A program made the translations under genes and the position numbers. Shown piece after piece: positions 1-64,000 of a DNA stretch of 64,000 bases; the first letter of the stretch is position 1, and each line of letters opens with the position of its first letter. The notes beneath the pieces are model-generated. The model saw only the letters and a program-made list of their open reading frames with translations. It ran no database searches and had not been told where the DNA came from. Origin of the DNA: Acidobacteriota bacterium (GTDB taxonomy: Bacteria; Acidobacteriota; Holophagae; Holophagales; Holophagaceae). Where the stretch lies: assembly GCA_016195985.1 (NCBI GenBank), contig JACPYP010000020.1, positions 62,001 through 126,000 on the forward strand, given 5' to 3'.

Positions 1-746
1 GCCACCGCCTGGGCGACGGCAGCCTGCGTTTCGCGGCCATCCAGGGCGTGGGGGACGTCTGGAACTTCCTCATTGAGCGGAAGGGCTCCACGGAACCCTT
101 CTGGCCCGGCCTTTCACCAGATCCGGCCCCGGCCTTCTGCGATCCCGGCCTGGTGCGCGTGGACCACCTCACCAACAACGTGGGCCCCGCCGAGATGGAG
201 GCCCTGGTGTATTTCTACGAGCGCCTCTACGGCTTCGGAGTCACCCGTGAATTCCACATCCGCGGCGCCCTGGGCACCGGCCTGGATTCCAAAGTCGTCC
301 AGAGCGCCAACAACCAGATCATCATTCCCATCAACCAGCCCACGGATGAGAAAAGCCAAGTGCAGGAGTACATCAACCGTCACAAAGGCCAGGGTGTCCA
401 GCACATCGCCATGTCCACCAACGACATCTTCCACACCCTTCGCACCCTCCAGGCCCAGGGCCTCAAATTCCTGCGCGTGCCCGACACCTACTACGAACTG
501 CTGCCCGGCCGCATCGCCAAGGGCGGCTACACCGTGCGCGAGGATCTCGGCCAAGTGAAGGAGATCGGCGTCCAGATCGATGGCGATGAAAGCGGCTACC
601 TGCTGCAGATCTTCACCGAGGACCAGATCGGCCCGCTCTTCTTCGAGATCATTCAGCGGCGGGGGAACATGGGCTTCGGCGAGGGCAACTTCCAGGCTCT
701 GTACGATTCCATCGAACTGGATCAGAAGAAGCGGGGCGTCCTCTAA
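1..746 (+). CDS. hppD: 4-hydroxyphenylpyruvate dioxygenase, C-terminal part (5' truncated by window edge)
   Basis: The reading frame is open from the first bases, so the gene starts outside the window; about 247 residues are visible. HPPD converts 4-hydroxyphenylpyruvate to homogentisate in tyrosine breakdown, using Fe(II). The visible part holds the second vicinal-oxygen-chelate half. Motifs that carry the three metal ligands in this family are present: VDHLTNNV (near base 165), QHIAMST (near base 400) and the glutamate in FFEIIQRRG (near base 635). The tail GFGEGNFQALYDSIELDQ plus KKRGVL is typical of the family C-terminus. Stop TAA at 744-746. The last part of this gene and its 3' flank are copied downstream (see repeats at 808 and 941). 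Family assignment is firm. Confidence 0.95.
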   Translation, partial: HRLGDGSLRFAAIQGVGDVWNFLIERKGSTEPFWPGLSPDPAPAFCDPGLVRVDHLTNNVGPAEMEALVYFYERLYGFGVTREFHIRGALGTGLDSKVVQSANNQIIIPINQPTDEKSQVQEYINRHKGQGVQHIAMSTNDIFHTLRTLQAQGLKFLRVPDTYYELLPGRIAKGGYTVREDLGQVKEIGVQIDGDESGYLLQIFTEDQIGPLFFEIIQRRGNMGFGEGNFQALYDSIELDQKKRGVL

Positions 747-807
747 CCCCGCCCCTGTTCCCCACGGCCGGGGCCCCTGCCCCTGCCTGCCCTGCTCGGA
801 GAGGAGG
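668..807 (+). repeat. hppD 3'-end repeat, copy A (within the gene and its flank)
   Basis: This 140-bp segment covers the last 26 codons of hppD, its stop and 61 bp of 3' flank ending in the first half of a hairpin (gaggagg). It is identical, base for base, to 941-1080, and its last 100 bases are nearly identical to 808-909. Confidence 0.9.
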
Positions 808-909
808 GATTCCATCGAACTGGATCAGAAGAAGAGGGGCGTCCTCTAACCCGCCCCTGTTCCCCACGGCCGGGGCCCCTGCCCCTGCCTGCCCTGCTCG
901 GAGAGGAGG
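808..909 (+). repeat. hppD 3'-end repeat, copy B (partial)
   Basis: The copy begins inside the hppD tail (gattccatcgaactgg), abuts copy A directly and repeats the stop codon and 3' flank. It differs from copy A by one substitution (gaagagg for gaagcgg) and one missing C after the stop codon. It is followed by the complete terminator hairpin. Confidence 0.88.
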
Positions 910-930
910 CTGCACCGCAGCCTCCTCTTT
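903..930 (+). terminator. intrinsic terminator of hppD
   Basis: An 11-bp perfect stem (GAGGAGGCTGC / GCAGCCTCCTC) closes a 3-nt loop (ACC) and is followed by TTT. Copies A and C of the 3'-end repeat stop part-way through the left arm (gaggagg), so only copy B keeps the full hairpin. Confidence 0.8.
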
Positions 931-940
931 ATCCTTGCGA

Positions 941-1080
941 CATGGGCTTCGGCGAGGGCAACTTCCAGGCTCTGTACGATTCCATCGAACTGGATCAGAA
1001 GAAGCGGGGCGTCCTCTAACCCCGCCCCTGTTCCCCACGGCCGGGGCCCCTGCCCCTGCCTGCCCTGCTCGGAGAGGAGG
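941..1080 (+). repeat. hppD 3'-end repeat, copy C
   Basis: This is an exact 140-bp duplicate of 668-807. It lies in non-coding DNA after the terminator and has no start codon context, so it is a gene-tail fragment and not a gene. Confidence 0.9.
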
Positions 1081-1186
1081 CTCGCCGAGTGGAAACACGG
1101 CGGCCTCACGCCAGCTCGGTGAACGCAGCGCCTTGTGGTTTCCCCAGCTTTTTCTTGGCGGATCCAGCCCCCGAAGCGCAGGTTGG

Positions 1187-1273
1187 CCACGGATGGCGCG
1201 GATTTACGCGGATTTGAATAGGGTGGTCACATATCCTTTGAATCCGTGTCAATCCGTTAAATCCGTGGTTCCA
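1187..1273. repeat. intergenic inverted repeat of the 'ccacggat...atccgtgg' type
   Basis: The element begins ccacggatggcgcggattta and ends tccgttaaatccgtggtt, so its ends are inverted repeats (ccacggat / atccgtgg), with further atccgcgt and atccgtgt copies inside. Dispersed repeats of this look occur in intergenic DNA of many bacterial phyla. No protein is encoded. Confidence 0.6.
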
Positions 1274-1331
1274 ATAGGCCCAGCGAGCATGGATTCATAC
1301 GAGGAAAGGAAAGCATCTGCCCCGTCCCATT

Positions 1332-1400
1332 CATCCCCTTCATCCTGGCTAATCAACTTCTTTTCTTTGGCCAGGATGGAGGAGATGAAGGGGATATGGA
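1332..1400. repeat. imperfect inverted repeat, possible large hairpin
   Basis: The left arm ccccttcatcctggc and the right arm gccaggatggaggagatgaagggg pair around an AT-rich centre (taatcaacttcttttctttg). The right arm holds a short insertion relative to the left. It looks like a dispersed intergenic repeat, independent of the neighbouring genes. Confidence 0.55.
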
Positions 1401-1470
1401 CAAGGGCCGCCTGGCGCCCAGAAACCCGCCTTCCTGTGAATCCTTGGCGCTTCTCCGTTGTTGATCTCGT

Positions 1471-1642
1471 GCACTTCGGCGAAGGCAACCTCTTCGCCCT
1501 CCGGGCTCAGACCTCCCCTGGAACCGGCCGACCAGTACCATTCATCCGTTCCCCTGGGAGGGCTTGTCCGCCACCCACCGTCGTTCTCCAGGCTCAGTAC
1601 AGCTCCATTGAGCTGGATCAGAAGAAGCGGGGCGTGCTGTAG
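1471..1642 (+). pseudogene. diverged two-part copy of the hppD C-terminal tail
   Basis: Bases 1471-1512 encode HFGEGNLFALRAQT and 1595-1642 encode QYSSIELDQKKRGVL plus stop, matching the hppD tail FGEGNFQALYDSIELDQ(KKRGVL) with a segment of about 80 bp between the parts. Unlike copies A-C, the DNA differs at many synonymous positions (attgagctg for atcgaactg, gtgctgtag for gtcctctaa). It is therefore older or came from a different hppD allele or paralogue. The frame has no start of its own. Confidence 0.55.
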
Positions 1643-1651
1643 CCACTCGCT

Positions 1652-2398
1652 TCAGTTCGACGCCGCCGGGGCTTGGACGCCCCTCTTCCGCAGGTGCTCC
1701 AGGAGAGCGTCGGCGTAGGCCCGCAGGCAGGCTTGGCGGATGTCGGCCTCGCTTCGGGATTCCGGAGGCAGGGGCCGGAGGTGAGGTCTCAGATCCAGGG
1801 TCGGCGTGATCAGGCCGAACCCGAAGGGCACTTGATTCCACCTGGAAGCCACCACATCGTCCTTTTCACGGCTTCGCTCCAACACCTCCCAGTTCGCCTC
1901 GAAGTGCCAGGGCAGGTAACCCAGCTCTTTCAGCGTCTCCTGGTTGTGCTGGTACCAGATTGGACCGTAGCCCAGGCCCAGGATCCCACCCGCCCCCGCA
2001 GCGATGGCCGCCGACCTCAGGGTCTGCCAATACGTGAACGCGGCGGCCGGGCACAGGGCTCCGAATAGGGCCCCGTAGCCTGTCGAGACCAACACGGTTT
2101 TTCTCCGGTCCCGCCCTGCGTTCGGATCCGTTTTCCCGCTCAGGGTGAGCCGAAAAATGCGGGTTGGGTCAGGCCGCGCCTTCGCCGGGTCCACCGGCAC
2201 ACCGAGACCTTCACCCAACCGGGCCACCATGGCTTTTTCCTCTTCGGGCGTCATGCCCGGAACCTTCTGGACCAGCTCGATCCCCTGCGCGCCCTTCTCG
2301 CGAAGAGCTGTCTCGGGGCGCTTGCAGGCGGATCCCAAGACGAGCAGCGCGCTGACCCATACCCAGGCCGCACCGGCACAAATGAAGGGCATTCGCAT
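1652..2398 (-). CDS. hypothetical lipoprotein
   Basis: About 248 residues. The ATG at 2398 is preceded by a GGAG at good spacing; an in-frame extension upstream to 2497 has no support. The N-terminus is a signal peptide (hydrophobic run WVWVSALLVLGSA) with a lipobox LGSAC, so the mature protein should be lipid-anchored at Cys. The next part is charged (KRPETALREK, EEEKAMVARLGEGLG). A central hydrophobic stretch (GYGALFGALCPAAAF to AAIAAGAGGILGLGYG) could be two membrane segments. I do not recognise the family. Downstream is the hppD repeat region; upstream is the divergent pseudopilin gene. Confidence 0.6.
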   Translation of the reverse strand: MRMPFICAGAAWVWVSALLVLGSACKRPETALREKGAQGIELVQKVPGMTPEEEKAMVARLGEGLGVPVDPAKARPDPTRIFRLTLSGKTDPNAGRDRRKTVLVSTGYGALFGALCPAAAFTYWQTLRSAAIAAGAGGILGLGYGPIWYQHNQETLKELGYLPWHFEANWEVLERSREKDDVVASRWNQVPFGFGLITPTLDLRPHLRPLPPESRSEADIRQACLRAYADALLEHLRKRGVQAPAASN

Positions 2399-2511
2399 GG
2401 GGACTCCGTGCATGAATCGGGGCCGAGCAAAAAATAGCGGTGAGTCGGCTTTCATTCTAGCCTCATCCCAAGCTCGCTCCAGGCGACGCCGAGTCACGGT
2501 AAGGTTATGCC

Positions 2512-2913
2512 ATGGCCTTCCTCCCCTCCCGTCAGCGCGGGTTCACCCTCATCGAACTCATCGTGGTCATGACCATCCTGGCCCTGCTGGCCACGGTGGG
2601 CCTGGCCGGGTACCGCCACAAGACCCTGGTGGCTCGTGAATCGGTGCTGAGGGAGAACCTCTTCCAGCTGAACCACGCCCTGGAGCAGTACCGGGCGGAC
2701 CGGGGCAAGTACCCCTCCAGCCTCAACGCCTTGCGTGAGCTGGGCTACCTGCGGGACATGCCCTGGGATCCCATGACGCGATCCCGGGACACCTGGCAGA
2801 CCGAACTGGAACCGCCGGATCCCGAGAACCCGGATGCGGAGCTAGGCATCTGGAAGGTGCGCAGCGGCTCCACGGACAAGAGCGAGGACGGCATCCCCTA
2901 CAACGAGTGGTAG
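2512..2913 (+). CDS. type II secretion GspG-like / type IV pseudopilin
   Basis: This 133-residue protein has a class III prepilin leader: a short basic start (MAFLPSRQRG) and cleavage before FTLIELIVVMTILALLATVG, with the conserved Glu at +5 of the mature protein. The hydrophobic N-terminal helix is followed by a GspG-like core with the EQYRADRGKYPSSLNAL signature and a PWDPMTR segment. The C-terminus (TDKSEDGIPYNEW) resembles the Ca-binding end of GspG proteins. It would be processed by a prepilin peptidase and join a pseudopilus. No other secretion or pilus gene is adjacent, so it is isolated in this window. Confidence 0.85.
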   Translation: MAFLPSRQRGFTLIELIVVMTILALLATVGLAGYRHKTLVARESVLRENLFQLNHALEQYRADRGKYPSSLNALRELGYLRDMPWDPMTRSRDTWQTELEPPDPENPDAELGIWKVRSGSTDKSEDGIPYNEW

Positions 2914-2938
2914 AAGCCGCTCTAGCCTTCAGGAAGCC

Positions 2939-3466
2939 ATGAGTCCGCGCACGCTGCACCGCCTCGATCAGACCGCCCAAATCCTTCTGCTCCTCTGGGC
3001 GGGCGCCGCCCTGGGCTTCGGCGTGTTTTCCGCACCGGTTTTCTTCCGCGAACTGCCCAGCCGCGACCTCGCCGGACGCATCGCCGGGCTCATCATCGGG
3101 CGCCTGGACTGGGCCGCCTGGGCCGTCTTCGCGGTGGCCGGGCTCAGCTGGGCCGGACGCTGGATGGCCGAGGTGAAGGAGGATGTCATCGGCCCTCTGC
3201 GCCTCTGGAGTTCCGCCCTGATGGTGGCCCTGCTCATGTGCCTGGCCAGCAGTTTCCTCATCACGCCCAAGATCCAGGCCATCCGCGCCCGCATCGACGC
3301 CCCCATCGAAAGCCTGGCCCCGGACCACGCGGATCGCGTGGCCTGCAACAAGGCCCACGGTCTGAGCCGCAACCTCTTCTTCCTCCGCATCCTGCTGGCC
3401 GTGGGCCTGGCCGCCACCGTGGGCCTGCTCCCCCTGAAGAACGAGGATCAGGCCCCCTTGGCCTGA
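2939..3466 (+). CDS. DUF4149-like integral membrane protein
   Basis: This 175-residue protein has about four predicted membrane helices (near residues 12-35, 50-70, 85-110 and 145-165). The N-terminal segment has the pattern LLLLWAGAALGFGVFSAPVFF seen in the DUF4149/TMEM205-like family. The family function is not established. It starts 25 bp after the pseudopilin gene, and its 3' end overlaps the convergent efflux adaptor gene by 19 bp. Confidence 0.65.
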   Translation: MSPRTLHRLDQTAQILLLLWAGAALGFGVFSAPVFFRELPSRDLAGRIAGLIIGRLDWAAWAVFAVAGLSWAGRWMAEVKEDVIGPLRLWSSALMVALLMCLASSFLITPKIQAIRARIDAPIESLAPDHADRVACNKAHGLSRNLFFLRILLAVGLAATVGLLPLKNEDQAPLA

Positions 3467-4551
3467 ACCCGGTCGCCGTCCTTCAGTCCGAAGGGCGGGT
3501 TGAGCACCACGGTGTCGCCCGGCTGCAGGCCGCCCAGGACGCGGAGGCGCTGGTCCTCCTCCTCGCCCAGCTGCAGGACCTGGAAACGCACCCGGCCATC
3601 CGCCTGGAGCACGGCGGCCACGGACTTGCCGTCTCTCAGCACCACAGCCTCCGTGGGCACGGCGAAGCGGCTGGAGGCCTTCACCTTCAGGCTCACCTGC
3701 ACGAAACCTCCGGCCAGGAAGGCCCCATCCCGGTTGTCCAGATCCGCCTCCGCCAACAGCGTGCGGGTGCGGGGATCCAGGGCGCCGGCCACGCGGCTCA
3801 CCTTCACGGACCGGACCAGTTCGGGCCGCTCCGCGGGCCGGACCTCCACCAGGGTGCCCGGTTTCACCAGGGAGGCCACGGAGGCATCCAGGTAGAAGGT
3901 CACCCGCAGACGATCCACCTGGGCCAAGGTCATCAGGGGTTGGGCCGAACTGGTGGTGCCTCCGTTCTGCACCAGGGCGCCGGGATCGGCGAAGCGCTGG
4001 GTCACCACACCGCTGAAGGGGGCCTTCACCACCTGGTAGCCCTTGAGGGTGGCCTGGGAGGCCAGCTTTTCCGCCGCCACCTTCGCGTCGGCATCGGCCT
4101 GTTCCACATCCCGGGGGCTGAGGAGCCCGTCTTTGCCCAAGGCCCGGCTGCGCTCCGCGTTGCGGCGCTTGTTCTCCGCATCCGCCTGGAGGGCCTGGGC
4201 GTCCCGGTCCGTTTCCGGCGATTCCACCACGGCCACCACCTGGCCCGCGCGCACCGGCGAGCCCTTGTCCACGGAGATGTTCCGCAGGAAACCGCTCACC
4301 TTGGCATAGAGGGTGGTGCTGGCGAAGGGCAACGCCTCGCCCTGGAGGTTGAGGCTCCGGTCGGCGGATTGAGCCCCCACCCGGAGGACGCGCACCTGCG
4401 GGCCCGCCTCCACCTCGCCCTTCCGCCGATGGGTCTCGTCCTTCAGTCCGGACTGCTTGGACCACAGGATCACGCCCACCCCCAGGGCCGCCGCGGCCAC
4501 GGTGAGAATGCCCCCCAGCTTGAAGGCCGGGGATTCCGGTCGTTCGCTCAT
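3448..4551 (-). CDS. RND efflux system periplasmic adaptor (membrane fusion protein)
   Basis: This 367-residue HlyD/AcrA-type protein has a single N-terminal membrane anchor (LGGILTVAAAALGVGVILW). It also has a barrel-sandwich lipoyl half (SVDKGSPVRAGQVVAVVESP), a helical hairpin rich in Ala/Glu/Lys, the second lipoyl half (VVKAPFSGVVTQRFADPGALV) and beta-barrel and membrane-proximal domains. It would link the inner-membrane pump to an outer-membrane channel. Its start overlaps the end of the pump gene by 4 bp, so the two are translationally coupled. No outer-membrane factor is encoded next to them. Confidence 0.92.
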   Translation of the reverse strand: MSERPESPAFKLGGILTVAAAALGVGVILWSKQSGLKDETHRRKGEVEAGPQVRVLRVGAQSADRSLNLQGEALPFASTTLYAKVSGFLRNISVDKGSPVRAGQVVAVVESPETDRDAQALQADAENKRRNAERSRALGKDGLLSPRDVEQADADAKVAAEKLASQATLKGYQVVKAPFSGVVTQRFADPGALVQNGGTTSSAQPLMTLAQVDRLRVTFYLDASVASLVKPGTLVEVRPAERPELVRSVKVSRVAGALDPRTRTLLAEADLDNRDGAFLAGGFVQVSLKVKASSRFAVPTEAVVLRDGKSVAAVLQADGRVRFQVLQLGEEEDQRLRVLGGLQPGDTVVLNPPFGLKDGDRVQAKGA

Positions 4552-7500
4552 GCTTCACTTCCTTCCTGTTCCTTTTGGAACCTGCTCTCCAGCAGGTGCG
4601 CCGTGGGCGGCTTCTTCCGCAGGAGGCTGTAGACGACGGGCACGATGAAAAGAGTGACGAAGGTGGCCATCAGCAGGCCGCCGATCACTGCCCGGCCCAG
4701 GGGCGCGTTCTGGCTGCCTGCCTCGCCCAGGGCAAGGGCCATGGGCACCATGCCGATGATCATGGCCAGGGCCGTCATCAGCACCGGCCGAAGGCGCACC
4801 TTGCCCGCTTCCAGGGCCGCCTCGACGGCGCTGAGGCCGGGATTCGCCGCGCGCACCTCGTTGGCGAAGCTCACGATGAGGATGGCGTTGGAGGTGGCGA
4901 TGCCCACGGCCATGATGGCGCCCATGAGCGATTCCACGTTGAAGGTCGTGCCCGTCAGCGCCAGCATCCACAGGATGCCCACCATGGCCCCAGGCACGGC
5001 CATGGTGATGATGAAGGGATCCAGCCAGCTCTGGAACAGCACCACCATGAGCAGGTAGACCAGCGCGATGGCGATGACCAGGCCGCCGCCCAGGCTGCGG
5101 AAGGATTCGGTCATCACCTCGTTCTGGCCCCGGACGCGGATCTTCATGGGCGGCGGCAATGGGCCCAGGGCCTTGATCTGGGTGTCGATGTCCCGCACCA
5201 CGCTGCCCAGGTCCCGGCCTTCGACGCTGGCCATCACGTCCAGGACCCGCTGCACCGTGGCATGGTTGATCTCGCTGGGCGTGCTGATGCGCTGGATGGA
5301 AGCCAGGTTGGACAAGGGCTGGAAGGTGGTCTGGGCCCCGGGCCCGGCGGCCTTGAAGGGGTCCGCCTGCAGCAGGTTGGCCGATCCAGGCAGGCCGAAG
5401 GGGGTGGCCATAAGGCGGTCCGGCGAATCCAGGTTGGCCAGGGGCGATTTCACCACCACCGTGTAGTTCACGCCGTTGGCAGGATTGAGGAAGTACGAGG
5501 GCGCCAGCTGGCCATTCCCCGACATGGACACCAGCAGGCCGTTGGCGACGTCCCGCTGGGCCACGCCCACCCGCGCCGCCCGCAGCCGATCCACCTCCAC
5601 GCGGTAGGCTGGGGACTCCGTCACCTGCTTGATGCGCACATCCGCCGCGCCGGGGATCTGCTGCATGGCCACCTTCAAGCGTTGGGCCACCTCCGCGCTG
5701 GCCTTCAGGTTGGGGCCCTCGATCTGCACATCGATGGGCGCGGCCACGCCGAAGTTCAGCACCTGGCTCACGATGTCCGCGGGCTGGAAATAGAAGCTGA
5801 CGCCGGGCAGGCGCCGGGGCAGTTCCGCCCGCAGCTTCGCCATGTGCTCGCGGGTGCGGTGGCCCTCCGGCGCCAGCGAGATGAAGATGTCCGCATCCTG
5901 GCTGGTGACGTTGTCGCTGGGCATGAAGGCCATGTTGAAGGCGTTGGGCACGCCGATGTTGCTGTTGACGGAACTCAGTTCCTGGGCGGGAATGAGCGAC
6001 CGGATTTCCGCCTCCACCTGGGCCACCACGCGCTCGGTCTCCTCCAAGCGCAGGCCCACGGGCGCGCGGACGTGCAGCTTCATGAGACCCACGTCCACAG
6101 TGGGGAAGAAGTCCCGGCCAATGCCGAAGAGCAGGCCGGAACTCACCAGCAGGAAGGCCACCGAAATCATCAGCACGAACACCCGGTGGTGCAGCACCTG
6201 GTCCAGGGCGCGGCCGTAGGCCTCCTGCAGGCGGCCCAACCATGTCTCCCGCCAGGCGTTGAAGCGGCCCCTGAGGCCCTCCGGTTCCGGGTGGTCGTGG
6301 TCCATGAGCATGCGGGCCATGGTCGGGACCAGGGTGCGGGACAGCACGTAGGAGGCCAGCATGGAAAACACCACGGCCATGGCCAGGGGCGTGAAGAGGT
6401 ACTTGGCGGGCCCCACCAGCAGCACCACCGGGAAGAACACGATGCAGATGGCCAGCGTGGCCACGATGGCGGGCACCGCGATCTGGCTGGCGCCGTCCAG
6501 AATCGCCACCGTCAGCGGCTTGCCCATGGCCTGGTTGCGGTGGATGTTCTCCACCTCCACCGTCGCGTCGTCCACCAACATGCCGATGGCCAGGCTGAGG
6601 CCGCCCAGAGTCATGATGTTGAGCGTCTGCCCCGACAGCTTCAACCCCACCAGGCCCACCAGGATGGCCAGGGGGATGCTGGTGCAGACGATGAGCATGC
6701 TGCGCCAGGAACCCAGGAACAGCAGGATCATGAGCGAAACGAGCAGCGAGGAGACCAGAGCTTCCTTGGCCACGTCCAGGATGGCGGCCCGCACGAAATG
6801 GCTCTGGTCGAAATCGAAGTGCAGCTCCATGCCCTTGGGCGCCGCCGCCTGGATGCTGGGCAGCACCTCCTTGGCTGCATCCACCACCGCCAGTGTGGAG
6901 GCATCCGCCTTCTTCAGGATGGCCAGGTAGGTGGCCCGCTGGCCGTTGATGCGCACGATGTTGGTCTGGTCCGCGAAGCCATCGTAGACCCGGGCCACGT
7001 CCCCCAGCAGCACCGGCGCGCCGTTCACCAGCTTCAGGGGCAGCCCCCGGAACTCCTCGATGGAAGCGGGGCTGGAATTGGTCAGCACCGGAATTTCGCG
7101 GCTGCCCATGCGGGCAGAACCGGCCGGAGTGATGACGTTCTCCGCCGACAGCGCGTTCACCACGTCCGCGGGGCTGAGCCCCCGGGCCGCCAGCTTGGCG
7201 GTATCGATGTCCACGGAGACCTGCCGCTGCTTGCCTCCGTAAGGCAGCGGCGTGGACAGCCCCGGGATGGTGAAGAGCCGGATGCGGATGAAGTTGGACG
7301 CGTAGTCCACGATTTGCTGCTCGGGCAGGGTGTCGCTGCGGGCCGCCAGCTGCACCACGGGCACGTTGCTGGCGTTGAACTGGATGACCGCTGGCGCCGT
7401 CATGCCCGGGGGCATGATGCGCAGGATGGGACCGCTGATGGCCGAGATCTGGGCGATGGCCGCGCCGATATCCGTGCCGGGCTGGAAGTAGACCCGCAGC

Positions 7501-7772
7501 AGGCCGATGCCCTGGATGCTCTGGGATTCGATGCGCTCGATGCCGTTCACCGTGGTGGACATGGCCCGCTCGCTGATGGTCACCACCCGGCGCTCCATCT
7601 CCTCCGGAGACAGGCCGCCGTACTGCCAGACCACCGCCACCACGGGAATGTCGATGCTGGGGAAGATGTCCACGGCCATGCGCTGGATGGAGAGCATGCC
7701 CATCATCAGCACCAGGAGGCACATCACGGCCGTCGTGTAGGGACGCCGCAGCGCGAGTCGAACGATCCACAT
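4548..7772 (-). CDS. RND-family efflux pump permease (AcrB/HAE1-type)
   Basis: The 1074-residue length is normal for the family. The N-terminus MWIVRLALRRPYTTAVMCLL forms TM1, followed by two large periplasmic loops and twelve membrane helices. The TM4 region GMLVDDATVEVENIHRN carries the paired aspartates of the proton relay, and the equivalent second-half region (MAVGIATSNAILIVSFANE) is present. The pump would export hydrophobic or toxic compounds; the substrate cannot be told from sequence. It lies between marR (12 bp upstream) and the adaptor (4-bp overlap). The permease-before-adaptor order is less common than the reverse. Confidence 0.93.
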   Translation of the reverse strand: MWIVRLALRRPYTTAVMCLLVLMMGMLSIQRMAVDIFPSIDIPVVAVVWQYGGLSPEEMERRVVTISERAMSTTVNGIERIESQSIQGIGLLRVYFQPGTDIGAAIAQISAISGPILRIMPPGMTAPAVIQFNASNVPVVQLAARSDTLPEQQIVDYASNFIRIRLFTIPGLSTPLPYGGKQRQVSVDIDTAKLAARGLSPADVVNALSAENVITPAGSARMGSREIPVLTNSSPASIEEFRGLPLKLVNGAPVLLGDVARVYDGFADQTNIVRINGQRATYLAILKKADASTLAVVDAAKEVLPSIQAAAPKGMELHFDFDQSHFVRAAILDVAKEALVSSLLVSLMILLFLGSWRSMLIVCTSIPLAILVGLVGLKLSGQTLNIMTLGGLSLAIGMLVDDATVEVENIHRNQAMGKPLTVAILDGASQIAVPAIVATLAICIVFFPVVLLVGPAKYLFTPLAMAVVFSMLASYVLSRTLVPTMARMLMDHDHPEPEGLRGRFNAWRETWLGRLQEAYGRALDQVLHHRVFVLMISVAFLLVSSGLLFGIGRDFFPTVDVGLMKLHVRAPVGLRLEETERVVAQVEAEIRSLIPAQELSSVNSNIGVPNAFNMAFMPSDNVTSQDADIFISLAPEGHRTREHMAKLRAELPRRLPGVSFYFQPADIVSQVLNFGVAAPIDVQIEGPNLKASAEVAQRLKVAMQQIPGAADVRIKQVTESPAYRVEVDRLRAARVGVAQRDVANGLLVSMSGNGQLAPSYFLNPANGVNYTVVVKSPLANLDSPDRLMATPFGLPGSANLLQADPFKAAGPGAQTTFQPLSNLASIQRISTPSEINHATVQRVLDVMASVEGRDLGSVVRDIDTQIKALGPLPPPMKIRVRGQNEVMTESFRSLGGGLVIAIALVYLLMVVLFQSWLDPFIITMAVPGAMVGILWMLALTGTTFNVESLMGAIMAVGIATSNAILIVSFANEVRAANPGLSAVEAALEAGKVRLRPVLMTALAMIIGMVPMALALGEAGSQNAPLGRAVIGGLLMATFVTLFIVPVVYSLLRKKPPTAHLLESRFQKEQEGSEA

Positions 7773-7784
7773 GACTGGCGCTCC

Positions 7785-8279
7785 TTAGGGCTTCTCGGGG
7801 GCGGGCCCGCTCAGCTCCGCCTCCATGCGATCGAGGTTGTCCATCACCGAACCCAGAAGGGCCCGCAGACGCTGGCGCTCCTCGCCGGCCAGCCCCCGCT
7901 CCATGCCTTCCCGCATGAAGCGACGGAATTCCAGGAGGGCCTCCGCCAGGGCCACCCCCTTCGGCTCCAGGCTGAAGAGCACCCGGCGGCGATGGGCGGG
8001 ATCCGCCTCGGAGCGCACGAGCCCGCGCTCCTGAAGGGCCCGCAGGATCCGGCTGGCCGTGGGCTTGTCCATCCAGGTGCACCTGGCCAGATCGCCATGG
8101 CAGCGCTCCTCTTTCTCGGCCATGGCCATGAGGAGCTGGTACTGCTGGGGCGAAATGCCGAAGGGAGCCAAGCCGCGCCAGGCCACTTGCCGCATGCGGC
8201 TTTTCACGGCCGTGATGGCGTGGGGCAGACTCACGGAGGTCCAGGCGGAAGATCGTTGCATAAGCAACAAATTACGCAA
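7785..8279 (-). CDS. MarR-family transcriptional regulator of the efflux operon
   Basis: The 164-residue protein is a winged-helix MarR-type dimer. The recognition region reads DLARCTWMDKPTASRILRALQERGLV and the wing RSEADPAHRRRVLFSLEPKG. It is the first gene of the operon and probably represses itself and the pump. The start is uncertain: a TTG at 8279 has a GGGGGA-like ribosome site at fair spacing, while an ATG at 8261 has none. Both lie inside an inverted repeat (8255-8280) that is a likely operator. Confidence 0.85.
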   Translation of the reverse strand: MRNLLLMQRSSAWTSVSLPHAITAVKSRMRQVAWRGLAPFGISPQQYQLLMAMAEKEERCHGDLARCTWMDKPTASRILRALQERGLVRSEADPAHRRRVLFSLEPKGVALAEALLEFRRFMREGMERGLAGEERQRLRALLGSVMDNLDRMEAELSGPAPEKP

Positions 8280-8280
8280 C
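8255..8280. promoter_or_regulatory. candidate MarR operator
   Basis: The 26-bp sequence starts GTTGCATAA and ends TTACGCAAC, arms that pair with one mismatch around GCAACAAA. It covers the start codons of marR, where autoregulating MarR proteins often bind. Confidence 0.5.
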
Positions 8281-8323
8281 AGAGATCCCCCTGTCTAGCC
8301 CAACCCACCCGGGGAGGGTTTGC

Positions 8324-9526
8324 TCAGGATGCGGATGTGGCCTCTGGCAATTCCCAGGCTTCCAGTTCCCGGGGCTTGGCCGGTCCGGGGATCAGTTCCC
8401 TCAACCATGTTCGGATCTCTTCTACTCCCAAACCTTCAGTCGCGCACGACTGCACGGCGCCGGGGTGGCGCTTGGTCAGGTCCAGCTTCTGGGGGCGATG
8501 CAGGCGGTCCACCTGGTTGAGCACCAGGAGCCGGGGTTGGGCCTCGACGCCCTCAGGCTCGCAGCCGATCTCCCGCAGGGTGGCGCCCACCACCTTGAGG
8601 TGGTCCTCCAGGTCCGGGTGCGCAGCATCGGCCACCACCAGGAGCGCATCCGCGGTGCGGACTTCGCCCAGGGTGCTGCGGAAGGCGGCCACCAGCTGGT
8701 GGGGCAGCTTCCGGATGAAGCCCACGGTATCGGCCACCAGGCAGTGCTTGTAGGTGGGCTTGGCCTCCAGGCTGCCCTCCTCGGTTTCGGGGTTGAAGTC
8801 CTGGCCCAGCCAAGCCTTCCGGGTGGTGGTGTCCAGGGTGGCGAAGAGCAGGTCCCGGGGCTCGCCCTCCCCGGTCAGGGCCTTCAGCAGGCTGGTTTTC
8901 CCCGCATTGGTGTAACCCACCAGGGCCACCCGGGGCAACCCCTTCGGACGGCCGTCCCGCTGGGTCTTCCGCACCTGTTCCAGGTGGCCGAGCTCCCGCT
9001 TGAGCTGGCTGATGCGGGTGCGCACCATGCGGCGGTCCACCTCGATCTGGGTCTCGCCGGGGCCCCCGCGGAGGCCCACGCCCCCGCCCTGGCGCTCCAG
9101 GTGGGTCCAGGCGCCCTTGAGGCGGGGCAACTCGTACTCGCAGCGGGCCAGTTCCACCTGGGCCTTGGCTTCCCTGGTCTGCGCCCGCTGCTCGAAGATG
9201 CTGAGAATGAGGCCCGTGCGGTCCAGACAGATGAGGCCGGTGAGCTTCTCGATGGCGTTCACCTGGCTGCCGGTCAGCTCGTCATCGCAAATGAGGTGCC
9301 GCACGCCATGGCGGCTGGCCTCGTCCGCCAGGGCTTCCAGCTGGCCGGAGCCGTAGAACGTCTTGGGCGCGATCTGGGGCCGCTTCAGGACCCGCCGGGA
9401 CTGCACCTCGAAACCGCAGCTGCGGGCCAGTTCCGCCAGCTCCAGCAGGTGATCCTGGATGCGCTCCTCCCGGTCCTCGGGGCCTTGGCGGGCGATGAGC
9501 AGGCAGCGGAGGGGCGATTCGTCCAT
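8324..9526 (-). CDS. hflX: GTPase HflX
   Basis: About 400 residues from the ATG at 9526 (MDESPLRCLLIARQG); an upstream frame extension lacks support. HflX is a ribosome-binding GTPase that splits stalled 70S ribosomes. The N-terminal HflX domain includes KRPQIAPKTFYGSGQ and the Gly-rich linker LERQGGGVGLRGGPGETQIE, followed by a coiled-coil. The G domain has G1 GYTNAGKTS (about residue 205), G3 DTVGFIRKLPHQLV and G4 NQVD. It is transcribed divergently from the PilZ gene with about 80 bp between them. Confidence 0.95.
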   Translation of the reverse strand: MDESPLRCLLIARQGPEDREERIQDHLLELAELARSCGFEVQSRRVLKRPQIAPKTFYGSGQLEALADEASRHGVRHLICDDELTGSQVNAIEKLTGLICLDRTGLILSIFEQRAQTREAKAQVELARCEYELPRLKGAWTHLERQGGGVGLRGGPGETQIEVDRRMVRTRISQLKRELGHLEQVRKTQRDGRPKGLPRVALVGYTNAGKTSLLKALTGEGEPRDLLFATLDTTTRKAWLGQDFNPETEEGSLEAKPTYKHCLVADTVGFIRKLPHQLVAAFRSTLGEVRTADALLVVADAAHPDLEDHLKVVGATLREIGCEPEGVEAQPRLLVLNQVDRLHRPQKLDLTKRHPGAVQSCATEGLGVEEIRTWLRELIPGPAKPRELEAWELPEATSAS

Positions 9527-9605
9527 GACGCAAAGCTGCCTGCCCGGGCCGCAATAATCAAGCCCCAGGCTTGTGAGACGATGCGATGGCTGGAGTCCCT
9601 CATTC

Positions 9606-10934
9606 ATGGCCATGTTCGGAACCAAAAAAACCAAGTCCTCGGAAAGCTCCGAGCTGGTCCTGGCCTACTTTGAAGAGATCCAGCGTCTGCGGGTTCCCCT
9701 GAACATCGTGGATGGCCGGGGCCGCGCCGTTCCCGCCGCCTTGGGCAGCGTCTCCGATGAGCGGCTCGTGGTCTCGCCCCAGGGACCCCTGACGGTGGAC
9801 AAGGGGGCCTCCCTCGATCTTTTCTTCATTCTGGATGGCCTCCGCTTCAAGGCCTCGACCAAACTGCTGGAGAACAAGCCCGGCCTGGTGGCCCTGGACC
9901 TGCCTTCGGGGATCAGCCTGGCCGAACGCCGAAAGAAGCCCCGGGCCCGCCTGAATTCCAGGGAAGGGGCCACGGCCATCGCCCTCACGGGCCTCTTCGA
10001 TGGCGTGGGCCTCAACGGCAGCATCGAGAACATCTCCGAAGGCGGCCTCTGCATCCGGGTCGAAAAAGTGATGGAGGTCAAGACTCAGCGCAAGATGCAC
10101 ATGGGCGCCAACGTGCTGGCCGTGGGCCAGCCCCTCATGCTCATCAAGCTCAACAAGCTGCCCAAGTGCGGTCCCATCGAACTGGCAGGAACCGTGGCTT
10201 GGGTGGATGCCAGCCAGGGACTGCTGGTGGGCATCGCCTTCGAGAAAGGCAAGGAGTCTCTGCTGGGACCCGTCCGCAGTCTGGTGTCCAGCCGCACCAC
10301 CGCCATCCCCACCTCGGTGCCCATGAAGACCCGCCGCTCGCAGGAAGCTTCTCCAGAGCCCGAGGAGCCCTACCAGCGCCCGGCCCCGAAACGGGAACCG
10401 GAGCCCGAAGAGCCCGTGGCCGCGCCTGAGCCCCCGGCCCCAGCCCCGGCCCCAGCCCCGGAACCGAAACCGGCGCCAGAACCAGAACCAGAACCCGGGC
10501 CGGCCCCGGCCCCTGCGCCGGATGAGCGATCCCTGGCCCTGCTCCGGGTCAAGAAACGCTCCCGGGGCATTCTCCTGGCCATGCCGGCGGGACCCGACCG
10601 GGATGCGGTGGCCACGTTCCTCAGCGAAGACGGCTATGGCCGCGTGCTGCTGAGCGACACCCTCTCCAACCTGCTGGAGCAGGTGGAGAAGCCCGGCATC
10701 CACCTGATCTTCGTGGATGGCGGCGTGACGGAACTGCAGGATCTGGCCCTGGCCTCCCTGCTGCGCCACAAGCTGGCGGAGGCCATGCCGCCGGTGGTCC
10801 TCGCCGAGGCCTCCGTCGATGCCGAGCTGGTGCTGGGCGCCCAGGAAACAGGGGTGGCCCAGATCCTCGTGAAACCCTACGACCTGGACACGGAATTCCA
10901 GCGCATGATCGAGGAGCATCTGGGCTTGGGGTGA
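9606..10934 (+). CDS. PilZ-domain protein with Pro/Ala/Glu linker and degenerate receiver domain
   Basis: About 442 residues; the ATG at 9606 follows a GGAG, with another in-frame ATG two codons later. The N-terminal part ends in a PilZ domain with the c-di-GMP motifs ERRKKPRARLNSR (RxxxR type) and NISEGGLCIRVE. A low-complexity linker of PAPAPAP and PEPEPE runs (bases about 10425-10515) leads to a C-terminal CheY-like fold. That fold keeps an Asp (FVDGG) and the Lys of VKPYD, but the usual acidic pair after beta-1 is replaced (LLAMPAG), so normal phosphorylation is doubtful. A c-di-GMP-responsive output protein is likely; the target is unknown. Confidence 0.85.
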   Translation: MAMFGTKKTKSSESSELVLAYFEEIQRLRVPLNIVDGRGRAVPAALGSVSDERLVVSPQGPLTVDKGASLDLFFILDGLRFKASTKLLENKPGLVALDLPSGISLAERRKKPRARLNSREGATAIALTGLFDGVGLNGSIENISEGGLCIRVEKVMEVKTQRKMHMGANVLAVGQPLMLIKLNKLPKCGPIELAGTVAWVDASQGLLVGIAFEKGKESLLGPVRSLVSSRTTAIPTSVPMKTRRSQEASPEPEEPYQRPAPKREPEPEEPVAAPEPPAPAPAPAPEPKPAPEPEPEPGPAPAPAPDERSLALLRVKKRSRGILLAMPAGPDRDAVATFLSEDGYGRVLLSDTLSNLLEQVEKPGIHLIFVDGGVTELQDLALASLLRHKLAEAMPPVVLAEASVDAELVLGAQETGVAQILVKPYDLDTEFQRMIEEHLGLG

Positions 10935-11309
10935 TTTAGCCTGTTTCACGATTAGAGACATGCTTCAAAGGGCTGCGAGCCCTGCCTCCCAAGATCGTTC
11001 CCATTCTCGTGATTGAAGCGGAGGCCGCAGACGTCCCGCGGTCTAGCCAGCCCAGCCGCGGGGCACCCCATTCGCGCTTTTAGAGGCACGGTGGCCCTGA
11101 AACGGCCAAACCACCCGCACTCTACCGTTCAGGGAGGCAAAACGACCGTTCAGATTTTTCCACAGGACATCCTTCGAAGCAGGCCTACATTTCCATCGTT
11201 TCCCCCCTGTGACGAGGCTCAACGCCTAACGATTCCGGTCCCCCATGGGTCCAAGTAGCCCATTTTTCAACACCGCGGCCAGTCGGCCTCCACCTAGAAA
11301 GGGACCGCA
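10935..11309. other. intergenic region without a recognised gene
   Basis: This stretch of about 375 bp lies between the PilZ gene and the AT-rich island. Small open frames exist but show no ribosome site or recognisable protein. A short hairpin (gggctgcgagccc, near 10968) is present. GC content falls toward the right end. No other signal is seen. Confidence 0.6.
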
Positions 11310-12104
11310 ATGATCGTACAGGATTACTCACTATCGTTGATCGTTACCCTTCTTGTGACAGGAAGCCAATCACTGCTAGTGGCCCAGCACATCCATGGGA
11401 GAAGCCCCAATCAAGCGATCACGGATATACACCAAGTCATCCATAGAAGGGCACAGTTAAGAATTAAAAAACGACTTAAAGAAATCAACAAAAGCCAAAT
11501 AATTCAGCCAATCAATATTCATTTTAATATCAACAACCCAGGGAATTCACTTATAGCTCCCCATCTTATGGCTGCACCCACTGAAGACCAAATCGAGGAT
11601 GACAGTGATGAAGATGATACTGGAGATGAATCGGGAGGGGCTGGTGGCTCAGGCGAAACCAGTTCATCCGGGACTGGTGCCCAAGGCGCTCCTGGGGATG
11701 GGAACCAGGATTTAGATCCGCTCGTGACAACGGGTGATCCGACCGTGGACGCGCAAATTGATAATGAGGTTGATGCTGCCCTCGCCGATTCCCTGTTCGA
11801 CCAGACTCAAGAGGGAGCCAGAAAAGAGGTATTAAATCAAAATAAAGTTGAATTAACATGGTATGGATGTAAAATATATGTTGACAGTCGCGGTTCAATG
11901 GGACTTGTGAATAATCTTGGACTGGTATCGATTCTTACTGGCATCGCGCCCGAACCGGTTCTGACCAAAATTTGGTCAGGAGAAGCAGGTTCTTGGGCAT
12001 ACCTTGTTGCGCAGGCCAATCGAGACAGCAATGGAGTCGTTATATACTGCATCATCAGTCCAGTCACGGGCTGGTTATATCCACAATTTATCCGACCACA
12101 ATAG
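11310..12104 (+). CDS. hypothetical exported or membrane-anchored protein of an AT-rich island
   Basis: This 264-residue protein has a good ribosome site (AAGGGA) before ATG 11310. The N-terminus has a hydrophobic segment (SLIVTLLVTGSQSLLVA) that may be a signal or anchor, then a basic helical part (RRAQLRIKKRLKEINK). A very acidic, Gly/Ser-rich low-complexity linker follows (EDDSDEDDTGDESGGAG, about residues 94-120). A compact C-terminal domain of about 85 residues starts VELTWYGCKIYVDSRG and ends near VTGWLYPQF. I do not recognise the family. Base composition is clearly more AT-rich than its neighbours, which suggests transfer. It is 12 bp upstream of a small membrane protein gene. Confidence 0.6.
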   Translation: MIVQDYSLSLIVTLLVTGSQSLLVAQHIHGRSPNQAITDIHQVIHRRAQLRIKKRLKEINKSQIIQPINIHFNINNPGNSLIAPHLMAAPTEDQIEDDSDEDDTGDESGGAGGSGETSSSGTGAQGAPGDGNQDLDPLVTTGDPTVDAQIDNEVDAALADSLFDQTQEGARKEVLNQNKVELTWYGCKIYVDSRGSMGLVNNLGLVSILTGIAPEPVLTKIWSGEAGSWAYLVAQANRDSNGVVIYCIISPVTGWLYPQFIRPQ

Positions 12105-12116
12105 AAGGGAAAGCCG

Positions 12117-12302
12117 ATGTCAAACAGTGGCATGATTCTGTTGACGATCAACTTTTTCGTCTTTCTGCTAGTACTTCTCTTACCCTCAAGAAAACTCATC
12201 ATGAGTTCCCAAGTTATTAATATCACATGGCGATTATTATGTGCTCTTCTCGTGCTAGGAATGTTGGCGATCAATAGATTGATGATCCATGGACACCCCT
12301 GA
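12117..12302 (+). CDS. small two-helix membrane protein
   Basis: The 61-residue product has a ribosome site (AGAAGGGAAAG) 5' to ATG 12117. It is almost entirely two hydrophobic helices, MILLTINFFVFLLVLLL and ITWRLLCALLVLGMLAI, separated by a short polar loop with SRK. It follows the 11310 gene closely and shares its AT-rich composition, so the two probably act together; an immunity-like or anchoring role is conceivable but unproven. Confidence 0.55.
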   Translation: MSNSGMILLTINFFVFLLVLLLPSRKLIMSSQVINITWRLLCALLVLGMLAINRLMIHGHP

Positions 12303-12380
12303 ACAAGTTGTAGATTATGGGTTTTGCGCAGACTTAGTCTTTGAAGACTGGGTTGAGTCGGCTCCGGCTAACCTGGAGCC

Positions 12381-13607
12381 ATGGCCTTGTTTGAGCGCAC
12401 CATCGCTGAGCGTTATCTGAAGACCCACCGCAAGGGGGCCTTTGTGCGGATCATGGTGCGCTTCGCCCGGGGCGGGACGGCCCTGGGCGTTTTCGCCATG
12501 GTGGTCACCCTGGCCGTCATGAACGGATTCCGCGAGGAGATCCAGGCCACGCTCTTCAGCGGCACCGCGCACTTCACGGTCTTCCACCTGGCGGGCGACA
12601 TCCCGGACACCCAGGGCACCCTCCAGGCCATCCGCGCCGTGCCCGGTGTGCAAGCCGCGTCCCCCATCCGGCTGGAGAAGGGCCTGCTGCGGCGCACGGA
12701 CAGCGAGATGCCGCCCGAAGCCGTCGTGGTGAAGGCCGTGGACCCCGCCACCGCCCACAGCACCTCCAGCATCTTCGACACCCAGCAGCCCGCGCCCATC
12801 GAACAGCTCAAGGAGGGGGAGATCGTGCTGGGCAAGGAGCTGGCCCAGCGGCTGGGCCTGAAGGTGGGCGACACCGTGGCCCTGGTCTTCTTCCGGATGG
12901 AACTGGGCCTGGGCGGCCAGCAGCCGAAAATCGCCGCCTTCAAAGTCGCCGCCACCTTCCACAGCCACAGCTCGGAGTACGACAAGGCCTGGGCCATCAT
13001 CCACCTGGGCGATGCCATGCGCCTGGCTCGGGCCGAAGGACGCGCCGAACTGATTGAAGTGCGCGCCAAGACCATCGACGCCATCGCCGACGTGAAGCCC
13101 CGGGTTCTGGAAGCGCTGGGGCCCGCCTACCAGGCCACGGACCTGCGCGATTCCAACAAATCCCTCTTCGCGGCGCTCACCGTGGAGAAATGGGCCTTCG
13201 CCGCCATCCTCAGCCTCATCGTGCTGGTGGCCGCCTTCAACATCGTGGCCTCCCTCGTGCTGCTGGTGACCGAGAAGCGCCGCGACCTGGGCGTGCTGCT
13301 GGCCCTGGGCGCCACGCCCAAACAGATCCAGCGGCTCTTCGAGCTGCAGGGCCTGCGCATCGGCGCCGTGGGCACCGCCTGGGGCCTGGGCACCAGCGTG
13401 CCGCTGTGCCTCATCCTCGATCACTTCAAGCTCCTGAAACTGCCCGCTGCCGTCTACGACTTCATCACCTACATGCCCTTCCGCCTCAAGGTGCTGGACA
13501 TCGTCCTCGTGGGCCTGCTTCCCCTGCTGGTGTCCTGGCTGGCGGCGCGCTACCCCGCCAAGAAGGCCGCCTCTCTGGATCCCGTCGACGCGCTGAGGGC
13601 GGAATGA
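12381..13607 (+). CDS. LolC/LolE-family lipoprotein-releasing ABC transporter permease
   Basis: This 408-residue protein has the FtsX-like permease layout: TM1 near residues 30-50 (GTALGVFAMVVTLAVMNGF), a large periplasmic MacB-like domain, then three C-terminal helices beginning WAFAAILSLIVLVAAFNI. The motif VTEKRRDLGVLLALGA is the cytoplasmic coupling segment typical of the family. With LolD it would extract lipoproteins from the inner membrane. Its stop overlaps the start of the ATPase gene by 4 bp. Only one permease gene is present, as in bacteria with a single LolF-type subunit. Confidence 0.9.
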   Translation: MALFERTIAERYLKTHRKGAFVRIMVRFARGGTALGVFAMVVTLAVMNGFREEIQATLFSGTAHFTVFHLAGDIPDTQGTLQAIRAVPGVQAASPIRLEKGLLRRTDSEMPPEAVVVKAVDPATAHSTSSIFDTQQPAPIEQLKEGEIVLGKELAQRLGLKVGDTVALVFFRMELGLGGQQPKIAAFKVAATFHSHSSEYDKAWAIIHLGDAMRLARAEGRAELIEVRAKTIDAIADVKPRVLEALGPAYQATDLRDSNKSLFAALTVEKWAFAAILSLIVLVAAFNIVASLVLLVTEKRRDLGVLLALGATPKQIQRLFELQGLRIGAVGTAWGLGTSVPLCLILDHFKLLKLPAAVYDFITYMPFRLKVLDIVLVGLLPLLVSWLAARYPAKKAASLDPVDALRAE

Positions 13608-14254
13608 TCGGACAGCCCCTTTCCATCCGGGATCTGCATAAGACCTATCCCGGGAACGCCCATCCAGTCTTCGACGGCTTCGCGCTGGAGGTGGAGGCCG
13701 GCAGCCTCTGCGCCCTGGTGGGCGTCTCCGGCGTGGGCAAGACCACCCTGCTGAACTGCGTGGCCGGGCTCGATCACTGGGAGGCCGGCACCATCGCGGT
13801 GGGCGGCGAACCCGTGCCCGAAGGCGCCGAGGCCCGCTCCCTCTACCGCCGCCGGAGGGTGGGTCTGGCCTTCCAGCAGCCCCACCTGTTGCCGGAGTTC
13901 ACGGTGCGGGAAAACCTCCGCATGCCCCTGCTCATCGATGGCGGCGAAGCGGAAGGGGCCGAGACCTGGATCGCCCAGCTCCTGTCCACCGTGGGCCTGG
14001 GCGATCTCGGCGAGCGGCTGCCCAGCCAGCTTTCCGGCGGCCAGGCCGCCCGCGCGGGACTGGCCCGCGCCCTGGTGCGCAGGCCCGCGCTGTGGCTGCT
14101 GGACGAGCCCACCGGCAACCTCGACCCTGCCACTGCCGAGGAAGTCTTCGGCTTCCTGCTGAGCCTCCACGCCGAACTGCGCCCCACCACCCTGCTGGTC
14201 ACTCACAACCCGGGGCTGGCGGGACGATGCATGCGGACCCTGCGGCTGGGGTAA
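13604..14254 (+). CDS. lolD: LolD-type ABC transporter ATP-binding protein
   Basis: The 216-residue ATPase starts at the ATG overlapping the permease stop (ATGA). Walker A is GVSGVGKTT, the Q-loop is FQQPHLLPEFTV, the signature is LSGGQAARAGLARAL, Walker B is LWLLDEPTGNLD, and the switch is LLVTHN. It powers the adjacent permease. The motifs are complete, so it should be active. Confidence 0.92.
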   Translation: MIGQPLSIRDLHKTYPGNAHPVFDGFALEVEAGSLCALVGVSGVGKTTLLNCVAGLDHWEAGTIAVGGEPVPEGAEARSLYRRRRVGLAFQQPHLLPEFTVRENLRMPLLIDGGEAEGAETWIAQLLSTVGLGDLGERLPSQLSGGQAARAGLARALVRRPALWLLDEPTGNLDPATAEEVFGFLLSLHAELRPTTLLVTHNPGLAGRCMRTLRLG

Positions 14255-14304
14255 TGCGCCGCGTCGCGCTTGCGCGCGGCACAGCGCATATTATCGGCTT
14301 GCAA

Positions 14305-15759
14305 TCACTTGACCCTTTTCCAAAGCGCAGTGGCTTCATATGGGGCCCAGTTCGGTCGCGATGTGTGCGACTGCAGACAACGGTACAAGAAACCATCGAC
14401 ATCACAGGCCTGATCACCAGCGATATACCTGATGCCTGGTCCCCAGGTCAAAGAAGTGACAGGCTCGGGCCCGGCCGACCAAAGCGCAGGAACCAAATCC
14501 GGCTTCCAATCGGCCTGCGATGTATGAGATTGAATGCAGCAATAGGTCCGACCCCGATAGGACGCTTTCTCGCCTGCTGAATAAAAGTGACGCGTCTTCC
14601 AACCCGCCGGAGCCGGGGATGTTGAAAATCCGTTCACAACTGCCAGGCGTGTGAGCCGCATCCAAGAATTAGGGGCATCCTTTGGCCTAACCCCCATGGG
14701 AGGAGAATCCAATGCGATGTAGTGGACCTCTGCTCCATATGCGGACTGTTCCACATTGGTGGGATCCTCTTGGTAGTCATACACGATATCGTCTTTAATG
14801 TATTGAAATGTCGAGGCCCAGAAAGTGCCATTTACATTTACCCAGGCATTTACAGTGCTGAAATCATCTGCATGGGTATGGGCCGGGTGGCCCTCGGAGT
14901 TCCCAGGCGCCCAATTTAGAGGAACCGTGGGAGACCAGGGATTGGCTCCCCATCCATTTTTCCAGGCTATCGAGCTGAGATCCATCACGTCCGAGAGGTG
15001 TTTATAGTTTTTATAAGTACCGACAAAAATATCTACCCAATTTTCCCATCCTTCATAATCTGTAAACGAATAAGAAGAATCAACACCGTCAAATACCCCG
15101 TTCAATTTGACGTTTGTGTTACTGACTGGGTCATAGACCATCATGCCATCAAAAAACGGAATCACCACCCTCCTGTCGTATCGAGCTTTTCCCGAGGTAA
15201 CGGCCGCCGTCTTCCACGGAACAAGCGGTCCTTCTACAGTATTGCCATCACTGTATTTTCCCCAGGGACAAGGCACCTGACCTGTCAAATGGAAAGCCTC
15301 GATCTCTGCTTGGGATTTGGGGACCCGCTCCCACGTAAATTGTGTGTCATCCACTAAATTCAGAACCCAGTAATCTCCGGTGGGCGTATCCGAATTCATT
15401 TGGTCCGGATCAATATACAAGCGCGACGACCCCTCCTTCAGCATCCGGTATAGGAATTTGTTTTTTACGGTTTTTTGTACGATCATGCCATCAAGATCCG
15501 TGATGGTCATGGCCCTCCCAAGATCGTCGGGCAATAACCCAATAGGCAAATCACTTTCCGCCTCAAGACCAGGGGCCGCCCAATCATCCTTATCCGCTTG
15601 ATCAAAGGTCCAATAAATAGTGTAAATCGTCTTTTCGTAAAACGCCTGGCTTGAGCCATGGTGATGCGGAACACGGCGTGACCGCCCAACTTGGGCCGGT
15701 GCTATGGCACTGATAGATGCCATGCCAACAAGAACGAGTAGAGTCAGGATTCGCCTCAC
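14305..15759 (-). CDS. secreted protein with two C-terminal CBM5/12-type chitin-binding modules
   Basis: The 484-residue protein has a signal peptide (MRRILTLLVLVGMASISAIA, cleavage near APA-Q). The central part, about residues 30-390, is rich in Trp, Tyr and Asp and is not recognised; no catalytic motif is evident. The C-terminus holds two tandem small modules of CBM5/12 type, one with YRGRTYCCIQSHTSQADWKP and one with VDGFLYRCLQSHTSRPNWAP, each ending in an ALW motif. These modules bind chitin or cellulose. Coding DNA is AT-richer than neighbours, hinting at transfer. It could be linked functionally with the GH9-GH18 enzyme at 25747. Confidence 0.7.
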   Translation of the reverse strand: MRRILTLLVLVGMASISAIAPAQVGRSRRVPHHHGSSQAFYEKTIYTIYWTFDQADKDDWAAPGLEAESDLPIGLLPDDLGRAMTITDLDGMIVQKTVKNKFLYRMLKEGSSRLYIDPDQMNSDTPTGDYWVLNLVDDTQFTWERVPKSQAEIEAFHLTGQVPCPWGKYSDGNTVEGPLVPWKTAAVTSGKARYDRRVVIPFFDGMMVYDPVSNTNVKLNGVFDGVDSSYSFTDYEGWENWVDIFVGTYKNYKHLSDVMDLSSIAWKNGWGANPWSPTVPLNWAPGNSEGHPAHTHADDFSTVNAWVNVNGTFWASTFQYIKDDIVYDYQEDPTNVEQSAYGAEVHYIALDSPPMGVRPKDAPNSWMRLTRLAVVNGFSTSPAPAGWKTRHFYSAGEKASYRGRTYCCIQSHTSQADWKPDLVPALWSAGPEPVTSLTWGPGIRYIAGDQACDVDGFLYRCLQSHTSRPNWAPYEATALWKRVK

Positions 15760-15957
15760 GATTCACCTCAAGATTGGGGCATAAACGCCCGGCCCATTTG
15801 CATCGCCATGAAGTGGCGGCTGCAGGAGGCTTGGTTGGAGAGAGCAACTCTTTTTTCGGACAAGTTGAGATTCACTCAGCTTGGTAGGCGTTAATATGCT
15901 CCTCCCTCCTCCAACCAAACCAGATCCGCTTCCCGAATAACCCAGGGAGCCACTTTC

Positions 15958-17415
15958 ATGCGACCGAAGGAACTCCCCATCGCCATCGATCCGGACTCTC
16001 CCGTGCCCATGGCCCACCAGATCGTGACGGGCCTCATCAGGGCCATCCAGGGCGGCGCCCTGCCTCCCCGTGCAGCCCTGCCGGGCACTCGCGTCCTGGC
16101 GGACTCTTTGCGCGTGAGCCGCAACACCGTATTGACTGCCTACGCCGAGCTCAGTTCCAAAGGCTGGATCGCCGCCACCCATGGGAGCGGCAGCTTCGTC
16201 GCGGACCTGCTGCCCTGGGTCGCCCGCCCCGCGAACGCGTCCAGGCCTGAACCCGAAAGATCGGGGCCGCCGGCCTTCGACCTTCCCGCGCGCCCGGATC
16301 TGGCGACCGACCAGCTGACCAGGGTCTGCAAGCTCTCTCTGGGATTGCCGGATCCGCGCCTGATGCCTGTCGATGAACTGGGACGCGCTTATCTGCGGGC
16401 TCTGCGCCGCCGGTCCCGGGATGTGCTGGAATACGGCGGCCCTTTCGGCAACCGGGAACTCCGCGCCGCGCTTTCGTCCTTCCTGGGCGAGCGGCGGGGC
16501 ATGGCGGTCCCGCCGGATTCGATCCTCATCACCCGTGGAAACCAGATGAGCTTGAACCTCGTCGCGCAGGGTTTGATCAAGCCCGGCGATCGCGCCGCCG
16601 TAGAGCAGCCTGGAAGCCCCCAGGCCTGCGAGATTCTCCGGCACGCGGGAGCGCGCCTGGTCGGCATCCCAGTGGATGAGCAGGGACTCGATGCCGCCGC
16701 CCTGGCCGCCGTCCTCCAGGAAGGCCCGATCCGCCTGCTCTACCTCACCCCCCGGTTCCAGATCCCCACCACCGCTCAACTCTCCGCAGAACGCCGTGAA
16801 CACATTCTGCGCTTGGCCCAGGAACACCGCTTCGGCATCATCGAAGATGATTCCGAAGCGGAATACGGCTTCGAGGAGCGCTTTGTCCCTCCTCTGGCTG
16901 CGGGGCCGGGCTCGGCTTCAGTGATCTACCTGTTCTCCTTCTCCCGACTTCTGGCCCCGGGCATCCGCTTGGGGCTTGTCTCGGCCTCGCCGGATGCGGT
17001 GGACCGCATGGCCCGGATCCGCCGCCGGGCGGACATGCAAGGCGACTTGGCATTGGAGCGGGCCATGGCGGAGCTGGTGGCCGACGGGGAAATCCACCGC
17101 CACATCCACCGGGTGCGGCGCGTCTACCAGGAGCGCCGCGATTTCCTCATCCGGCAGATGGAGTTGAGGTTCGGTTCCCGCTTCAGTTTGACGGTTCCTA
17201 CCGGCGGGCTTTCTCTATGGGTCCGGACAGATCCCTCCTTCGATCTCCCGGCCTGGTGCGAACGCTGCGCCGGAGCCCGGCTGCAGCTTCAGCCGGGACG
17301 GGATTTCATGTTGGATCGCTCTCCCCGGCCTGCCTTCCGGTTGGGTTTCGGATCCTATGAACCCGCAGAGATGGAGGACATTCTGCGGCGCATGGAGAAG
17401 GCGCTTCCGGACTGA
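15958..17415 (+). CDS. MocR/PdxR-family transcriptional regulator (GntR HTH fused to aminotransferase-like domain)
   Basis: The 485-residue protein starts at ATG 15958 behind GGGAG. Residues 1-75 form a GntR winged helix (LPGTRVLADSLRVSRNTVLT, then AELSSKGWIAATHGSGSFV). The rest is a fold-type I aminotransferase-like domain that binds PLP; the segment SFSRLLAPGIRLG contains the region of the usual PLP lysine, but I see no lysine there (SFSRLL where SFSKTL is common). It may therefore not form the internal aldimine. Such proteins often control PLP or amino-acid genes; no clear target is adjacent. Confidence 0.88.
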   Translation: MRPKELPIAIDPDSPVPMAHQIVTGLIRAIQGGALPPRAALPGTRVLADSLRVSRNTVLTAYAELSSKGWIAATHGSGSFVADLLPWVARPANASRPEPERSGPPAFDLPARPDLATDQLTRVCKLSLGLPDPRLMPVDELGRAYLRALRRRSRDVLEYGGPFGNRELRAALSSFLGERRGMAVPPDSILITRGNQMSLNLVAQGLIKPGDRAAVEQPGSPQACEILRHAGARLVGIPVDEQGLDAAALAAVLQEGPIRLLYLTPRFQIPTTAQLSAERREHILRLAQEHRFGIIEDDSEAEYGFEERFVPPLAAGPGSASVIYLFSFSRLLAPGIRLGLVSASPDAVDRMARIRRRADMQGDLALERAMAELVADGEIHRHIHRVRRVYQERRDFLIRQMELRFGSRFSLTVPTGGLSLWVRTDPSFDLPAWCERCAGARLQLQPGRDFMLDRSPRPAFRLGFGSYEPAEMEDILRRMEKALPD

Positions 17416-17446
17416 GCGCCGGCCTCTTCAGCGGGAGGCCCGCAGG

Positions 17447-19285
17447 CTACACGGAATCTCCGCCCACCAGCGGCAAGGTCATCTTGAAGCAGGCGCCCCC
17501 TCTGGCCCGGTTTTCGGCCGCCAGTCCGCCGCCATGGCGGGAGACGATGCCATAGCTGATGGAAAGCCCCAGCCCCGAGTTTTTGCCGCCTCCCTCCTTC
17601 GTGGAATAGAACGGAAGGAAGATCTCGGCAAGGCGGGAGGGCTCGATGCCCGGCCCCGTGTCGCAGACGGAGACCAGTGCGTGACCGCCAACCGTCCGGC
17701 ATTCCACCTCAAGCCCGCCACCGTCAGGCATGGCCTCGAATGCGTTCCGGAAGAGGTTCAAGAGCACCTGCCGGATCTCGTTGCGATCCGCCCGGACGAA
17801 TAGAGGCGCGGGCTCCCGGAGGCAGGAAACCGCCACGCCTCCCCGCTCGGCGCCGAAACGGAGCAGTTCCACCAGGTCTTCAGCCAGCCGCGCCAGATCA
17901 AACCGTTCCGGGTGCCTCGGCTTCTTGTCCGAGAAACTGATCAGGCTGTCCACGATCGCGGCGATGGCCTCGACTTCCTCCTCGATGCTGGTGGCCGCCT
18001 TCAGGATTTCCGCGTCGGCCGTGGAGAAGCGGATGTGCTGCAGGTAGTAGCCGATGATGTCCAGCGGGTTGTTGATCTCGTGGGCCACCCCCGCGGTCAG
18101 CAGGCCGAGGGAGGCGAGGTTCCCAGACAGCACGGCCTGCTCCCGCAGACGTTCCTGTTCGGTCACGTCTTCAAGGATGATCAGCGTGCCGATGCGATGG
18201 CCGCCGTCCAGGATGGGATCGGTCTTGATGGTGTGGATTCTTTCGCCGTTCCGCGCGAAGAAGGGCACCCGGTAGAAAGAGGAGGCCCCCGCCTCCCGGC
18301 AGGCGGATTCGAGCAGGGGCACGATCCCCTGGTTCCGCTCGCCCACGCACTGGGCGAGGGAGGCGGCCCTGCCGGGAAGCTGCGGCGCGAAGAGTTCTCT
18401 GGCGCAGCGATTCACCAGCACCGGGCGGAGATCCATGTCCACCACCATGAGGTTCACCGGCAACGAGGTGAGGATGGCTTCGTTGTACTGGATGAGGCGC
18501 GCGAAGCCCGCGTCCCGCTCAATGGCCTCATGGCGCAGCAGTTGAGTGTAGGCCAGCCGCACGAGGGTCACCCGGTCGACATGCTCCACCGCATCCGAGA
18601 AAAGCACCCGGCCTTCGCGCAGAACCGTCACCCGGTGCGCGAAGGCGAAGAGATCGTCCATGCGATGGGTAATGTGCAGGATCGCCAGACCCCTTTCCCC
18701 CAGGCGCCGGAGCAGCGCCTGAGTCTGGGTCAGCGCCTCCGCCGATAGTTTCTCCATGGCCTCATCGAGGATGAGCAGGCGGGGATTCCGCCGGAGGTTC
18801 CGTGCCAGATCCACCAGCACCTTCCCGGACAGATCCAACTCGCCCAGCTTCGCGGAGGGATCGATGGCCAGATCCAGGGTTGACAGGATTTCACCCGCCT
18901 CCTTTTCCAGCTGCTTCCGCGAGCGGATGGGCCAGGGCAGGCCCCGCCCGTCGAGCAGGATGTTTTCCGCGACCGTCAGGCCATCGAAGAGGGCCGGCTG
19001 CTGGGCCACCCATTCGATGCCCAACCGGGCGGCCTGTTTGCGGGTGAAAAACGGATGGCTCCCTCCGTCGATGCGCAGGAACCCCGCATCTGGCCTGAGG
19101 AATCCGGTGGCGATGGCCGCCAAGGAGGATTTCCCAGAACCCCGGTCGCCCACGAGGGCGTGAATCTCTCCAGGCGCGATGTCCAGTGTCGCGCCTTCCA
19201 GGATCCGGTGCGCCCCCTGGGTGAGCCAGAGGTTGGAGAGCCCCAGCAGGGCGCCCGTTCCTCCGGCCACCTCAGGCGATGCCAT
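17447..19285 (-). CDS. fusion of sugar-importer-type ABC ATPase domain, PAS domain and histidine kinase
   Basis: This 612-residue protein joins modules normally found on separate proteins. Residues about 12-250 are one ABC ATPase domain like the N-terminal half of RbsA/MglA: Walker A GDRGSGKS (46-53), Q-loop AQQPALF (94-100), Walker B LLILDEAME (D174, E175) and switch ITHR (H207). The ABC signature is altered to LDLSGKVLV (about 151-158). Residues about 265-385 form a PAS domain; the kinase part has H402 in GVAHEINNPLD, N514 in NLFRNAFEAM, DTGPGIE and SGLGLS. No membrane helix is seen. It overlaps the regulator gene by 14 bp and faces a CUT2 importer operon, so it may sense importer status from the cytoplasm. 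Confidence 0.88.
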   Translation of the reverse strand: MASPEVAGGTGALLGLSNLWLTQGAHRILEGATLDIAPGEIHALVGDRGSGKSSLAAIATGFLRPDAGFLRIDGGSHPFFTRKQAARLGIEWVAQQPALFDGLTVAENILLDGRGLPWPIRSRKQLEKEAGEILSTLDLAIDPSAKLGELDLSGKVLVDLARNLRRNPRLLILDEAMEKLSAEALTQTQALLRRLGERGLAILHITHRMDDLFAFAHRVTVLREGRVLFSDAVEHVDRVTLVRLAYTQLLRHEAIERDAGFARLIQYNEAILTSLPVNLMVVDMDLRPVLVNRCARELFAPQLPGRAASLAQCVGERNQGIVPLLESACREAGASSFYRVPFFARNGERIHTIKTDPILDGGHRIGTLIILEDVTEQERLREQAVLSGNLASLGLLTAGVAHEINNPLDIIGYYLQHIRFSTADAEILKAATSIEEEVEAIAAIVDSLISFSDKKPRHPERFDLARLAEDLVELLRFGAERGGVAVSCLREPAPLFVRADRNEIRQVLLNLFRNAFEAMPDGGGLEVECRTVGGHALVSVCDTGPGIEPSRLAEIFLPFYSTKEGGGKNSGLGLSISYGIVSRHGGGLAAENRARGGACFKMTLPLVGGDSV

Positions 19286-20558
19286 GCTTCGCCAGCTTGT
19301 TGTACAGGGTGCGCCGCGACATATTGAGCAATTCCGCGGCCTGGCTTCGGTTGTTGCCCGCCCGCCGCAGAGCGTCGAGAATCACCTGCTTCTCCCGCTC
19401 ATCCGGGCTGCCCGGGCCTCCGAGCCGGAATCCGGGCGGATGGAGATAGGCCGGAAGGTCCGCCACTCCGATGGTTCCGCCCGGGGCCATGGCCCGCGCG
19501 TAATCGAGCGCATTCTTCAGTTCCCGCACATTACCGGGCCAGGCATGGGCCAGCAGGATCTGCATGGCCGCCACGTCCACGTTCGCCGCTGCATCCTCCG
19601 CCAGGAAATGCGCCACCAGAACGGGGATGTCCTCCAGCCGTTCGCGCAAAGGCGGCACCGCGAACACCGCCGTGCTGAGCCGGTAGTAGAGATCCTCCCT
19701 GAACCGGCCTTCGCGCACCATGGCCGCGATATCCTTGTTCGTGGCGGCGATGAAGCGCACGTCCACCCGGAGGGTCGCCCGGCCTCCAAGCCTCCGGACT
19801 TCCTTGTTCTGAAGGGTGCGCAGGATCTTGGCCTGGATTTCCAGCGACATGTCCCCGATTTCGTCCAGAAACAAGCTGCCTCCGCCGGCCCGCTCGAAGA
19901 TGCCCGGGAATGCTCCGTCCGCGCCGGTATAGGCGCCCCGGTCATGTCCGAAGAGTTCATTGTCCAGCAAGGAGGCGGGAAGAGACGCGCAGTTGATCCT
20001 GCAGAGGGGGGCGGCGGCGCGCGGCGAACGCAAGTGGATGAATTCCGCCAGCAGATCCTTGCCCGTTCCGCTTTCACCGGTGATGAATACGGGATGCTCC
20101 GTCTGGGCCAGCTTCTCCATCCGGTCCAGACAATCCAGCGTACGGGCATTGCGGGTGATGAAGGCGCCCCCGGGCCGCACTCCCCCACTGCCCTTCCCCC
20201 CCATCAGCGCCCTCTCCACGACCCGGAGCAGCGCCGGGAAGGGTGCGGGCTTCTGCACGTAATCGAAGGCGCCTCGCTTGATGGCCTCCACCGCATTTTC
20301 GATGCTGGCGTAGGCCGTGGCCATGACGACGGGGATCGAGGCATCGATCCGGCGAAGCTCCTGGAGCACGTCGAGACCGTTCTCGCGGCCCAAACGGAGG
20401 TCCAAAAGAATGACGTCCGTTCGCCCGGAGCGGACCAATTCGAGGGCCCGTGGACCCTGCAAGGCGAAGCGGCAGCGGTAGCCGGCCCGCTCGAAATCCT
20501 GCGCCAGGATTCCGCAGAGCTTCTCGTTGTCGTCGACGATAAGGATGGAGGGGGTCAC
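19272..20558 (-). CDS. NtrC-family sigma-54-dependent response regulator
   Basis: The 428-residue protein starts with GTG (20558). The receiver has the acidic pair in ILIVDDNEKL, the phospho-Asp in VILLDLRLG and the Lys in VQKPAPFP. The AAA+ domain has Walker A GESGTGKDLLAEF, the sigma-54 contact loop as GAYTGAD (GAFTGA variant), Walker B GGSLFLDEIGD and the R-finger region. The Fis-type HTH at the C-terminus reads NNRSQAAELLNMSRRTLYNK. It is the partner of the kinase fusion that follows with 14-bp overlap. A sigma-54 promoter lies about 180 bp away in front of the divergent importer. Confidence 0.95.
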   Translation of the reverse strand: MTPSILIVDDNEKLCGILAQDFERAGYRCRFALQGPRALELVRSGRTDVILLDLRLGRENGLDVLQELRRIDASIPVVMATAYASIENAVEAIKRGAFDYVQKPAPFPALLRVVERALMGGKGSGGVRPGGAFITRNARTLDCLDRMEKLAQTEHPVFITGESGTGKDLLAEFIHLRSPRAAAPLCRINCASLPASLLDNELFGHDRGAYTGADGAFPGIFERAGGGSLFLDEIGDMSLEIQAKILRTLQNKEVRRLGGRATLRVDVRFIAATNKDIAAMVREGRFREDLYYRLSTAVFAVPPLRERLEDIPVLVAHFLAEDAAANVDVAAMQILLAHAWPGNVRELKNALDYARAMAPGGTIGVADLPAYLHPPGFRLGGPGSPDEREKQVILDALRRAGNNRSQAAELLNMSRRTLYNKLAKHGIA

Positions 20559-20611
20559 GACATCATACTAAGCGCTCAGAGGCCTTGCGGCCCGCCTCAG
20601 GCAGCCAGGGA

Positions 20612-20669
20612 TTCACACCATGGCCATGCACAGCCTGTGAAGGGATTGCACACTCGCGAATGGAGCGAG
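20612..20669. promoter_or_regulatory. candidate enhancer sites for the NtrC-type regulator
   Basis: Two inverted repeats lie 65-125 bp upstream of the -24/-12 promoter: TTCACA (20612-20617) with TGTGAA (20636-20641) around the palindrome CATGGCCATG (20619-20628), and CTCGC (20653-20657) with GCGAG (20665-20669). Position and symmetry suit enhancer-binding protein sites. Which one is real cannot be decided by eye. Confidence 0.35.
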
Positions 20670-20733
20670 CTTGAAGGTCCCCTTTAAAAATTTAAATGAG
20701 CAGGTTTAAAAATCACCGACCGGGATGTTTTTT

Positions 20734-20749
20734 TGGCCCGTGCCTTGCG
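20734..20749 (+). promoter_or_regulatory. sigma-54 (-24/-12) promoter of the importer operon
   Basis: The sequence TGGCCC-GTGCC-TTGCG matches the sigma-54 consensus TGGCAC-N5-TTGCA with the invariant GG and GC ten bases apart. It is 34 bp upstream of the binding-protein start codon, which puts transcription start near 20760 and rules out the upstream in-frame start at 20733. Confidence 0.75.
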
Positions 20750-20783
20750 GAGGTTTCTTCAGAACCTTCCAGGAGCCGACCTG

Positions 20784-21971
20784 ATGCGATATCCCCCCGA
20801 TCGCGCTGGAATCACCCGATGGGCCTCCATGGTTTCCCTGGCGGCCTCCCTAGCAGCCTCTCTGGCGGCTTGGTCGTTGCTGGCCAGCTGCGACCATTCC
20901 AAACCGGCGGCCCATCCGGAAACCGCCGCAATCGCCGAGGTCCGGCCGAAGAGCGCAGAGGACGAAACCCTGGCCAGGGGGCCCAACGGAGAGCCCGCGG
21001 TCCGCGCCTCGCAGGTGGCCATCGACGCAGCGGACGTCGAGAAGGTGAGGGCCCTCCAAGCCCGGGCCGTGATGCTTTGGGCAGGTTCCGGCGAGTGGTA
21101 CACCGCCATCACGGCCGGCGCCCAAGCCGAATTCACCAGGTTGGGCGTGCGCGTGGTCTCCAAGGCCGATGCCCAGTTCGACCCCGCGCGCCAGGCCACA
21201 GATGTGGAGACAAGCCTGGCTCTGAAACCCGACATCATGCTGGCGCTTCTGGTGGACCCCGTGTCCGCCGCCCGGGCCTTCCAGCCCGCCGTGGATGCCG
21301 GCGTGACCCTGGTGTTCGCCGACAACGGCGCCGATGGCTACCAAGCCGGAAAGCAGTGCTCCGCCATCGTTACGGGCGATCAGTTCGGCATGGGACGGGA
21401 AGCCGCCCGCTTGCTGAGCGAAGCTCTGGGCGGGCGCGCGCCCATCGGCTACATCTATCACGATGCCCGGTTCTTCGTGACCAACAACCGCGACCGTGAA
21501 TTCAAACGCACCGTGCTGTCGCGGTACCCCGGGTTGAAGATCGTCGCCGAGGCAGGTTTCTCCCAGGAGAACAAGACCGAAGAGGTGGCGGCGGCCATGC
21601 TCATCCAGCACCCGGAGGTCAAGGGCATCTACGTGGCCTGGGACGTGGCCGCGGAGGGCGTCGTAGCCGCTCTCCGCGCGGCGGGAAGGTACGACGTGAA
21701 GGTGGTCACCCATGATCTGGGAGCCACCAACGATTTGGACATGGTGATGGACGGCAACGTGTGCGCCAAAGTGGCCGACCGGCCCTTCGAGATCGGGGAG
21801 ACCATGGCCCGGGTGGCGGCGCTCCGGCTCATCGGAAAACCCGTCCCCCCCTTCATCGTCACCCCCTCCTTCGCCATGGACAAGCGCACCGTGGCGGAGG
21901 GGTGGCAGCAGACCCTCCACAAGGCCCCGCCATCCATTCTGTTGAAGGCGCTCGCCAGGCAGCGCTCATGA
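20784..21971 (+). CDS. sugar-type ABC importer substrate-binding lipoprotein (RbsB-like, CUT2)
   Basis: The 395-residue protein starts at ATG 20784 with AGGAG eight bases upstream. An N-terminal hydrophobic stretch with repeated SLAA units ends in a lipobox LLASC. The mature part is a periplasmic binding protein of type I: AGSGEWYTAITAGAQAEF, PDIMLALLVDPVSA, ADNGADGY, GYIYHDARFF and YVAWDVAAEG are at the expected positions. The usual ribose-site residues cannot be confirmed, so the ligand is unknown. It is the first gene of an operon with permease, YhfX-like protein and ATPase; its stop overlaps the permease start by 4 bp. Confidence 0.88.
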   Translation: MRYPPDRAGITRWASMVSLAASLAASLAAWSLLASCDHSKPAAHPETAAIAEVRPKSAEDETLARGPNGEPAVRASQVAIDAADVEKVRALQARAVMLWAGSGEWYTAITAGAQAEFTRLGVRVVSKADAQFDPARQATDVETSLALKPDIMLALLVDPVSAARAFQPAVDAGVTLVFADNGADGYQAGKQCSAIVTGDQFGMGREAARLLSEALGGRAPIGYIYHDARFFVTNNRDREFKRTVLSRYPGLKIVAEAGFSQENKTEEVAAAMLIQHPEVKGIYVAWDVAAEGVVAALRAAGRYDVKVVTHDLGATNDLDMVMDGNVCAKVADRPFEIGETMARVAALRLIGKPVPPFIVTPSFAMDKRTVAEGWQQTLHKAPPSILLKALARQRS

Positions 21972-22972
21972 GCCGCGAAGCCTCCCAGCTTTCGGCTCCC
22001 ATTGGAATCCAACCGCCACCGGGCCGCCCTGGCTGGCACCGGATCGAATTCCGGAGCTTGGTCCCCTACCTGAGCTTCGCGGTGATCGCGGCCTTCTTTT
22101 CCGTGGTCCTCTACGACAAAGGCTTCCTGTCTCCAGGGAACCTCATGAATATCCTGCGGCAGACAGCCATGGTCTCCGTGATGGCAGTGGGCATGACCTT
22201 CGCCCTCTCCGCAGGAGAAATCGATCTGTCCATCGGAGCGACCGTGGCCCTGGCCGCGCTGGCGACAGCATTGACCCTGAACCGCTTCGACAGCATCCTG
22301 CTCGCCGTCGCGGCGGGACTGGGTGTGGGCCTGGCCGTGGGGCTCGTGAACGGGCTCGTAACCACCAAAGCGAGGATTCCCGCCTTCCTCGTCACCCTCG
22401 GAACCTCGGGGATCGTGAGCGGGTTCGCGCGCACGATTACGAATCTGGAAGCGGTCCCCACCATCGACAAGACCTTCAACACCGTATTCGGAAGCGGCGA
22501 TGTGGGCGCCATCTCCACCCTGTTCCTTTGGACGGCCCTATTCCTGGGAATCGGCCACACCCTGCTGAACCACACTCCGTTCGGCAGGGCCCTCCTCGCC
22601 ACCGGCGGAAACCGCGCGGCCGCGCGCTATTCCGGAATCCGAACCGACCGCATCCGCATCGCGGCCCTCGTCATCAGCGCCCTGACCGCCGCCTTCGCGG
22701 GCATCCTCTACACCGGCCGGTTGCATGGGGCCCGCTACACCCTGGGCGACACGGACCTCATGACGGTCATCGCGGCCGTCATCATCGGCGGCACCAGCTT
22801 CTCGGGCGGCCGGGGCACTGTGGCCGGGAGCATCCTGGGTTCCATCGTCATGGGCATGCTCAACAACGGCCTCCTGCTCCTTGGACTCTCCGTCTCCGAA
22901 CAGATGATCGCCCGGGGCGTCATCATCATCCTCGCGGTGTCCTTGAGCCTGCGGGAAGCCAAGGACAACTGA
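21968..22972 (+). CDS. CUT2-type ABC importer permease (RbsC-like)
   Basis: The 334-residue protein starts at the ATG overlapping the previous stop. It has eight to ten membrane helices and family segments FALSAGEIDLSIGATVALAA and GGTSFSGGRGTVAGSILGS, the latter being the coupling motif of RbsC/XylH-like permeases. It forms the membrane channel for the binding protein upstream and the two-domain ATPase at 24205. Confidence 0.92.
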   Translation: MSREASQLSAPIGIQPPPGRPGWHRIEFRSLVPYLSFAVIAAFFSVVLYDKGFLSPGNLMNILRQTAMVSVMAVGMTFALSAGEIDLSIGATVALAALATALTLNRFDSILLAVAAGLGVGLAVGLVNGLVTTKARIPAFLVTLGTSGIVSGFARTITNLEAVPTIDKTFNTVFGSGDVGAISTLFLWTALFLGIGHTLLNHTPFGRALLATGGNRAAARYSGIRTDRIRIAALVISALTAAFAGILYTGRLHGARYTLGDTDLMTVIAAVIIGGTSFSGGRGTVAGSILGSIVMGMLNNGLLLLGLSVSEQMIARGVIIILAVSLSLREAKDN

Positions 22973-23020
22973 CCCAAGGTCGCGGCCTGGCGGCCAGGCC
23001 CATCCTCACGGAGCTTCCCC

Positions 23021-24214
23021 ATGTTTCTCCAATCCCTCAAAGCTCGGAACCCTGAGCTGATCCGCGCTGCCGTCCGTTTCCACCGGGAGGGATCCATCCC
23101 GGCGAACAGCTACGTGCTGGACCTGGACGCCATGGAGGAAAACGCGCGCCTGCTTTCCGCGGAGGCCGCCAAGCACGGCCTCCGCGTATTCGGCATGGCA
23201 AAACAGTTCAGCCGCCACGCTCAGGCCCTCAATGCCGTCGCCAAGGGAGGCATCGACGCCTTCGTGGCCGTGGATCTCGCCTGCGCCCGGGCGATCCACG
23301 GAAATGGCCATCGCCTGGGGCACCTGGGCCACCTGGTCCAGATCCCCCAGGCCGAGGCCGCCACGGCGATGGCCATGACTCCAGACTACTGGACCGTTTT
23401 CAGCCTCGACAAGGCGCGGGAAATATCCGAACACTGCCGCCGGAAGGGCAGCGTTCAATCGCTCCTCCTGCGAATCCACGCGGAGGGGGATACCTTCTAC
23501 CACGGCCATGAAGGAGGGTTCTCCGCCGAGACGCTTGAGACTGCGGTGGAGGCCATCCAGGCGATGGAGGGCCTTCGCTTCGCCGGCCTCACCTCCTTCC
23601 CGGCCCTTCTTTACGATGGGAAAGCGCAGGAGGTGCTGCCCACCCACAACCTCGCCACCCTGAAGCAGGCGGCTGCCCGGCTTTCCGGTGGCGCGGGCCG
23701 CCATATCGAAATCAACGCGCCAGGCACCACCAGCTGCGTGGCTCTGCAAACGCTGGCGGAAGCGGGCGCCACCCAAGTGGAGCCGGGCCACGCCCTCACG
23801 GGGACCACCCCCCTTCACGCGGTGCGGGAGCTGCCGGAACGCCCCGCCATGCTGCACCTCTCGGAGGTCTCACATGCGCATGGCGGCAAGCCCTTCTTCT
23901 TCGGAGGGGGCCTCTACATCGATCCCGTGTTCCCCGACTATCCCCTCAAGGCCCTGGTCGGCGCGGATCCCGATGCCCTGATGGCTCAGGAAGTCGCCGC
24001 CGAAATCCCCCCCGATTCGGCCATCGACTACTACGGCATTCTGCACCCGTCCAAATCCCAGCGCATCCGGACAGGGGACACCGTGATCCTCGGATTCCGC
24101 GCCCAGGCCTTCGTCACCCGGGCCTACGTCGTGGGGATCGAGGGCCTGGCCTCCGGACAGCCGCAGGTCAGCGGCATCCACAGCTCCGACGGAAGAGATG
24201 TCCGATGGCCCTGA
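23021..24214 (+). CDS. YhfX-like PLP-dependent protein (alanine racemase N-terminal-type fold)
   Basis: The 397-residue protein starts at ATG 23021 behind CGGAG. The N-terminal barrel carries SYVLDLDAMEENARLL and the likely PLP lysine in RVFGMAKQFSRH. The C-terminal part (GGGLYIDPVFPDYP, IDYYGILHPSKSQRIRTGD) resembles E. coli YhfX and relatives. The reaction is not established; racemase or aldolase activity on an amino acid or related compound is possible. Sitting between permease and ATPase of a CUT2 importer, it may act on the imported compound. The end overlaps the ATPase start by 10 bp. Confidence 0.7.
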   Translation: MFLQSLKARNPELIRAAVRFHREGSIPANSYVLDLDAMEENARLLSAEAAKHGLRVFGMAKQFSRHAQALNAVAKGGIDAFVAVDLACARAIHGNGHRLGHLGHLVQIPQAEAATAMAMTPDYWTVFSLDKAREISEHCRRKGSVQSLLLRIHAEGDTFYHGHEGGFSAETLETAVEAIQAMEGLRFAGLTSFPALLYDGKAQEVLPTHNLATLKQAAARLSGGAGRHIEINAPGTTSCVALQTLAEAGATQVEPGHALTGTTPLHAVRELPERPAMLHLSEVSHAHGGKPFFFGGGLYIDPVFPDYPLKALVGADPDALMAQEVAAEIPPDSAIDYYGILHPSKSQRIRTGDTVILGFRAQAFVTRAYVVGIEGLASGQPQVSGIHSSDGRDVRWP

Positions 24215-25740
24215 CCGCATCTCCGGATCACCCCAAGGCCACGCCAGCCATTGAAGTCCGCGGCATTCGCAAGGCCTTTGGCGTCCCCGTCCTCCACGGC
24301 ATCGACCTCCGCCTCATGCCCGGCGAAATCCTCGGGCTGGCCGGCGCCAATGGCGCGGGGAAATCCACGCTAATGAAAATCCTCTGCGGGGCCTGCTCCA
24401 GGGATGGGGGCGAGATCCTGGTCCAGGGCCGAGTGGTGGCCTTCCGCAGCCCGAAGGAGGCGCAGGAGGCTGGTCTCGCCATGGTGTACCAGGACTTCAG
24501 CCTCATCCCCACCCTCACCGCCGCCCAGAACCTGTTCCTCGCCCGGGAACCCCGCCGGGGCGGCTTCTTCATCGACCATCGGGCCTGCCGCGACAGGGCC
24601 TCGCGTCTGTTCTCCGGACTGGGGGTGGACGTCGATCCCGGCCTCCCCGTAGAAGCGTTGCCCATCGGCTCCCAGCAGGTCGTGGAAATCGCCAAGGCCC
24701 TCAGCCTTTCGCCATCGGTTCTGATCCTCGACGAACCCACCGCCTCCCTTTCCCACGCGGAGATCGAAACCCTGTTCGCCCTTCTGCGAGGCCTGCGCGA
24801 CCGCGGAACGGCCATCATCATCGTCACCCACCATCTGCGCGAGATCCTGAATCTCTGTGACCGCGTGACCGTGATGAGGGATGGCCTGGTCGCCCTCGAT
24901 GCCCCCATTCCGGACACCAGTCTCGAGGGCATCATCACCGCCATGATCGGCCCGAAAGCCGAGATGGCCCCATGGCCCATCAAGACCATCCGGCCTGCGG
25001 GGGAGGCGGCCCCCATCGTGCTGCAGGTGGAGAACCTCGGGGTGCGAGGCCGCCTGCAGGGCATCACCTTCTCGGTCCGGCAGGGTGAAATCCTAGGCAT
25101 GGCCGGTGTGCTGGGAAGCGGCCGGACGGAGCTGCTCCACGCCCTCTACGGCACGCTGGAGGCCCGCGAAGGCCTGATCAAGGTCGGCGGGAACGCGGTC
25201 CGCATCAGGCATCCCCGCGAGGCCCGTGCCCACGGCATCACCCTCGTGCCTGAAAACCGCCGCCGCGATGGCATCATCGCCGGTCACTCGGTGCGCATGA
25301 ACATCCTCATGAGCGTGTGGTCCCAGGTTTCCCGCGGCCCCTTCGTGGATGATGCCCGGGGGCGGAATCTGGCCGGGCGCCTGGTGGAGCGCCTCCACAT
25401 CCGCGCCGCAAGCCTTGAACAACCCGCGGGCAGCCTGTCCGGCGGGAATCAACAGAAAACGGTGCTGGCGAAAAACATCGCGGGCCCCCACCGGATTCTT
25501 CTGCTGGACGAGCCCACCGCGGGGGTGGATGTGGGTTCCCGGGCCGAGATTGCCAGGGCCGTCGTGGATCTGGCGGAATCAGGCACGGCCGTCATCCTCG
25601 TCTCGTCCGAGTTCGAGATGCTGGAAGCCCTGTGCGAGCGGGTGCTCATCCTCAAGCGGGGCAGGATCGCCGGCGAACTCAACCGGGCCGCCGGCGATGT
25701 GATCAGTGAAGCCGGGCTGCTGGCCCTGGCCCAAGGCTGA
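24205..25740 (+). CDS. CUT2-type ABC importer ATP-binding protein with two ABC domains (RbsA-like)
   Basis: The 511-residue length is normal for RbsA/MglA. The first domain has Walker A GANGAGKST, Walker B LILDEPTASL and switch IVTHH. The second has a degenerate Walker A (GVLGSGRTE, as is usual in the family), signature LSGGNQQKTVLAKN, Walker B LLLDEPTAGVD and VSSEFE in place of the switch His. It energises the importer. It ends 6 bp before the convergent GH9-GH18 gene. Confidence 0.93.
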   Translation: MALTASPDHPKATPAIEVRGIRKAFGVPVLHGIDLRLMPGEILGLAGANGAGKSTLMKILCGACSRDGGEILVQGRVVAFRSPKEAQEAGLAMVYQDFSLIPTLTAAQNLFLAREPRRGGFFIDHRACRDRASRLFSGLGVDVDPGLPVEALPIGSQQVVEIAKALSLSPSVLILDEPTASLSHAEIETLFALLRGLRDRGTAIIIVTHHLREILNLCDRVTVMRDGLVALDAPIPDTSLEGIITAMIGPKAEMAPWPIKTIRPAGEAAPIVLQVENLGVRGRLQGITFSVRQGEILGMAGVLGSGRTELLHALYGTLEAREGLIKVGGNAVRIRHPREARAHGITLVPENRRRDGIIAGHSVRMNILMSVWSQVSRGPFVDDARGRNLAGRLVERLHIRAASLEQPAGSLSGGNQQKTVLAKNIAGPHRILLLDEPTAGVDVGSRAEIARAVVDLAESGTAVILVSSEFEMLEALCERVLILKRGRIAGELNRAAGDVISEAGLLALAQG

Positions 25741-25746
25741 CGGCTT

Positions 25747-28596
25747 TCAGCGGGGGCCGGCTTCGGCCTTCGGCGTGAAGCCCTTCCGGATGACCTCCAG
25801 CAGCCGCCCGTCGTCGCCGTGGTATTCCCAGAACATCACCCCGCCCAAGCTGCGATCCAGGATGTAGCGGCATTTGGCACCGAGGCTTTCCCCGTCCTCG
25901 TAAGTGATCCAGAGGCCCTTGGACGGGTTGTGGAGGTAGGGCGCCTGGGACAGGTCGTCCCAGAAGCGCAGGAAGCCGTCCTTGTTCTCCAGCTTGTCCT
26001 TGAGGTTGGCAAAGGAGGTGAAGAGGTTCAGCTTGGCGGCCCCGCCGGGCTGGTAGAGGCCGTGCGCCTTGTCGCGGACCCCACCCCAGGCCTTGCCGTA
26101 GAAGGGAACGCCCAGCACCAGTTTCCGCTCCGGCACGCCCGCGGCCACGAAGTGGTCCACGATGGTGCTGGCCGCGTAGCCCTTGGGGTTGGCCCAGTGG
26201 GTGAACAGGGGCGCGTGGTGCCCCGTGGTGGCATCGGCATCCGCTCCGAACTGGTCGTAGGTCATCAGGTTCACGTAGTCGAGGTGGCGCGCCATCTGAT
26301 CCATCTCAGTGTTGGCCAGGAAGGTGTCCATGGCGCCCGCGGCGATGGTGAGCAGCAGGCGCCGGCCAAGGCGGGATCCCAGGCGATCCAAGCCTGCCCG
26401 CAGGTCCGCCATCAGCAGGGTGGCATTGCGCTTGTCCTCGGGCCGGTTGACGTTGCCGTTGCCGGGCAGGCCCGGGTACTCCCAATCCACGTCCAGGCCA
26501 TCCAAATGGTGCCGCTCCACGAAGGCCAGGGCGCTGTCCACAAAGACGCGGCGGGATTCCGCCGTGAGGGAGACATCCGAGAAACCGCCGGACCAGGTCC
26601 AGCCCCCCACGGAAACCAGGATCTTGAGGGCGGAGTTCTTCGCCTTCAGGCCGCTGAGCACCTGGAAATTCGCCGCATCGTTCCGGAAGCCCTCCACCAT
26701 GCGCCCGCCCTTGATGTCCGCGAAGGCATAGTTGATGTGGGTCAGGCGGGCGGCGTCGATTTCCTTGGGATCCATCTTCCGGTCCTGGGGAAACACGTAG
26801 GCGATGACCGTCCGGTTCGCCGGCGGCACCCCGGCCCGGTCTCCCAGGGCCACGGCCAGCAGGTACCAGGCTCCGTGGGGCAACCACTGCTCGACCCAGC
26901 GCCAGTCGTCATCGCGGCCCGTAACCGAGTAGGGCACGTTGAAGTCGATGTCGTGCTCGTCCTTCAGGCCCGAGGTGATGCCGTTGACGATGCCGCCCGG
27001 CACGTTCTCGTACTGCCACGTACCCATCCACCCGTACTCGGGGTTGTTGTGCCCGGTGCCGTGGAGCATGGAGGCATCGAAGGGGTTGAGGCCCAGGATC
27101 CAATTCAGTTGATCCGCCGCATAGCTGCGGAGCTTCACCTGGAAGGCGCTCTCGTCGGCGAAATGCGGCGCCGCCAGCCGGGCCGCGGCCGCCAGAGAGG
27201 CCAGGCGCGCGTTCTCGCCCTGCCACCAGGGGGCGGTTTCCGTATCGTGGGGAAAGAAGAAGGCCGTTCGCCGTTCGCCGGCCTTGTTCTGAACCTTCTG
27301 CCGGGCCAGGCCGAAGGGATTGGGCACTTCGGAGGTCACGGCCAGCTCGAAAGCCAGAGAGCGGCGCACCGCGTCGAGGATGCGGGGCTGCATCGCCTTG
27401 GGAGCGAGGTCGAGGAAGGCCAGGAGCGCCACCACCGGAAGCCCCGCGTCGGAGGGATGGAAGAAAGGTCTGTCCTTGTCATCGGCCCGCCAGGAGCCAT
27501 CCGGAAGCAGCCGCGCCATCATCTGTTCGGCCCGTTTCGCAGCGGCCGACAGGTATCTGGGATCCTGGGTGGTGCGGGTCAGCTCCGTAGCGGCCGTCAG
27601 GGCCGTCATGTCGTCGAGGAGGTTTTCCTTGTGGTCGTTGAGCAGCTCGAGATTGTGGGCTTCCAGGTGGGCGAAGGCCGCCTCGGCGGCCTTGCGGTAG
27701 GTGGCGGGGTCGAAATCTCCGCCCTCCGGCAGACGGGCCGCCATGGCCAGCGCCGCGATGGCCATGCCCGCGCCGCCCCGGTAGCCCACCTGGCTGCCCA
27801 CGCCTTTGTCGTACTGGGCGATCCGGCGATCCTCGGGCTTCTTGCCCGAGCCCGGGGCCATGACCGTCTGGTGGAACGAACCTTTGGGATCCTTGATGCG
27901 CACCAGGTAGTCGGCGCCGAAGAGGGCCTCGTCCACCAGGCGCCGCCGGATCTGCGTGTCGTTCACTTCGTTCCGGGCAGCCAGCAGCTCTTGGGCGCGC
28001 AGCAGGCTGTAGACCACCAAGGGGATCTGCTGGGTGTTGAAGTAGGTGGCCGAACTAAGCTGGGAGAAATGCTTCCCGTAGTCGCCGGTGGCGTCGAACC
28101 ATCCGCCGTGGGCATCCACGCGCTGGCCCGTCTCCTTCACCAGCACGTGGCGGTCGGCCTTGTCCAGCAGGCCCGAGCTGCGCTGACCTTTGAAATAGGC
28201 CAGCACGTTGGAGAGCGTGTGCCGCTCCAACACCCGGGCCTGCACCTTGAAAGGCAGGGATCGCGCGGCGCGGTCGCCCTGGTAGGCCACCAGCACGTAC
28301 TCGCCTTCCAGCTGAAGATCCGTGAAATCCAGAGGCCAGAACGTCCAGTCGCGCCAGCGATCCACCGCCGTGCCCACGCCGATGTCGCCCTTGAACACCA
28401 CCCGGTCCGCGGGCCAGGTGCGGATTTCATAACGGTCGAAGGTGTCTCCCGCCCCATCTTTCACCACGGCCCGCACCACGGCGCGCTTGGCTCCGTAGCG
28501 TTCGTAGCCCAGGTGGTTGGTGAGCACCAGGGGGGCTTCCCCTGCGAACAGGCTCGCGGCAAACAGGCAACAAGCCAGGCGAAGCAGGCGTTTCAT
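25747..28596 (-). CDS. secreted GH9-GH18 bifunctional glycoside hydrolase
   Basis: The 949-residue protein has a signal peptide (MKRLLRLACCLFAASLFAGE). Residues about 22-120 form an Ig-like CelD-type domain (LVLTNHLGYERYGAKRAVV). The GH9 catalytic domain spans about 125-600 and has GGWFDATGDYGKHF (catalytic Asp region, about 165-178) and WWQGENARLAS (Glu region, near 459). The C-terminal GH18 domain, about 612-940, has the chitinase motif DGLDVDWEYPG (near 698), with the catalytic Glu. GH18 acts on beta-1,4-GlcNAc; GH9 includes cellulases and exo-beta-glucosaminidases. With the NagX-like gene upstream (13 bp), a chitin or chitosan substrate is the best guess. Confidence 0.87.
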   Translation of the reverse strand: MKRLLRLACCLFAASLFAGEAPLVLTNHLGYERYGAKRAVVRAVVKDGAGDTFDRYEIRTWPADRVVFKGDIGVGTAVDRWRDWTFWPLDFTDLQLEGEYVLVAYQGDRAARSLPFKVQARVLERHTLSNVLAYFKGQRSSGLLDKADRHVLVKETGQRVDAHGGWFDATGDYGKHFSQLSSATYFNTQQIPLVVYSLLRAQELLAARNEVNDTQIRRRLVDEALFGADYLVRIKDPKGSFHQTVMAPGSGKKPEDRRIAQYDKGVGSQVGYRGGAGMAIAALAMAARLPEGGDFDPATYRKAAEAAFAHLEAHNLELLNDHKENLLDDMTALTAATELTRTTQDPRYLSAAAKRAEQMMARLLPDGSWRADDKDRPFFHPSDAGLPVVALLAFLDLAPKAMQPRILDAVRRSLAFELAVTSEVPNPFGLARQKVQNKAGERRTAFFFPHDTETAPWWQGENARLASLAAAARLAAPHFADESAFQVKLRSYAADQLNWILGLNPFDASMLHGTGHNNPEYGWMGTWQYENVPGGIVNGITSGLKDEHDIDFNVPYSVTGRDDDWRWVEQWLPHGAWYLLAVALGDRAGVPPANRTVIAYVFPQDRKMDPKEIDAARLTHINYAFADIKGGRMVEGFRNDAANFQVLSGLKAKNSALKILVSVGGWTWSGGFSDVSLTAESRRVFVDSALAFVERHHLDGLDVDWEYPGLPGNGNVNRPEDKRNATLLMADLRAGLDRLGSRLGRRLLLTIAAGAMDTFLANTEMDQMARHLDYVNLMTYDQFGADADATTGHHAPLFTHWANPKGYAASTIVDHFVAAGVPERKLVLGVPFYGKAWGGVRDKAHGLYQPGGAAKLNLFTSFANLKDKLENKDGFLRFWDDLSQAPYLHNPSKGLWITYEDGESLGAKCRYILDRSLGGVMFWEYHGDDGRLLEVIRKGFTPKAEAGPR

Positions 28597-28609
28597 GGGC
28601 CAACCTCCA

Positions 28610-29836
28610 TCAGAGTTTCAGGGCAAATCCTCGGCGCAGGGACACCCCCGCGAGCCAGGTGAAAGCTACGGCCACGACGGCCGCCCGAAGCGCCCCGCTC
28701 GGGAATCCGGGCGCCAAGTGATTCCAGGCCCAGCCAGGGCCCAGGGCGAGACAGAGCAGATCCACGGCCACGAAGGCCATGGGCACGATGAGGTAGACCC
28801 ACAGGGCATTGCTCCCGGCCGCCCCCAGCCAACCAGTGCCTTTGCGCCGCCCCGCCACGTCCACCATCAGGTAGATGCCCAGCCAGAGCAGCGCGCTGTA
28901 GGCCGCGCTGCGCAAGCACCAGGCGGGAGTGCCGAGGATCTTGCTGAGGGTGAAGACCGAATGCCAGGCGGCGGCCGCATGAAGGCACCAGCTGGCGACG
29001 TAGAGCGCGGCGGCGAAACCGACGGTCCACCGCACCCTCGCCATCGGTCTGGCCTCGCCGCGCAGGAAGGTGCCCAGAGCGGCGCCCGCCAGGACGAGAG
29101 CCGCATGGGGCGCCATGGCCGGCACGGGATTCCAGGGGCTGCGCCACAGAGGCCATCCATTCAGAGCCCCGGCTTTCATGGCCAGGATGAACACCAGCCA
29201 GAGCGCCATGCCGCCGAGGAGCGCTTCCATCCGCCGGCGGCCGCGGATGTAGACCAGGCAGGCTCCGAGATAGGCCCAGCCGATGAGGCCGATGATCCCC
29301 CACCAGGAGGGCGCCAGACCCGCAAAGCCGATGCCCCGGCGGCCCGGATGGCAGGCGAGGAGCATCGCAAGCAGGATGGCGCCCGCGGACCGGAGCGCCC
29401 GGACGCGACCAGGCCGCGACACCCGCCAAGCGGCATACCGGTGCCACAGCAGAATGAGGCAGGCGAAGGTGGCCAACTGCCAGAGGCCCACGAGAAGGGG
29501 GCGCTCCCCCGCCGCGCTTTCCGAGTTGACCATCACGAAACCGATGGCCACCAGGCCCGCAGTGCGGGCCAATACGTGGCGCCACACGGGCCCAGCGGGC
29601 GCACCACCCTCCAGGCGCCGGCCCAAGGCGAACGGCATGGCCATGCCCACCATGAACAGGAAGGCGGGAAACACCAGGTCGGTGAAGCTCATGTAATCGG
29701 CCCCGATGGGCGCGTGGCGCAGCCACCAGGGAACGCCCCGCACACCATCCAGATCGTTCACGAAGAGCATCGCCAGGACGATGGCGCCCCGGAAGACGTC
29801 CAACGAATGCAGGCGGTCTGGGGCGGCTGGAGCCAC
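28610..29836 (-). CDS. NagX-like DUF5009/HGSNAT-family membrane protein
   Basis: About 408 residues from a GTG at 29836, which has GGAG at good spacing; a longer frame begins with TTG at 29905 but lacks comparable support. The protein has about ten membrane helices. The N-terminus LHSLDVFRGAIVLAMLFVND and the FTDLVFPAFLFMVGMAMPFA segment match the family of heparan-alpha-glucosaminide N-acetyltransferase-like proteins. Members called NagX occur in chitin and GlcNAc-use loci of bacteria. It may acetylate or move glucosamine sugars at the inner membrane. It lies 13 bp upstream of the GH9-GH18 gene in the same operon. Confidence 0.78.
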   Translation of the reverse strand: MAPAAPDRLHSLDVFRGAIVLAMLFVNDLDGVRGVPWWLRHAPIGADYMSFTDLVFPAFLFMVGMAMPFALGRRLEGGAPAGPVWRHVLARTAGLVAIGFVMVNSESAAGERPLLVGLWQLATFACLILLWHRYAAWRVSRPGRVRALRSAGAILLAMLLACHPGRRGIGFAGLAPSWWGIIGLIGWAYLGACLVYIRGRRRMEALLGGMALWLVFILAMKAGALNGWPLWRSPWNPVPAMAPHAALVLAGAALGTFLRGEARPMARVRWTVGFAAALYVASWCLHAAAAWHSVFTLSKILGTPAWCLRSAAYSALLWLGIYLMVDVAGRRKGTGWLGAAGSNALWVYLIVPMAFVAVDLLCLALGPGWAWNHLAPGFPSGALRAAVVAVAFTWLAGVSLRRGFALKL

Positions 29837-29943
29837 GGCGGTTCTCCAGGAAGGCGGCCGATGGGCGAGCCGCCCCCATCTTGCCACCGCGCGCCGAGGC
29901 CTCAAGAAGATTTGCCTGAAGCCATTCGAATGAGTAGAAACAC

Positions 29944-32583
29944 TCAGCGCATCTGGGCCAGCTTCACCCGGAGATCCATGATGGTGAACGGTTTCGTGAT
30001 CACGCCCACGTCCGCGAAACGCTCCAGGATCCGCTCGTGGCGCTCGTCCTTGTAGCCCGTGGCCAGCAGCACCGGCAGGTCGCGCTTCAAGGCGCGGAGA
30101 TGCGTCAGGGTTTCCTCTCCATCCATGCCCGGCATGCTGAGATCGAGGATCACCAGATCAGGGATGACGCCTGACTTCACCTGCTGGATGGCTTCGGGAC
30201 CGCTGCTCACGGCCTCCACCTTATGTCCCAGCACCTCAAGCATGTCCGGCACCGTGTTCCGGATCAGGTCGTCGTCGTCCACCAGCAGGATCCGCAGATG
30301 GCTGGAGGGTCCCTCCGGAGCCTGCGGATGGGCGGAAGTCCACACAGGATTGGCCGCCAGGCTGGGGAAGAACAGGGTGATCTCGGTTCCATGGCCCGGA
30401 GCGCTCTGGATCTCCACCCGGCCGCCGTGGGCCCTCATGATGCCGTAGACCAGGGCCAGCCCCAGGCCCGTGCCCTTGCCTGCGGGTTTGGTGGTGAAGA
30501 AGGGTTCCATGGCCCGCTGTAGCACTTCGGGCGACATGCCGATTCCGGTGTCCTTCACGGTCAGCGCCACCTGGCCGCCGGGACCCGCCCCCGTGCGGAG
30601 CATCAGTTTTCCGCTTCCTGGCATCGCGTCCAACGCGTTCACGCTGAGGTTCATCAGGGCGTTCGAGATGGAACTCTCATCGCCAAGCACGTAGGGCAGC
30701 CCTTCCTCCAGATCCAGCTCCACCTGCACCTTCTGGAGCGTGGTGCGGGTGAGCAGCGCGGATTCCTTCCGCACCACCTCGTTGAGGTTCATGGGGCGGG
30801 GCTCGGTGACATCCTTGCGGGCGAAGTCCGTGAGCCCCTTGACCAGATCCCGGCCCCGGCCCGCCGCGTGGAGCAGCACGTCCATGGATTTGGAAAGGGA
30901 GGGGTCGTCCTTGTGCTTCTCTTTCAGGGCCGAGCCCAGGGACATGACCGCGCCCAGCACGTTGTTCATGTCGTGGGAGACGCCCCCGGCCAGGGCGCCG
31001 AGGGATTCCAGCTTCTGCGCATGGGCCACCTCGGCCTCAAGGCGCCGCCGGTCCTCTTCGGCCTTGCGCCTGACCGTCTCGTCCTGGACCAGGTTCACCA
31101 GCACATGCTCGCCCCCCACCTCCACCTGCTCCGTGGACCAGCACACGGACACCACATCCCCTGAGCGGGTGTTCAGGTCCGCATCCATGTCCCGCACCCG
31201 GCCCGTGTCCCGAAGTTCCTGGATGGCCGTCTCGCGGTTTCCGGGGTCCAGCCAGAGGCCCAATTCATAACTGGAGCGGCCCACCACTTCCTCGAGTGGG
31301 TAGCCGATCAACTTCAGGAAGGCGGGGTTGGCTTCGATGATCCGCCCATCGCCGGGCCGGCTGAGGACGATGCCCGCAGGCGATGCGTTGAACACCGCCA
31401 GGAATCGAGCCTGGCTCGCCCTCAGGGCCTCTTCCGCGGATTTCCGGTCCGTGATGTTGTCGAGCATCACCACGAATTCCCCGGGCGCGGGGCAGTAGGC
31501 CGACACCATCAACCAGGCCTTCAGAGCCGGAAGGAAGACCTCGAACTTGGCGGGCGTCCCCGCGCGAGCCACCTCGCCGAGCGCCTGGAACAATTCCGGG
31601 TTGTCCTCCCAAAGCGTAGGAATCACTTCGCTCACCCGGCGCCCCACCACCTCGCTGAGTCCCGTCACCCGCAGGTACGAGGGATTCACCGCCAGGTATT
31701 CCCAATCCGGACGGCCTTCCCTCTCGATCCACCGGCAATGGGCGAAGCCTTCCGACATGTTCTCGAACAGCGACCGGTAGCGGCCTTCGCTGACCAGCAG
31801 AGACTGCTCGGCGGTCCTGAGGGGCGTGATGTCCGAGACCATGCCCAACAGGAAGGCCTCGCCTCCGAGCTGGATCCGCTCCACGGACAGGAGCAGATCC
31901 CGAAGAACGCCGTCCCGCCGCAGGGACTGGAACTGGAAATTGCGCACCCTGCCTTCCCGGCGGACCCGGGCGGTCATCCGCTCCCGGTCCGCGGGGTGGA
32001 GGAAGACGCCTGCCTCCACCGCGGTCCGTCCAATAACCTCCGACCGGGACGACGCGAGGATTTCCAGGAGCGCCTCGTTCACCTCCACGAATTTGCCGTC
32101 CGACACGCGGGTGACTCCGATGCCCATGGGGCTGGAGCGGAACATGACGGCGAAGCGGGATTCGCTCTCGAGCAGGGCCGCCTCGGCGATGCGCCGGGCC
32201 CTCAGCATCTGGGCGGTCTCCAGGCTGTGGCGGAGGGCTTCCGCCAGGCGGGTGGGCCGGTCCTTCAGCACGAAGTCGGACAGGCCGCTCCGAAGCAGGT
32301 CGAGGGCCGCTTCCTCACCGATGCTGCCCGACACCAGGATCACCGGCAGATCCGGGAAACGCGCCTTGACGAGGGCCAGGCTGGCCCGGAAATCCATGCC
32401 AGGCACGTTGTAATCCGAGAGGACGGCATCCCAGCCGCCCGCCTCCAGGGCCCGTTCAAGGTCCGGCCGGCTGTCCACCCGGTGGTAGTCGCCCTCCACG
32501 CCGTGCTGCTTGAGGTTGCGCCGCACCAGCAGGTAGTCCGCTTCTGAATCCTCGATGACCAGAAGCTTCATAGCAGGTTTCAT
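29944..32583 (-). CDS. hybrid sensor kinase: receiver, PAS domains, histidine kinase, receiver
   Basis: The 879-residue soluble protein starts with a receiver (KLLVIEDSEADYLLV, VLSDYNVPG, and a Lys in VLKDRP). Three PAS-type domains follow (starting near SRFAVMFRSSPMGIGV, GRYRSLFENMSEGFA and ARFLAVFNASPAGIVL). The kinase has GVSHDMNNVLGAV (phospho-His), NLSVNALDAMP, DTGIGMS and GTGLGLALVYG. A second receiver at the C-terminus has LLVDDDDLIRN, VILDLSMPG and ITKPF. No membrane segment is present. It is the last gene of a three-gene operon and overlaps the preceding receiver gene by 4 bp. Confidence 0.92.
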   Translation of the reverse strand: MKPAMKLLVIEDSEADYLLVRRNLKQHGVEGDYHRVDSRPDLERALEAGGWDAVLSDYNVPGMDFRASLALVKARFPDLPVILVSGSIGEEAALDLLRSGLSDFVLKDRPTRLAEALRHSLETAQMLRARRIAEAALLESESRFAVMFRSSPMGIGVTRVSDGKFVEVNEALLEILASSRSEVIGRTAVEAGVFLHPADRERMTARVRREGRVRNFQFQSLRRDGVLRDLLLSVERIQLGGEAFLLGMVSDITPLRTAEQSLLVSEGRYRSLFENMSEGFAHCRWIEREGRPDWEYLAVNPSYLRVTGLSEVVGRRVSEVIPTLWEDNPELFQALGEVARAGTPAKFEVFLPALKAWLMVSAYCPAPGEFVVMLDNITDRKSAEEALRASQARFLAVFNASPAGIVLSRPGDGRIIEANPAFLKLIGYPLEEVVGRSSYELGLWLDPGNRETAIQELRDTGRVRDMDADLNTRSGDVVSVCWSTEQVEVGGEHVLVNLVQDETVRRKAEEDRRRLEAEVAHAQKLESLGALAGGVSHDMNNVLGAVMSLGSALKEKHKDDPSLSKSMDVLLHAAGRGRDLVKGLTDFARKDVTEPRPMNLNEVVRKESALLTRTTLQKVQVELDLEEGLPYVLGDESSISNALMNLSVNALDAMPGSGKLMLRTGAGPGGQVALTVKDTGIGMSPEVLQRAMEPFFTTKPAGKGTGLGLALVYGIMRAHGGRVEIQSAPGHGTEITLFFPSLAANPVWTSAHPQAPEGPSSHLRILLVDDDDLIRNTVPDMLEVLGHKVEAVSSGPEAIQQVKSGVIPDLVILDLSMPGMDGEETLTHLRALKRDLPVLLATGYKDERHERILERFADVGVITKPFTIMDLRVKLAQMR

Positions 32584-33029
32584 GGACGGGTCCCCTGGAC
32601 CGGCGCCTCGTTGACCGCCATCCAGTAGATGCCCAGGCGGGCCACGGTCTCGGCGAACTGGGCGAAATCCACGGGTTTCCTCACATAGCTGTTGGCGCCT
32701 CCCAGGTAGCTGCGCAGGCGGTCCTGCTCCTCATCGGAAGACGTGAGAATCACGATGGGCTGCAGCCGGGTCCGCTCGTCCTGGCGCAGGCGGTTCAGCA
32801 CGTCCAGGCCCCCGATCTTGGGCAGGCCCAGGTCGAGCAGCACCACCGCAGGCAGATCCGCGCCTTGCCGCGCCGCGAATTCGCCTTCCTGAAAGAGGTA
32901 GTCGAGGGCCTGCTGCCCGTCGCGGACCACCTCCACCTCGTTGGCGAGGTTCACCTTGCCCAGGGAGCGCAGCGTCAGCATCTCGTCCTGGGGATTGTCT
33001 TCAACCAATAGGATGCGGCGGGGTTTCAT
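32580..33029 (-). CDS. single-domain response regulator (Rcp1/CheY-like)
   Basis: The 149-residue receiver has the acidic residues in ILLVEDNPQDEM, the phospho-Asp in VVLLDLGLPKIGG, the Thr/Ser in VILTSSDEE and the Lys in VRKPVDF. The inserted segment before the Asp (QEGEFAARQGADLP) is typical of Rcp1-type regulators that pair with phytochrome-like kinases. It overlaps both neighbouring kinase genes by 4 bp and probably carries phosphate between them. Confidence 0.92.
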   Translation of the reverse strand: MKPRRILLVEDNPQDEMLTLRSLGKVNLANEVEVVRDGQQALDYLFQEGEFAARQGADLPAVVLLDLGLPKIGGLDVLNRLRQDERTRLQPIVILTSSDEEQDRLRSYLGGANSYVRKPVDFAQFAETVARLGIYWMAVNEAPVQGTRP

Positions 33030-35332
33030 GGCTCTGGATCCTTTCGGGGGGAGGAAAGGGTGAAGAAGAAAGTGGCGCCCCCGCCTGGCGAAGCCTGGGC
33101 GTGAATCTCACCGCCGTGGCGATGGACGATGCGCTGCACGGTGGCCAGGCCGATGCCCATGCCCGGGAATTCGTCCTGGCGGTGGAGACGCTGGAAGGGC
33201 TGGAACAGCTTGGCGGCATAGGTCATGTCGAAGCCGGCCCCATTGTCCGCGACCCGGAAGAAGCGGCGGCCGTCCTGCTCCACGGAATCGAAGCAGATGG
33301 AGGGTTCAGACTGGTTCTGGGTGTATTTCCAGGCGTTCCCCAAAAGGTTGCGGAAGACCACCAGGAGCATGCGCGCGTCTCCCCAGGCCTCCAGTCCCTC
33401 TTCGATGCGCCAGGAGACGGGGCGCTCCGGCTCGTGCATCTCCAGATCCCGCCGAACTTCCTCCGCCATGCCCGACAGATCCACCGTGTGCCGCTCCAGC
33501 TGGCCCTGGGTGCTGCGGGACAAGGTCAGCAGGCCATCGATCAGGGCGCCCATGCGCTCACTTCCCGCCTGGATCTGATCCAGATAGGTTCCGGCCTGGG
33601 GCGGCAGGCCGGCCCCGAAATCCTCCACCAGGGCCTGGCTGAAGCCGCTCATGGCCCGGAGGGGGGCCCTCAGATCATGGGAAACCGCGTAGGCGAAGGC
33701 CTCCAATTCCGTATTCGCCGCGCTCAGTTCGGCCGTGCGCTCCTCGACCCGCCGTTCCAGGCTGACGTTCAAGCGCTGGATTTCCTCCTGGTACCTTTTC
33801 TGTTCGGTGATGTCCACGAGCGTCGAAAGGACATAGAGGTCGCCCTGCACCATCAAGGTCTTCGCGGCCAACTGAGCCACGAAGGTCCCGCCCTGGCGGT
33901 TGTGGAAGGCCTGCTCCCAGTCCCGCAGCACGCCCTGCTCCTTCAGGACGCCGACGAAAAGCTCCGCTTCCGCGACCGAGGGCCAGATGTCCAGCGGCCG
34001 CACCGATTTCCCGACGACTTCCTCCCGCCGCCAACCGGTGAGGGTCTCCCAGGTGGTGTTCACGTCGAGGACCAGGCCATCCTCCAGCCTCGTCAGCGCG
34101 ATGGCGGCCGGGTTCTCGGCGAAGGCGGAAGCGAACATCTCGCGGGAGGCGCGAAGCGCGTCTTCCGCCTGTTTGCTCTCGGTGATGTCTTCGGAAAAGA
34201 CCACGATGCCGCCGATCTCGCCATGGCCATCCTTCCAGGGCCGCACTTCCCACCGGAGCCATTGGGCGTGGCCGTCCTGGCGCTGGAAACGGTCTTCGTC
34301 CGAGCGGACGACCTCGCCCGCCAGGGCGCGGCGGTGGATGGCCTTCCAATCCTCGCCGATCTCGGGAAATACCTCGTAGTGGGACTTCCCGATCAGCTCC
34401 GCCTCCTCCAGTCCGTAGTCCTGGCGCCAGCGGCGGCTTACGGCCAGGTAGCGCATCGACTGGTCGAACATGGCCAGAGAAGCCGGCGCATGGTCAATGA
34501 AGAGCTGAAGACGGTTCTCGCTCTCCCGCAGCGCCAGCTCCGCCTGCTTCCAGGGCGTGATGTCCTGGAAAGCCCCCTGCAAGCGGGTGACCTTCCCGTC
34601 GACAAGGACCGGCTGCCCTTGGGTGCGCACCCACTTCGCCGCCCCCTTGGCGCTGATCAGCTCCAGCTCGAGATCGTAGGGACGGCCCAGCTCGACGGCC
34701 TCCTTCACCGCCAGTTCCATGGCCTCCCTGTACTTCCCATGGTAGAAACCCAGCCCCCGGATCGCCGTGGCCTTGGTTTGGGGATCCAGGTCGTGGATGC
34801 GCGCCACTTCTTCGGTCCACTCCCCGTCGCCGGTGGCCACGTCGAAGCCCCACCCGCCCACCTTGGCCAGGCGGCTCATGCGCACCAGCAGCTCCTCCTG
34901 GGAGGCCAGGGTGGCCTGGTCCTGCCGCCGGCTGGCCTCAAGCAGAGCCAACGTCTCCTGTTCGGCCTCGTCGAGGCGGTCGTGGAAGCGCCCAAACAAC
35001 GTGGCCATCCCCATGAACACGAGCACCGAAGGAAGGAAGGCCCAATTCCCCTTGTGGAAGGTCAGGGCCGGGGGATGGAAGCAAAAAACCGCGAGCATCG
35101 CCGCCAGGGCCGCGGCTGGCAGAGCCCCGGCCATCCCCCCCACCCACGCGCTCATGAACACCGCGGGGTAGAACAGGAACCAGATGAGCGGCTTGAACTG
35201 CCCCCAAAACACCCACTGGGTCGCACAGGCCGCCAAGGGCATGAGAAGGGCCACCAACAGCCGCTGCGGCCGGCTGAGCCGGACCAGCAAGAGCCCTTTG
35301 CGGCTCATCGCAGTCACCGATGCAGCTTCCAT
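33026..35332 (-). CDS. membrane-bound PAS histidine kinase (DUF4118-like N-terminus)
   Basis: About 768 residues if the ATG at 35332 is used; a TTG at 35368 and an ATG at 35308 are alternatives, and none has a strong ribosome site. The N-terminus has four close membrane helices like the KdpD DUF4118 domain (LLVALLMPLAACATQWVFW onward). Three PAS domains follow (ITPWKQAE, ITESKQAE and ITEQKRYQ mark their ends). The kinase core has YAVSHDLRAPLRAMSGF (phospho-His), NLLGNAWKYT, ADNGAGFDM and GMGIGLA, of the phytochrome-kinase type. It is the first gene of the operon kinase-receiver-hybrid kinase. Confidence 0.9.
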   Translation of the reverse strand: MEAASVTAMSRKGLLLVRLSRPQRLLVALLMPLAACATQWVFWGQFKPLIWFLFYPAVFMSAWVGGMAGALPAAALAAMLAVFCFHPPALTFHKGNWAFLPSVLVFMGMATLFGRFHDRLDEAEQETLALLEASRRQDQATLASQEELLVRMSRLAKVGGWGFDVATGDGEWTEEVARIHDLDPQTKATAIRGLGFYHGKYREAMELAVKEAVELGRPYDLELELISAKGAAKWVRTQGQPVLVDGKVTRLQGAFQDITPWKQAELALRESENRLQLFIDHAPASLAMFDQSMRYLAVSRRWRQDYGLEEAELIGKSHYEVFPEIGEDWKAIHRRALAGEVVRSDEDRFQRQDGHAQWLRWEVRPWKDGHGEIGGIVVFSEDITESKQAEDALRASREMFASAFAENPAAIALTRLEDGLVLDVNTTWETLTGWRREEVVGKSVRPLDIWPSVAEAELFVGVLKEQGVLRDWEQAFHNRQGGTFVAQLAAKTLMVQGDLYVLSTLVDITEQKRYQEEIQRLNVSLERRVEERTAELSAANTELEAFAYAVSHDLRAPLRAMSGFSQALVEDFGAGLPPQAGTYLDQIQAGSERMGALIDGLLTLSRSTQGQLERHTVDLSGMAEEVRRDLEMHEPERPVSWRIEEGLEAWGDARMLLVVFRNLLGNAWKYTQNQSEPSICFDSVEQDGRRFFRVADNGAGFDMTYAAKLFQPFQRLHRQDEFPGMGIGLATVQRIVHRHGGEIHAQASPGGGATFFFTLSSPRKDPEP

Positions 35333-35688
35333 GTCAGCGGAGGTCTTTGGGCAGAAAGGCACCAGCAAACAGCTGCGGGCAGGGAATGGAAGCGGCCATG
35401 GAGGTACTCCCTTGGGGGTTCCTTGATCGGAAGACCCCTAAGATCGGCGTTTGCCCACCGACAGTCAATTTTTGAGCAGGACGCTGGATGCGAATAGGTT
35501 GATTCCGGCAAGATCTGCGCCCGCCATTCCCCTTCGGCCTTCGGGAGGCCCCGGGTCAAATGCCCCCGGCAGAAGGATTGGAGGTGCCCGCGGAAAATCG
35601 CTCCATGGGATCCTTCCCTCGACCGGAAAAGTGAGGACAATCTGCCGACATCAACCTGTCCGGCTGTCCGGGAATGGAAGGAGTGCTC
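35333..35688. other. divergent intergenic region
   Basis: This stretch separates the kinase operon from iorA. It has an inverted repeat (CTTGGGGGT near 35412 with ACCCCTAAG near 35437) that may be part of a promoter or leader for the kinase operon. No gene is seen; an open frame from 35451 is out of phase with iorA. Confidence 0.5.
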
Positions 35689-36162
35689 ATGGCCAAGCCC
35701 ATCGCATTGACCCTGAACGGCAAGAAGGTGTCGGTGGATGCCGAAGGTTCACGCATGCTGGCCCACATCCTGCGCGAGGACCTGGGCCAGACCGGCACCA
35801 AGATCGGCTGCGGCCAGGGCCATTGCGGCGCCTGCACCGTGCTCGTGGATGGCGAGGCCGTGCGCTCCTGCTCCACCTCCCTGGCCTCCGTGGCGGGCAA
35901 GGAGGTGCTCACCATCGAGGGTCTGGGGCTGCCCAATGCCCCGCATCCCGTGCAGGAGGCCTTCATGGCGCACCACGCCTTCCAGTGCGGCTTCTGCACG
36001 CCGGGCATGGTGCTCAGCGCCTATGCCCTGCTGAAGAAGACCCCCAAGCCGGACCGCCGGCAGGTGGCCGAAGCCCTGGATGGCAACCTCTGCCGTTGCG
36101 GCGCCCACGTGCGGATCCTCACCGCCATTGAAGACCTGGCGACCAAGGGAGGTGTCCGATGA
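35689..36162 (+). CDS. iorA: isoquinoline 1-oxidoreductase-type [2Fe-2S] subunit
   Basis: The 157-residue protein starts at ATG 35689 behind GAAGGAG; an in-frame ATG 15 bases upstream lacks such a site. The N-terminal plant-ferredoxin-like domain has GCGQGHCGACTVLVDG and a Cys in VRSCSTS. The C-terminal all-helical domain has FQCGFCTPGMVLSAYALL and GNLCRCGAHVRI. These eight Cys bind two [2Fe-2S] clusters that pass electrons from the molybdenum subunit. The actual substrate may be an aldehyde or N-heterocycle. Its stop TGA overlaps the start of a micro-ORF (36159). Confidence 0.9.
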   Translation: MAKPIALTLNGKKVSVDAEGSRMLAHILREDLGQTGTKIGCGQGHCGACTVLVDGEAVRSCSTSLASVAGKEVLTIEGLGLPNAPHPVQEAFMAHHAFQCGFCTPGMVLSAYALLKKTPKPDRRQVAEALDGNLCRCGAHVRILTAIEDLATKGGVR

Positions 36163-36309
36163 GGCCGAGGCAGGAGCAGAGGGCCACGGGCCGAAGGCCC
36201 GCCCCCAAGGGGTTGGGCACAGGAGGTGCCCAATGAGGCCGAAGCAGGAGCAGAGGGCCACGGGCCGAAGGCCCGCCCCCAAGGGGTTGGGCACAGGAGG
36301 TGCCCAATG
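36148..36309 (+). repeat. 74-bp tandem repeat, two units plus a partial third
   Basis: Units span 36148-36221 and 36222-36295, with the first 14 bases of a third at 36296-36309. The units differ at only a few positions. Each starts with a ribosome site (GGAGGTG) and an ATGA overlap and contains the small hairpin CGGGCC-GAA-GGCCCG. Confidence 0.9.
36159..36236 (+). CDS. 25-residue micro-ORF, repeat unit 1
   Basis: The ATG overlaps the iorA stop (ATGA) and follows GGAGGTG. The product is basic (starts MRPRQEQRATGRRP, ends GTGGAQ) and its stop overlaps the start of the next micro-ORF in the same ATGA fashion. It probably serves translational coupling; a functional peptide is not indicated. Confidence 0.35.
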   Translation: MRPRQEQRATGRRPAPKGLGTGGAQ

Positions 36310-36310
36310 A
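36233..36310 (+). CDS. 25-residue micro-ORF, repeat unit 2
   Basis: Nearly identical to unit 1 (MRPKQEQRATGRRP start). Its stop TGA (36308-36310) overlaps the iorB ATG at 36307, so ribosomes could pass from iorA through both micro-ORFs to iorB. Confidence 0.35.
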   Translation: MRPKQEQRATGRRPAPKGLGTGGAQ

Positions 36311-38412
36311 ACCGGCGCGACTTCCTCAAGGCCACGGGCGCCGCCACGCTCGGCACAGGCCTGCTCATCACGTTCCCCATCACTGCCCAGGAACCCGAGA
36401 AGATCCCCAGTGAAGTGCCCGAATATCCGAAGGACTTCAACGCCTACCTGCGCATCGGCCCCGATGGCCGCGTGGGCTGCTTCGTGGGCAAGATCGAAAT
36501 GGGCCAGGGCAACATGACGGCCCTGGCGATGCTGGCCGCCGAAGAACTCGACGTGCCGCTGGATCAGGTGGACATGCTCATGGGCGACACGGATCTCTGC
36601 CCCTGGGACGGCGGCACCTGGGGCTCCCTGAGCATCTGGCAGTTCGGCCCCGTCCTTCGCGGCGCCGCCGCCGAGGCCAAGGCCGTGCTGCTGGAGCTGG
36701 CCTCCGGCAAGCTGGGGCTCCCCCCTGACCAGTTGCAGGTGAAGGCGGGGGTGGTGTCGGCCCTCCACGATGCCGCCAAGCGGGTGTCTTACGGCGAGCT
36801 GGTGCAGGGGAAACCCATCGAACGGCACCTCACCCGCGTGAAGGTGAAACCGGTGTCTGGGTTCACCCTGGTGGGCAAGGACGTGCCCCGCAAGGACGCG
36901 CGGCTCAAGGTGACCGGCGCCGCGCAGTACACCGCCGACATCGCGCCTGCGGGGCTGATGCACGCCTGCATCCTGCGCCCGCCGGCCCACGGGGCGAAGC
37001 TGATCACGGCCGACGCCTCCGCCGCCGAGAAGCTGCCCGGCGTGAAAGTGATCCAGATCGGCGAACTGGTGGCCACCCTCCACGCCCGCAGCGACCAGGC
37101 CCGCGAGGCCCTGGGCCAGATCAAGGCCAAGTTCTCCCCCTCGCCTTCCACCCTGGACGACCAGACCATCCACCAGCACCTGCTCAAGGCCGCGCCCCCA
37201 GCAAAGGAACTGGCGGCCAAGGGCTCCCTGGCCGCCGGGGAAGCCCAGTCGGTCCACCGGCTGGAGGCCACCTACCGCGACGGCTACGTGGCCCACGCGC
37301 CCATGGAACCCCACACGGCCCTCGCCCAGTGGGAGCGGGGCAAGCTCACGGTCTGGGCCTCCACCCAGGCCCCCTTCCTGCTGCGCAGCCAACTGGCCAA
37401 GGCCCAGGGGCTGACCGCCCGGAACGTCCGCGTCATCACGCCCTTCCTGGGCGGCGGCTTCGGCGGCAAGGGCTCCTGCCCCCAGGCCCTGGAGGCCGCC
37501 CGCCTGGCCAAGATCGCCGGATGCCCCGTGCAGGTGGCTTGGAGCCGCCAGGAGGAGTTCTTCCTGGACAGCTTCCGCCCAGCGGGCATCGTCAAAATCC
37601 GCTCGGGCCTCGACAAGAACGGACGGATCACCTTCTGGGAGCACCAGGTCACCAGCGCCGGGGAATCCGAAGCGGAAACCATGTACGACATCCCCCACCA
37701 GCGCATCACCTCGGCGGGCACCTGGATGGGCGGCGGGCCCGCGGGATACCATCCCTTCGCCATCGGCGCCTGGCGGGCCCCGGCGGCCAACACCAACGTG
37801 TTCGCCAAGGAGTCCCACATGGATTCCCTCGCCGCCAAGGCGGGCGTGGATCCGGTGGAATTCCGCCTGCGGCACCTGAAGGATCCGCGCGTCGTCGCCG
37901 CGCTGAAGGCGGCCGGAAAAGCCTTCGGCTGGATCCCGCATGCCAAGCCCAGCGGCCGCGGCTTCGGCGTGGCCTGCGCCAACCACCGGGACACCGTTGT
38001 GGCCGCCATGGCCGAAGTGGCCGTGGACAAAACCACGGGCGCCGTAAAGGTCAAGCGCGTGGTCATGGCCCAGGACATGGGCGTGGTGGTGAACCCCGAT
38101 GGCGCGCGGCAGCAGGTGGAAGGCTGCGTGGTCATGGGCCTGGGCTACGGCCTGATGGAGGAAGTGAAGTTCAGGAACGGCCAGATCCTGGACGAGAATT
38201 TCGACACCTACCGGCTGCCCCGCTTCTCAGACATGCCCGCCATCGAAACCATCCTCATTCCCAATCCGGACCTGGCCGCCCAGGGCGGGGGCGAACCCGC
38301 CATCGTGGTCATGGGCGCCCTCCTCGCCAACGCCATCCACGATGCCATCGGCGTGCGCCTGTTGCAGATGCCCATGACGCCGGAGCGGGTCAAGGCCGCC
38401 CTGAAGGCCTGA
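36307..38412 (+). CDS. iorB: isoquinoline 1-oxidoreductase-type molybdopterin subunit, Tat-exported
   Basis: The 701-residue protein begins MNRRDFLKATGAATLGTGLL, a twin-arginine signal, so the folded cofactor-loaded enzyme should cross to the periplasm. It belongs to the xanthine oxidase/aldehyde oxidase family: VGKIEMGQGNMTALAMLAAEE, PFLGGGFGGKG and QGGGEPAIVVMGALLANAIHDA match molybdopterin-cytosine-dinucleotide-binding segments, with the catalytic Glu in the last. Partner IorA supplies the iron-sulfur clusters. It hydroxylates an unknown aldehyde or N-heterocycle. The gene is coupled to iorA through the 74-bp repeat. Confidence 0.92.
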   Translation: MNRRDFLKATGAATLGTGLLITFPITAQEPEKIPSEVPEYPKDFNAYLRIGPDGRVGCFVGKIEMGQGNMTALAMLAAEELDVPLDQVDMLMGDTDLCPWDGGTWGSLSIWQFGPVLRGAAAEAKAVLLELASGKLGLPPDQLQVKAGVVSALHDAAKRVSYGELVQGKPIERHLTRVKVKPVSGFTLVGKDVPRKDARLKVTGAAQYTADIAPAGLMHACILRPPAHGAKLITADASAAEKLPGVKVIQIGELVATLHARSDQAREALGQIKAKFSPSPSTLDDQTIHQHLLKAAPPAKELAAKGSLAAGEAQSVHRLEATYRDGYVAHAPMEPHTALAQWERGKLTVWASTQAPFLLRSQLAKAQGLTARNVRVITPFLGGGFGGKGSCPQALEAARLAKIAGCPVQVAWSRQEEFFLDSFRPAGIVKIRSGLDKNGRITFWEHQVTSAGESEAETMYDIPHQRITSAGTWMGGGPAGYHPFAIGAWRAPAANTNVFAKESHMDSLAAKAGVDPVEFRLRHLKDPRVVAALKAAGKAFGWIPHAKPSGRGFGVACANHRDTVVAAMAEVAVDKTTGAVKVKRVVMAQDMGVVVNPDGARQQVEGCVVMGLGYGLMEEVKFRNGQILDENFDTYRLPRFSDMPAIETILIPNPDLAAQGGGEPAIVVMGALLANAIHDAIGVRLLQMPMTPERVKAALKA

Positions 38413-38440
38413 CTCCGCAGGCAATTCCATTGATGAAAGC

Positions 38441-39085
38441 TCAGCTCCGGATTTCCGTGAGAAAGCGCCCGGCGGCGGTCAGGAAATCCGGAGCCCAGGC
38501 GTGGCCGCCTTCGAAGCGGACGGCCTCCGCCTCGATCCCCAGATCGGCCAAGGTCGCGAGATCCTGTTCGAGCTGCGAAGCCGTGTAGAAGGGGTCCCCC
38601 TCGCCCCGCCCCAGCAGGATGGGCGGCAGGTGGAGGCCAGGGACCTCGGCGACATCCACGGGCAGATCTCCTCCGAGCACCACCAGCCCTTCGCATGGTC
38701 CGCAGTGGGCCGCGGCGCGCCAGGCCACGGCGGCTCCCTGCGAGAAGCCGGCGAACACGAGGAGCCCGCCCCCCTGGGCAGCTCGCAGCTCCGCCACCAC
38801 CCGCCGCACGTAGGCCAGGTTGTCGAGGATGGCCTGCTCCCGGTCCAGGCGGGTCATCCAGGAACCCACCACCGCTTGGGTTTTCGGGCTGTAGAAACGA
38901 TGCAGGGCCTGGATGGCCACCAAGGTCCAGCGCTCGCTCCCGGGAACACGCCGCAGGTCCTCCAGCAGCTGTTCGGCGTTCTGCCCATAGCCATGGAAGC
39001 CCACCAGGAGAGGCGCGCCCTCCCCCGACGGCACCACCAGGTAGCGCCCCTGGGTGGTGGCGGGAAGGGTGTGGACTTCAGTCAT
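38441..39085 (-). CDS. alpha/beta hydrolase, phospholipase/carboxylesterase type
   Basis: About 214 residues from ATG 39085 (GAGG eight bases before); an ATG two codons upstream is possible. Features of the carboxylesterase (YpfH/LYPLA-like) family are present: oxyanion segment LVGFHGYGQNAEQLL, nucleophile elbow FAGFSQGAAVAWR (Ser), an Asp in GRGEGDPFYT and the His in EGGHAWAPDF. Substrate is unknown. It follows ruvX with 22 bp between them and is probably cotranscribed. Confidence 0.85.
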   Translation of the reverse strand: MTEVHTLPATTQGRYLVVPSGEGAPLLVGFHGYGQNAEQLLEDLRRVPGSERWTLVAIQALHRFYSPKTQAVVGSWMTRLDREQAILDNLAYVRRVVAELRAAQGGGLLVFAGFSQGAAVAWRAAAHCGPCEGLVVLGGDLPVDVAEVPGLHLPPILLGRGEGDPFYTASQLEQDLATLADLGIEAEAVRFEGGHAWAPDFLTAAGRFLTEIRS

Positions 39086-39107
39086 GGCCATGCCTCGAAT
39101 CCGCGCG

Positions 39108-39545
39108 TCAACCCAGCTGGGCCGCGGGAATGCCCTTGACGCGGCGCTCCTCCAGCAGTTCGCCAAGGATCACCGCCGCCGCCGCCGCGTCAAGCAGGGC
39201 CTTGCGCTTTTCGGCCTTCACCCCCCGCTCGCGCAGCAGTCGCTCGGCTTCGGCGCTGCTGAGGTGCTCGTTCACGAAACAAACCGGCAGGCCGGTGCAG
39301 GCGGCCAGGTCCTCGCCGAAGGCGCGGGCCGCCGGAGCCGTGGCGCTTTCCGCGCCATCCTTGTGGCGCGGCAGGCCCACGGCCAGGGCCTGCACGCCCT
39401 CCTCCTTGCAGAGCCGGGCCAACCTCGCAAGGGTGCGCTCCTCCTCCTGGGGCCACACCTCAAAGGGCGACGAAAGAATCTCCAGCTCGTCCGAAAAGGC
39501 GAGGCCGATCTTCTTCGTTCCGTGATCGATGGCGAGCCAGCGCAT
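39108..39545 (-). CDS. ruvX: putative pre-16S rRNA nuclease / Holliday junction resolvase-like YqgF (RuvX)
   Basis: The 145-residue RNase H-fold protein starts MRWLAIDHGTKKIGLAFSD, with the first catalytic Asp. VGLPRHKDG and the ALLDAAAAAVILGELL end (second Asp) fit the family. The usual DERLTT motif appears as VNEHLSSAEAE. Known family members process the 5' end of 16S rRNA precursors. Confidence 0.92.
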   Translation of the reverse strand: MRWLAIDHGTKKIGLAFSDELEILSSPFEVWPQEEERTLARLARLCKEEGVQALAVGLPRHKDGAESATAPAARAFGEDLAACTGLPVCFVNEHLSSAEAERLLRERGVKAEKRKALLDAAAAAVILGELLEERRVKGIPAAQLG

Positions 39546-39595
39546 CCCGCCATCCTATCCTCGCAGGGGCGTTCAGCGCGATTTAAGCTGAGGCC

Positions 39596-39646
39596 ATGTC
39601 GCATGTCCTGACTGCCACGACCACCACCACCGCCCAGGGCGGGTGA
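39596..39646 (+). CDS. threonine-rich leader peptide
   Basis: A 16-codon ORF encodes MSHVLTATTTTTAQGG, with GAGG upstream and six Thr codons, four of them consecutive ACC. It resembles the leader peptides of threonine attenuators. It lies 106 bp before the ThrS-like remnant and is followed by a strong hairpin (39686-39712), as expected for attenuation. Confidence 0.6.
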   Translation: MSHVLTATTTTTAQGG

Positions 39647-39685
39647 GGATCGTGCGGACCTGATTCCACAAACATCTGCGCGACC

Positions 39686-39712
39686 CCGACCCCGCCACCA
39701 CGGCGGGGTCGG
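39686..39712 (+). terminator. attenuator-like hairpin after the threonine leader
   Basis: A stem of 11 bp (CCGACCCCGCC / GGCGGGGTCGG) closes a 5-nt loop (ACCAC). No U-run follows, so termination efficiency is uncertain. An alternative pairing partner upstream (caccaccgcccagggcggg) overlaps the Thr codons. Confidence 0.5.
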
Positions 39713-39752
39713 CGCGCACATGGCCGCCTCCTCCCCATCCCAAGGAGGAACC

Positions 39753-40843
39753 ATGTTGAATGCAGACGATCACCGCGCCCTGGGGCGCCAGCTCCGGCTG
39801 TTCCACTTCCAGGAGGAGGCGCCCGGCATGGCCGTCTGGCATCCCCGCGGCCAGGCATCCCCGCGGCCTGGTCTGCCTGCGGCTCCTCGAAGCACGGGTG
39901 CGGTGCGTCATGGAGGCCGACGGCTTCCTGGAAGTCCGCACGCCCCAGCTCCTGGAACAATCCCTTTGGGAGCGCAGCGGACACTGGCAGGCGTTTCGGG
40001 AGGGGCTCTTCGTGGTTCCGGGCACCCCGCCCGGGCCGTGAAACCCGTGAACTGTCCCGGCCACATCCAGATCCTGCAACGGCTCGCGCCCAAGTGGAGC
40101 GACCTTCCCCTCAAGCTCGCCGAATTCGGCGTCTGCCATCGGAACGAACCCACCAGCGCCCTCCATGGCCTGTTCCGGCTGGCGCAATTCACGCAGGATG
40201 ACGGCCATCTGTTCTGCCTGGAGGGTCAGGTGGTGCCCGAGGTGGCCCGCTTCGCCCGCAGCCTCCTCGCCTTCTATGCCGAGGCCGGTTTTCCCGAGGT
40301 GAAAGTGGCCCTGGCCACCCGGCCGGAGCATCGCTTCGGCACAGATGATCTTGGGGACCGCGCAGAGCGCAGGCTGGCTGAAGCCGCCCGGGAGGCGGGC
40401 CTCCCCTGGGCCGAGCATCCCGGCGAGGGAGCTTTCTATGGCCCCAAGCTGGAGTTCACCCTCCAGGACCGCCAAGGCCGCGGGTGGCAATGCGGCACCA
40501 TCCAGCTGGATTTTGTGCTGCCGGACCGATTCGCCCTCCAGTGCAAGGGCCCGGAGGGCCATCCCATCCGCCCCGTGATGCTGCACCGCGCCCTGCTGGG
40601 CAGCCTGGAACGGTTCCTGAGCATCCTGCTGGAACAGCACCAGGGTCTGTTTTCAAAGTGGGGGTGTGGCCGCGCGGGGTGCGGCGCCTCCGCGAGGCCC
40701 GTGATCTGCGCATCCCCTGGTTTCTGGCCCTGGGCGATCAGGAGGCGGCAGGGAATCCCTGGCCGATCCAGCCCCTGCGGGGAGAATGCCTGCGGCTGGC
40801 CCCTGACGATGCGGTGGCCTGGATGCTGGAGCAGAGCCGCTGA
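39753..40843 (+). pseudogene. threonyl-tRNA synthetase-like remnant, frameshifted and truncated
   Basis: The ATG at 39753 follows AAGGAGGAA. The frame begins with a ThrS catalytic-core segment (DHRALGRQLRLFHFQEEAPG, then WHPRG) without the TGS and editing domains. A 16-bp tandem duplication (39839-39870) shifts the frame: motif 1 (DGFLEVRTPQLLEQSLW, SGHWQAFREG) reads in another frame to about 40030. The original frame resumes at AVKPVNCPGH and runs through motif 2 (CHRNEPTSALHGLFRLAQFTQDD) and GAFYGPKLEF. Near 40650 the frame is lost again: the anticodon-binding part (RRLREARDLRIPWFLALGD) is shifted and lacks about 40 residues. It cannot make a normal ThrS; a true thrS is expected elsewhere. 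Confidence 0.8.
39839..39870 (+). repeat. 16-bp tandem duplication causing a frameshift
   Basis: The unit gcatccccgcggccag is repeated directly as gcatccccgcggcctg. Removing one unit joins WHPRG to LVCLRLLEARVRCVMEADGF in a single ThrS frame, so the duplication is the lesion. Confidence 0.85.
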
Positions 40844-40876
40844 CCCCCGCTGGATCGATGGGTGCCCACCCCCGAA

Positions 40877-40913
40877 AAAGTGTCACTCAGCCTGTTGAAA
40901 GTGTCACTTAGCC
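40877..40913. repeat. two direct repeats 21 bp apart
   Basis: AAAGTGTCACTCAGCC (40877-40892) and AAAGTGTCACTTAGCC (40898-40913) differ at one base and are spaced by two helical turns. They lie between the ThrS remnant and the RiPP precursor, and may be an operator or the end of a lost mobile element. Confidence 0.6.
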
Positions 40914-41016
40914 GATCCGTTCGACGAACCCAGCGGGCCCGGAGGAGGCCAAGGCTAGGATCCCAGGCAAACCCCCAGGGATCCGTCCAGATCCCCAACC
41001 CCAGAAGGAGGCTTCC

Positions 41017-41208
41017 ATGGAGAAGCGGTTTGAGACGAAGAAGCTGAGCCTGAACAAGGAGACTGTCCGCTCTCTGAGTGAGGTTCAGGCGGCCGACGTG
41101 GCCGGCGGCAGGTCCAACGGCGGCACCTGCAACTGGAGCTGCTTCTGGTCCTGCGGAATCATTTGCCCCCCCACCGGCAACTGCCCTGTGTCCGTTCGGG
41201 TTTGCTAA
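41017..41208 (+). CDS. RiPP precursor peptide, lanthipeptide-like
   Basis: The 63-residue ORF has an excellent ribosome site (AAGGAGG, 5 nt before ATG). The leader contains KKLSLNKETVRSLSEVQAAD and ends VAGG (residues 28-31), a pattern shared by class I lanthipeptide-type and related precursors (LxLNKETVxxL...GG). The 32-residue core has six Cys (38, 42, 46, 50, 56, 63), the first four spaced every four residues, with Ser/Thr at 33, 37, 41, 45, 53 and 59. Dehydration and thioether rings, or disulfides, are possible. No LanB, LanC, LanM or exporter gene lies in this window. A terminator follows at 41255. Confidence 0.75.
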   Translation: MEKRFETKKLSLNKETVRSLSEVQAADVAGGRSNGGTCNWSCFWSCGIICPPTGNCPVSVRVC

Positions 41209-41254
41209 TGACGGTCAGCTGACGGTCCAACCTGCCGCGCAGGCTTGGACCCGG

Positions 41255-41290
41255 AAGCCGCGCACCACCCGTCTGGGGTGCGCGGCTTTT
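41255..41290 (+). terminator. intrinsic terminator of the RiPP precursor gene
   Basis: A 12-bp stem (AAGCCGCGCACC / GGTGCGCGGCTT) with a 10-nt loop is followed by TT. It lies 47 bp after the precursor stop, showing that the precursor is a single-gene transcript at its 3' end. Confidence 0.8.
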
Positions 41291-41333
41291 CACTGTCTGG
41301 GCACCTGGCACCCCAGACTCGCCATCTCCGGCT

Positions 41334-41840
41334 ATGGTGAGTCCCGTGGAGACCACCCTTTCGCCCTGCCCCTCGTTCACCTTGGCCACCTCCCTGGGCC
41401 GGTTGCATCTGGGCTGGACGGAAACGGGCATCTGCCACCTGCGCTTCGCCGGTTTCTCCGGCAGCGAGACGCGCCAAGCCCCCGGCTGGGTGCTGGAAGC
41501 CTCAAGGCGGCTCCTGGCCCATCTGGGGGGGCGTCCTCAGGGATTGGAAGACATTCCCCTCGATCTGTCGGCCCTCAGTCCGTTCCGGCGGCAGGTGGCG
41601 GAGGCGCTTCGCGCCACGCGGCCCGGCCAGATCCTCAGCTACGGGGACCTGGCCCTGCTGGCGGGAAGACCCGGCGCGGCCAGGGCCGTGGGTCAGGCCG
41701 TCAAAGCCAATCCCATCCTCATCCTCGTGCCCTGCCACCGGGTGGTGGGCGCCCAGGGGCCCGGTGGCTGGAGCGCCTTTGGATCGCCCGAGGTCAAGGC
41801 CCGGCTGCTGGCTCTGGAGACCCCGCTTCTCCGAAACTGA
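41334..41840 (+). CDS. ogt: methylated-DNA--protein-cysteine methyltransferase
   Basis: The 168-residue protein carries the O6-alkylguanine transferase active site ILVPCHRVVGAQGPGG with the acceptor Cys and the recognition-helix segment ARAVGQAVKANP. It removes alkyl groups from O6 of guanine in one suicide reaction. The N-terminal part is short and no Ada domain is present. The 3' end overlaps the convergent metallo-hydrolase gene by 47 bp. Confidence 0.92.
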   Translation: MVSPVETTLSPCPSFTLATSLGRLHLGWTETGICHLRFAGFSGSETRQAPGWVLEASRRLLAHLGGRPQGLEDIPLDLSALSPFRRQVAEALRATRPGQILSYGDLALLAGRPGAARAVGQAVKANPILILVPCHRVVGAQGPGGWSAFGSPEVKARLLALETPLLRN

Positions 41841-42936
41841 GGAGGGCTCCCAGGCGCGCTTCCGGCTGCCCCGCCTGCGTGGCGCGAATGGGGGCCTTCG
41901 CCGCGTCGTTCCAAGGCAGGTCCGGCCACCAGCGCTGGCTGGGTGGCGCCGCGGGCTCAAAACCTTCGCCCGGCCGGGGCAGGGCCACCACCTGATCCGC
42001 GGTCCGGGCCGCCAGGATCCGCTCCATGGGCTCCGTCCAACCGTGGGTGGATAAATCGAAGAGGCCCCAGTGGACGGGCAGCAGGACCCGCCCACGCACC
42101 AAGCGATGGGCCTGCAGGGCCTGTTCGGGCCCCAGGTGCCAGTCAGGCCAGGCGGGATGATAGGCCCCCGCTTCGATGAGGGTGAGGTCGAAGGGGCCCA
42201 GGCGTTCCCCGATCTCCGCCAGCCCTGGAAAGAGGCCCGTATCGCCGGAGTAGTAGACCCGGTGCCCAGGCCCGGCAAAGGCGAAGCCGCCCCAAAGGCT
42301 GCGGTCGCGGTCCAGCAGCCCGCGTCCCGAGGCATGGCGGGCCGGGGTGCAGGTGATCTCCAGGCCTTCCACCCGCACGCTCTGCCACCAATCCAGCTCC
42401 GTGATGCGGGAGGCCGGAACGCCCCAGCCCGCCAGGCGTGCGCCCACGCCCAGGGGCACGATGAACCGCGTGTCCCAGTGGCGGATGCGGCGAAGGGTGC
42501 TGCGATCGAGGTGGTCGTAATGATCGTGGGAGATGGCCACGACCTGGGGCACGGGCAGCTCCTCCAGATCGATCAGGGGCGCGAAGAAACGCTTGGGACC
42601 GGCCCACCGGAAGGGCGAGGCGCGCTCACCCCACACGGGATCCGTCAGAACACGGACGCCGTCGATCTCCAGGTAGACAGTCGAGTGGCCCAGCCAGGTG
42701 GCGCGCAGGCCCGAATCCGAATCCGCCGCCAGCTCCCCGGCGCTGGGCCGGATGACCGGAAGGGATTGCTTGGGTTTCGAATGCGCGCTGCGGCGCAGCA
42801 GGCTCGCGATGGCCCCCAGGTAATCGTTCCAGAGAGGCTGGGGGCTAAGGAAACGCCCGCCCTTGCCCCGGGAGGCGCCGGGGAGGGGCCCCTGGGGGTT
42901 CGAAGCCTTCCCCATTGGTTTTTCAAGCATTGGCAT
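41794..42936 (-). CDS. metallo-beta-lactamase-fold hydrolase (UlaG / NAPE-PLD-like)
   Basis: About 380 residues from the ATG at 42936, which has GGGAG six bases upstream. Metal motifs are AISHDHYDHLD, a His in TPARHASGRG, the Asp in YYSGDTGLF and the His in LLPVHWGLF. The start region LRATWLGHSTVYLEIDGVRVLTDPVW is typical of NAPE-PLD and UlaG-like lactonase or phosphodiesterase relatives. Substrate is unknown. It is divergent from the TetR gene, which probably controls it through two shared operator boxes. Confidence 0.85.
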   Translation of the reverse strand: MPMLEKPMGKASNPQGPLPGASRGKGGRFLSPQPLWNDYLGAIASLLRRSAHSKPKQSLPVIRPSAGELAADSDSGLRATWLGHSTVYLEIDGVRVLTDPVWGERASPFRWAGPKRFFAPLIDLEELPVPQVVAISHDHYDHLDRSTLRRIRHWDTRFIVPLGVGARLAGWGVPASRITELDWWQSVRVEGLEITCTPARHASGRGLLDRDRSLWGGFAFAGPGHRVYYSGDTGLFPGLAEIGERLGPFDLTLIEAGAYHPAWPDWHLGPEQALQAHRLVRGRVLLPVHWGLFDLSTHGWTEPMERILAARTADQVVALPRPGEGFEPAAPPSQRWWPDLPWNDAAKAPIRATQAGQPEARLGALLSFGEAGSPEPAAGP

Positions 42937-42959
42937 CGATGGCTCCCACGCAATATTTG

Positions 42960-43017
42960 GACATTTGGACAAATATCGTCAACAAGCCAATATTGACATT
43001 CGGACATTTTTTGTCAA
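42960..43017. promoter_or_regulatory. two tandem 23-bp boxes, probable TetR operator over divergent promoters
   Basis: Boxes at 42960-42982 and 42995-43017 share the pattern GACATTyGGACAwwTwTyGTCAA and start 35 bp apart. On the minus strand, box 2 includes TTGACA, which is 17 bp from AATATT, a good promoter for the metallo-hydrolase; on the plus strand the boxes lie just before the TetR start at 43027. The region is sharply AT-rich. Confidence 0.55.
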
Positions 43018-43026
43018 CATCATTTC

Positions 43027-43608
43027 ATGCGGGAAGCCAAGAAAGCCAAGGTGATCCAGGCCGCCGAGGCCTCCTTCCTGCGTTACGGCTACCGGCGCGT
43101 CACCATGGGCGACATTGCTTCGGCGGCGGGCCTTTCCCGCCCCGCCCTGTACCTGCATTTCTGCAACAAGGAGACCATCTTCGAGGCTGTGCTCCGGGCC
43201 TTCATGACCCGGGCCATCGAAGATCTGCGCGCGGGCCTGGCCCAGCAGGGCACCGTGGAAGACCGGCTCCGCTTCGCCTTCGACGTGTGGGCGGTGCGCC
43301 CCTTCGGCCTCCTCGCGGCCACGCCGGACGCGAAGGAGCTCATCGACTGCGGCTTCGAATTCGCCCGGGAGGCCATCAACCAAGGCACCGAGGCCTTCGA
43401 GGCGGAGCTGGCGGCCATCCTGGCACCTCGGCTGGGGTCCAACCCCGGGGCGGAGTCCCAGGCCCAGGACGTGGCCCGCATCCTCACCCGCGCCGTTCAG
43501 GGCTTCAAGCAGACGGCCACCTCGCCGGAAGATCTCCGGACCATGATCCACGGCCTCCTGAACCTGGTGCTTCCCTCCCTGGCGGTGGGCCGCAGCCCGG
43601 AAGCCTGA
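43027..43608 (+). CDS. TetR-family transcriptional regulator
   Basis: The 193-residue protein has an N-terminal TetR HTH: ASFLRYGYRRVTMGDIASAAGLSRPALYLHFCNKETIF (residues about 14-50). The C-terminal ligand and dimer domain resembles TetR_C_7-type regions (GFKQTATSPEDLRTMIHGLLNLV). It is divergent from the metallo-hydrolase gene and probably represses both through the two boxes between them. Confidence 0.92.
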   Translation: MREAKKAKVIQAAEASFLRYGYRRVTMGDIASAAGLSRPALYLHFCNKETIFEAVLRAFMTRAIEDLRAGLAQQGTVEDRLRFAFDVWAVRPFGLLAATPDAKELIDCGFEFAREAINQGTEAFEAELAAILAPRLGSNPGAESQAQDVARILTRAVQGFKQTATSPEDLRTMIHGLLNLVLPSLAVGRSPEA

Positions 43609-43637
43609 GCGCCGCCGGGTCATCCATACTGGTTCCG

Positions 43638-44525
43638 ATGACGCGCTCCCTTCCCGATGCCCTGCTGAAGCTCCCCCACCGCCGGGACGTGCCCTTCTCG
43701 AAGCTCACCACGTTGGGCGTGGGCGGCCTCTGCCACTGGCTGTTCGAACCCACCACCGAACAGGAAGCCCAGGCCTTCGTCCGCGCCTGCGCCCGGGAGG
43801 GCCTGCCCTGGCGGGTGCTGGGGGGCGGCTCCAACTTGGTGGTGCTGGGCGACGTGGCCACGCCGGTGCTTCGTCTGGCCCTTCCCAAGACCGTGCAGCG
43901 GGAAGGAGACGCCCTTCGCGCCAGCGCCAGCCACGGCCACATCGCCTTGGCCGAGGCCGCCGCCGCCGCGGGCCTGTCGGGCCTGGAATTCGCCAGCGGC
44001 ATCCCCGGCTCCCTGGGGGGCGCCATCCGCATGAACGCCGGGGCCTACGGCCGCGAATGGGTGGAGGTGCTCGCCCGCTACCGCTTCCTCACGCCTGAAG
44101 GCGAACTGGTCGAGAAGGCCCCGGAAGCCGGAGAGTTCCGCTACCGCTGGAGCTTCCTCACCGGGGGCCGGGTGATTCTTTCCGCCACGGCGCTGCTCGC
44201 TGAGGGCGATCCTGTCCGCATCCGCGCCCAGGTGGCGGAGTACCGCGGCAAGCGCGGCACCAGCCAGCCCCTGTCAAAGCGCAACGCCGGTTGCATCTTC
44301 AAGAACCCGCCCGGCCACAGCGCCGGCCGCCTCATCGACCAGGCTGGCCTCAAGGGCCTGCGCATCGGCGATGCGGAAGTGAGCCCCGAGCACGCCAACT
44401 TCCTGGTGAACCACGGCAAGGCCACCGCTGCTGAGTTCGCCGAATTAATGGAGCAGGTCCGCGCCGCAGTGCTAGAACAGGCAGGCGTCGCTCTGGAAGC
44501 GGAAGTGGAGATCTGGCGGGGTTGA
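43638..44525 (+). CDS. murB: UDP-N-acetylenolpyruvoylglucosamine reductase
   Basis: The 295-residue protein starts at ATG 43638. It reduces UDP-GlcNAc-enolpyruvate to UDP-MurNAc using NADPH and FAD. Motifs are TTLGVGG near the N-terminus, the FAD segment RVLGGGSNLVVLGD, FASGIPGSLGGAIRMNAGAYG, and the catalytic Ser/Glu region SKRNAGCIFKNP and SPEHANFLVNHGKA. It is of the shorter type II, lacking the extra C-terminal insert. In many bacteria murB adjoins ftsQ; here 5.6 kb of other genes separate them. Confidence 0.94.
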   Translation: MTRSLPDALLKLPHRRDVPFSKLTTLGVGGLCHWLFEPTTEQEAQAFVRACAREGLPWRVLGGGSNLVVLGDVATPVLRLALPKTVQREGDALRASASHGHIALAEAAAAAGLSGLEFASGIPGSLGGAIRMNAGAYGREWVEVLARYRFLTPEGELVEKAPEAGEFRYRWSFLTGGRVILSATALLAEGDPVRIRAQVAEYRGKRGTSQPLSKRNAGCIFKNPPGHSAGRLIDQAGLKGLRIGDAEVSPEHANFLVNHGKATAAEFAELMEQVRAAVLEQAGVALEAEVEIWRG

Positions 44526-44637
44526 GGCAACCTTCAAGGCAGCAGTCTCCAGCTGAGCCTCTCGTCGGCGCGACGTCCTTCCTGGCTATGCGATACTCAC
44601 CTGATACCAAGGCTGGGCAACTCCCGGAGGATGTTTA

Positions 44638-45945
44638 ATGCCGTTAGCAGCAGCCACCCGCGAGGAATTGAAGAGCCTGTACAACGCGCTGAACGACCGC
44701 GTGTTGGAACCGGGCGATCCCGTTTATGTGGCCCAAGTGAACCAAGGCAGCACCGATGCCGTGGCAGAGATTGCCACAGAAATCGATTGGCAGGATGGCG
44801 GCGGAGTGTGCCTGTTTACAGGCCAGCGGGGCACGGGGAAAAGCACCGAATTGAAGCGGTTGAAGCAGCAGCTGGAATCAGCAGGTGCCGTGGTGTTCTA
44901 CACGGATCTCTCCGAATACCTGCTGCTCACAAAGGAAGTGGAAATCAGCGATTTCCTGGTTTCCATCGCCGGTGCCATGTCCGAGCAGGTGCTTCAGCGC
45001 TACCAGGCCTCGCCTGGGAACATCGGTTACTGGGACCGGTTCAAGGCGTTCTTGAATTCCAAGGTCGAGTTGAAGGAGTTCACCCTGAAACTGGAGGTGG
45101 TGGATATCAAGGCCTCCCTCAAGGCGGATCCAGACTTCAAGCGCAAGGTCCAAGAAGCCGCGAGAGGCTATGTCGCCCAGTTGATCCAGGAAGCCCATGG
45201 GTTTTTGGCCGAGTGCGTGGACTTTGTGAGGAAGCAGGAGGGCCAGGCTGACCTCAAGGTGGTGCTGCTGGTGGATTCGGTGGAGCGAATCCGGGGCGTC
45301 GGAAGCGAAGCCATGGCAGTGTACGAAAGCGTCAGGAATCTGTTTTTTGGCCATGCGGAAAGCCTTCGCATTCCCATGTTGCATGTCGTCTACACCATTC
45401 CTCCCTACCTTTCCGTATTGGCGGCAGGCGCCGGTACTTTGATGGGTGGCGCCGTGGCGCGGCGCCTGGTCAGCACCCACATTTTCAAGGACCGCTGCCG
45501 GGAGGGAGATCCGGAGGGTCTGGCGATCCTTCGGAAAGTCGTCACGACCCGATATCCAGCTTGGGAAAGGATCTTCAGCCGGGAAGCGCTGGAGAAACTT
45601 GGCATGAGCTCAGGGGGCGACCTTCGGGAGTTCTTCCGTTTGGTGAGACTCTGCCTGCCCGCCGTGCGGGACGATGCCCAATTGCCCCTGGACACTGAGG
45701 CTGTCAAACCTGCGGAGAATGCCGCGCGCAACGAAATGCTGCCCATTCCTGCAGAGCACCTCACCTGGCTTCAGCGCATCACCAAGACCCATGAGACCTG
45801 CCTGGAAAAGGATGCCGACCTGCCCACCCTTGCCCACTTTCTGGACAACCGGCTGGTCTTGAATTACCGGAATGGCAGTGACTGGTACGACGTTCACCCC
45901 CTTCTGCGCGAGGTCGTGGATAACCATGCCCCCACTGGAGCTTGA
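44638..45945 (+). CDS. P-loop ATPase (AAA/STAND-like) of a two-gene module
   Basis: The 435-residue protein has an N-terminal helical segment, then Walker A FTGQRGTGKSTELKRL (residues about 60-75), followed by VVFYTDLSEY. Walker B is VVLLVDSVERI near 215-225. The C-terminal part looks like a winged helix (LAHFLDNRLVLNYRNGSDWYDVHPLLREVV). It resembles ORC/STAND-type ATPases that act as switches in bacterial conflict systems. Its 3' end overlaps the TPR gene by 20 bp, so the two products surely act together. The function is unknown. Confidence 0.72.
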   Translation: MPLAAATREELKSLYNALNDRVLEPGDPVYVAQVNQGSTDAVAEIATEIDWQDGGGVCLFTGQRGTGKSTELKRLKQQLESAGAVVFYTDLSEYLLLTKEVEISDFLVSIAGAMSEQVLQRYQASPGNIGYWDRFKAFLNSKVELKEFTLKLEVVDIKASLKADPDFKRKVQEAARGYVAQLIQEAHGFLAECVDFVRKQEGQADLKVVLLVDSVERIRGVGSEAMAVYESVRNLFFGHAESLRIPMLHVVYTIPPYLSVLAAGAGTLMGGAVARRLVSTHIFKDRCREGDPEGLAILRKVVTTRYPAWERIFSREALEKLGMSSGGDLREFFRLVRLCLPAVRDDAQLPLDTEAVKPAENAARNEMLPIPAEHLTWLQRITKTHETCLEKDADLPTLAHFLDNRLVLNYRNGSDWYDVHPLLREVVDNHAPTGA

Positions 45946-48292
45946 TGCCGCCACGGAGCGCACCGCCCTCAACCTGTTGCGCCACCTGGAGTGGAATCCG
46001 GATGGGTTTTCCCTCCTGTTCCTGTTCGCCGATGTGGGGCCAGCCCTTCAATTGTCTGAATGGCTGAACCAGCGGTTGGTCCTCCAGCAAAGACCCCTGC
46101 GCTCGCTCCTGGTCGGTGACGCTTTTTTGAAACATCCCGAGCAGGCCCTCGATCAGCTCATGGACTTGTGCATGCAGCCATCGCAGTCCTCTGGAGCCGT
46201 CTGGTACGCCGCGCACCGCCATCCTGCCGACAAGCGATGGAACCAGGCCCGCCGCTCCTTCCTGGCCCGCTTGAATGAACGCCGATTCCTCCTGGAGCGG
46301 GATGCAAAAACCCCGCTGGTCCTGGTTCTCCCCTCGGAGTTCCGTTCCGACACTCGCAACATCGCGCCCGACCTTTGGCATGTGCGAGCCCTCAGCGAGG
46401 AACTGCGGGCCTCCGCGCCAGCCTTCTCCCAAGGCCTGGACGCTCAACCCCCGCCTGCGCCGATCCAGCAAGCAGCCCTTCTCCATCTGGGCACAGAAGA
46501 CATCCTGCCCGCCTACCGGGAGTGGCAAAGGATGTCCACGCGCCCTAGCGATCAGCAGACGTTCCTCCCCACCCTGTGGCAAGCGGTCGAAGAGCTGTTA
46601 GGGGCGGGGCGCCCCGGAGATGCCGAAGAACTGGCCCTTCAGGCAGAGGCCACGGCCAGGCGAAGGTCAGAGACGGACCCCGCCCCAGCCACCCTCCGAG
46701 ACCTCTCCATCTCCTTGGACCACCTGGGTCGCGTAGCCAAAACCCGAGGCGACTGGGCCCAGGCTGAAGTCGCATATGCCGAAAGTCTGGTCCTCGCCCG
46801 CCAGTTGGTGGAGCGCCTCGGCGACACGCCTGAATCCCAGCGGGATCTCTCCGTCTCCTTGAACAACCTGGGCAGCGTGGCCGTGGCTCGCGGCGACTGG
46901 GCCCAGGCTGAGGCAGTGTATGTCGAAGGCCTGACCTTGCGCCGCCAATTGGTGGAACGCCTGGGCGACACGCCCGAATCCCTCCGGGACCTCTCCGTCT
47001 CCTTGAACAATCTGGGCAGCGTGGCCATGGCTCGCGGCGACTGGGCCCAGGCCGAGGCCGTGTACGCCGAAAGCCTGACCTTGCGCCGCCAGTTGGTGGA
47101 ACGCCTGGGCGCCACGCCCGAATCCCTCCGGGACCTCTCCGTCTCATTGAACAACCTGGGCGGCCTGGCCGAGGTTCGCGGAGACTGGGGGCAGGCTGAG
47201 GCCGTACATACCGAAAGCCTGACCCTTGCCCGTCAATTGGTGGAACGCCTTGGCGGTACGGCTGAATCTCTCCGAGACCTCTCGATCTCCTTGGACAACC
47301 TGGGCCTTCTGGCCAGAACCCGAGGCGACTGGGTTCAGGCCGAGGCTGTGCATGCCGAAAGCCTGACTATTGCCCGCCAATTGGTGGAACGCCTGGGGGG
47401 CACGCCCGAGTCCCTTCGAGACCTCTCCGTCTCCTTGGACAACCTGGGCCTTGTGGCCAAAAACCGAGGCGACTGGGTTCAAGCTGAAACCGTGTATGCC
47501 GAAAGCCTGACCTTGCGCCGCCAATTGGTGGAGCGCCTGGGCGGCACGCCCGAGTCCCTTCGAGACCTCTCCGTCTCCTTGAACAACCTGGGCCGTGTGG
47601 CCAGGGCCCGGGGCGACTGGGCGCAAGCTGAGGCCGTGTATGCTGAAAGTCTTGTCTTGCGCCGCCAATTGGTGGAACGCCTGGGCGGCACGCCCGAATC
47701 GCTCCGAGACCTCTCCGTCTCCTTGAACAACTTGGGCAGCGTGGCCGAGGCTCGCGGAGACTGGACTCAGGCCGAGACCGTGTATGTCGAAAGCCTTGCC
47801 CTCGCCCGCCAGTTGGTGGAACGTCTCGGCAACACACCCCAATCCCTCCGAGACCTCTCGATCTCCCTGGACAATTTGGGCGATGTGGCCAGAACCCGAG
47901 GAGACTGGCCCCGGGCTGAGGCCCTGTGTGCCGAAAGCCTGACCCTCACCCGCCAGTTGGTGGAACGCCTGGGCGGCACGCCCGAGTCCCTCCGGGACCT
48001 CTCCATCTCCTTAGACAACCTGGGCCGCGTGGCCGAAGCTCGCAGCGACTGGACTCAGGCCGAGACCGTGTACGTCGAAAGCCTTGCCCTCGCCCGCCAG
48101 TTGGTGGAACGTCTGGGCAACACACCCCAATCCCTCCGGGACCTCTCCGCCTCTTTGAACAACGTGAGCCGGGCAGCCAACGCGTTGGGAGACCCGGTCA
48201 GAGCCCAGAAGCTGGAAGCGGAACGAGCGGCCATCCTCCAGCATCTGGCTCGGAACGAGGAAGCAGCCCCAGATTCGCCACCCTCGATCTAA
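45926..48292 (+). CDS. large TPR-repeat protein with N-terminal degenerate domain, partner of the ATPase
   Basis: The 788-residue protein starts at ATG 45926 inside the end of the ATPase gene. Residues 1-255 form a domain with FLFADVGPALQLSEWLNQRL and RRSFLARLNERRFLLERD, then LVLVLPSEFR and IAPDLWHVRALSEEL; no Walker A is present, so it may be an inactive NTPase-like domain. From about residue 257 ten exact 48-residue TPR units follow (LRDLSVSLNNLGSVAxxRGD, WAQAEAVYxESLxLxRQLVE, RLGDTPES), with a partial eleventh. The protein could sense or bind a partner through the TPR superhelix. Confidence 0.75.
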   Translation: MPPLELDAATERTALNLLRHLEWNPDGFSLLFLFADVGPALQLSEWLNQRLVLQQRPLRSLLVGDAFLKHPEQALDQLMDLCMQPSQSSGAVWYAAHRHPADKRWNQARRSFLARLNERRFLLERDAKTPLVLVLPSEFRSDTRNIAPDLWHVRALSEELRASAPAFSQGLDAQPPPAPIQQAALLHLGTEDILPAYREWQRMSTRPSDQQTFLPTLWQAVEELLGAGRPGDAEELALQAEATARRRSETDPAPATLRDLSISLDHLGRVAKTRGDWAQAEVAYAESLVLARQLVERLGDTPESQRDLSVSLNNLGSVAVARGDWAQAEAVYVEGLTLRRQLVERLGDTPESLRDLSVSLNNLGSVAMARGDWAQAEAVYAESLTLRRQLVERLGATPESLRDLSVSLNNLGGLAEVRGDWGQAEAVHTESLTLARQLVERLGGTAESLRDLSISLDNLGLLARTRGDWVQAEAVHAESLTIARQLVERLGGTPESLRDLSVSLDNLGLVAKNRGDWVQAETVYAESLTLRRQLVERLGGTPESLRDLSVSLNNLGRVARARGDWAQAEAVYAESLVLRRQLVERLGGTPESLRDLSVSLNNLGSVAEARGDWTQAETVYVESLALARQLVERLGNTPQSLRDLSISLDNLGDVARTRGDWPRAEALCAESLTLTRQLVERLGGTPESLRDLSISLDNLGRVAEARSDWTQAETVYVESLALARQLVERLGNTPQSLRDLSASLNNVSRAANALGDPVRAQKLEAERAAILQHLARNEEAAPDSPPSI
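46694..48133 (+). repeat. ten tandem 144-bp coding repeats
   Basis: The spacing from the first LRDLS codon (46694) to the start of the partial eleventh unit (48134) is exactly 1440 bp. Units are highly similar at DNA level; for example ctctccgtctccttgaacaa recurs in many of them. This fits recent expansion by unequal recombination. Confidence 0.9.
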
Positions 48293-48696
48293 CTGGCCGC
48301 TCCAGACCGGGTCTTGGCGCGACGCGCCTCGCTTTCGCGGATCATCTGGGCCAGGTCCGCGGCGGGACGGACCTCCCAGGGCCCCATCTTCACGCCGGGG
48401 TGCTTCGAGATCAGGTGAATGGCGTGATTGAGGTCCCGGGCTTCCAGGATCAGGAGCCCTCCCAGCAGCTCCTTGGTTTCGGCGTAGGGGCCGTCGGTGA
48501 CGGACACGCTGCCGTTCTGATAGCGCACCATGGCGGCGGTCTCCGGCCCCTGGAGGCCTTCCCCGCCCACCCAGTGGCCGTCCTTTTTCAGGGTTTCGTC
48601 GTAGGCGAAGCAGGCGTCCACCATGGCGTTCTGTTCGGCCGGGGAAAGCTTCAGCCACTGCTGGACGTCGAGGTACCCGAAGCAGAGGTATTTCAT
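48289..48696 (-). CDS. YCII-domain protein, partner of ECF42 sigma factor
   Basis: The 135-residue protein starts at ATG 48696 behind AAAAGGAG. It has the YCII/DGPF fold: MKYLCFGYLDVQQWLKLSP, the motif DGPYAETKELLGG, and AIHLISKHPGVKMGPWEVRP. Such genes are found next to ECF42-group sigma factors; the molecular role is unclear. It overlaps the convergent TPR gene by 4 bp and lies downstream of the sigma factor on the opposite side. Confidence 0.88.
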   Translation of the reverse strand: MKYLCFGYLDVQQWLKLSPAEQNAMVDACFAYDETLKKDGHWVGGEGLQGPETAAMVRYQNGSVSVTDGPYAETKELLGGLLILEARDLNHAIHLISKHPGVKMGPWEVRPAADLAQMIRESEARRAKTRSGAAS

Positions 48697-48775
48697 GCAG
48701 GACTCCTTTTGGAAGGCGTATGAGGTTGCCTTCAAACCTAGTCGTTCGGGAAGGGGCCTCTTCGACAGGGACCCC

Positions 48776-50023
48776 TCACTTTTTTTCCAGTTCCCTCAAA
48801 CGCCCTTCGAGAAACCGCCGTTCCGGCTCCTGCCGGGCCAGCTGGAGGGCCCGCCGGTACGAGGCCCGGGCCTCTTCGGCGCGGCCCAGACGGCGGCAGA
48901 GGTCCGCACGGACCGCGTGGGCCAGATGGTAGTCCTCCAGTTCGCGCGCTTCCATCAGGGCCTCCGCCAGCGCCAGCCCCGCCTGCGGGCCGTCGCGCAT
49001 GGCCACGGCCACGGCCCGGTTGAGGCCCACCACCGGGGAGGGCGCGAGGCGGGTCAAGAGGGTGTACAGCCCCACGATCCGGTTCCAGTCGGTGTCCGAA
49101 GCCCCGGTGGCCTCCGCATGGGCGGCGGCGATGGCGGCCTGCAGCGTGTAGGGACCGATGCGGCGCGAGGCCATGGCCCGGTCCACCCACGCCTTCCCCT
49201 CGGCCACCCTCGCCGCATCCCACAAGGAGCGGTCCTGAGCCTCCAGCAACACGAGTTCTCCGGCGGGCCCGGTCCGCGCGGCTCCGCGGGCGCCCTGCAG
49301 CAACATGAGGGCCAGGAGGCCCATGACCTCTGGTTCCGGCAGCAGCTCCAGGAGCAGACGCCCGAGGCGGATGGCCTCCTCGGACACCTCCGGGCGGGTC
49401 ACGGCGGCGCCCGAGGAGGCCGAATACCCCTCGTTGAACACGAGGTAGATCACCTGCAGCACCGCTCCCAGGCGATCCGGCAGGTCCTTCCGGCCCGGCA
49501 CCTCGTAGGGGAGGCGCGCCTCGCGGATCTTGGCCTTGGCCCGGACGATCCGCTGGGCCAGGGTCGAAGGGGAGACGAGGAAGGCGCGGGCGATGGCCTC
49601 GGTGGTGAGGCCGCAGACTTCCCGCAGCGTCAGCGCCGTGGAGGCTTCCAGGGGCAGAGCCGGGTGGCAGCAGGTGAAGATGAGCCGGAGGCGGTCATCC
49701 TCCAGCTCCTCCTCCAGAAAATCCGGGATGCTTTCCGCGAGCGGCTCGGTCCAGGCTTCGAGGGGCACCTGGAAGCGCGCGGCCCGGCGCAGGCGATCGA
49801 TGGCCTTGAACCGGCCCGTGGACACCAGCCAGGCCCGGGGTTGATCGGGCATGCCGTCCCGGGGCCAGGATTCCAGGGCCGCGGCGAAAGCATCATGCAG
49901 GCCGTCCTCCGCCAGATCGAAATCCCCCAGCAGGCGGATGAGGGAGGCCAGGATGCGGCGCGACTCTGACCGGAAGAGGGCCTCCACCGTTTCCGGGATG
50001 CCTTCGGGATGGGTCGCGGCCAT
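48776..50023 (-). CDS. ECF42-type RNA polymerase sigma factor with C-terminal TPR-like extension
   Basis: About 415 residues from ATG 50023, with GGGAGG eight bases upstream. Region 2 is LIRLLGDFDLAEDGLHDAF to WPRDGMPDQPRAWLVSTGRFKAIDRLRR; region 4 has LTLREVCGLTTEAIARAFLVSPSTLAQRI. The long C-terminal half has the motif VIYLVFNEGYSASSG and helical TPR-like repeats (LYTLLTRLAPSPVVGLNRAV), a hallmark of ECF42. No anti-sigma gene is adjacent; control probably comes through the C-terminal extension. It lies 79 bp upstream of the YCII gene and is divergent from ftsQ. Confidence 0.93.
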   Translation of the reverse strand: MAATHPEGIPETVEALFRSESRRILASLIRLLGDFDLAEDGLHDAFAAALESWPRDGMPDQPRAWLVSTGRFKAIDRLRRAARFQVPLEAWTEPLAESIPDFLEEELEDDRLRLIFTCCHPALPLEASTALTLREVCGLTTEAIARAFLVSPSTLAQRIVRAKAKIREARLPYEVPGRKDLPDRLGAVLQVIYLVFNEGYSASSGAAVTRPEVSEEAIRLGRLLLELLPEPEVMGLLALMLLQGARGAARTGPAGELVLLEAQDRSLWDAARVAEGKAWVDRAMASRRIGPYTLQAAIAAAHAEATGASDTDWNRIVGLYTLLTRLAPSPVVGLNRAVAVAMRDGPQAGLALAEALMEARELEDYHLAHAVRADLCRRLGRAEEARASYRRALQLARQEPERRFLEGRLRELEKK

Positions 50024-50089
50024 GCGGGCATCCTCCCATAAAGACGCGGCGCCGGCCACCCGGCCCCGTCAGGCGGTAGACTGGCAGCC

Positions 50090-50878
50090 ATGTCGATGCT
50101 TCCCCGCACCCGCCCCAAACGCCCCTGGATGCCCTGGGCGCGGGCGGGCATCACCCTCGTGGTGATCGGGGCCGCGGGCTGGGGGCTCATGGAGCTGGGA
50201 ACCCGCTACCTGGGCCTGCAGAAGCTGGTCATCGAGCAAGTGAACGTGAGCGGCTGCCGGGGCGAGCGGCAGGCGGAGATCCAGAAGCTGGCCGAGCAGC
50301 TGGTGCTGGGCAAACCCCTTTTCTGGGTGGACGCGGAGGAGCTGCGCGCCCGCATCGAGGCCAAGCGCTGGGTGCGGGGGCTCCAGATCCGCAAGGACCC
50401 TCCGGACCGACTCAGCTTGGCCATCGAGGAGCGGCGTCCCGTGCTGTGGCTGGTCCGGAGCAACGGCGTGTTCCTGGTCTCCGACGACGGAGTCCTGCTG
50501 GACCGTGTCAATCCCGCCAATTTAAACCCCATTCCCGTGGTGGTGGACCCCTCCAGCCAGACAGATCAGGGATTGGCCCGTCTGGTAAGCGCTGCACGGA
50601 TCCTCCGGGAGAAACAGCAGGGTTTTTATGAGCGCATCACTGAACTTCGGGATAGCACAAAAGGGCCTGTGGCCTACATCGAAGGACTTTCGGCACCGAT
50701 TTTCCTGTCCCGCCAGGATGTGACGAAAAACGTTCCTAATTTCCAGGGACTCTTCGTGGATCGCCTGTCCCAGCGGCCGGATCTGGCCCGGCTCCGCTAC
50801 GTGGACCTGCGCTGGGATGACGAAGTGGCCGTGGGCGAACCCGAGGACGCTCCCGCCCCAGCAAAGCCGCCACGCTGA
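50090..50878 (+). CDS. ftsQ: cell division protein FtsQ
   Basis: The 262-residue protein has one N-terminal membrane helix (ARAGITLVVIGAAGWGLMEL) followed by a POTRA domain (LVIEQVNVSGCRGERQAEIQ, WVDAEELRARIEAKRWVRGLQI) and the FtsQ beta domain (IEERRPVLWL, YVDLRWDDEVAV). It links cytosolic and periplasmic parts of the divisome. The position before ftsA and ftsZ supports the call. The tail is Pro/Ala-rich. Confidence 0.9.
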   Translation: MSMLPRTRPKRPWMPWARAGITLVVIGAAGWGLMELGTRYLGLQKLVIEQVNVSGCRGERQAEIQKLAEQLVLGKPLFWVDAEELRARIEAKRWVRGLQIRKDPPDRLSLAIEERRPVLWLVRSNGVFLVSDDGVLLDRVNPANLNPIPVVVDPSSQTDQGLARLVSAARILREKQQGFYERITELRDSTKGPVAYIEGLSAPIFLSRQDVTKNVPNFQGLFVDRLSQRPDLARLRYVDLRWDDEVAVGEPEDAPAPAKPPR

Positions 50879-50971
50879 ACTGCGCCGGAACAAATCGCGG
50901 TTTTCCCCGCCGGGAATCCTCGATTTCCCGGGGGAAACTGGTATAAACCTAGAGCAAGGAAAAGGACTTTC

Positions 50972-52186
50972 ATGCAGCAGCGCGCCGTACTTCTGGGACT
51001 CGACCTTGGGGCAAGCAAGGTGGTGGCGGTGGTGGCCGTCCAGGAGGAAGACGGGACGCTCAATGTGACCGGCACCGGCCAGGCCTCGCCCCAGGGGGGC
51101 ATGACCCAGGGCCAGATCACCGACATGGACCTCAGCACCCGGGCCATCGTGCGGGCCGTGGAAGAGGCCATGAACACCGCAGGCCAGGCCAAGGTGGACG
51201 GCATCCGCGTGGCCGTGGACGGCATCCAGTTCAAGGGCGAGAACCTGCGCGACTCGATCACCATCAGCAGCGGCGACAAGATCATCACCGCCTCGGACCG
51301 CGACCGCGTGCTGGAGCAGGCCACCAACAGCTGCAAGCTGGCCAAGGAGGAGCTGGTCCTCCATCGCATCCCCCAGATCTTCCACATCAAGGGCCAACGG
51401 GACATCCGCAACCCCGTGGGCATGTTCGGCGAGACCCTGGAGGCCGAAGTCCGCATCGTCGTGGCCCCCAGCCCCGTGATCCTGAACATCCAGCTGGCGC
51501 TGAAGAACGCCGGCCTGCATGGCGCGGACCTGATGTATTCGCCCCTGGCCAGCGCCGAGGCCGTGTTGAGCCGGGAGGACCGGGAGAACGGCGCCGTGGT
51601 GGTCGACATCGGCGAGCAGCTCACCCACCTGGGCATCTTCCTCCACGGCACCCTGTTCCATTCCGCCGTCATTCCCATCGGCGGCGCCCACTTCACCCGC
51701 GACCTGGAAATCACCAAGCATCTGGGGGGCATCGCGGCCTCCGAACGCATCAAGATGCGCTTCGGCACCGTGCTGCCCAGCCACGTGCCTGCGGAAGAAT
51801 CCGTCGAGCTGGAAGAAGAGGGCCGCCTGGTTTCCCGCCGCGAGATCGCCGAAGTGCTGCAGGCCCGCGCCGCCGAACTGCTGAACCTGGTGCTGGCCGA
51901 AATGGGCCGCACGGGCCTCATGCACGAGATCCACGGCGGCGTGCATTTGGTGGGCGGCGGTGCCCTGCTGACCCATCTGCCCATCCTCGCCCAGACCCTC
52001 CTGGGCCGGCCCCGCGTGGTGCTGGGCCGCATCCAGGGCGTCATGGGCCTGCCCCAGGCCACCGGCAATCCCTTCTTCGTCAACGCCCTGGGCGCCGTGA
52101 AGGCCCTCTCCCGCGACATGAGCGAGGTGCGCGGAAAAACCGACCGGGGAGACGGCCTCCTCGGGCGCTTCAAGAAACTGTTCTAA
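50972..52186 (+). CDS. ftsA: cell division protein FtsA
   Basis: The 404-residue actin-fold ATPase has phosphate-1 motif LLGLDLGASKVVAVVA, the 1C subdomain, phosphate-2 VVVDIGEQLTHLGIF, and adenosine motif VHLVGGGALLTHLP. The C-terminus ends GLLGRFKKLF, an amphipathic membrane-targeting helix. It tethers FtsZ filaments to the membrane. Normally ftsZ follows closely; here a small GxxExxY remnant lies between (gap of about 400 bp). Confidence 0.95.
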   Translation: MQQRAVLLGLDLGASKVVAVVAVQEEDGTLNVTGTGQASPQGGMTQGQITDMDLSTRAIVRAVEEAMNTAGQAKVDGIRVAVDGIQFKGENLRDSITISSGDKIITASDRDRVLEQATNSCKLAKEELVLHRIPQIFHIKGQRDIRNPVGMFGETLEAEVRIVVAPSPVILNIQLALKNAGLHGADLMYSPLASAEAVLSREDRENGAVVVDIGEQLTHLGIFLHGTLFHSAVIPIGGAHFTRDLEITKHLGGIAASERIKMRFGTVLPSHVPAEESVELEEEGRLVSRREIAEVLQARAAELLNLVLAEMGRTGLMHEIHGGVHLVGGGALLTHLPILAQTLLGRPRVVLGRIQGVMGLPQATGNPFFVNALGAVKALSRDMSEVRGKTDRGDGLLGRFKKLF

Positions 52187-52190
52187 AACC

Positions 52191-52208
52191 CACCACGGAG
52201 ACACAGAG
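52191..52208. repeat. left inverted repeat of GxxExxY insertion
   Basis: CACCACGGAGACACAGAG; its reverse complement occurs at 52529-52546 with one mismatch. Confidence 0.8.
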
Positions 52209-52492
52209 TGCATGGAGAACTGATTCACGGAGAGATCACGGAGAAAGTGCTAGGGGCCGCCATCGAGGTCCACAAGCACCTGGGCCCGGGCCTCCTCGTG
52301 GACGCAGCATTCCGGCTCGACCTGGTGGCCGAAGGCAAAATCATCGTCGAGTTGAAGAGCCAGGAGGGCATCCATCCCATCCATGAGGCTCAGCTCATGA
52401 CCTACCTAAAATTGACCGGCATGCGGGTGGGCCTGCTGCTGAATTTCAATGTTCCAATGATGAAGGACGGCATCCTCCGTCGCGTCGTGTAA
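52208..52492 (+). pseudogene. GxxExxY-family protein with internal deletion
   Basis: The frame (GTG at 52208) gives 94 residues. The start GEITEKVLGAAIEVHKHLGPGLL and the end IHEAQLMTYLKLTGMRVGLLLNF and VPMMKDGILRRVV match the GxxExxY family, whose full members are about 125-140 residues. The central segment that follows GPGLL in the family (ESAYEE and about 35 more residues) is missing; the frame passes directly to VDAAFRLDLVAEGKIIVELK. It may be non-functional although the frame is open. It sits between ftsA and ftsZ and is bounded by inverted repeats, so it looks like a mobile insertion. Confidence 0.7.
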
Positions 52493-52528
52493 CCCTCCGT
52501 GTTTTTCTCTGCGTCTTTCCTCAGTGTT

Positions 52529-52546
52529 CTCCGTGTCTCCGTGGTG
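52529..52546. repeat. right inverted repeat of GxxExxY insertion
   Basis: CTCCGTGTCTCCGTGGTG; inverted match to 52191-52208 with 17 of 18 bases. The bases just before (tctctgcgtctttcctcagt) are of the same low-complexity 'ctc/tct' kind. Confidence 0.8.
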
Positions 52547-52583
52547 AATCCTGCCTTTTGAATGTCCCTCCCCGGGAGCCCCG

Positions 52584-53843
52584 ATGTCCGAGACCCCCTT
52601 CCTGCCCTGCCCCCACAGTCTGCCTGGCGCCAACATCAAGGTGCTCGGCGTGGGCGGCGCGGGCTGCAACGCCATCAACCGCATGATCGAGAGCGGCGTC
52701 ACCGGCGTGCAGTTCATCGCCATGAACACCGATCAGCAAAGCCTCGCCCAGAGCAAGGCCCACCTGAAGCTGCCCCTGGGGCCCCAGAGCAGCCGCGGCC
52801 TGGGCGCGGGCGGCAGCGCCGAGCGCGGCGCCGTGGCGGCGGAGGAAAGCCGCGAGGAAGTGCTGGCGGCCCTCCAGGGCGCCGACATGATCTTCATCAC
52901 CGCCGGCATGGGCGGCGGCACGGGCACCGGCGCGGCGCCGGTGCTGGCCAGTTACGCCCGCGAACTGGGCGCCCTCACCGTGGCCGTGGTCATCACGCCC
53001 TTCGCCTGGGAAGGCCGCAAGAAGGGCGATCTGGCCCTTTCCGGCCTCGGCAACCTGCGCGACACCGCCGACACAGTCATCGTGGTGAGCAACGAGCGCC
53101 TGAAGAATGTCTGCGACGCCCGCGTCACCATGAAAGAGGCCTTCCGCGTGGCGGACGGCGTGCTCATCCAGGGCGTGCGCGGCATCGCTGATCTCATCCT
53201 CAAGCCCGGCATCATCAACGGCGATTTCGCGGATGTGGAAGCCGTCTTGAGGAACGGCGGCGAGGCCCTCATCGGCACTGGCGCGGGCCGCGGCGAAGAG
53301 GCCGTCATGGACGCCCTGCGGAAGGCCCTGGCCTGCCCCCTGCTCGAACGCGCCCAGAGCGGCGCCGCGGCCAACGTCATGGTGTCCATCACCGCCGACT
53401 GGGAAGTCATGGAGGCCTCGGCCATCGAGACGGCCATGAACTACCTGCAGGACCACTACAGCGGCCGGCCCGACATCAAGGCCTGCACCGTGGAAGGCGA
53501 AGGCATGGAGGACCGCGTGCTGGTCACCGTGCTGGCCAGCGGCTTCGATCAGGAGGACCGGCTGCTGGAGGAGCGGCGCAACAGCCTGCACCTGGGCAAC
53601 CCCGCCGATGGGGCCGCCCAGGCCTACACGCCCTCGACGGTGATCCAATCCCAGCCCCTCCCTCCCAACGTGGTAAGCGGCCGGGTGTACGGCGAGGTGC
53701 CGGCGGGCGAACCCCAGGGGCCCACCCCCACGCGGCTGCTGCCCCAAGCCCCCACGCCCAGCGGCGAACTGGCGGGCGCCGCCGAAGACCTTCACGTGCC
53801 CGCCATCATGCGGCTGGGGCAGGGACGGCTTCCCATCGAGTAG
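52584..53843 (+). CDS. ftsZ: cell division protein FtsZ
   Basis: The 419-residue tubulin-like GTPase starts at ATG 52584 behind GGAG. It has VGGAGCNAINRMIESG, the tubulin signature GGGTGTGAAPVLAS (residues about 110-123), the NGDFADVEAVLRNGG T7-loop region and a C-terminal interaction peptide (LHVPAIMRLGQGRLPIE). The linker is Pro-rich. It assembles the Z ring. One difference from many FtsZ proteins is the loop NTDQQSLAQSKAHLKLPLG with normal length, so activity is expected. Confidence 0.96.
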   Translation: MSETPFLPCPHSLPGANIKVLGVGGAGCNAINRMIESGVTGVQFIAMNTDQQSLAQSKAHLKLPLGPQSSRGLGAGGSAERGAVAAEESREEVLAALQGADMIFITAGMGGGTGTGAAPVLASYARELGALTVAVVITPFAWEGRKKGDLALSGLGNLRDTADTVIVVSNERLKNVCDARVTMKEAFRVADGVLIQGVRGIADLILKPGIINGDFADVEAVLRNGGEALIGTGAGRGEEAVMDALRKALACPLLERAQSGAAANVMVSITADWEVMEASAIETAMNYLQDHYSGRPDIKACTVEGEGMEDRVLVTVLASGFDQEDRLLEERRNSLHLGNPADGAAQAYTPSTVIQSQPLPPNVVSGRVYGEVPAGEPQGPTPTRLLPQAPTPSGELAGAAEDLHVPAIMRLGQGRLPIE

Positions 53844-53883
53844 TCCGCCCCACCCGGCCCCACCCGGCGATGGAAGGGTCTTC

Positions 53884-56800
53884 ATGTCCATGCCTGAGAT
53901 GACCCCACCCCCCGGCACCCCGCTGCTCCGCTTTGTGGGCGACCGGGTGATGTTTTCCTTCGGCTATCCCCAGGCCGCCCCCACCCAGCTCGCAGCCGAC
54001 GGTTGGCGCGCCTTCCTGCGCACCAACCTGACCCGCGGCAAGAGCGCCCGGGAGGAGGCCCTGGCCTTGCTGGGCGAGGAATCCGGCGATCCTGGCGGCT
54101 CTGCCTGGCGCGACATCCCGTTGCGGGAGACGGCAGGGGGCTGGAGCCTCGACCTGGCCCTGGCGGAACCCGGCTTCTTCTCCGCCAAGGCCTACTGCGT
54201 GGATCCCCAGGGCCGCCAGCACTGGCCTGCGGGGGGCAATGTCGACCTGTCCGTCCACCCCAGCCACTTGCGCACCGCCAACACCATCTACTGCGCCTTC
54301 CCCCGCATGTTCGGAGGAGCGGCTGGGCGGCAACGGCCCGACCTGGCCGGGGCCGTGCAGGCGCTGGACGGCGCGGGCTACACCGTCATCCCCCCCTCGG
54401 GCCGCCTGCGGGATCTCGCCGCCGCCGTGCCCCACATCATGGACCGCCTGGGCAGCCGCATCCTGCACCTGCTGCCCGTGGGCCCCGTGCCCGCCACCTT
54501 CGCCCGCATGGGCCGCTTCGGAAGCCCCTATGCCCAGCTCGATCTGACCGCCATCGATCCCGCCCTGGTGGAGTTCGACCGCCGCACCACCGCCGTGGAG
54601 CAGTTCCAGGAATTGACAGCGGCTGTCCACCAGAGGCAAGGGCAAGTCTTCCTGGATATCCTGGTGAACCACACGGGGTGGGGTTCGCGGTTGCTGGAGC
54701 ACCGGCCGGATTGGTTTCAGCGCAACGCCGACGGCACCTTCCACAGCCCCGGCGCCTGGGGCACCACCTGGGAGGACCTGGTGGAGCTCGACCACGGAAG
54801 CCCTGCCCTGTGGGACACCGTGGCCCGGGCCCTGCTGGTTTGGTGCGGCCGCGGCGTGGACGGCTTCCGCTGCGACGCGGGCTACATGGTGCCCCTGCCC
54901 GCCTGGCAGTACATCACCGCCAAAGTGCGCCAGGCCTACCCGGACACGGTGTTCCTGCTGGAGGGCCTGGGCGGCGCCTGGGAAGCCACCGAGGCCCTCA
55001 TCACCCAGGGCGGCATGCAGTGGGCCTATTCCGAACTCTTCCAGAACCACCACCCCGTCGAAGTGGCGCGCTACCTGGACCACTGCCTGAGGCAGGGGCA
55101 GCGCACCGGCCTGCTGGTGCACTACAGCGAAACCCACGACAACCTGCGCCTGGCGGCACGGGGCGCGTCCTGGTCCCTGCTGCGCAACCGCCTCTGCGCC
55201 CTGGCGGGCCAGAGCGGAGGATTCGCCTTCACCGCCGGCGTGGAGTGGCTGGCCACCGAGAAGGTGGACGTGCACGAGGCCCGCGATCTGGCCTGGGGCG
55301 CCACGCCGAACCTCGTAGAGGAATTGGCGGCCCTCAACCGCCTGGTATCGGACCATCCCTGTTTCTTCGACGGTGCGGAAGTGCTCCGGCTCAGCGCCGA
55401 CGACGCCCCCGTGCTGGCCCTGCAGCGGACTTCCGCCGAGGGACTGGACCGGACGCTGGTGCTCATCAACCTCGACACCGAGAAGGCCCAGCCCTGGCGG
55501 CTCGCCAAGACCCCCTGGGCCCGGCCGGCGGAAGCCACCGTGGATCTGCTGGGGCAGGCGCTTCCCAGCGTTCAGGCCCAGTCCGAAGATGGATGCTGCG
55601 CTTGGCTGTTGCCCCCTGGAGCCAGCTACTGCCTGTCTGCCCATGCCGCGCCCCAGGGCCTGGCGGGTGAGGCCTATCGCCGGGCCCGCGCCCAGGCCGC
55701 CTGGGCCCTGGAATGCCTCGCGGCCGTGCATCCTGCGGAAGGCCTGGGCCCCGCGGATTGGCGCAGCCTGGCCAGCCGCGCAGCGCGCGATCCCGAGGCC
55801 TTTCTGGCGGCCCTGCCTCGGTTGGGCGGCACCGCCCTTCAGGCCGATTTGCTCGGGGCCCTGGATGCCGCCCTGGCGGCCCCGGGTTTTCCACGGGTAA
55901 CGGTGTGGCGCACCGAAAACGTGGGGCGCGTGAGCCTGGTGGCGCCTCACCACTGGCTGCTGGTGCGGGAGGAGGCCCCCTTTACCCTGACCCTGAGCCT
56001 GCCCGGACAGAGCGATCTCCACCTGCGCAGCGTGCCCATGGACGAGGGCTTCGCCGCCGCCATTCCGCCCCTGCCGGAACGGCAGGGCGACGCGGCGTTG
56101 TGCCTGCAGCCGCACCGCGCGGGCGCGGTCCGCCTGCAGGCGGTGCTCCGTTTCCTGCCGGCAGCTTACGTCCCGCCCCCCCCCGGGCGCGGCGGCCTGG
56201 CCCTGCTTACCAACGGCCGGGGCGGCATGGCGCGGCTTCATGCGGACCTGGGAGCCATCGCCTCCAAGTACGATTGCCTGCTGGCCGCGAACCTGCACCC
56301 CACTTCACCATCGGACCGCCATGTGCTGGCCAAGCGGCTGCGGGCCTGGGTGAACGCCGATGGTTTCATCACGGCCCTGGATGGCCACAACCTCCTCCGT
56401 TTTGAAAACGGCCCCACGGCCCGCTGGACCTTCCTCGCCAGCGCCGGGGATGGCCGCCGGGTGGAGGTGCGGCTGGAAGCCCACATGCCCGAAGACGAGA
56501 ACGCCGTGCTGCTGCGCTGGTCCCGCCCGGCCAATGAGGGAGCGGACACGGAGCTGCCTTCGCGCCATTCCGTGCGCGTCACGGTGCGGCTGGATCTGGA
56601 GGACCGTTCCTTCCACGGCGAAACCCGCCTCGACGAAGGCCTGGAAAGCCACTTCCTGGCCTCCACCCAACCGTTGAAAGACCGCGCGGGCTTCCGCTTC
56701 GCCCCGGCTCTGGGCCGGCACCTAGAGGCCTGGACGGCAACTGGGGCCTACCACCCTCAACCGGAAGCCTGCCGGGGCATCGCCCATCCCATCGAGGCCA

Positions 56801-58143
56801 GCCGGGGATTGGCGGCCATGGGCGATGCCTGGAGCCCCGGCTGGTTCGATCTGGCCCTGCCGCCCGGATCCGACCTCCGCATGGTGGTTCGTACCGAAGA
56901 GAAAGAACTCCAGCCCTTTGAATTCCCGGAACCCGCCGCGGCCCAGGACCTGCCCCTCCGCCTGAAGGAGGCCCTGCGGGCCTTCCTGGCCCGGCGGGAG
57001 GACGGCCTCACGATCATCGCCGGCTATCCCTGGTTCCTGGATTGGGGACGGGACACGCTCATCGCCTGCAGGGGCCTGCTCGCCGCGGACCGGGCCGAAG
57101 ACGCGGGCCTCATCCTGCGCACCTTCGCCGCCCTGGAAGCGGAAGGCACCCTGCCCAACATGCTGGGAGCCGACCACACGGGCGACCGCGACACTTCGGA
57201 CGCTCCGCTGTGGCTGGCCGTGGCCTGCGAGGAGGCGGCGGAACGCCTGGGCCCCGCCTTCTTCCATGCCGGGGCTGGTGGCCGCACCGTTCTCGACGTG
57301 CTGACCTCCCTCGGCGAACACCTGCGCCGCGGGGCACGGAACGGCGTCCGGATGGATCCGGAATCAGGCCTGCTCTGGAGCCCGGCCCACTTCACCTGGA
57401 TGGACACCCGCTACCCCATGGGTTCCCCCCGGGAGGGCTACCCCGTGGAGATCCAGGCCCTGTGGATCCGCCTGCTGCGCCTGCTGGAACGCCTGTGCGC
57501 CCCCAGCGACGGCGAGCCCTGGTCTGCCAGCGCCGCCCGCGCCGCGGCCTCTCTCGAAGCCTTCTGGCTGCCGCAGCAGGGCTGGTTCGCGGACGTGCTG
57601 CTGGCGGGGCCCGGGATCCCGGCCCGCCAGGCCCAACCCGCGGACCATCTGCGCCCCAACCAGCTCTTCCTGGTGGCCCTGGGCCTGGTGTCCGGGGAAC
57701 GCGCCCGGAGCGCCGTGGCCGCCTGCGCCCGCCACCTGCTGGTGCCCGGGGGTCTGCGCAGCCTCGCCCCGATCCCGGTCTCCGTGCCCCTGCCCATCTC
57801 CGCCCCATGGGGCGGCACCCTCAACGATCCCACCCGGCCCTACCAGGGCCGCTACGAAGGCGACGAGGACACCCGGCGCAAACCGGCCTATCACAACGGC
57901 ACGGCCTGGGTCTGGCAACTGCCCCTGCTTTGCGAGGCGCTGGATCTGGCCTGGGATGGGGATCCCCCCGCCCGGGCCACAGCCCGGGCCTGGCTGGGCT
58001 CCCTGGCGCCGCTCCTGGATGAAGGCTGCCTGGGCCAACTGCCGGAAATTCTGGACGGCGACGCGCCCCACACCCCGCGGGGCTGCGATGCCCAGGCCTG
58101 GAGCGCCAGCGAAGCGACGCGGGTTTGGGCCCTGCTGGCCTGA
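53884..58143 (+). CDS. GH13 alpha-amylase-like / amylo-alpha-1,6-glucosidase fusion (glycogen debranching enzyme)
   Basis: The 1419-residue protein starts at ATG 53884 behind GGAAGGG. The first half is GH13-like: FLDILVNHTGWG, nucleophile region DGFRCDAGYM (near 327), acid region FLLEGLGG (near 358) and SETHDN (near 417). The second half is a GDE (GH133-type) domain with AGYPWFLDWGRDTLIACRG (near 1050), HLRPNQLFLVALG and AWSASEATR near the C-terminus. This arrangement parallels eukaryotic debranching enzymes, with transferase and glucosidase on one chain. It should trim glycogen branches with GlgB and GlgP encoded downstream. Confidence 0.88.
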   Translation: MSMPEMTPPPGTPLLRFVGDRVMFSFGYPQAAPTQLAADGWRAFLRTNLTRGKSAREEALALLGEESGDPGGSAWRDIPLRETAGGWSLDLALAEPGFFSAKAYCVDPQGRQHWPAGGNVDLSVHPSHLRTANTIYCAFPRMFGGAAGRQRPDLAGAVQALDGAGYTVIPPSGRLRDLAAAVPHIMDRLGSRILHLLPVGPVPATFARMGRFGSPYAQLDLTAIDPALVEFDRRTTAVEQFQELTAAVHQRQGQVFLDILVNHTGWGSRLLEHRPDWFQRNADGTFHSPGAWGTTWEDLVELDHGSPALWDTVARALLVWCGRGVDGFRCDAGYMVPLPAWQYITAKVRQAYPDTVFLLEGLGGAWEATEALITQGGMQWAYSELFQNHHPVEVARYLDHCLRQGQRTGLLVHYSETHDNLRLAARGASWSLLRNRLCALAGQSGGFAFTAGVEWLATEKVDVHEARDLAWGATPNLVEELAALNRLVSDHPCFFDGAEVLRLSADDAPVLALQRTSAEGLDRTLVLINLDTEKAQPWRLAKTPWARPAEATVDLLGQALPSVQAQSEDGCCAWLLPPGASYCLSAHAAPQGLAGEAYRRARAQAAWALECLAAVHPAEGLGPADWRSLASRAARDPEAFLAALPRLGGTALQADLLGALDAALAAPGFPRVTVWRTENVGRVSLVAPHHWLLVREEAPFTLTLSLPGQSDLHLRSVPMDEGFAAAIPPLPERQGDAALCLQPHRAGAVRLQAVLRFLPAAYVPPPPGRGGLALLTNGRGGMARLHADLGAIASKYDCLLAANLHPTSPSDRHVLAKRLRAWVNADGFITALDGHNLLRFENGPTARWTFLASAGDGRRVEVRLEAHMPEDENAVLLRWSRPANEGADTELPSRHSVRVTVRLDLEDRSFHGETRLDEGLESHFLASTQPLKDRAGFRFAPALGRHLEAWTATGAYHPQPEACRGIAHPIEASRGLAAMGDAWSPGWFDLALPPGSDLRMVVRTEEKELQPFEFPEPAAAQDLPLRLKEALRAFLARREDGLTIIAGYPWFLDWGRDTLIACRGLLAADRAEDAGLILRTFAALEAEGTLPNMLGADHTGDRDTSDAPLWLAVACEEAAERLGPAFFHAGAGGRTVLDVLTSLGEHLRRGARNGVRMDPESGLLWSPAHFTWMDTRYPMGSPREGYPVEIQALWIRLLRLLERLCAPSDGEPWSASAARAAASLEAFWLPQQGWFADVLLAGPGIPARQAQPADHLRPNQLFLVALGLVSGERARSAVAACARHLLVPGGLRSLAPIPVSVPLPISAPWGGTLNDPTRPYQGRYEGDEDTRRKPAYHNGTAWVWQLPLLCEALDLAWDGDPPARATARAWLGSLAPLLDEGCLGQLPEILDGDAPHTPRGCDAQAWSASEATRVWALLA

Positions 58144-58244
58144 TCCCGCAATTCACCATGGCCAGATGGGACTACCCCGGGTAAGAATGGCCTCCTCACC
58201 CCGCAAACAAATCCCCCCACCGCCCAGGGTTTCCAGGAGGCCCC

Positions 58245-58901
58245 ATGCCCTTGCCCACGGTCCCTTACCATGTCGAGACGCTCAGCGACCAGGAGCACCT
58301 GGCCCGGGCCCAGCGCTTCTACGAGCTGGTGAACCAGCGCCGCACCGTCCGCGAATTCAGCGACCGCCCCATCCCCGATGGCGTGCTCGAGCAATGCCTG
58401 CTGGCCGCGGGCACCGCTCCCAGCGGCGCCCACAAGCAGCCCTGGCGCTTCGTGGTGGTGCAAGATCCCGCCGTCAAGAAGGCCATCCGCGAGGCCGCGG
58501 AAAAAGAAGAGCACGACAACTACGAGTGGCGCATGAGCGAGGCATGGAAGCGCGACCTGGAGCCCCTGGGCACGGACGAGCACAAGCCTTTCCTGGAAAT
58601 CGCGCCCGCCCTCGTGGTGGTCATGGCCCTCAAGCACGGCGATGCGGGCCCCGAGGCCATGCACTACTACGTGCAGGAGAGCGTGGGCATCGCCACGGGC
58701 ATGCTCATCTCCGCCATCCACGCCGCGGGCCTGGCCACCCTCACCCACACGCCCAGCCCCATGGGCTTCCTGCAGAAGGTGTTGAACCGCCCCAGCCACG
58801 AGCGCCCCTTCGTGCTGCTGCCCGTGGGCTATCCCGCCGAAGGTTGCCAGGTGCCCGACCTGCACCGCAAGAGCCTGGACGAGATCAGCGTCTGGCTCTG
58901 A
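58245..58901 (+). CDS. nitroreductase-family flavoprotein
   Basis: The 218-residue protein has FMN-binding features of the family: QRRTVREFSDRPIPDGVLE near the N-terminus, APSGAHKQPWRFVVV and a C-terminal GYPAEGCQVPDLHRKSLDEI. The length and the SAIHAAGLATLTHTPSPMGF segment resemble IYD/BluB-type members that act on halogenated or nitro-aromatic substrates, but the substrate is unknown. It lies between two glycogen genes with no obvious link. Confidence 0.85.
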   Translation: MPLPTVPYHVETLSDQEHLARAQRFYELVNQRRTVREFSDRPIPDGVLEQCLLAAGTAPSGAHKQPWRFVVVQDPAVKKAIREAAEKEEHDNYEWRMSEAWKRDLEPLGTDEHKPFLEIAPALVVVMALKHGDAGPEAMHYYVQESVGIATGMLISAIHAAGLATLTHTPSPMGFLQKVLNRPSHERPFVLLPVGYPAEGCQVPDLHRKSLDEISVWL

Positions 58902-58913
58902 GCCGACCTGACC

Positions 58914-59096
58914 TCATCCAAGCGAAAGAAGCATGGAACGAACCGCTTCATCCAGGATTTCCAGATTGCGCAGGGTGGCATCCAAGGTGCGCCAATCCTC
59001 CTGGAACCGCTCGAAGGCCACCCCTTCGTTGAGAAGCCGCACCCGCCGGATGGCTTCCATGATGTCCGCCAGGTAGAGCCTGGAGTCACGCGACAT
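58914..59096 (-). pseudogene. HepT-like toxin, truncated
   Basis: The 60-residue frame starts MSRDSRLYLADIMEAIRRVR and has LDATLRNLEILDEA, matching the N-terminal half of HepT (DUF86) proteins of about 110 residues. It stops before the catalytic RxxxxH region, so it is probably inactive. The start overlaps the end of the MntA remnant. Confidence 0.65.
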
Positions 59097-59308
59097 CGAG
59101 CAGATCCTTTTCGATCAGGGCCCTCAGGCAGGCCGAAGGCTCCTGGCCGTGGCCGGACCTGCAAACTCGACGAAGGTGTCCATGTCCGAATCCGGATGGG
59201 CTCATCCCGGGAGACGCTCCCAAACAAGGCCAGGCGTGCCACGGCAAAGCGATCCTTGAGATCCGGCAAGGCTTCGTGCAAGCGAAGGACTGTGGTCTCT
59301 CGATCCAT
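59086..59308 (-). pseudogene. MntA-like nucleotidyltransferase antitoxin remnant
   Basis: The ATG at 59308 begins MDRETTVLRLHEALPD and continues to ARLALFGSVSRDEP, the family's GSxxR motif. The frame then shifts: PDSDMDTFVEFAGPA, with the metal-binding aspartates, reads in another frame. A further frame holds the end CLRALIEKDLLDVA. The segment between (about 30 residues, FDGYMDLK-type) is missing. The gene is broken by a frameshift and a deletion. Confidence 0.65.
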
Positions 59309-59404
59309 GGTTCGACTCTCTTGCGAGTATGGAGCACCCCTTTGAGCCAAGCGGGCGAACAGGAGAATACAACCGCGCCAACCCTCCACGTCCTAGAATG
59401 ACCC

Positions 59405-61312
59405 ATGGAACCGCCCCGCCTCACCTCGACCCTAGGCGACCTGGATCTGCACTTGCTGGGCGAGGGCACGCATCTTCGGGCCTACGACAAGCTGGGTGCC
59501 CATCCCCGGACGGTGGACGGCGTGGCGGGCGTGGGTTTCGCCGTGTGGGCGCCCAACGCGCGGTCCGTGAGCGTGGTAGGCGATTTCAACGGCTGGGACG
59601 GCCGGGCCCATCCCATGGCCCAGGTGGGCCCCAACGGCTTTTGGGAGGTTTTCATTCCCGGGCTGGTTCCGGGGATGCTCTACAAGTTCGAGCTGCACGG
59701 CCCCGACGGCCGCCTCCTGCCCCTCAAGGCCGACCCTTACGCCTTCCGTTGCGAGCGGGCGCCCGGAACGGCCTCCATCATCCACGGCATCCAGCCCCAT
59801 GCCTGGGGAGACGGCGCCTGGATGGAGAAACGGCGGCATACCAAGGCCCACCAGGCGCCCATCAGCATCTACGAACTGCACCTGGGCTCCTGGCGGCGGC
59901 GGCCCGACGGCAGCTTCATGAACTACCAGGAGATCGCCGCGGACCTGGCGCCCTACGCGAGCTGGCTGGGCTTCACCCATGTGCAGCTGCTGCCGGTGAC
60001 AGAGCACCCCTTCGATCCCTCCTGGGGCTACCAGCCCCTGGGCCTCTTCGCCCCCACCAGCCGTTTCGGCGGGCCCGAGGATTTCAAGGCCTTCGTGGAC
60101 ACGCTGCATCAGGCGGGCCTCGGCGTCATCCTCGACTGGGTGCCAGCCCACTTTCCCGAGGATGACCACGGCCTGGGGCGCTTCGACGGCACCCATCTCT
60201 ACGAGCACGCGGACCCGCGCCAGGGCCGCCATATGGACTGGGGCACCCTCATCTACAACTACGGCCGGGTGGAGGTGCAGAACCACCTCATCTCCAACGC
60301 GCTGTTCTGGCTGGACCAGTTCCACATCGACGGGCTCCGCGTCGACGCCGTGGCCTCCATGCTCTACCTGGACTACAGCCGCGAGGACGGCCAGTGGATC
60401 CCCAACCGCCATGGAGGGCGAGAGAACCTGGAGGCCGTGGCCTTCCTGCGCCGCCTGAATGAAACGGTGTACGCGCAGTTCCCCGACACCTTCACGGTGG
60501 CGGAGGAATCCACCGCCTGGCCCGGCGTGTCGCGGCCCACGGACCACGGCGGCCTGGGCTTCGGCTTCAAATGGGACATGGGCTGGATGCACGACACCCT
60601 GCGCTACCTGGGCGAAGGCATGATGGCCCGTCCCCACCACCACGACGGCATCACCTTCTCGATGCTGTACCACGACGCCGAAAACTATGTGCTGCCCCTG
60701 TCCCACGACGAAGTGGTGCACGGCAAGCGGAGCCTTTACGGCCGCATGCCCGGAGACGCCTGGGAGCGCATGGCGAACCTGCGCCTGCTCTACGCATGGC
60801 TCTTCGCCCACGGCGGCAAGAAGCTGGTCTTCATGGGCGGCGAGTTCGCCCAGGGGCGGGAATGGAACCATGACACGGCCCTGGACTGGGACCTGCTCAA
60901 TCAGCCGGCCCACAAGGGAGTCCACGACCTCCTGCGCGATCTCAACGACCTCTACCGCCGCTATCCCGCCATGCACGAGGGCGACTGCCAACCGGGCGGC
61001 TTCGCCTGGATCGACTGCGGCGACCGCTTCAACAGCGTGCTCACCCTCCTGCGCCGGGCCGGCGATCCAGCGGATTTCGTGGCCATCGCCTTCAATTTCA
61101 CGGCCCTGCCCCAGCGCGGATACCGCATCGGAGTACCCTCGGCAGGGACCTATGTGGAATTGCTGAACACCGATTCCATCTATTACGGAGGACGCAACGA
61201 AGGCAATGCGGGACGCCTTCAGACCGAAGCCGTTCCCGCCCATGGTTTCCCCCAGTCCCTGAACCTCACCCTGCCGCCCCTGGCAGCGCTCTTCTTCAAA
61301 CCCGAAGCCTAG
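59405..61312 (+). CDS. glgB: 1,4-alpha-glucan branching enzyme
   Basis: The 635-residue GH13_9 enzyme has a CBM48 domain ([20 protein letters not shown]) and a catalytic barrel with [15 protein letters not shown], nucleophile [16 protein letters not shown] (about residue 309), acid VAEESTAWP (near 366) and [11 protein letters not shown]. It makes alpha-1,6 branches in glycogen. The N-terminal N1 domain is short. It is followed after 27 bp by glgP, so the two form an operon. Confidence 0.95.
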
Positions 61313-61339
61313 ACCCCCGCGTTTTTTCAGGATCCAGCC

Positions 61340-63466
61340 ATGGACAAGCTCCTTCCCAAGCTGCAGAAACTCACCCAGAACCTCTGGTGGACCTGGAGGC
61401 CCGAGGTGCGGACCATCTTCCGGGACCTGGACCTGGATCTGTACCACCGGACCCACCAGAACCCCATGTCCGTGCTCAAGCAGATCGCGCCCGAACAGCT
61501 GGAGAAGCGGGCCGCCGACGTGGACATTCCCGCCCGGGTGGACCGCGCCCTCCGCCAGTTGCACGAGTACCTGACGCCGGTCACCACCTGGGGGCTCACC
61601 CACGCAGGCGCCATGCGCTCGAGGCCCATCGCCTACTTCTGCATGGAGTTCGGCATCCACGAGTCGCTGCCCATCTATTCCGGCGGCCTGGGCATCCTGG
61701 CGGGCGACCACCTGAAAGCCGCCTCGGACCTGGGCGTGCCCCTGGTGGGCGTGGGCCTGCTCTACCACGAGGGCTACACCTCCCAGGTGCTCAACACCGA
61801 GTTCTGGCAGCAGGACGTGGTGGAACCGTTCGATGTGGCGGACCTGCCCCTGGTGCCCGCCCTGGACCGTTTTGGCGAGCCCGTCCATGTGTCCGTGGAA
61901 CTGCCCGGACGCCAGGTCCATGCCGCCGTGCTGGAAGTCCAGGTGGGCCGCATCCGGCTCATCCTCCTCGATACCCGCGTCAAGCAGAACGATCCCAAGG
62001 ATGTGGCCCTGGCGGCCCGCCTCTACGGCGGCGACCAGCGCATGCGCATCGAGCAGGAGCTGCTCCTGGGCGTGGGCGGCGCCCGCGCCCTCCGCGCCCT
62101 GGACATCACAGCCAGCGTGTTCCACCTCAACGAGGGCCACTCCGCCTTCGCCCTGCTGGAACGGGCCCGCTACCGCATCCAGCATGATGGCCTCGAACCC
62201 CACATCGCCCTCCAGGAAGTGGCGGCGGCCTCGGTGTTCACCACGCACACCCCCGTGGACGCGGGCCACGACCGCTTCCCCGCGGATCTGGCCGCCGAGC
62301 ACCTGCGCCCCCTGGCCGATGGCCTGAAGCTCGCCCTGGATGAAGTCATGGGCCTGGGGCGGGTGAACCCCCACGACCACGGCTCTCCCTTCCTGCCCAC
62401 GGTGCTGGCGCTCAAGCTGAGCCGCCGCGCCAACGGCGTGTCGGCCCTGCACGGGGTGGTCTCGCGCAAGATGTGGAACCACCTCTACCCTGGCCGCCGC
62501 GAAGAGGAAGTCCCCATCGGCCACGTCACCAACGGCGTGCACCTGCCCACCTGGCTCGCCACGGAGATGCACCACCTCTACGAATCCCACCTGGGCGTGG
62601 ACTACCAGAGCTCCCTCACGCGGCCCGCCACCTGGGCGCGGATCGCCTCGGTCTCCTCATCCGAAATCTGGGAAACCAAGCAGGTGCTGAAGGCCCGCAC
62701 CATCCGATTCATCCGCGAGCGCTGTGCAGCCACCCGCGCCCGCCTGGGCCTGCCGGAAATCGAGCCGGCGCCCCTGGATCCGGATGCGCTCACCATCGGC
62801 TTCGCCCGCCGCTTCGTGCCCTACAAGCGGCCGGATCTGCTCTTTTCCGATCTGGACCGCCTGGACCGCCTGGTCAACCACCCCGACCGGCCTGTGAACC
62901 TGATCTTCTCGGGCAGGGCCCACCCCGCCGACAACACCGGCAAGGGCCTCATCCAGAAAGTGGCCAGGATTCTGGAAGACCCCCGCTTCCGCCACCGCAT
63001 CCTCTTCATCGAGAACTACAACATCCATGTGGGCCGCATGCTCTACCAGGGCATCGATGCCTGGCTGAACAACCCCCAGCGCCCCCTGGAGGCCTGCGGC
63101 ACCAGCGGCATGAAGGTGGTGCTCAACGGCGGCCTGCACATCTCGATCCGGGACGGGTGGTGGGCGGAATCCTATGACGGCGAGAACGGCTTCGCCATCG
63201 GCAGCGGGGAAACCCATGCCAACCAGGCCGTCCAGGACGAGCGGGACGGCGACGAGCTTTTCCGCCTCCTGGAGGAGCAGGTGGTGCCCCTCTATTACGA
63301 AAACCGGAATGCCGCCGGGGTGCCCCGCTGCTGGGTGGACCGCCAGAAGCAGTCCATCCGCACCCTGGCCTGGCGCTTCAACGCCGATCGCATGGTCCAG
63401 GACTATGTCGAGCACCTGTACCTGCCCGCCGCCGTGGGCAGCAGCTGCCAGATGCCCCCGCCGTAA
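61340..63466 (+). CDS. glgP: alpha-glucan phosphorylase (short type)
   Basis: The 708-residue GT35 enzyme uses PLP to release glucose-1-phosphate from glycogen. It has YFCMEFGIHESLPIYSGGLGILAGDHLKAASDLG, HLNEGHSAFALLERARY, FVPYKRPDLL and the signature EACGTSGMKVVLNGG (near residue 587) followed by SIRDGWWAE. The N-terminal DUF3417-like segment (LWWTWRPEVRTIFRDLD) is typical of the bacterial and archaeal short form. It pairs with the branching and debranching enzymes. Confidence 0.94.
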   Translation: MDKLLPKLQKLTQNLWWTWRPEVRTIFRDLDLDLYHRTHQNPMSVLKQIAPEQLEKRAADVDIPARVDRALRQLHEYLTPVTTWGLTHAGAMRSRPIAYFCMEFGIHESLPIYSGGLGILAGDHLKAASDLGVPLVGVGLLYHEGYTSQVLNTEFWQQDVVEPFDVADLPLVPALDRFGEPVHVSVELPGRQVHAAVLEVQVGRIRLILLDTRVKQNDPKDVALAARLYGGDQRMRIEQELLLGVGGARALRALDITASVFHLNEGHSAFALLERARYRIQHDGLEPHIALQEVAAASVFTTHTPVDAGHDRFPADLAAEHLRPLADGLKLALDEVMGLGRVNPHDHGSPFLPTVLALKLSRRANGVSALHGVVSRKMWNHLYPGRREEEVPIGHVTNGVHLPTWLATEMHHLYESHLGVDYQSSLTRPATWARIASVSSSEIWETKQVLKARTIRFIRERCAATRARLGLPEIEPAPLDPDALTIGFARRFVPYKRPDLLFSDLDRLDRLVNHPDRPVNLIFSGRAHPADNTGKGLIQKVARILEDPRFRHRILFIENYNIHVGRMLYQGIDAWLNNPQRPLEACGTSGMKVVLNGGLHISIRDGWWAESYDGENGFAIGSGETHANQAVQDERDGDELFRLLEEQVVPLYYENRNAAGVPRCWVDRQKQSIRTLAWRFNADRMVQDYVEHLYLPAAVGSSCQMPPP

Positions 63467-63528
63467 GCGGCTCCGCTTCTCATGGCCTCGATTCCAGGCT
63501 CCGATAAGCGGGTGAAGGAGCCTCGGCC

Positions 63529-64000
63529 ATGGCCGGAACAGCTCAAGCCACCTCGACCCCCAGGCGCCTGGACTTGGAGCGCAGGGCCTTCCTGGACCTG
63601 CTCCGCATGGCCAATACCATGGCCACCCCCGAGGAGATCGCCCGGCAGGTGGTGGTGGTGGCCAGCCATCTTTCCGGCTGCGAGGCCGTGGCCCTGCGCC
63701 TGAAATCAGGCCCCGGCTTCCGTTATGTGGGCAGTCTGGGCTTTTCCGAAGCCTTCATCGATGTGGAAGACGACCTCTGCATCCGTGATGAGGAGGGCCG
63801 CCTGCTGCGCGATGAAAGCCGCCAGCCCATCCTGGCCTGCCTCTGCGGCCGGGTGCTGGGCGGGCGGGTGGAACGGAACCACCCCAGCTTTACGGACCGC
63901 GGCAGCTTCATCACCGCCTCCACCAGCCTGCTGCAGGCGGCCCATCCGGAAACCCAATGCCAGGGCCGGACCCGGAACCGCTGCCATGGGGCCGGCTATG
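63529..64000 (+). CDS. GAF-domain signalling protein, 5' part (3' end outside the window)
   Basis: The ATG at 63529 is preceded by AAGGAG at eight bases and the frame stays open to the window end, giving at least 157 residues. It begins MAGTAQATSTPRRLDLERRA and continues with a GAF-type domain: RMANTMATPEEIARQVVVVA, CEAVALRLKSGPGFRYVG, CLCGRVLGGRVERN, SFTDRGSFITAST and CQGRTRNRCHGAGY. This form of GAF domain is common in PAS/GAF histidine kinases; the output domain is not visible. Confidence 0.7.
   Translation, partial: MAGTAQATSTPRRLDLERRAFLDLLRMANTMATPEEIARQVVVVASHLSGCEAVALRLKSGPGFRYVGSLGFSEAFIDVEDDLCIRDEEGRLLRDESRQPILACLCGRVLGGRVERNHPSFTDRGSFITASTSLLQAAHPETQCQGRTRNRCHGAGY

Follow-up and report, generated by a model that had tools for sequence, protein, structure and literature searches.

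The locus analysed here raises the question of what half of an importer-type ABC ATPase is doing at the head of a soluble histidine kinase, beside a complete importer that has an ATPase of its own. A first-pass annotation of the window (the whole 64,000-nucleotide stretch of DNA, from an Acidobacteriota bacterium) had suggested that this half lets transport activity set the output of the kinase. The features concerned are the following.

17447..19285, minus strand: soluble histidine kinase of 612 residues, ABC (NBD1-type)–PAS–HisKA–HATPase_c
18755..19252, minus strand: ABC domain core of the kinase, residues 12–177, with Walker A at 46–53, Q95, a degenerate signature at 150–155 and Walker B at 170–175
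17924..18109, minus strand: HisKA domain of the kinase, residues 393–454, with phospho-acceptor His402
17468..17788, minus strand: HATPase_c domain of the kinase, residues 500–606
19272..20558, minus strand: NtrC-type response regulator (receiver, sigma-54 AAA+ domain with GAYTGA loop, Fis HTH; from Pfam)
20733..20749, plus strand, toward the importer: sigma-54 (-24/-12) promoter-like site TTGGCCCGTGCCTTGCG, p about 0.02 by shuffles
20784..21971, plus strand: Peripla_BP_4 substrate-binding protein, probably a lipoprotein (LASC)
21830..22972 (start approximate), plus strand: CUT2 permease (BPD_transp_2)
23021..24214, plus strand: YhfX-like/alanine-racemase-fold PLP-enzyme gene, inside the importer operon
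24205..25740, plus strand: RbsA-type two-domain CUT2 ATPase, with LSGGNQQ in NBD2 and no LSGGQ in NBD1

The kinase is encoded in a single unbroken frame, and the combination of ABC, PAS and histidine kinase parts announced for it is borne out: ABC_tran matches residues 29–177 (E 1e-20), HisKA (E 2.6e-6) and HATPase_c (E 8.5e-22) lie above their Pfam cut-offs, and PAS_4 at residues 272–379 falls just below its own (21.1 against 23.1 bits), with a PAS-like segment at this region in an AlphaFold2 model. The model (mean pLDDT 80), in which the relative placement of the domains is unreliable because pTM is 0.43, runs from an ABC-like segment through helices 238–254 and 259–274 and the PAS-like segment to a long kinase helix, and Foldseek matched it both to sensor kinases (4gcz, ZraS) and to ABC ATPases (a MacB domain, MetN, MalK). 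Walker A (GDRGSGKS), Walker B (LLILDE, with D174/E175), H207 just past the ABC core and the LDLSGK signature all lie at the residues first reported. The H-box histidine, N-box and HATPase_c domain that define histidine kinases are all present, and H402, E403, N510 and N514 are invariant in the 28 family kinases described below. No transmembrane segment was found in the kinase (maximum 19-residue Kyte–Doolittle score 1.28, against 2.37 for the permease as control).

The regulator and kinase genes share a 14 bp overlap, and Pfam recognizes in the regulator the receiver, sigma-54 AAA+ and Fis HTH domains of the NtrC type. AtoS and AtoC are the nearest NCBIfam models of the pair; the kinase scores 207 bits against the AtoS model NF008468, far from the equivalog cut-off of 646, and the regulator 396 bits against the AtoC cut-off of 714. 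The divergent CUT2 importer is also as annotated, complete with substrate-binding protein (ATG 20784 is a likelier start than TTG 20733, which coincides with the promoter-like site), permease and its own two-domain ATPase, whose NBD1 signature reads LPIGSQQ. The YhfX-like gene sits between the permease and ATPase genes. A MocR/PdxR-like regulator (15958-17415, plus strand; 303 bits against an NCBIfam cut-off of 320), convergent with the kinase gene, brings the PLP-linked genes near the importer to two. Two further neighbours are a 949-residue protein with a CelD_N/GH9 part and a GH18 (chitinase-type) domain (25747-28596, minus strand), convergent with the importer operon, which may hint at a chitin-derived importer substrate, and a secreted-looking protein of 484 residues with two CBM5/12 (chitin-binding type) modules (14305-15759, minus strand).

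Is the fusion peculiar to this contig? A scan of genome contigs gave a first full-length relative (L008) in a Spirochaeta MAG, with 39% identity across residues 13–607 and the same gene plan of regulator, kinase and divergent CUT2 importer; the YhfX-like gene is missing from its importer operon. A two-protein profile of the window and L008 kinases was then used in phylum surveys that scored just a few candidates per genome, and these returned 27 full-length copies in 17 of 393 sampled genomes of the phylum to which the Spirochaeta MAG belongs (three per genome at most), and, besides the window, kinase-core matches only in the groups of the Anaerolineae, Clostridia and Thermodesulfobacteriota MAGs and the window's own phylum (331, 388, 327 and 345 genomes). 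The window kinase and the 27 spirochaete-group copies form the family set (n=28). Within the window's class, none of 92 other genomes searched has the fusion, and 45 other genomes searched from the window's genus lack its substrate-binding protein; searches of viral contigs and plasmids gave no relatives. Since the fusion is sporadic in the window's class and recurrent in the spirochaete group, its distribution suggests horizontal transfer; the G+C content of the region is mostly 0.64–0.67, like much of the flanks. We found no description of an ABC–histidine-kinase fusion in the open-access literature, and because the search covered that literature only, we regard its novelty as provisional.

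Open reading frames called in up to 20 kb around every copy, and compared with the window and L008 proteins, place an NtrC-type regulator immediately upstream of the kinase in 27 of 27 copies and, for 25 of the 27, a CUT2 ATPase with adjoining permease no more than about 5 kb away. With L128 set aside for its 5.9-kb contig, a CUT2 importer lies beside the kinase in 25 of 26 testable copies, and in the window; the copy that differs, L120, has none in the region fetched. Six family genomes of 3.3–4.7 Mb hold 28–58 permease genes of the importer's family, so that chance would place one within 8 kb with a probability of no more than 0.11–0.24 per locus, and the observed linkage is far beyond this. 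The census proposed in the first-pass annotation thus came out in its favour: the genetic linkage expected of trigger-transporter sensing was found, and neither an artefact nor a family whose ABC domain is never near importers, the first ground named there for abandoning the idea and part of the second, agrees with these relatives. Several family loci have sugar-type genes nearby (FGGY kinases, nucleoside hydrolase, arabinose isomerase). In L120 (8662-17130) the kinase, which is without the Walker B glutamate and the H-loop histidine, adjoins genes for a LacI-type regulator, an FGGY kinase, an aldolase and L-arabinose isomerase, and in L110 (6621-9952, minus strand) a second kinase (HAMP, His_kinase-type PF06580) and a regulator-like gene directly follow the family kinase.

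What, then, does the pair regulate? Scanning for -24/-12 elements on the importer-directed strand, with p at or below 0.025 relative to shuffled versions of the region scanned and a score cut picked after the scores were seen, we found an importer-directed sigma-54 site matching the consensus in 22 of 26 importer-bearing loci, window included. Many are near-perfect (for example TTGGCACGCTCTTTGCA in L133), and four loci (L113, L126, L134 and L135) have no clear site. In L119, L122 and L124 the importer follows the kinase, and there the site lies in the gap between kinase and importer and is absent upstream of the regulator. The window site, 35 bp ahead of the likely ATG, is by itself weak, and the argument is carried by the family-wide pattern of predicted sites; a search of the window's intergenic region for a conserved palindromic activator site gave imperfect candidates only. 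Because the sites point at the importer, we link the regulator to it: the regulator very probably acts at the importer-directed site, and control of the adjacent importer by the kinase and regulator is well supported.

The origin of the ABC domain was addressed with a tree of the kinase ABC domains together with both halves, NBD1 and NBD2, of the ATPases from 26 neighbouring importers. In it, the kinase domains form one clade (support 0.945), which joins the CUT2 NBD1 halves (support 0.73) and not NBD2, and the NBD1 of the local importer is the best match in just one locus. Recent copying of the local importer ATPase is thereby ruled out; the fusion probably arose once and was then kept with diverging importers. 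G46, G51, K52, Q95 and D174 are invariant in all 28 domains, E175 is kept in 25 and H207 in 17, with the H-loop retained by the window and its nearest relatives and lost in 11. The Walker A, Q-loop and Walker B aspartate of an ABC ATPase are therefore present throughout, the LSGGQ signature occurs in none of the 28, and the domain is a single NBD, not the pair found in RbsA-type proteins. Because the Walker A and B residues are conserved, retention of ATP binding is supported. The change of signature pointed out for the window is real but not unusual, since LSGGQ is likewise missing from NBD1 in all 26 neighbouring importers, and NBD2 has LSGGNQ in all 26 together with a mostly degenerate P-loop, an asymmetry described, with its degenerate site, for RbsA (PMC11466899). 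Since NBD1 borrows LSGGNQ from NBD2 and the kinase lacks an NBD2, the kinase would carry an ATP-binding half-engine without its partner half.

This half has also drifted from its source. A kinase-specific P-loop histidine (GEHxxGKS), present in 26 of 28 members, replaces an asparagine invariant in the 26 neighbouring NBD1 domains; residue 48 of the window kinase (19142-19144, minus strand) is arginine, as is the same position in L132. Given this histidine and the loss of the H-loop in 11 members, the nucleotide site is, as far as sequence conservation tells, specialized away from NBD1. Compared with NBD1, the kinases are less conserved in the signature helix, the Q-loop and post-Q-loop and the helical region, and more conserved at residues 231–240, where the linker to PAS begins. 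In ABC importers generally, the Q-loop and helical regions make the permease contacts. Sequence searches for a solved CUT2 ATPase or permease structure on which to map contacts gave none at the thresholds applied. Four homologous kinases outside the family have Cache/HAMP or GAF domains and no ABC domain where the ABC domain sits, so that by domain order it occupies the sensor position, and it is likely to be the sensor.

Considering these data together, we favour, with a probability of roughly 0.5, a reading in which an NtrB/AtoS-type cytosolic kinase has captured the NBD1 half of a CUT2 ATPase as its input domain, touches the importer transiently and, with its NtrC-type partner, would activate a sigma-54 promoter of the CUT2 importer next to it. 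This ABC half would bind ATP, and because LSGGQ is missing the usual ATP sandwich could not close on the domain itself. The partner it needs would be NBD2, the LSGGNQ-bearing half of the importer's ATPase, or else the permease surface where NBD1 sits. Whether the importer is engaged or idle would set the position of the ABC domain, and this position may be passed through helices 238–274 and PAS to choose between kinase and phosphatase output. As to the parts of this reading, we consider it an even bet that the ABC domain contacts NBD2 or the permease at all, and put forward a shade more tentatively that the captured half probes, or competes at, the ATPase or permease of its own importer and so reads the transport cycle directly from the cytosol, passing it on to sigma-54 transcription of that importer without a membrane sensor or a PhoU-like go-between.

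Docking on the importer is thus plausible but unproven. Tree distances of the ABC domain and the permease correlate (r 0.41, Mantel p 0.001), as do those of the kinase core and the receiver with the permease (0.37 each); partial correlation with the permease was 0.21 for the ABC domain vs 0.05, and the ABC excess over the kinase was positive in 80% of bootstraps, which is not significant. Since kinase core and receiver correlate too, the pattern shows an apparent long partnership of the whole module with the importer, not a contact, and we reject ABC-specific coevolution as proof of docking. This small excess, the relaxed regions of expected permease contact, the specialization of the nucleotide site away from NBD1 and L120, with its missing importer, all count against docking.

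The relaxed contact regions give some room to a less likely alternative, namely that the ABC domain binds ATP or ADP, and PAS perhaps a cytosolic ligand, so that the kinase reports energy or substrate state and controls the importer genes with no importer contact. Walker A and the Walker B aspartate are invariant and the hydrolysis residues drift (H207 and E175), the P-loop histidine is specific to the kinases, and gene regulation alone accounts for the importer linkage. It leaves unexplained, however, why an NBD1-derived domain should be tied to CUT2 importers and not to other targets. It is distinctly improbable, in our view, that the ABC domain merely helps to dimerize or position the kinase and that PAS is the real sensor. 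Many soluble NtrB-type kinases do sense via PAS, all members have a PAS-like region, and the linker at 231–240 shows higher conservation than its NBD1 counterpart, but one would not expect a scaffold to keep its P-loop lysine, Q-loop and Walker B aspartate unchanged in 28 diverged proteins. We argue more strongly still against the ABC part being a working ATPase subunit of transport that takes the place of the importer's NBD1 or swaps with it: the NBD1-type motif set and the H-loop kept in the window and its nearest relatives would suit such a role, yet none of the neighbouring importers lacks a complete two-domain ATPase of its own, the kinase domains have lost residues that NBD1 conserves near the signature, Q-loop and Walker B, and several members are without catalytic residues. 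A gene-fusion, sequencing or assembly artefact, to which the absence from 92 genomes of the window's class might have pointed, is ruled out for practical purposes by 27 full-length relatives with the same gene plan in 17 other genomes.

We therefore return to the captured NBD1 half as input domain, which suggests that an ABC nucleotide-binding domain can serve as a sensor module; part of the uptake machinery has apparently been turned into the sensor governing the uptake genes. Even for PhoR and PstSCAB there is no agreed account of how a sensor kinase learns the working state of an ABC importer, and a kinase with an ATPase half and no membrane segments, importer-adjacent in nearly all copies, offers a compact soluble system for direct testing. 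Among known proteins, the N-terminal NBD of CUT2 ATPases (RbsA, AraG, YtfR) is the closest kin of the kinase ABC domain and has the same kept and missing motifs, but the kinase has one half only, no NBD2, its own P-loop and a kinase attached. Kinases of the AtoS, ZraS and NtrB type with AtoC/NtrC-type regulators share the PAS–HisKA–HATPase_c core and the sigma-54 regulator, and differ from the window pair, which scores far under the equivalog cut-offs, in that its input is an ABC ATPase half. CbrA, an SLC5 transporter–kinase fusion, likewise combines a histidine kinase with a transport-protein segment (PMC7096432), but there it is a membrane transporter domain and here a soluble ATPase domain. 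In PstSCAB–PhoU–PhoR/PhoB the importer genes are under a two-component system that is itself governed by the ABC importer, the conformation of PstB being thought to be the signal read by PhoR (PMC5775613); that kinase is membrane-bound and PstB and PhoU are separate, whereas the window has a soluble kinase with a fused NBD-type domain, a CUT2 importer and a sigma-54 type regulator. In MalFGK2–MalT the ATPase subunit of the idle importer holds a cytosolic regulator, MalK of the resting transporter binding MalT (PMC6468293); MalT is a STAND activator, and that system has no kinase, nor does its regulator carry a fused NBD. By analogy, the family may work like the transporter coupling of PstSCAB–PhoR and MalK–MalT while being a member of neither.
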